DNA from: Sphingomonadaceae bacterium
GTDB lineage: Bacteria > Pseudomonadota > Alphaproteobacteria > Sphingomonadales > Sphingomonadaceae
Assembly (NCBI GenBank): GCA_014380205.1
Contig: JACMKH010000004.1
Coordinates: forward strand, 1-17,538
DNA: 17,538 bases
Direction: 5' to 3'
Both the position numbers and the translations under genes were made by a program. Position 1 is the stretch's first letter. Each line of letters begins with the position of its first letter. This document shows positions 1 to 17,538 of the stretch, one piece after another. The notes under the pieces are model-generated. The model was given only the letters and a program-made list of their open reading frames with translations, ran no database searches and was not told where the DNA came from.

Positions 1-270
1 GCGCTCGAGCTGACCCGCGTGTTTGGTGACTGCGTCGTCGCGGCCTGGGCGCCGGGGGTCGATCACCTGATCCGCCAGCCCGCCGGCTCGCCCGCCGAGC
101 TCGCCGCGCTCATCGCGCTCCAGCCCACGCTCGGCTCGTGTCTCTATCAGAACCAGACCATCCCCTTCACGCGCGAGACCCTCCGCGCCCCGCTCGCAGA
201 CGCGCTGTATCGGAAGAGCGAAGGAATCACGGCGCCGACGCCCTCGCCCCCGCAGGACGAGGGCAGATGA
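1..270 (+). CDS. Two-cysteine repeat-module protein, 3' end only
   Basis: The frame is open at the left edge, so this is the C-terminal 89 residues of a longer protein; the true start is outside the window. I do not recognise the family. It carries one copy of a module also found twice in the next gene: a FGDCVV start, a variable middle, a second cysteine in GSCLY, then a polar-aromatic IPF strand and an LRxPLADALYR helix. The cysteines (codons 11 and 47) are 36 residues apart, exactly as in both copies of the neighbour. A disulfide in an exported protein is plausible but inferred. The TGA overlaps the next ATG as ATGA at 267-270, which suggests translational coupling. Codon use is GC-rich like the nuo genes. 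Confidence 0.7.
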   Translation, partial: ALELTRVFGDCVVAAWAPGVDHLIRQPAGSPAELAALIALQPTLGSCLYQNQTIPFTRETLRAPLADALYRKSEGITAPTPSPPQDEGR

Positions 271-983
271 GCGCTCGCTCGATCAGCCGCGTGCTCAAGC
301 TCATCGCGGCGTGTGCCCTGTCCACCGGAGGACAGGCCGCCGCGCAGCCGGCGGGGTCGCGCGCTCGCGATCCTGCCGAGGTCAATGAGCGCGAAATGCG
401 CCGAGACCGGGAGGAGGAGGCGCGACGGGTGCTCGCTGTTTATGCGCGTTGCATCGTGGGCCGCTATGGCGAGCAATCGCGACTCGCCGCGTTTCTTGCG
501 GCGCCGCCGGGCTCGCGCCTCGCGGGGAGAATAGGTCAACAGCTTGCGAGCAGCGCGTGCCTGGAAAGCCATGGCCTAAGATTCCACGAAGAGCTTTTTC
601 GGGGGGTGATCTATCAAGCGCTGTATCACCGGGATTTTGCCGCTGCTCCAATTCCCGATTTCGCTGGCGTTCCCGCATCGGATGCCCTGCCCGCAAGCGA
701 TGGAGAATCGCGCGGGCCTGAATCCGCAATTCTGTTGCGGCGCTATGCGAACTGCGTCACGCGCGCCGATCCCAGAGCGGTGCGCGCTTTGGTGATGAGC
801 GGGACGACTGAAGACGACGAAGCGGCAGCATTCGTGGCATTGCGGGATCCGCTGTCGGCATGCCTCGGCGACGGCGAAATTCGTTTCAGCCGAACGATGC
901 TGCGTGGCCTGCTCGCCGAATCGCTTTACCGTTTGACCGAGGACGCCCTATCGGCTCCGGCGACAGCCACCGCCGCGAATTGA
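267..983 (+). CDS. Exported protein with two tandem two-cysteine modules
   Basis: A 238-residue protein of unknown function. The start at 267 is chosen because it overlaps the previous stop (ATGA) and gives a signal peptide: basic SARSISR, then a hydrophobic stretch to about residue 26 ending AAAQ. A charged, Glu/Arg-rich segment (about 35-54) is followed by two copies of one module. Copy A has C62 and C98 (YARC, SACL) and ends in FRGVIYQALY (111-120). Copy B has C163 and C199 (YANC, SACL) and ends in LRGLLAESLY (212-221). Both cysteine pairs are 36 residues apart. A low-complexity Pro/Ala/Ser linker (125-153) joins the copies. The upstream partial gene holds a third copy, so the pair arose by duplication. 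It ends 18 bp before nuoG on the same strand. A role linked to the envelope or to Complex I is only suggested by position. Confidence 0.75.
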   Translation: MSARSISRVLKLIAACALSTGGQAAAQPAGSRARDPAEVNEREMRRDREEEARRVLAVYARCIVGRYGEQSRLAAFLAAPPGSRLAGRIGQQLASSACLESHGLRFHEELFRGVIYQALYHRDFAAAPIPDFAGVPASDALPASDGESRGPESAILLRRYANCVTRADPRAVRALVMSGTTEDDEAAAFVALRDPLSACLGDGEIRFSRTMLRGLLAESLYRLTEDALSAPATATAAN

Positions 984-1001
984 GATCGGAAGAACACGCG
1001 C

Positions 1002-3017
1002 ATGCCCTCCGTGAAAGTCGACGGGATCGAGATCGAGGTTCCCGCGGGCGCGACCGTGCTCCAGGCTTGCGAGCTCGCGGGGCGCGAGATTCCGCGTTTC
1101 TGCTATCACGAGCGGCTGTCGATCGCGGGCAATTGCCGGATGTGCCTCGTCGAGGTCAAGCCCGGGCCGCCCAAGCCGCAGGCGAGCTGCGCGCTCCCCG
1201 CCGCCGACGGGCAGGAGATTTTCACGACCACCGAGATGGTCAAGCGCGCGCGCGAGGGCGTGATGGAGTTCCTGCTGATCAACCACCCGCTCGATTGCCC
1301 GATCTGCGATCAGGGCGGCGAATGCGACCTCCAGGACCAGTCGATCGCCTTCGGCAAGGGCCACACGCGCTACGAGCTCAACAAGCGCGCGGTCGCCGAG
1401 AAATACATGGGCCCGATCGTCAAGACGGTGATGACGCGCTGCATCCATTGCACGCGCTGCATCCGCTTCGCGCAGGAGGTCGCCGGGGTCGAGGAGATCG
1501 GCGCGATCGGGCGCGGCGAGGGAATGGAGATCACTTCCTATCTCGAGAAGGCGGTGTCGAGCGAGCTTTCGGGCAATGTCGTCGATCTGTGCCCGGTCGG
1601 CGCGCTGACTTCGAAGCCCTATGCGTTCGAGGCGCGGCCGTGGGAGTTGAGGAAGACCCCCTCGATCGACGTGATGGACGCGGTCGGGACCAACATCCGC
1701 CTCGACAGCCGCGGTCGCCAGGTGCTCCGCGCGCTCCCCCGGATCAACGAGGATGTCAACGAGGAATGGGCCTCGGACAGGACGCGCCACGCGGTCGACG
1801 GGCTGGTGGTCAACCGGCTCGACCGGCCCTGGGTGCGCCGCGAGGGGCGGCTCGTTCCCGCGCGTTGGGACGAGGCGTTCGCGGCGGTAGAGGCGGCGGC
1901 GCGCGAGGCGGGATCGAGCGTGGCGGCGATCCACGGGGAACTGGTCGAGGTCGAGGCGCTGTATGCCGCGCAGAAGCTGCTCGAATTGCTCGGCTCGACG
2001 ATGCTCGAAGGCCGTCAGACGGGCCTCGCCTATGACGCGACGAGCCTCGCGGCGGTCAACTTCAACACGGGCATAGCGGGGATAGAGCACGCCGACGCGA
2101 TCCTGCTCGTTGGGACCAACCCTCGCTGGGAGGCGCCGCTGGTCAACACGCGGTTGCGCAAGGCGGTCAAGCGCGGCGCGAAGGTCTTCGCAATCGGGCC
2201 CGAGGTCGATCTGACATACAAGGTCGAATGGCTGGGCAACGATGCGTCGCTCCTGGCGAAGCTCCCCAAGGCGGTAACCGAGGCCTTCGGCGCGGCCGAG
2301 CGGCCCGCGATCATCGTCGGCGGCGGCGCGCTCAAGCCCGATGGCGTCCAGGCCGCGAGCCTTGCGCTGGTCGAGAGCCTCGGGCTCATCCGCGAAGGCT
2401 GGAACGGCTACAATGTCCTCCACTTCTCGGCGTCGCGGATGGGCGGGCTGATACTCGGCTGGGCGCGGCCCGGCGGGATCGCGGATGTGATCGCCGCCAA
2501 GCCGAAGCTGGTCTTGCTGCTCGGCGCCGACGAGATCGACTTCACCGCGTTCGAGGGCGCATTCAAGGTCTACATCGGCCATCATGGCGAGGCGGGCGCG
2601 GCGCATGCCGATATCATCCTCCCCGGCGCGGCCTATACCGAGAAGAGTGGAACCTGGGTCAATCTCGAGGGCCGCGTCCAGCGCGGCGAGCGCGCGGTCT
2701 TCCCGCCCGGCGACGCGCGCGAGGACTGGACGATTCTCCGCGCGCTCTCGGGCGCGCTCGGCAAGCCGCTGCCCTTCGACGATCTGGGCCAGCTCCGCGC
2801 CGCGATGGGCCGCGATTTCCCCCAGCTGGCGGAGGAGGGCAGGGCGTCCTTCCCCTGGTCCCCGCCGAGCCTTCCCGCCGGCAAGCCCAAGGGCGAGATC
2901 GCCTATCCAATTCGTGACTTCTACCTCACCAACGCGATCTGCCGCGCGAGCGAGACGATGCGCAGATGCTCGGCCGAGATCCTCCACGGCGTCGAATATG
3001 CGGAGGCGGCGGAATGA
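1002..3017 (+). CDS. nuoG: NADH-quinone oxidoreductase subunit G (Complex I, 75 kDa homologue)
   Basis: A 671-residue iron-sulfur subunit of the peripheral arm of Complex I, passing electrons from the NuoEF flavin module toward quinone. The ferredoxin-like N-terminus has the 2Fe-2S ligands C34, C45, C48 and C63. The next cluster has H95, C99, C102 and C108 (NHPLDCPICDQGGEC). A 4Fe-4S set follows at C147, C150, C153 and C197 (CIHCTRC, DLCPVGAL). The rest is the molybdopterin-oxidoreductase-like fold without an evident cofactor site. The extra CxxCxxxC cluster of Escherichia coli NuoG is not seen, as expected for the short alphaproteobacterial form. A GGAAG Shine-Dalgarno at 988-992 sits 9 nt before the ATG. 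Upstream lie the two-cysteine genes rather than nuoF. Downstream is a 292-bp repeat-filled spacer, then nuoH. Confidence 0.97.
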   Translation: MPSVKVDGIEIEVPAGATVLQACELAGREIPRFCYHERLSIAGNCRMCLVEVKPGPPKPQASCALPAADGQEIFTTTEMVKRAREGVMEFLLINHPLDCPICDQGGECDLQDQSIAFGKGHTRYELNKRAVAEKYMGPIVKTVMTRCIHCTRCIRFAQEVAGVEEIGAIGRGEGMEITSYLEKAVSSELSGNVVDLCPVGALTSKPYAFEARPWELRKTPSIDVMDAVGTNIRLDSRGRQVLRALPRINEDVNEEWASDRTRHAVDGLVVNRLDRPWVRREGRLVPARWDEAFAAVEAAAREAGSSVAAIHGELVEVEALYAAQKLLELLGSTMLEGRQTGLAYDATSLAAVNFNTGIAGIEHADAILLVGTNPRWEAPLVNTRLRKAVKRGAKVFAIGPEVDLTYKVEWLGNDASLLAKLPKAVTEAFGAAERPAIIVGGGALKPDGVQAASLALVESLGLIREGWNGYNVLHFSASRMGGLILGWARPGGIADVIAAKPKLVLLLGADEIDFTAFEGAFKVYIGHHGEAGAAHADIILPGAAYTEKSGTWVNLEGRVQRGERAVFPPGDAREDWTILRALSGALGKPLPFDDLGQLRAAMGRDFPQLAEEGRASFPWSPPSLPAGKPKGEIAYPIRDFYLTNAICRASETMRRCSAEILHGVEYAEAAE

Positions 3018-3027
3018 GCGGCATTGA

Positions 3028-3306
3028 AATCCTCCCCGGAACGGGGAGAGCACAGGGTTTGACTGCCCCCGGCAGTCCAAGATCGTGCCGGGGGCACGAT
3101 CGACCCTATGCTCAGCCCGCAGGGCTGACGGAGGGGGCCCACGTCTCGCGTTGCGCTGCATTGGCCAGGAATCGCCCAGCCGAGAGCCCCCTCCACCACG
3201 CCGGACTTCGTCCGTCGAGAGTCGGGTTGGACTGCCCCCGGCAGTCCAAGCTCGTGCCGGGGGCACGAGCGACCCAACTCTCCCCCTCCCCGTTCCGGGG
3301 AGGACC
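3028..3306. repeat. Family A palindromic mosaic element in the nuoG-nuoH spacer
   Basis: Almost the whole spacer is one element bounded by inverted arms: ATCCTCCCCGGAACGGGGAG on the left and CTCCCCGTTCCGGGGAGGA on the right. Inside are two direct copies of a double hairpin. Copy 1 has GACTGCC/GGCAGTC (3061-3077) and GATCGTGCC/GGCACGATC (3081-3101). Copy 2 has TTGGACTGCC/GGCAGTCCAA (3227-3249) and GCTCGTGCC/GGCACGAGC (3250-3270). A CAGCCC/GGGCTG hairpin and a GGAC-TTC-GTCC hairpin lie between them. No T-run follows any stem, so these are not typical rho-independent terminators. The right arm ends 6 nt before the nuoH start and supplies its GGGGAGG. Confidence 0.85.
3297..3303 (+). promoter_or_regulatory. 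nuoH ribosome binding site within a repeat arm
   Basis: GGGGAGG lies 6 nt before the ATG at 3310 and is part of the right inverted arm of the spacer element. It decides the start of nuoH at 3310. It can pair with the CCTCCCC of the left arm or with the CTCCCC just upstream of it, so the site could be hidden in mRNA structure. Confidence 0.7.
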
Positions 3307-3309
3307 TCA

Positions 3310-4359
3310 ATGACCGCCTGGTTCCAGAGCACCTGGCTCGGCTACGGCTTCGGCTGGTTCGTCTCGACGCTCATCCTCATCCTCATCATTGCGCTCCCGC
3401 TGATGCTCGCGGTCGCGATGATCATCTATGCGGACCGCAAGATCTGGGCCGCGATCGCGCTCAGGCGCGGGCCCAATGTAGTTGGGCCCTGGGGCTTGCT
3501 CCAGAGCTTCGCCGACGGGCTCAAGGTCTTCCTCCAGGAAACCATCATCCCGACCTCGGCCAATCGCGGCCTCTTCCTGATCGCGCCGATCGTGACCTTC
3601 ACGGTCGCGCTGATCGCCTGGGCGGTGATCCCGTTCGGCGAGGAGATGGTGCTCGCCAACATCAATGTCGGGCTGCTCTACATCCTCGCCGCCTCCTCGC
3701 TCGGCGTCTACGGCATCATCATCGCGGGCTGGGCGTCCAATTCGAAATACCCGTTCTTCAGCGCGTTGCGCGCCGCCGCTCAGATGGTTTCGTACGAGGT
3801 CGCGATCGGCTTCGTGCTGCTCTCGGTGGTGATGTTCGCGGGCTCGTTCAACCTTCAGGCGATCATCGAGGGTCAGCGCGGGCTCGTCCTCGGTGTGCTC
3901 AACGGCTACGGCTTCTCGCCGCTGCTCTTCCCGATGGCGGTGGTCTTCCTGATCTCGGCGATGGCCGAGACCGCGCGCACGCCGTTCGACCTCACCGAGG
4001 CCGAGTCCGAGCTCGTCGCGGGCTATCAGACCGAATATTCTTCGATGGCCTTCGCGCTGTTCTGGCTCGGCGAATACGCCAACGTCATCCTGATGTGCGC
4101 GCTCAACGCGCTGCTGTTCTGGGGCGGCTGGCTCCCCCCGATCGACTGGGCGCCGCTCTACGCGGTGCCGGGGATCATCTGGTTCCTGATCAAGATCTGG
4201 TGCTTCTTCTTCATCTTCTCCTGGGTCAAGGCGACCGTCCCGCGCTACCGCTACGACCAGCTCATGCGGCTGGGGTGGAAGATATTCCTGCCGCTGTCGC
4301 TGATCTGGGTGTTCCTGGTGAGCGGGTATCTGATGCTGACTCGTTATGGTGCTCTGTGA
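3310..4359 (+). CDS. nuoH: NADH-quinone oxidoreductase subunit H (membrane, quinone site)
   Basis: A 349-residue integral membrane subunit that joins the peripheral and membrane arms of Complex I and lines the quinone channel. The family signatures are clear: [20 protein letters not shown] in the first cytoplasmic loop, the acidic [16 protein letters not shown] loop, and a C-terminal [14 protein letters not shown] segment. About eight hydrophobic helices are visible, the first at about residues 15-40. Length matches the family. An upstream in-frame extension to 3085 was rejected because it would translate the repeat element; the start at 3310 has a good Shine-Dalgarno. The TGA shares its last A with the ATG of the next small ORF (TGATG at 4357-4361). 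It is unusual that nuoI does not follow directly. Confidence 0.97.
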
Positions 4360-4835
4360 TGGTCAGCCTGCTGCTTCCCTTGGGCCTGACTGCGGCAGCC
4401 GTATTACAGCACGTGACGCCCGCAAATCCGCATGGCAACTTGGACCAAGGCTCTGTCCTCGCACTCGTTTGCTCGTTGCGCACTCATCAAGATACAAGGG
4501 TGACTTTGCGCTTCGCCAATTTGAATCCAACTCCGCATTCATGGCAGAATAGTGATAATAGAGATAGAGGAAATGTGATAGTCCTCACCGATAATCATGA
4601 ATATCTAGACGGCGGGGCCGAACTAAGAAATATCGAATACGATCGTAGCGTAATACGACGAGCCATGATCAAAATAGTCCGCCGAACGACTATTGCATTT
4701 CATGTAATTCAATTAGAAATGGTGGCGCGAGATGACGATGGTGAGTTTGACTTAGAGCTTATAGAGCTTGGCCTTCATGGCGAGCGCAACTTGCAGGGTA
4801 GCGGCAGTTGCAGATCTGAGGATCCCCAGGCATGA
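4359..4835 (+). CDS. Orphan small protein inserted between nuoH and nuoI
   Basis: A 158-residue protein I do not recognise. The start is set by the TGATG junction with nuoH. The N-terminus ([16 protein letters not shown]) could be a short signal peptide, cleavage unclear. The rest is polar and looks beta-rich, with an Asn/Asp/His-rich middle (about 50-75) and an acidic [20 protein letters not shown] segment (about 124-143). A single cysteine near residue 36 and one near the end could pair. The last codons overlap the nuoI start as ATGA (4832-4835), so it is coupled on both sides. By direct count, 4561-4740 has 78 G+C in 180 bases (43%), far below the neighbours. That points to recent acquisition or relaxed selection. 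It is not a known Complex I subunit. That it is translated is inferred from the two exact overlaps. Confidence 0.6.
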
Positions 4836-5317
4836 CCCTCGCGCACCTCATAAAATCCTTCACCCTCTGGGAGTTCGTCAAGGCGCACCTCCTCACGCTA
4901 CGCTATTTCTTCAAGCGCAAGGCGACGATCAACTATCCCTTCGAAAAAAACCCGCTCTCGCCGCGCTTTCGCGGCGAGCATGCGCTGCGCCGCTATCCCA
5001 ACGGCGAGGAGCGGTGCATCGCGTGCAAGCTGTGCGAGGCCATATGCCCCGCGCTCGCGATCACAATCGAGGCCGAGCCGCGCGAGGACGGCAGCCGCCG
5101 CACCACGCGCTACGACATCGACATGACCAAATGCATCTATTGCGGCCTTTGCCAGGAGGCGTGCCCGGTCGACGCGATCGTCGAGGGGCCTAATTTCGAA
5201 TTCGCAACCGAGACGCGCGAGGAGCTGATCTACGACAAGGCCAAGCTGCTCGCCAACGGTGACCGCTGGGAACGCGCGCTCGCGGCGAATCTTGCCGCCG
5301 ATGCGCCGTATCGGTAG
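4832..5317 (+). CDS. nuoI: NADH-quinone oxidoreductase subunit I (8Fe ferredoxin)
   Basis: A 161-residue subunit of the connecting region of Complex I, holding the two 4Fe-4S clusters (N6a and N6b) that lead electrons to the last cluster before quinone. Two full ferredoxin motifs are visible: C62, C65, C68, C72 ([12 protein letters not shown]) and C101, C104, C107, C111 ([12 protein letters not shown]). The N-terminus has the amphipathic membrane-contact segment seen in the family (LKYFF-like [14 protein letters not shown], about 23-36). Length is normal. The start at 4832 overlaps the stop of the orphan ORF, with only a weak CAGG upstream, so its translation may depend on ribosomes finishing that ORF. 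A 248-bp repeat-filled spacer follows. Confidence 0.97.
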
Positions 5318-5344
5318 GCGGCGGCGATGAGGGACTTGGCGATT

Positions 5345-5560
5345 GAGATCCTCCCCGCGCCGCAGGCGAGGGGAGGGGGACCAAGCGAAGCTTGGTGGAT
5401 GGGCCGCCGCGTCAGCGGCGGTCTGCGACCGCCGACCCCTCCACCACTCGCCTTCGGCGAGCGTTCGAGCGAGATCGTGTTCCCCGGATACGATCTTGGC
5501 CTGCCGGGGGCAGGCCAAAGCTCGAACGCCCCCTCCCCGAGAGAAGCTCGGGGAGGATTT
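5345..5560. repeat. Family A palindromic mosaic element in the nuoI-nuoJ spacer
   Basis: The left arm starts ATCCTCCCCGCGCC and continues to GGGGAGGGGGACC; the right arm is CCCCCTCCCCGAG-AGAAG-CTCGGGGAGG. Inside is a string of short hairpins: CCAAGC-GAA-GCTTGG (5381-5395), CCGCCGC-GTCA-GCGGCGG, GGCGGTC-TGC-GACCGCC, CTCGCC-TTC-GGCGAG, GATCGT/ACGATC (5473-5495) and TTGGCCTGCC/GGCAGGCCAA (5496-5518). The last two, read on the minus strand, match the double hairpin of the nuoG-nuoH element with paired base changes. No T-tracts suggest termination. Confidence 0.85.
5550..5556 (+). promoter_or_regulatory. nuoJ ribosome binding site within a repeat arm
   Basis: GGGGAGG, 9 nt before the ATG at 5566, is the 3' strand of the CTCCCCGAG/CTCGGGGAG terminal hairpin of the spacer element. 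It fixes the nuoJ start at 5566 against in-frame upstream alternatives that would read through the repeat. Confidence 0.7.
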
Positions 5561-5565
5561 CCAGC

Positions 5566-6177
5566 ATGATCCAGACCCTCGCCTTCTACCTCTTCGCCAG
5601 CCTCGTCATCGCCTCGGGCGCGATGACGATCCTTTCGCGCAACCCCGTCCATTCCGTCCTCTGGCTGATCCTCGCCTTCTTCAACGCCGCCGGCCTCATG
5701 CTGCTCGTCGGAGCCGAGTTCATCGCGCTGCTGCTCGTCATTGTCTATGTCGGCGCGGTCGCGGTGCTCTTCCTGTTCGTCGTGATGATGCTCGACATCG
5801 ATTTCGCGGCGCTGCGCGCGGGCTTCACGCGCTATCTGCCGTTCGGGCTGCTCGTCGCGCTCGTCCTGCTCGCCGAGATGATCCTCGCGGTCGGCGTGTG
5901 GAATCTGGGCGGGATCGAGGCCGACGCGCGCATGGCGAGCATCGACCCCAATATCCCCAACATCGAATCGGTCGGCCGCGCGCTCTACGGCCGCTATCTG
6001 CTGCTGTTCGAGGGCGCGGGGCTGATCCTGCTCGTCGCGATGATCGGCGCGATCGTCCTCACCCACCGCGAGCGTAAGGGCTCCAAGGCGCAGAACGTCG
6101 ACCGCCAGAACCGGCGGCGACCGCAGGATGCGACGCGTAACATGCGGCCCGAGGTAGGGCAGGGGGTGGAGCTGTGA
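5566..6177 (+). CDS. nuoJ: NADH-quinone oxidoreductase subunit J (membrane)
   Basis: A 203-residue membrane subunit of the proton-pumping arm, packed near the quinone end with NuoH and NuoK. Five hydrophobic segments are visible, the first at about residues 5-22. The family core [18 protein letters not shown] (26-43) and [27 protein letters not shown] are present, including the break in the third helix (VYVGAVAVL) where a pi-bulge is known in the family. The C-terminus is a basic, soluble tail ([18 protein letters not shown]) ending GQGVEL, as often in alphaproteobacteria. The start at 5566 follows the repeat-borne Shine-Dalgarno; extending it upstream to 5392 would translate the repeat. Next is a 166-bp repeat spacer, then nuoK. 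Confidence 0.96.
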
Positions 6178-6186
6178 GGGGCAACA

Positions 6187-6339
6187 AAATCCTATCCGCG
6201 CCGAAGGCGGGGGGAGGGGGACCGCTCGCCGCAGGCGAGTGGTGGAGGGGTCGGCGGTCGGAGACCGCCGGCTTCGCCGGCGACCCCTTCACCATGCTTC
6301 GCATGGTCCCCCTCCCCACGCTTCGCGTAGGGAGGATTT
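6187..6339. repeat. Family A palindromic mosaic element in the nuoJ-nuoK spacer
   Basis: It starts AAATCCTATCCGCGCC and ends TAGGGAGGATTTT, a decayed version of the ATCCTCCCC/GGGGAGGAT arms. The core is a row of short stems with three-base loops: CTCGCC-GCA-GGCGAG, GGCGGTC-GGA-GACCGCC, GCCGGC-TTC-GCCGGC and ACCATGC-TTC-GCATGGT. It shares GGGGAGGGGGACC and the GGCGGTC/GACCGCC stem with the nuoI-nuoJ element, where the loop is TGC instead of GGA. No terminator-like T-run follows any stem. Confidence 0.8.
6330..6335 (+). promoter_or_regulatory. nuoK ribosome binding site within a repeat arm
   Basis: GGGAGG, 8 nt before the ATG at 6344, is the end of the right arm of the spacer element. It fixes the nuoK start at 6344. 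Confidence 0.65.
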
Positions 6340-6343
6340 TCGC

Positions 6344-6649
6344 ATGATCTCCCTCGGCCACTACCTCGTCGTCGCCGCGATCCTGTTCGTGATGGGCGTG
6401 CTCGGCATTTTCCTCAACCGCAAGAACGTCATCATCATCCTGATGGCGATCGAGCTCATCCTGCTCGCGGTGAACATCAACCTCGTCGCGTTCAGCGCGT
6501 ATCTGGGCGACATCGTCGGCCAGGTGTTCGCGATGTTCGTGCTGACGGTGGCTGCGGGCGAGGCGGCGATCGGCCTCGCGATCCTCGTGATCTATTTCCG
6601 CGCGCGCGGGACGATCGCGGTGGACGATGTAAACAGGATGAAGGGGTGA
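6344..6649 (+). CDS. nuoK: NADH-quinone oxidoreductase subunit K (membrane)
   Basis: A 101-residue, three-helix membrane subunit (MrpC-like) of the proton-pumping arm. The two buried glutamates needed for proton transfer in the family are present: E37 ([17 protein letters not shown]) and E73 ([14 protein letters not shown]). The cytoplasmic turn GIFLNRKN (21-28) and the C-terminal DDVNRMKG are typical. Length equals the family norm. The start at 6344 has the repeat-borne GGGAGG and gives the usual [10 protein letters not shown] opening; the longer in-frame reading from 6239 would translate the repeat. A 175-bp spacer with a second repeat type separates it from nuoL. Confidence 0.97.
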
Positions 6650-6668
6650 TGGGGGTGGCCGCAGCGCT

Positions 6669-6820
6669 TTCCCCCTCCCTTTCAAGGGAGGGGCTAGGGG
6701 TGGGTGCGCGCGTCTGCGCGCCAAAAGACTCCTGTCTGTCCCGGGCCGCAAAGAGCTTCGGGGGCATCGACCCCCCTCACCTCTCTCCCACCCCTAACCC
6801 CTCCCGCAAGCGGGAGGGGA
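6669..6820. repeat. Family B inverted repeat in the nuoK-nuoL spacer
   Basis: The two ends are inverted copies of one hairpin-plus-tail module. The left end is CCCTCCCTT-TC-AAGGGAGGG followed by GCTAGGGGTGGG. The right end is CCCACCCCTAA followed by CCCCTCCCGC-AA-GCGGGAGGGG. The hairpin tips differ between the ends (CTTTCAAG against CGCAAGCG) but keep pairing. The centre holds a GCGCGC-GTCT-GCGCGC hairpin and unremarkable sequence. The right arm gives the Shine-Dalgarno of nuoL. It differs from family A, which has ATCCTCCCC arms. Confidence 0.8.
6812..6819 (+). promoter_or_regulatory. nuoL ribosome binding site within a repeat arm
   Basis: GGGAGGGG, with its core GGAGG 7 nt before the GTG at 6825, is the 3' strand of the CCCCTCCCGC/GCGGGAGGGG hairpin. 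It supports GTG at 6825 as the nuoL start. Confidence 0.65.
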
Positions 6821-6824
6821 ACCC

Positions 6825-8876
6825 GTGACCGCCATCCACCTTATCGTCTTCCTCCCGCTGCTTGCCGCGATCGTCGCGGGCTTCGGCAACCGAATGCTGG
6901 GCAACTTCGCCGCCAAGCTGATCACCACTGGCGCGCTGTTTATCGGCATGGCGCTCTCCTGGCCGATCTTCCTCGCGTTCCTCGCGGGAGGGCAGGAGGC
7001 GTACGTCGTCCCCGTGTTCGACTGGATCCGCTCGGGCGACATGCAGGTCGCGTGGAGCCTCCGCGTCGACGCGCTCACCGCGGTGATGCTCGTCGTCGTC
7101 ACCACCGTCTCGGCATTCGTCCATCTATACAGCTGGGGCTATATGGCCGAGGACGACAGCCAGCCGCGCTTCTTCGCCTATCTCAGCCTGTTCACCTTCG
7201 CGATGCTGATGCTCGTCACCGCCGACAATCTCGTCCAGATGTTTTTCGGCTGGGAGGGCGTCGGCCTCGCCTCCTACCTCCTGATCGGCTTCTGGTACCA
7301 CAAGCCCTCGGCCAACGCGGCCGCGATCAAGGCCTTCGTGGTCAACCGCGTCGGCGATTTCGGGTTCTCGCTCGGCATCTTCGGGACCTTCCTCGTGTTC
7401 GGGACGATCTCGATCCCCGCGATCCTCGAGGCATCGCCCGCGATGGCGGGATCGTCGATCGGCTTCCTCGGCATGCGCGTCGACACGATGACGCTGCTCT
7501 GCATCCTCCTCTTCATCGGCGCAATGGGGAAATCGGCGCAGCTCGGCCTCCACACCTGGCTACCCGACGCGATGGAGGGCCCGACCCCGGTCTCGGCGCT
7601 GATCCACGCCGCGACGATGGTCACCGCCGGCGTGTTCATGGTCTGCCGCCTGTCGCCGATGTTCGAGACCAGCGAGGCCGCGCTCGTCGTAGTCGCGTTC
7701 ATCGGCGCGGCGACCGCGCTGTTCGCCGCGACCGTCGGCACCTGCCAGAACGACATCAAGCGCGTGATCGCCTATTCGACGTGCTCGCAGCTCGGCTACA
7801 TGTTCTTCGCCGCTGGCGTCGGCGCCTACGGCGCGGCGATGTTCCACCTCTTCACCCACGCCTTCTTCAAGGCGCTGCTGTTCTTGGGAGCGGGCAGCGT
7901 GATCCACGCGATGCACCATGAGCAGGACATGCGCTTCTACGGCGGCTTGCGAAAACACATCCCGCTGACCTTCTGGGCGATGATGGCGGGGACGCTCGCG
8001 ATCACCGGCGTCGGCCTGATCGGCGTATTCGGCTTCGCGGGCTTCTATTCGAAGGACGCGATCATCGAGGCGGCATTCGCGAGCGACAGCCCGATGGGCG
8101 GGATCGCCTTTTTCGTCGCCGTGTTCGCCGCTCTGCTGACGAGCTTCTATTCGTGGCGGCTGATGTTCCTGACCTTCTGGGGGAGCCCGCGCTGGGCGGG
8201 ATCGACACACATCCAGCACGCCGCGCACAGCCACGATCATCCCGCCGAGGAAGATGCGGGACAGGATCCCTCGATGCATGATGCGGGACCAAAAGAGGTC
8301 GCGCACGGAACCGCCGGCTATCACCCGCACGAAAGCCCGCTCTCCATCCTCGTGCCGCTGGTCGTGCTCGCGGGCGGCGCGATCCTCGCGGGCTTCCTCT
8401 TCCACGGCGCGTTCCTCGAGGCCGAGGAGGGCGCGCATTTCTGGGCGGGCAGCATCGCCTTCGACACGCACCTGATGCACGCGATGCACGAGGTCCCGCT
8501 GTGGGTGAAGCTCTCGGCGACCGCCGCGATGCTGCTGGGCCTCGCGACCGCCTTCCTCGCCTATATCCGCTACAAGGATTGGCCCGCGCGCTTCACCCAG
8601 ACCTTTCGCGGCCTCTACGCCTTTCTGCTCAACAAATGGTATTTCGACGAGCTCTTCCACATCCTGTTCGTCCTCCCCTCCTTCGCGATCGGACGCCTGT
8701 TCTGGAAGCGCGGCGACGAGGGGACAATCGACCGCTTCGGCCCCGACGGCGTCGCCGCGGTCGTCGCCTCGGGGAGCACCCTCGCGCGCCGCCTCCAGTC
8801 GGGCTATCTTTACACCTATGCGCTGGTGATGCTGCTCGGCCTGGCCGCCGCCGCGACCTGGGCGATGGCGCGCTAG
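6825..8876 (+). CDS. nuoL: NADH-quinone oxidoreductase subunit L (antiporter-like, with lateral helix)
   Basis: A 683-residue antiporter-like subunit at the far end of the membrane arm, one of three proton channels of Complex I. It starts with GTG. Key residues of the channel are present: E144 in [16 protein letters not shown] and K236 in [19 protein letters not shown], followed by the family signature [21 protein letters not shown] soluble His-rich loop (about residues 460-505) precedes the C-terminal helices; such loops are common in alphaproteobacterial NuoL. The C-terminal part contains the long lateral helix region and the final transmembrane anchor. Length is normal. The TAG is directly followed by the ATG of nuoM with no gap. 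Confidence 0.97.
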
Positions 8877-10430
8877 ATGAACGCCCTCGGCTTTCCGATC
8901 CTCTCGATCATGCTCGCCGTCCCCCTACTCGGCGCGATGATCTGCCTGTTCGCGCCGGGGAGCGAGAAGCGGCGGGCGTGGCGGTCGCGCTGGGTCGCGC
9001 TGGCTTCGACCTTGGCGACCTTCTGGCTCGGCGTGCTGCTCTGGGCGCGCTACGAGATCGGCGGGCCGCAATGGCAGTTCGTCGAGCGCGAGCCGATCTT
9101 CGGCCGCTTCGAATGGGCGATGGGGATCGACGGCATCGCGTTGATGCTGATCATGCTCACGGTCTTCCTGATGCCGATCTGCATTGCGGCGAGTTGGAAG
9201 GCGATCAAGGACCGCGTGCCTGAATATATGGCGGCCTTCCTGTTCATGGAGACGCTGATGATCGGCGTCTTCACGGCGCAGGATCTGTTTCTTTTCTATA
9301 TCTTTTTCGAGGCGGGCCTGATCCCGATGTACCTGATCATCGGCATCTGGGGTGGCAAGGAGCGTATCTACGCCTCCTACAAATTCTTCCTCTACACGCT
9401 GCTCGGATCGGTGTTGATGCTGATCGCGATGCTGTGGATGGCGCAGGAGGCTGGCACCACCGACATCCCCACGCTGATGGCGTACGACTTCCCGCCGGAG
9501 GCGCAGATCTGGCTCTGGCTCGCCTTCTTCGCGAGCTTCGCGGTCAAGATGCCGATGTGGCCCGTCCACACCTGGCTTCCCGACGCGCACGTCCAGGCGC
9601 CCACCGCGGGCTCGGTGATCCTCGCGGGCGTGCTGCTCAAGATGGGCGGCTACGGCTTCATCCGCTTCTCGCTGCCGATGTTCCCCGAGGCGAGCGCCCA
9701 GCTCGTCTGGATCATCTTCGGCCTGTCGATGGTCGCGGTAGTTTACACCAGCCTCGTCGCGCTGGTGCAGCAGGACATGAAGAAGCTGATCGCCTACTCA
9801 TCGGTCGCGCACATGGCGTTCGTCACGGTCGGGCTGTTCGCGTTCAACCGCCAGGGGATCGAGGGCGCGATGATCGTGATGCTCAGCCACGGCCTCGTCT
9901 CGGGCGCGCTGTTCCTGTGCGTCGGCGTGATCTACGACCGGCTCCACACGCGCGACATCGACCGCTACGGCGGGCTTTCGGACAACATGCCGAAGTACGC
10001 GCTGCTGTTCATGCTGTTCACGATGGCCTCGGTCGGCCTCCCCGGCACCTCGGGCTTCGTCGGCGAGTTCCTCGCGCTGGTCGGCGCATACGAGGCGAAC
10101 AGCTGGGTCGCGGCGGTGTGCACGACGGGGATCATCCTCGGCGCCGTGTACATGCTCTACCTCTACTGGCGGATCGCCTTCGGTACGCTCGACAAGCCCG
10201 ACGCGGCGGGGATGAAGGACATCTCCTTACGCGAGGTGCTCACGCTCGGCCCGATCGCGGCGGTGGTGATGTGGATGGGCGTCTACCCCGAGAGCTTTAT
10301 CGCGCCGATCCGCGACGATGTCGGCGTGCTGCTCGCGCGAATCGAGCGCGCCAACCCGCCCGGCGACGCCGCGCTCGTGATGGGCGCGCCGCCCGCCGCC
10401 GCCGAGAGCCACGCGGAGCCCGCTCACTGA
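8877..10430 (+). CDS. nuoM: NADH-quinone oxidoreductase subunit M (antiporter-like)
   Basis: A 517-residue antiporter-like proton channel between NuoL and NuoN in the membrane arm. Conserved channel residues are E145 ([18 protein letters not shown]) and K224 ([27 protein letters not shown]). Further signatures are [12 protein letters not shown] and [20 protein letters not shown]. Some fourteen hydrophobic segments are visible. The C-terminus ends in a soluble Ala/Pro/His tail. It starts immediately after the nuoL stop and its TGA shares one base with the nuoN ATG (TGATG), so the three antiporter genes form a tight translational block. No separate Shine-Dalgarno spacer exists. Confidence 0.97.
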
Positions 10431-11860
10431 TGGACAGCCTCGCGATCATCCTCCCCGAGGTCATCCTCACGGTCGGCGGACTCGTGCTGCTGCTCGTCGC
10501 GGCTTGGGCTGGGGATCGATCGGCCGACCTCATCGGCCGCGTCTGCGCCGCGCTGCTGCTGATTGCGTGCATTGCGCTCGAGGGTATCCCCCAGGGCGCG
10601 CCCGCCGCGTTCGAGGGCCTCTACCGCGCCGACACCTTCGCGGGCTTCGCGAAAATCCTGATCTTCGCCGCAACGGCGGTCTCGATCCTGATCGCGCCGC
10701 GCTTCTTCCGCGCCGACGGGCCAATGCGCGCCGAATACCCGATCCTGATGCTGTTCTCGGCGATCGGGATGAGCATCATGGTCTCGGCGGGCGACCTGAT
10801 GACTTTATACATAGGCCTCGAGCTCCAGAGCCTCGCGGCTTACGTGCTCGCGAGCTTCATGCGCCGCGACACGCGCTCGGCCGAGGCGGGGCTCAAATAT
10901 TTCGTGCTCGGAGCGCTGGCATCCGGCATCCTGCTCTACGGCATCTCGCTGCTCTACGGCTTCACCGGGACGACCTTGTTCAACGGCGTCGCCGCCTCGA
11001 TGCGCGTCGAGATGTCGACCGGCGAGCTGTTCGGCCTCGTCTTCGTGCTCGCCGGGCTCGCGTTCAAGATCAGCGCGGTGCCCTTCCACATGTGGACCCC
11101 CGACGTCTACGAGGGCGCGCCGACGCCGGTCACCGCCTTCTTCGCCTCGGCCCCCAAGGTCGCCGCGATCGCGCTCACCGCTAGGGTCGCGATCGAGGCG
11201 CTAGGGCCCGCGACGGACGCCTGGCGCCAGATCGTGATCTTCGCCGCGCTCGCCTCGATCGCGCTCGGCGCGGTCGCCGCTATCGGCCAGACCAACATCA
11301 AGCGGCTGCTCGCCTACAGCTCGATCAACAATGTCGGCTTCGCGCTGATCGGCCTCGCCGCGGGGACCGAGGCGGGGGTCGCCGCGCTGATGTCGTACAT
11401 GGCGATCTATGTCGTGATGACGCTCGGCAGCTTCCTTTGCGTGCTTCAGATGCGTGACCAGCACGGCCGGCCGGTCGAGGACATCGCGAGCCTTTCGGGG
11501 CTCTCGCGCCACCAGCCGCGCATCGCGCTCGCCTTCATGATCTTCATGTTCAGCCTCGCGGGCATCCCGCCGCTGCTCGGCTTCTGGGCCAAGTTCCTGG
11601 TCTTCGACGCGGCCGTCGCGGCGGGCCTGTTCCCGCTCGCGGTGCTCGGCATCGCGCTCTCCGTGGTCGGCGCATTCTATTATCTTAAGATCATCAAGAC
11701 GATCTACTTCGACGACCCCGCCCCCCGCTTCGCCCCCGCGACGAGCCTCACCGAGAACGGGCTGATCGCGGTCGCGGCGTTGCTGGTGTCGCCGCTCGGC
11801 TATCTGCTCGTGCCTTCGCTCGCGGTCGCGACGGGACGCGCGGCCGGGGCGCTGTTCTGA
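10430..11860 (+). CDS. nuoN: NADH-quinone oxidoreductase subunit N (antiporter-like)
   Basis: A 476-residue antiporter-like subunit, third proton channel of the membrane arm, next to NuoK. Channel residues are E131 (YIGLELQSLAAYVLASF) and K213 (LAFKISAVPFHMWTPDVYEGAPTPVTAFF). The signature GQTNIKRLLAYSSINNVGFALIG follows. Length fits the family. The start at 10430 is set by the TGATG overlap with nuoM; longer in-frame readings would lie inside nuoM. Its own TGA shares one base with the ATG of the next gene, a secreted-type protein, so the operon does not stop here as it usually does before birA. Confidence 0.97.
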   Translation: MDSLAIILPEVILTVGGLVLLLVAAWAGDRSADLIGRVCAALLLIACIALEGIPQGAPAAFEGLYRADTFAGFAKILIFAATAVSILIAPRFFRADGPMRAEYPILMLFSAIGMSIMVSAGDLMTLYIGLELQSLAAYVLASFMRRDTRSAEAGLKYFVLGALASGILLYGISLLYGFTGTTLFNGVAASMRVEMSTGELFGLVFVLAGLAFKISAVPFHMWTPDVYEGAPTPVTAFFASAPKVAAIALTARVAIEALGPATDAWRQIVIFAALASIALGAVAAIGQTNIKRLLAYSSINNVGFALIGLAAGTEAGVAALMSYMAIYVVMTLGSFLCVLQMRDQHGRPVEDIASLSGLSRHQPRIALAFMIFMFSLAGIPPLLGFWAKFLVFDAAVAAGLFPLAVLGIALSVVGAFYYLKIIKTIYFDDPAPRFAPATSLTENGLIAVAALLVSPLGYLLVPSLAVATGRAAGALF

Positions 11861-12354
11861 TGACGGGCCTCGTCGCAGCGAGAACACTGTCGCTGCAATT
11901 GATCGCCGTTCTGTTCCTGCTGACCATGCTACCGATGGCCGCTGCGATTGCTGTCCAAAGCGAAGGGCCGCCCGACTTAGCGCGATATGTTGGGCTCTAT
12001 CCGTGGGATCGAGTGAGCGGCGTCAGGTTCATGGACCATCCTTTAGTCAGGCGAGCAGTCCGAAACGCAGCACCGAACGGTGCGATCGTCGATCAGATTT
12101 TCGAAGATGCTACGGCAGGCGAGATTGTGGTAAACGGCATGCTCGTCTTGGCGTCGGGATGTCAGCCTCATTATTGCTCAATGCATAACTGGTCGATTGT
12201 GATTGGCCGCCGCGCCCAGGCGCACTTCATCTGCTACAAGCCGGACGGCCAGCGGGCTCGATGGTATCGACGCCATCGGGTAGTCGCCTCAGGCGAGACT
12301 TGTCCCTTCGAGGCTTCAGATGTCCCTCCGGAAGTGCTGACACAGCTGTATTGA
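11860..12354 (+). CDS. Secreted CxPHxC protein, possible Ivy-like lysozyme inhibitor
   Basis: A 164-residue protein with a signal peptide (hydrophobic LSLQLIAVLFLLTMLPMAAAIA, cleavage near residue 31). The mature part opens with YVGLYPWDRV and a FMDHPLVRRAV helix. In the middle is VLASGCQPHYCSMHNWSIVI, resembling the CKPHDC loop of Ivy-type inhibitors of vertebrate C-type lysozyme and of related uncharacterised periplasmic proteins with a YVGxYPxD opening. Further cysteines occur in HFICYK and GETCPF. The inhibitor function is an inference from this short motif; a plain DUF protein is equally possible. It is coupled to nuoN (TGATG) and ends 1 nt before birA. Base composition is lower in GC than the nuo genes (36 of 60 in 12001-12060). 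In related genomes birA is expected right after nuoN, so this looks like an insertion. Confidence 0.7.
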   Translation: MTGLVAARTLSLQLIAVLFLLTMLPMAAAIAVQSEGPPDLARYVGLYPWDRVSGVRFMDHPLVRRAVRNAAPNGAIVDQIFEDATAGEIVVNGMLVLASGCQPHYCSMHNWSIVIGRRAQAHFICYKPDGQRARWYRRHRVVASGETCPFEASDVPPEVLTQLY

Positions 12355-12355
12355 A

Positions 12356-13195
12356 ATGGCGTACGGATGCCCAATCCGCGCCCTCGCCGAAACCGGCTCG
12401 ACCAACGACGACATGCGCGCGCTCGCCGAGGCGGGCGAGCCCGAGGGAAGCTGGCTCCGCGCCGACCGCCAGACCGGCGGCAAGGGGAGGCGGGGCAGGA
12501 CATGGGTCTCCCCCGAAGGCAACCTCCACGCCTCGACGCTGGTGCGGCTGTGCAAGGACGACCCGCCTGCGGCGACCCTCGCGCTGGTGGCGGCGGTCGC
12601 GCTCCACGACGCCGTCTCAACCCACCTCCGTCATTCCCGCGAAAGCGGGAAACCAGCTTCTTAATCTCTTACCAGCCCAACGCCAGAAGAGAGCCCGAAA
12701 AGGCAGCTGGATTCCCGCCTTCGCGGGAATGACGAGGGAGAGGGCACCGCCCCGAGCCTCCTCATCAAATGGCCCAACGACCTCCTCCTCGACGGCAAGA
12801 AGCTCGCCGGCATTCTCCTCGAGCGCGCCGACGCCGCCGTCATCATCGGCTTCGGCGTCAACCTCGCCCACGCCCCCGCCAACCTTGACCGCCCCGCCAC
12901 CAGCCTCGCCGCCCACGCTCCCGCGCCGACGCCCGATATATTCATCATCGCTCTCGTCGATTCGTTTGCTCATTGGATTGCCGCATGGCGCGATGAGGGT
13001 CTGCCGCGCATTCGTCCCGCCTGGTTGGAGCGCGCGCACTCCATCGGCACGCCGCTCTCTGCGGATACCGGCGAAGGCAAACGGATCGAAGGCGCTTTCG
13101 CCAACCTCGATACGGAAGGCTCGCTCCTCCTGCGCTCGGCGGACGGCGCCGTGCACATCATTCACGCTGGCGACGTGTTCGTAGCTCAGCGTTGA
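12356..13195 (+). pseudogene. birA: Biotin-[acetyl-CoA carboxylase] ligase, interrupted by a REP element
   Basis: BirA activates biotin with ATP and attaches it to the carboxyl carrier protein of acetyl-CoA carboxylase. The form here lacks the N-terminal repressor domain. The 5' part (12356-12664, 102 codons) has LAETGSTNDD (10-19), RQTGGKGRRGRTWVSPEGN (38-56) and ALVAAVALHDAV. It then runs into a palindromic repeat (12629-12734) and stops at TAA 12662-12664. The 3' part continues in the same frame to 13195: LLIKWPNDLLLDGKKLAGIL, the VIIGFGVNLAH segment, and the C-terminal SH3-like domain ending IHAGDVF. So the catalytic KWPND lies after the stop, and no ATG, GTG or TTG occurs in frame between them. 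Called a pseudogene, but the open frame on both sides leaves readthrough possible. A second birA elsewhere would be expected if this one is dead. Confidence 0.85.
12629..12734. repeat. REP-type inverted pair inserted in birA
   Basis: This 106-bp element has perfect terminal inverted repeats: CGTCATTCCCGC (12629-12640) and GCGGGAATGACG (12723-12734). Each end folds: CCCGC-GAAA-GCGGG (12636-12649) and CCCGC-CTTC-GCGGG (12714-12727). Inner arms CCAGCT (12653-12658) and AGCTGG (12705-12710) also pair, so the whole can form one cruciform of two facing REP units. This layout is known for REP/BIME sequences mobilised by RAYT transposases. It contains no ORF and brings the TAA that breaks birA. Confidence 0.85.
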
Positions 13196-13303
13196 TGTGA
13201 GGCAAGCGTCGATTTGGTTCGGGTCAAGTGGGTATTTTGGCCCTCGGGCTCGAGTTTTTCCTCCTCAAGGCGATTTGCATTCTCTCGACAGTGTTACAGC
13301 GAA

Positions 13304-13687
13304 CTAGGCCGCGGAGACGGGCTCCGGCGCGAAGAATTGGGCCAAAATCGCCGCCAGCTGATACGCCTGATAGGGCTTGGTCAATATCGGGCGATCAGCA
13401 TAGCCGTCCCGCATGTCAGGCCCGGCATAGCCGGTCGCGAAGATGAACCGCACGCCCTTCGCGGCGAGGGCGTCGGCCACCGCATGCGTCCTGTCGCCGT
13501 TCAAATTCATGTCGAGCATGGCGGCGTCGAAATCGTGCGAGCCGATCAATTCCAGCGCCTGTTCGACCGTCGCCGCTGTAGCCATCGATGTGCAGCCTAG
13601 ATCCTCCAGCATGTCCTCGATCAGCATCAAGACGAGCATTTCGTCCTCGACGATGAGGAGATGGCGGCCCGCGAGCAATTTATCCAT
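13304..13687 (-). CDS. Stand-alone response regulator receiver, FAT-GUY type
   Basis: A 127-residue single receiver domain without output domain. Phosphorylation-site residues are all present: acidic pocket E14/D15 (VEDE), phospho-acceptor D59 (AMLDMNLNG), switch T85 and K104 (TKPY). The stretch RFIFATGYAG (80-89) matches the FAT-GUY motif of alphaproteobacterial receivers such as SdrG and MrrA of Sphingomonas melonis, which act in the general stress response phosphorelay. The start at 13687 overlaps the kinase stop by 8 nt; an in-frame ATG at 13699 is an equal alternative, while the longer reading to 13735 is less likely. The pair is clearly co-transcribed, so the kinase upstream is the likely phosphate donor. 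As it lacks an output domain, it must work by protein contact or as phosphate shuttle (inferred). Confidence 0.9.
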   Translation of the reverse strand: MDKLLAGRHLLIVEDEMLVLMLIEDMLEDLGCTSMATAATVEQALELIGSHDFDAAMLDMNLNGDRTHAVADALAAKGVRFIFATGYAGPDMRDGYADRPILTKPYQAYQLAAILAQFFAPEPVSAA

Positions 13688-14726
13688 TGCGCCCGCCATG
13701 CGGCGCCGGAATGTCGATCGTGCAAACCACGCCATCGGGGAAATAGTCGAGGTTTACCGAACCTTTGAGTTCGTGCGCCAAGCCGCGCTCGATAACCCGC
13801 GACCCAAACCCAGTGCGTGTGGGGGGCGTCACCGGCGGCCCGTCCTTCTCGCGCCAATGCAGGATCAGCCGGTCTCCGTCCGGCGCGGCCACGACCGTCC
13901 AATCGACGGTTATGCAGCCCTCGTCGTCGGAGAAGGCGCCATATTTGACGGCATTTGTCGCGAGTTCGTGGAAGGCGACGCCCAGCGCCAGCGCCGCGCT
14001 TGGCGGAAAGCGAACATTCTGGCCTCTGACAACGAAACGCTCGGCCCGCCCGTTGGCGATCCCGAACGGCTCCAGCGCCGCTTCGATCACGTCGTGCAGC
14101 CCCGCGCTTTCCCAATTCTCGCGAGTCAGCAGATCATGCGATCGCGACAGCGCGAACAGCCGCGATTCGATCGCTTCGCGGATCTCGTCGGGGTCGGTCG
14201 CATTCCGCAGCGCCTGCGAGACGATTGACTGCACCGTGGCCAGCGTGTTCTTCACGCGATGATTGAGCTCGTCGATCAGCATCCGCGATTGCGCCTGATC
14301 GTCCTTGTGCTTGGTGAGATCGGCGAATGAGGCGAAATGCTGGATGATATCGCCGTTTTCGCCGCGGACCGGGCTGATGAACAACGACGCCCAGAACTCG
14401 CTGCCATCCTTGCGCCGACAGCGAATTTCCGAGCCGCATTCGGACTCGCCCTGGAATTCTTCCTCGATGCGAATCAGCGCCGCCTTGTCGGTGCCGCGCG
14501 CCATGAGGAAATTGAAGCTCTGGCCGAGCACCTCCTCGCGTCTGTATTTGGTCAGTCTCAGGAAGCTGTCATTGGCGAAGATGATCGGATTGTCTGCTTC
14601 CTTGGCGTCCGTGAACACCATCGCCATCCGCGTCTCCTCGGCGGCGACGACGAACGGGCCCAGATCTTCGCGAAAATCCTCGACCTCGGCTTCGGCGGCC
14701 TGCTGCTCATCCGAGCGGTTCGTCAT
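13680..14726 (-). CDS. HWE-family histidine kinase with LOV-like PAS domain lacking the photoactive Cys
   Basis: A 348-residue soluble sensor kinase with no membrane segment. The start at 14726 is chosen over a TTG at 14756 because an AGGA lies 5 nt before it. A short N-terminal helix precedes a PAS domain (about 30-142) that reads like a LOV domain: NPIIFANDSFLRLTKY, EEVLGQSFNFLM, RRKDGSEFWASLFISPV. At the photoactive position of GxNCRFLQ there is F71, and the flavin-contacting Gln of the last strand is F134, so light sensing is unlikely. The kinase core has the phospho-acceptor H156 in LNHRVKN, the AFHELATNAVKYGA box and LHWREKDGP (the W-x-E of the HWE class). The stop overlaps the receiver start. 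HWE/HisKA_2 kinases commonly feed the alphaproteobacterial general stress response; that link is inferred. Confidence 0.92.
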   Translation of the reverse strand: MTNRSDEQQAAEAEVEDFREDLGPFVVAAEETRMAMVFTDAKEADNPIIFANDSFLRLTKYRREEVLGQSFNFLMARGTDKAALIRIEEEFQGESECGSEIRCRRKDGSEFWASLFISPVRGENGDIIQHFASFADLTKHKDDQAQSRMLIDELNHRVKNTLATVQSIVSQALRNATDPDEIREAIESRLFALSRSHDLLTRENWESAGLHDVIEAALEPFGIANGRAERFVVRGQNVRFPPSAALALGVAFHELATNAVKYGAFSDDEGCITVDWTVVAAPDGDRLILHWREKDGPPVTPPTRTGFGSRVIERGLAHELKGSVNLDYFPDGVVCTIDIPAPHGGRNG

Positions 14727-14840
14727 CTTGTTCCTACAGCACAAACAGGGAGACAACGTGTCTCAGCCGGCAGCGGCTGGAACTCCCGCTGACGAAGAAG
14801 ACCGGTGTACGCTATCCGCCATCGGGTGGCGAATCGCTAA

Positions 14841-14866
14841 AGCGTTTCACGGTCCGTGACGGTTCC
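14841..14866 (-). promoter_or_regulatory. Weak EcfG-type promoter candidate upstream of the kinase
   Basis: On the minus strand GGAAC (14866-14862) is followed after 17 nt by CGCT (14844-14841). The alphaproteobacterial general-stress sigma factor EcfG recognises GGAAC-N16/17-CGTT, so one of four -10 bases differs. The site is about 115 nt before the kinase ATG and includes a palindrome in its spacer. A FAT-GUY receiver gene under EcfG control would make sense, but a chance match is quite possible. Confidence 0.25.
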
Positions 14867-15045
14867 GCCGATCCAAAGTCGCACCCGCATCGGCGGTAAA
14901 GGCTGCGAGCGCGGTAGCGCCATAAATGCGCTTCGCGCACACGGGCGTATCCCGAGCCTGTCGAGCTGCGGGGGGCTGGCCGCAGGGCCACATCGGGTCG
15001 ATTTCCGTCATCGGCCGACTCTCGCCAATCGCGCAGCGCCCCGCT

Positions 15046-15050
15046 AGGGA
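15046..15050 (+). promoter_or_regulatory. coaX ribosome binding site
   Basis: AGGGA lies 7 nt before the ATG at 15058. It decides that start against the longer in-frame reading from 14926, whose extra residues match no part of the CoaX family. Confidence 0.7.
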
Positions 15051-15057
15051 ATCGCCC

Positions 15058-15855
15058 ATGCTCCTCGCCATCGACGCCGGCAACACCAACATCGTCTGCG
15101 CGCTCGTCGAGGGCGGCGCGATCAGGACGCGCTGGCGGATCGCGACCGATCCCCGGCGCACGGCCGACGAATACGCCGTGTGGCTCGCGCAGCTGCTTGC
15201 GCTCGAGGGGTTCGAGCGATCGGCCGTCGACGCGGTGATCGTCGGGACGGTCGTCCCGCGCGCGCTCCACAATCTCGAGGTGCTCGCGTCCAAATATTTC
15301 GGGGTCGAGGCGCTGATCGCGGGCCAGCCGCCCGTCGAATGGCCGATCGTGCTCGATGTCGAGGACCCGCGCACCGTCGGCGCCGACCGCGCGCTCAACG
15401 CGATCGCCGCGCACGCGCTCCATCCGGGCGACCTCATCGTCGTCGATTTCGGCACCGCGACGACCTTCGACGCGATCGACTTCTCGGGCGCCTACAAGGG
15501 CGGGATCATCGCGCCGGGGATCAACCTCTCGCTCGACGCGCTCGTCTCGGCCGCCGCCAAGCTCCCTCGCATCGCGATCGAATCGCCCAGGGGCAACCGC
15601 TCGGTAGTCGGGCGGACGACCGAGGACCAGATGCACATCGGCGTGTTCTGGGGCTATGTCGCGATGATCGAGGGGCTGGTCGCGCGGATGAAGGAGGAGA
15701 TCGGGCGGCCGGTCAAGGTGGTGTCGACGGGGGGTCTCGCGGCGCTGTTCGACGAGCACACGCAGGTGTTCGACGCGATCGAGCCGGACCTCACGATTCA
15801 GGGGCTGGCCATGCTGTATGAGCGGGTTAGCGATTCCAAAGCCTCTCCACTTTAG
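15058..15855 (+). CDS. coaX: Type III pantothenate kinase
   Basis: A 265-residue cytoplasmic enzyme that phosphorylates pantothenate, the first step of coenzyme A synthesis. It belongs to the ASKHA fold and is not feedback-inhibited by CoA in characterised members. Motifs in order: DAGNTN (6-11, ATP phosphate loop), GTVVP (63-67), GADR (108-111, pantothenate binding), DFGTATTFD (130-138, catalytic acidic residue D130), [15 protein letters not shown] and STGGLA near the end. Length is typical. The start at 15058 follows a good Shine-Dalgarno. The last residues (DSKASPL) and the TAG are encoded by the left end of a palindromic spacer repeat, so the C-terminus was probably reshaped by that element. 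In related genomes coaX sits between birA and rnj; here the kinase/receiver pair separates it from birA. Confidence 0.96.
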
Positions 15856-15949
15856 GGGAGGGGTTGGGGTGGGGCCTCTCCTCTGGCCCTGCGCTACCCG
15901 GAGAGTTCCTACCCCCGGCCCCTCCCCTAAAGGGGAGGGGTGAAAGTGG
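15845..15949. repeat. Family B inverted repeat overlapping the coaX stop
   Basis: Inverted arms run from CCACTTT and TTTAGGGGAGGGG (15847-15863) to CCCCTCCCCTAAA (15919-15931) and AAAGTGG (15943-15949). The left tail GGGGTTGGGGTGGGG is like the GGGGCTAGGGGTGGG of the nuoK-nuoL element, so both belong to one family. A nested CCCCTAAAGGGG hairpin lies at 15924-15935. The TAG stop of coaX (15853-15855) is inside the left arm. It is not followed by a T-run. Confidence 0.8.
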
Positions 15950-15983
15950 TGGCTTCCGCCGCGCCTTCCCCTAGATACCCCCC

Positions 15984-17538
15984 ATGACCCCCGGCAACGA
16001 ACTCATCTTCCTCGCGCTCGGCGGATCGGGCGAGATCGGGATGAACGTCAACCTTTATGGCTGCCAGGGCAAATGGGTGATGGTCGATCTCGGGATGACC
16101 TTTTCGGACCCCGATTATCCGGGGATCGAGCTGATCCTTCCCGATCTCGAGTTCATCGAAGAACGCCGCGACGACCTGGTCGGCGTCGTGCTGACCCACG
16201 GCCATGAGGATCACATCGGCGCGATCCCCTATCTCGCCGCCGATCTCGGCGTTCCGCTCTACGCGACCCCGTTCACCGCCGGGCTGATCCGCGGCAAGCT
16301 CGCCGAGGAGCGGCTGCTCGACGCGGTCGAGCTCCACGTCGTCGATCATGAGGAGCGCTTCGATCTCGGCCCGTTCGGCTTCCGCTACGTGCCGCTGTCG
16401 CATTCGATTCCCGAGGGCAACGCGCTGATCATCGAGACGCCGCACGGCCGCGTCTTCCACACCGGCGACTGGAAGATCGACGACGAGCCCCAACTCGGCG
16501 AACCCTCGACCGCCGCCGAGCTCACCGCGATCGGCGACGCGGGCGTGCTCGCCCTGGTCTGCGATTCGACCAATGTGTTCAACCCCGAGGCGTCGGGGTC
16601 GGAGGGCGGGGTGCGCGTGGGCCTCGATTCGGTCGTCGGCGAGGCCAAGGGCAGGGTGCTCGTCACCACCTTCGCGTCGAACGTCGCGCGGCTCCAGACG
16701 CTCGGCCGCGTCGCCGACGACACCGGGCGGCGGGTGTGCGTCGCGGGGCGCTCGCTCGACCGGATCATCGCCAATGCGAAAGCCCACGGCTATCTCGGCG
16801 ATTTCCCCGCGCCGGTCGATTTCGACGCGGCGATGCGGCTGCCGCCGCGCGAGCTGCTGATCATCGCGACCGGGGGCCAGGGCGAGCCGCGCGCCGCGCT
16901 CGGCCGGATCGCGTTCGAGCAGCATCCGATCAAGCTCGCGCCCGGCGATCTCGCGATCTTCAGCTCGAAGCAGATTCCGGGCAACGAGGTCGCGATCGGG
17001 CGGATTCAGAACGCGCTCGCCGAGAAAGGCATCGCGATGGTCACCGACCGCCAGGCGCACGTCCATGTCTCGGGGCATCCGGGGCGGCCCGAGCTCGCCG
17101 CGATGTACGGCTGGATCAGGCCCGAAATCCTCGTCCCCGTCCACGGCGAGATGCGCCACATGGCCGAGCAGGCGCGCTTCGCCGCAGCGCACGGCGTGCC
17201 GCGCACCATCGTCCAGCAGAACGGCGATGTGGTGCGGCTCGCGCCCGGCGGGCCCGAGACAGTCGGGCATGAGCGGACGGGACGGCTCGTGCTCGACGGG
17301 GACGTCATCCTCGCCGCCGAGGGCGCGACGATCAACGAGCGGCGCAAGATCGCGATCAACGGGCTGATCGCGGTGGCGGCGGCGTTCGATCGCGCGGGCA
17401 AGCTCGCCGGCGCGCCCGCGATCAGCATGGCGGGCGTCCCGCTCGAGGAGGATCGCGACAAATTTCTTGACGAGGCGATCATGGCGGCGGCGAGCGCGGC
17501 GCGGGCGGCGGCGCGCGATCCCGAGGCGCTGCGCGAGA
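15984..17538 (+). CDS. rnj: Ribonuclease J, 3' end cut by the window
   Basis: A metallo-beta-lactamase/beta-CASP nuclease acting in mRNA turnover and rRNA maturation, in many alphaproteobacteria a partner or alternative to RNase E. The 518 visible residues start at ATG 15984 (MTPGNELIFLALGGSGEIGMN). The zinc motif HGHEDH (72-77), SHSIPE (139-144) and HTGDWKID with D162 are present. The beta-CASP part follows with VLVTTFASNVARLQ, ATGGQGEP and FSSKQIPGNE, then HVSGHPGRPEL and PVHGEMRHM. About 30-40 C-terminal residues should lie beyond the edge. It follows coaX after a 128-bp repeat-containing spacer with no strong Shine-Dalgarno before the ATG, only pyrimidine-rich sequence; a leaderless or weakly initiated start is possible. 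Confidence 0.95.
   Translation, partial: MTPGNELIFLALGGSGEIGMNVNLYGCQGKWVMVDLGMTFSDPDYPGIELILPDLEFIEERRDDLVGVVLTHGHEDHIGAIPYLAADLGVPLYATPFTAGLIRGKLAEERLLDAVELHVVDHEERFDLGPFGFRYVPLSHSIPEGNALIIETPHGRVFHTGDWKIDDEPQLGEPSTAAELTAIGDAGVLALVCDSTNVFNPEASGSEGGVRVGLDSVVGEAKGRVLVTTFASNVARLQTLGRVADDTGRRVCVAGRSLDRIIANAKAHGYLGDFPAPVDFDAAMRLPPRELLIIATGGQGEPRAALGRIAFEQHPIKLAPGDLAIFSSKQIPGNEVAIGRIQNALAEKGIAMVTDRQAHVHVSGHPGRPELAAMYGWIRPEILVPVHGEMRHMAEQARFAAAHGVPRTIVQQNGDVVRLAPGGPETVGHERTGRLVLDGDVILAAEGATINERRKIAINGLIAVAAAFDRAGKLAGAPAISMAGVPLEEDRDKFLDEAIMAAASAARAAARDPEALRE

Follow-up and report, generated by a model that had tools for sequence, protein, structure and literature searches.

In the window (the whole stretch of 17,538 nucleotides of sphingomonad DNA analysed here), an open reading frame of 158 codons, P0001, is wedged between nuoH and nuoI and overlaps both of these Complex I genes. 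Similar fast-changing genes are found at the same place in relatives, and hint at an unrecognised partner of Complex I. The explanation that we favour, while holding it at somewhat below an even chance, is that P0001 is a genuine gene for a small, apparently exported protein, translationally coupled to its neighbours, that it is one of a fast-evolving two-cysteine class recurring between nuoH and nuoI, and that it serves Complex I in an accessory or assembly role. The sequence-only reading had proposed either an accessory factor or a passenger, and these have turned out to be the right pair of alternatives: recurrence in the slot, a shared protein plan and selection argue for a role, while bridging of other nuo junctions and a second orphan frame, P0002, argue for a passenger. 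Indeed, for an exported slot protein made together with Complex I, we regard an accessory role and mere tolerated passage as about equally probable.

Position, composition and predicted product of P0001

All genes discussed here lie on the forward strand. The upstream partner is nuoH (positions 3310-4359; PF00146, E 6.5e-120), which encodes a membrane subunit of Complex I, and the downstream partner is nuoI (4832-5317; Fer4 families), which encodes a 4Fe-4S subunit. P0001 occupies positions 4359-4835, as had been described before: its ATG at 4359 uses the A of the nuoH TGA (4357-4359) to form TGATG (4357-4361), with an alternative in-frame GTG start at 4356, and its own TGA (4833-4835) overlaps the nuoI ATG at 4832 in an ATGA (4832-4835). 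At both ends, P0001 thus has the co-directed overlap of 1 or 4 nt by which stop-start coupled pairs are recognised. In the parts of two studies that deal with overlapping pairs coupled by termination-reinitiation (PMC6728339, PMC10666635), ATGA and TGATG junctions join genes of one heteromeric complex, as is the case here; what differs from those known pairs is that inserted DNA preserves the overlaps by means of a bridging ORF. Ribosomes finishing nuoH would reinitiate at the overlapping P0001 start and then continue to nuoI, so that synthesis of the P0001 protein would keep pace with that of Complex I.

The low GC content that first drew attention to this ORF was borne out, with 43.3% measured over positions 4561-4740 (43% had been counted). 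Over its whole length P0001 has a GC content of 49.8% and a GC3 of 0.49, as compared to 0.84-0.94 in nuoG-nuoM, and segments of 180 nt with at most 45% GC were found in the P0001 stretch only in the whole window. A lowered GC content is common in the nuoH-nuoI slot, but less marked than in P0001: for 13 further slot ORFs, GC3 ranges from 0.53 to 0.82. The low GC3 of P0001 fits a recent arrival. That P0001 is a chance ORF, a pseudogene or an artefact of the assembly might be suspected from the draft state of the genome (498 contigs, 87.58% complete, 2.8% contamination) and from the failure to find a homologue, but the overlaps are exact on both sides, GC is higher at first than at second codon positions (GC1 0.61, GC2 0.40), none of 300 shuffled versions of the gap with preserved dinucleotide content gave an ORF bridging the nuoH stop and the nuoI start, and other genomes carry ORFs in the same slot, and we consider this explanation very improbable.

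It had also been claimed that nuoI lacks a good Shine-Dalgarno sequence, which proved overstated rather than wrong. Inside P0001, 9 nt before the nuoI ATG, lies a Shine-Dalgarno-like TGAGGA (4817-4822), whose duplex with the anti-Shine-Dalgarno sequence has an energy of -5.6 kcal/mol, as compared to medians of -6.5 in a set of 50 nuoI genes from sphingomonads with junctions under 40 nt and of -2.8 kcal/mol for random positions; the site is to be taken as moderate, since an energy at least this favourable is reached at 21% of 3540 random positions. Translation of nuoI may possibly depend on that of P0001, but nuoI does have this moderate site of its own. The start of P0001 has no GGAG core, and its duplex score of -5.1, obtained at the in-frame GTG at 4356, is equalled by 26% of random positions. 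In addition, a search of positions 3000-6900 of the window against Rfam returned no family at threshold.

P0001 opens with a leader-like hydrophobic N-terminus free of lysine and arginine (residues 1-22, positions 4359-4424; 12-residue hydropathy maximum of 2.16), which we read as a putative signal peptide. The protein has exactly two cysteines, Cys38 (codon at 4470-4472) and Cys151 (codon at 4809-4811), the latter in a GSC context. A single-sequence structural model is strand-rich and places both cysteines in strands, as does a two-sequence model of a protein of the slot family described below; with mean pLDDT values (45.7 and 49.9, respectively) that are too low for a fold search, this placement is no more than a hint. 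Judged from these features, P0001 is probably exported and probably periplasmic. The leader-like start would direct it to the periplasm, where a Cys38-Cys151 disulfide would probably tie the first strand of a small beta domain to the last one, and its most likely job would be to assist Complex I on the periplasmic side, as an accessory protein or in assembly.

The nuoH-nuoI slot in other sphingomonads

Supernumerary subunits in bacteria and coupling by overlap are already known, and so are extra nuo ORFs: unidentified reading frames occur between nuo genes in the operons of Paracoccus and Rhodobacter. To our knowledge, no slot-specific two-cysteine plan has been described for these, and our searches of an open-access library did not bring up any family of apparently exported two-cysteine proteins that is under selection and tied to the nuoH/nuoI junction.

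Among the sphingomonad loci surveyed, which comprise named records and the window (n = 58 for this junction), nuoH and nuoI overlap or are separated by at most 5 nt in 46, with a median gap of -1. Gaps of at least 240 nt occur in eight loci, the window included, and in every one of these the gap is taken up by ORFs overlapping or directly adjoining nuoH on one side and nuoI on the other. Across the seven nuo junctions, gaps of this size were seen at nuoH/nuoI (8/58), nuoG/nuoH (4/60) and nuoI/nuoJ (1/58), and at none of the others. Scattered lineages hold one to three overlapping or abutting ORFs in the slot, among them Sphingomonas caeni LB-2 (with three), Sphingomonas sp. RGIG596, two Porphyrobacter records and three other MAGs. 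Of nine genomes of the same genus besides the window's own, four carry one to three slot ORFs (G001, G006, G007 and G008), and a large insert is absent from five (G002, G003, G004, G005 and G009). Measured from the end of the nuoH match, the gaps of these five are 2-116 nt long, the value of 116 nt, in G003, reflecting a longer nuoH. As the slot is empty in most relatives, the slot protein must be dispensable in the group.

On a nuoH+nuoI tree, the large-insert state appears on 21 of 76 tips and requires 12 Fitch changes, against a mean of 18.7 and a minimum of 14 in 500 label shuffles; the state is clustered on the tree, yet it has undergone many gains or losses. Slot occupancy on this tree is not a rate, because loci were partly chosen for holding the slot family described below, in which the sample is enriched, and because two sequences are present twice (L009/L019 and L023/L110). 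Of the 79 records, L061 and L063, which are without nuoI, and L103, with a partial nuoH, were left off the tree.

Some loci show further peculiarities next to the slot. In G009 (locus L006), the nuoH-nuoI gap is bridged by a micro-ORF of 21 codons, in which a leader-like start is joined to a tail bearing a Shine-Dalgarno site, and which would resemble a deletion derivative of a slot gene. Moreover, the NuoH C-terminus faces the periplasm, a topology on which our literature search returned no statement, and C-terminal extensions of NuoH by 27-45 residues were found at 9 of 77 loci. At five of these loci (L004, L030, L043, L047 and L067), where the slot is empty, the extension is 35-45 residues long and contains exactly two cysteines, and possibly represents a fused slot sequence. 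The draft genome from which the window derives holds a second nuoH-nuoI pair (L012, on contig G000:C405), with a nuoH 70% identical, which is either contamination or a second Complex I.

A shared protein plan and a slot-linked family

Most slot ORFs encode proteins built on one plan, in which a hydrophobic, leader-like start is combined with a pair of cysteines, one near the beginning and one near the end. This plan, which was defined after the slot proteins had been viewed, is present in 12 of the 16 slot ORFs of the first survey, P0001 included. It is missing from G006b, G008c and L054, and, as coded, from L023a, the first S. caeni ORF, which has two early/late cysteine pairs in its 246 residues; L044 has an additional later hydrophobic stretch. 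In 800 kb of two same-genus genomes taken as a control, a single case of the plan was found, both among the 89 small gene calls that have a hydrophobic start and among the 322 calls for which some start yields 120-190 residues. The gene caller used for this control recovers eight of ten slot ORFs (those of L056 and L019 are missed) and allows alternative starts, which favours the control. A first caller gave 0/29 and 0/141 over the same 800 kb, but it recovers just two of eight slot ORFs; with the more sensitive caller the contrast between slot and control is still large.

A profile built from five aligned slot ORFs (those of G001, G006, G007, G008 and S. caeni) defines what we here call family A. 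This profile gave 14 matches in 13 of 397 genomes of the family, distributed over five genera, and every one of them is located in the nuoH-nuoI slot. With a profile of 13 sequences, three matches were obtained in 396 genomes of the order, two in the slot and a weak one (7e-5) outside it in G366. One slot protein, that of G494, is identical to that of the S. caeni record. Linkage of family A to the slot is therefore near-exclusive, with 14 genomes holding it there against one elsewhere. The cysteine rule is followed by 13 of 14 family A sequences, G383 having a third cysteine. Members of the family match nothing in Pfam or NCBIfam better than E 0.04, and the best PDB match of the profile has an E of 0.22.

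In three close family A pairs, dN/dS is 0.05, 0.15 and 0.25, as compared to 0.01-0.10 for nuoH of the same pairs, and dN is about 2-10 times that of nuoH. From these ratios it follows that family A consists of real proteins under purifying selection. Of two further pairs, the proteins of G241 and G193 are identical and give no ratio, and L068/L070, a pair that falls outside family A by plain search, has a dN/dS of 0.53.

P0001 itself has no relative that can be recognised by sequence. Searches of the 60 genomes in the relatives set and of 289 genomes of its class (its own genome counted in each) returned no match but P0001 itself; moreover, it and has no relative in phages, plasmids or IMG/VR and no second copy in its own genome. 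Among 397 genomes of the family, its own included, one further match was obtained (G282, E 0.003, residues 89-151), which is at chance level for that number of genomes and was discarded. Searches against Pfam, PHROGs, NCBIfam, PADLOC and PDB gave nothing above threshold. The Pfam score for DUF6265 (PF19780) is 14.1 bits with an E of 0.064, below the gathering cut-off of 23.8, and the PADLOC models of anti-phage defence returned no match up to E 1. The description of P0001 as an orphan therefore stands by sequence but not by place, as relatives hold ORFs in the same slot; likewise, homologues with a preserved frame, whose absence had been named as evidence against the gene, are missing by sequence and present by position and architecture.

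The relation of P0001 to family A has to be read in the same way. P0001 resembles the family in its slot, overlaps, length, leader-like start and cysteine pair, the late cysteine lying in a GxC near the end as in family A, and differs from it in the absence of significant sequence similarity. Neither family A profile matched the window's own genome; the profile score of P0001 is -1.6 bits, which 317 of 2000 shuffles reached, and a cysteine-anchored global alignment of P0001 to the family gave a z of 1.08, equalled by 8 of 60 shuffles. In the same anchored alignment, L056, L068, L023c and G006b exceed all 60 shuffles (z 2.8-3.9) and L044 exceeds 58 of 60, with L023b and the cytoplasmic-looking L054 being unremarkable. 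Membership of P0001 in family A by sequence thus received no support from profile, shuffles or anchored alignment. On its position and architecture, P0001 is a member of the slot class, and a putative relative of the other slot proteins by descent.

A protein that is small, exported-looking, fast-evolving, low in GC and patchy on the tree could also be a horizontally acquired envelope protein with a task in defence, immunity or stress, for which the operon merely secures steady expression. We hold this to be improbable, as matches to PADLOC, PHROGs, phages and plasmids are lacking, and as family A is almost confined to one slot, unlike a mobile cassette.

Returning to an accessory role in Complex I, a cryo-EM structure of the Paracoccus denitrificans enzyme is reported to contain four supernumerary subunits, NDUFS4, NDUFS6, NDUFA12 and PIMT (PMC11522691). 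P0001 is comparable to these in being a small non-core candidate in an alphaproteobacterium; it differs in that the supernumerary subunits are seen bound in the structure described there, whereas P0001 is a candidate predicted from sequence, with an apparently exported product and a gene placed in the nuoH-nuoI slot. No homology of P0001 to a known supernumerary subunit was detected at the Pfam and NCBIfam cut-offs, nor significantly among PDB sequences. A recurrent slot of overlapping, exported-looking and selected proteins would indicate an unrecognised periplasmic side of Complex I biology. In its widest form, which we consider rather unlikely, the hypothesis would state that scattered sphingomonads possess a fast-evolving periplasmic accessory protein of Complex I with one disulfide, encoded in the nuoH-nuoI slot, sometimes by two or three tandem genes and perhaps, in other species, as a short C-terminal extension of NuoH with a cysteine pair, and that P0001 is such a protein, diverged too far to be recognised by sequence.

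Bridged nuo junctions and a possible passenger origin

The strongest competing account is that P0001 is foreign or rearranged DNA which was kept at a stop-start junction because it happens to be open from stop to start, its protein having no role in Complex I; we judge this quite plausible, if clearly short of an even chance. The account draws on the frequency with which gaps of at least 45 nt are bridged by one ORF. At nuoG/nuoH this is the case for 14 of 14 gaps, with 4.1 expected from shuffles, and at nuoH/nuoI for 10 of 12, with 2.05 expected, the other two being spanned by chains of two and three ORFs, as against 7 of 26 (4.7 expected) at nuoI/nuoJ, a junction that does not overlap by default. 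The remaining junctions are less clear (nuoJ/nuoK 3/3, with 1.7 expected; nuoK/nuoL 3/6, with 2.1; nuoL/nuoM 1/3, with 0.5), and in all of these counts short gaps frequently bridge by chance. Termination-reinitiation is reported to be nearly abolished by a gap of about 20 nt (PMC10666635). Together with this effect, the bridging pattern makes it explicable by retained coupling alone that inserts at nuoG/nuoH and nuoH/nuoI are ORFs.

Several of the nuoG/nuoH bridges read as repeat-like DNA and others as short membrane proteins, and the window provides examples of its own. Its nuoG/nuoH insert (3014-3313) is repeat-bearing, GC-rich DNA with a frame of 99 codons running from ATGA to ATGA, and is probably a bridge without protein function. 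GC-rich repeat DNA also makes up the nuoJ/nuoK insert (6174-6347), with a bridging frame of 57 codons (GTGA to ATGA), and the GC-rich nuoK/nuoL insert (6649-6828) has one of 59 codons; 54% and 49% of shuffles of these two, respectively, bridge as well. Both the nuoG/nuoH and the nuoJ/nuoK insert contain repeats present elsewhere in the window. As even repeat DNA forms bridging ORFs, passenger capture is a serious rival.

Further in its favour is P0002 (11860-12354), a second secreted-looking orphan ORF of 164 residues, which starts at the nuoN stop and precedes a birA-like gene. A relative 54% identical is located elsewhere in the same-genus genome G007, about 237 kb from nuoH; at E 0.001, 6 of the 59 other genomes in the relatives set have a match, which is weak in two cases, that of G007 being the one placed with respect to nuo. 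P0002 therefore looks like a captured passenger, and the low GC3 of P0001 and its lack of a homologue would agree with a similar origin. Nevertheless, passage alone cannot account for a leader and a cysteine pair in most nuoH/nuoI ORFs when 0 of 14 nuoG/nuoH ORFs have the plan (three have the cysteine spacing, none of these with a hydrophobic start), nor can it account for the purifying selection and near-exclusive slot linkage of family A. Moreover, nuoI owns its moderate Shine-Dalgarno-like site. Whatever the role of P0001, the bridging pattern suggests a rule of operon evolution, by which an insert at a coupled junction survives if it is itself a bridging frame; such a rule, if true, would make these junctions a cradle for new genes.

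Some minor observations were made on the remainder of the window. The repeat element between nuoI and nuoJ (5318-5565) has 16 further matches (E 1e-5) in its own genome, two of them within the window. P0002, for which Pfam gave no match above cut-off, contains a CQPHYC resembling the CKPHDC motif of Ivy lysozyme inhibitors. Finally, upstream of nuoG, a frame of 239 codons without a Pfam match (264-980) begins with a leader-like start and has a GC3 of 0.67.
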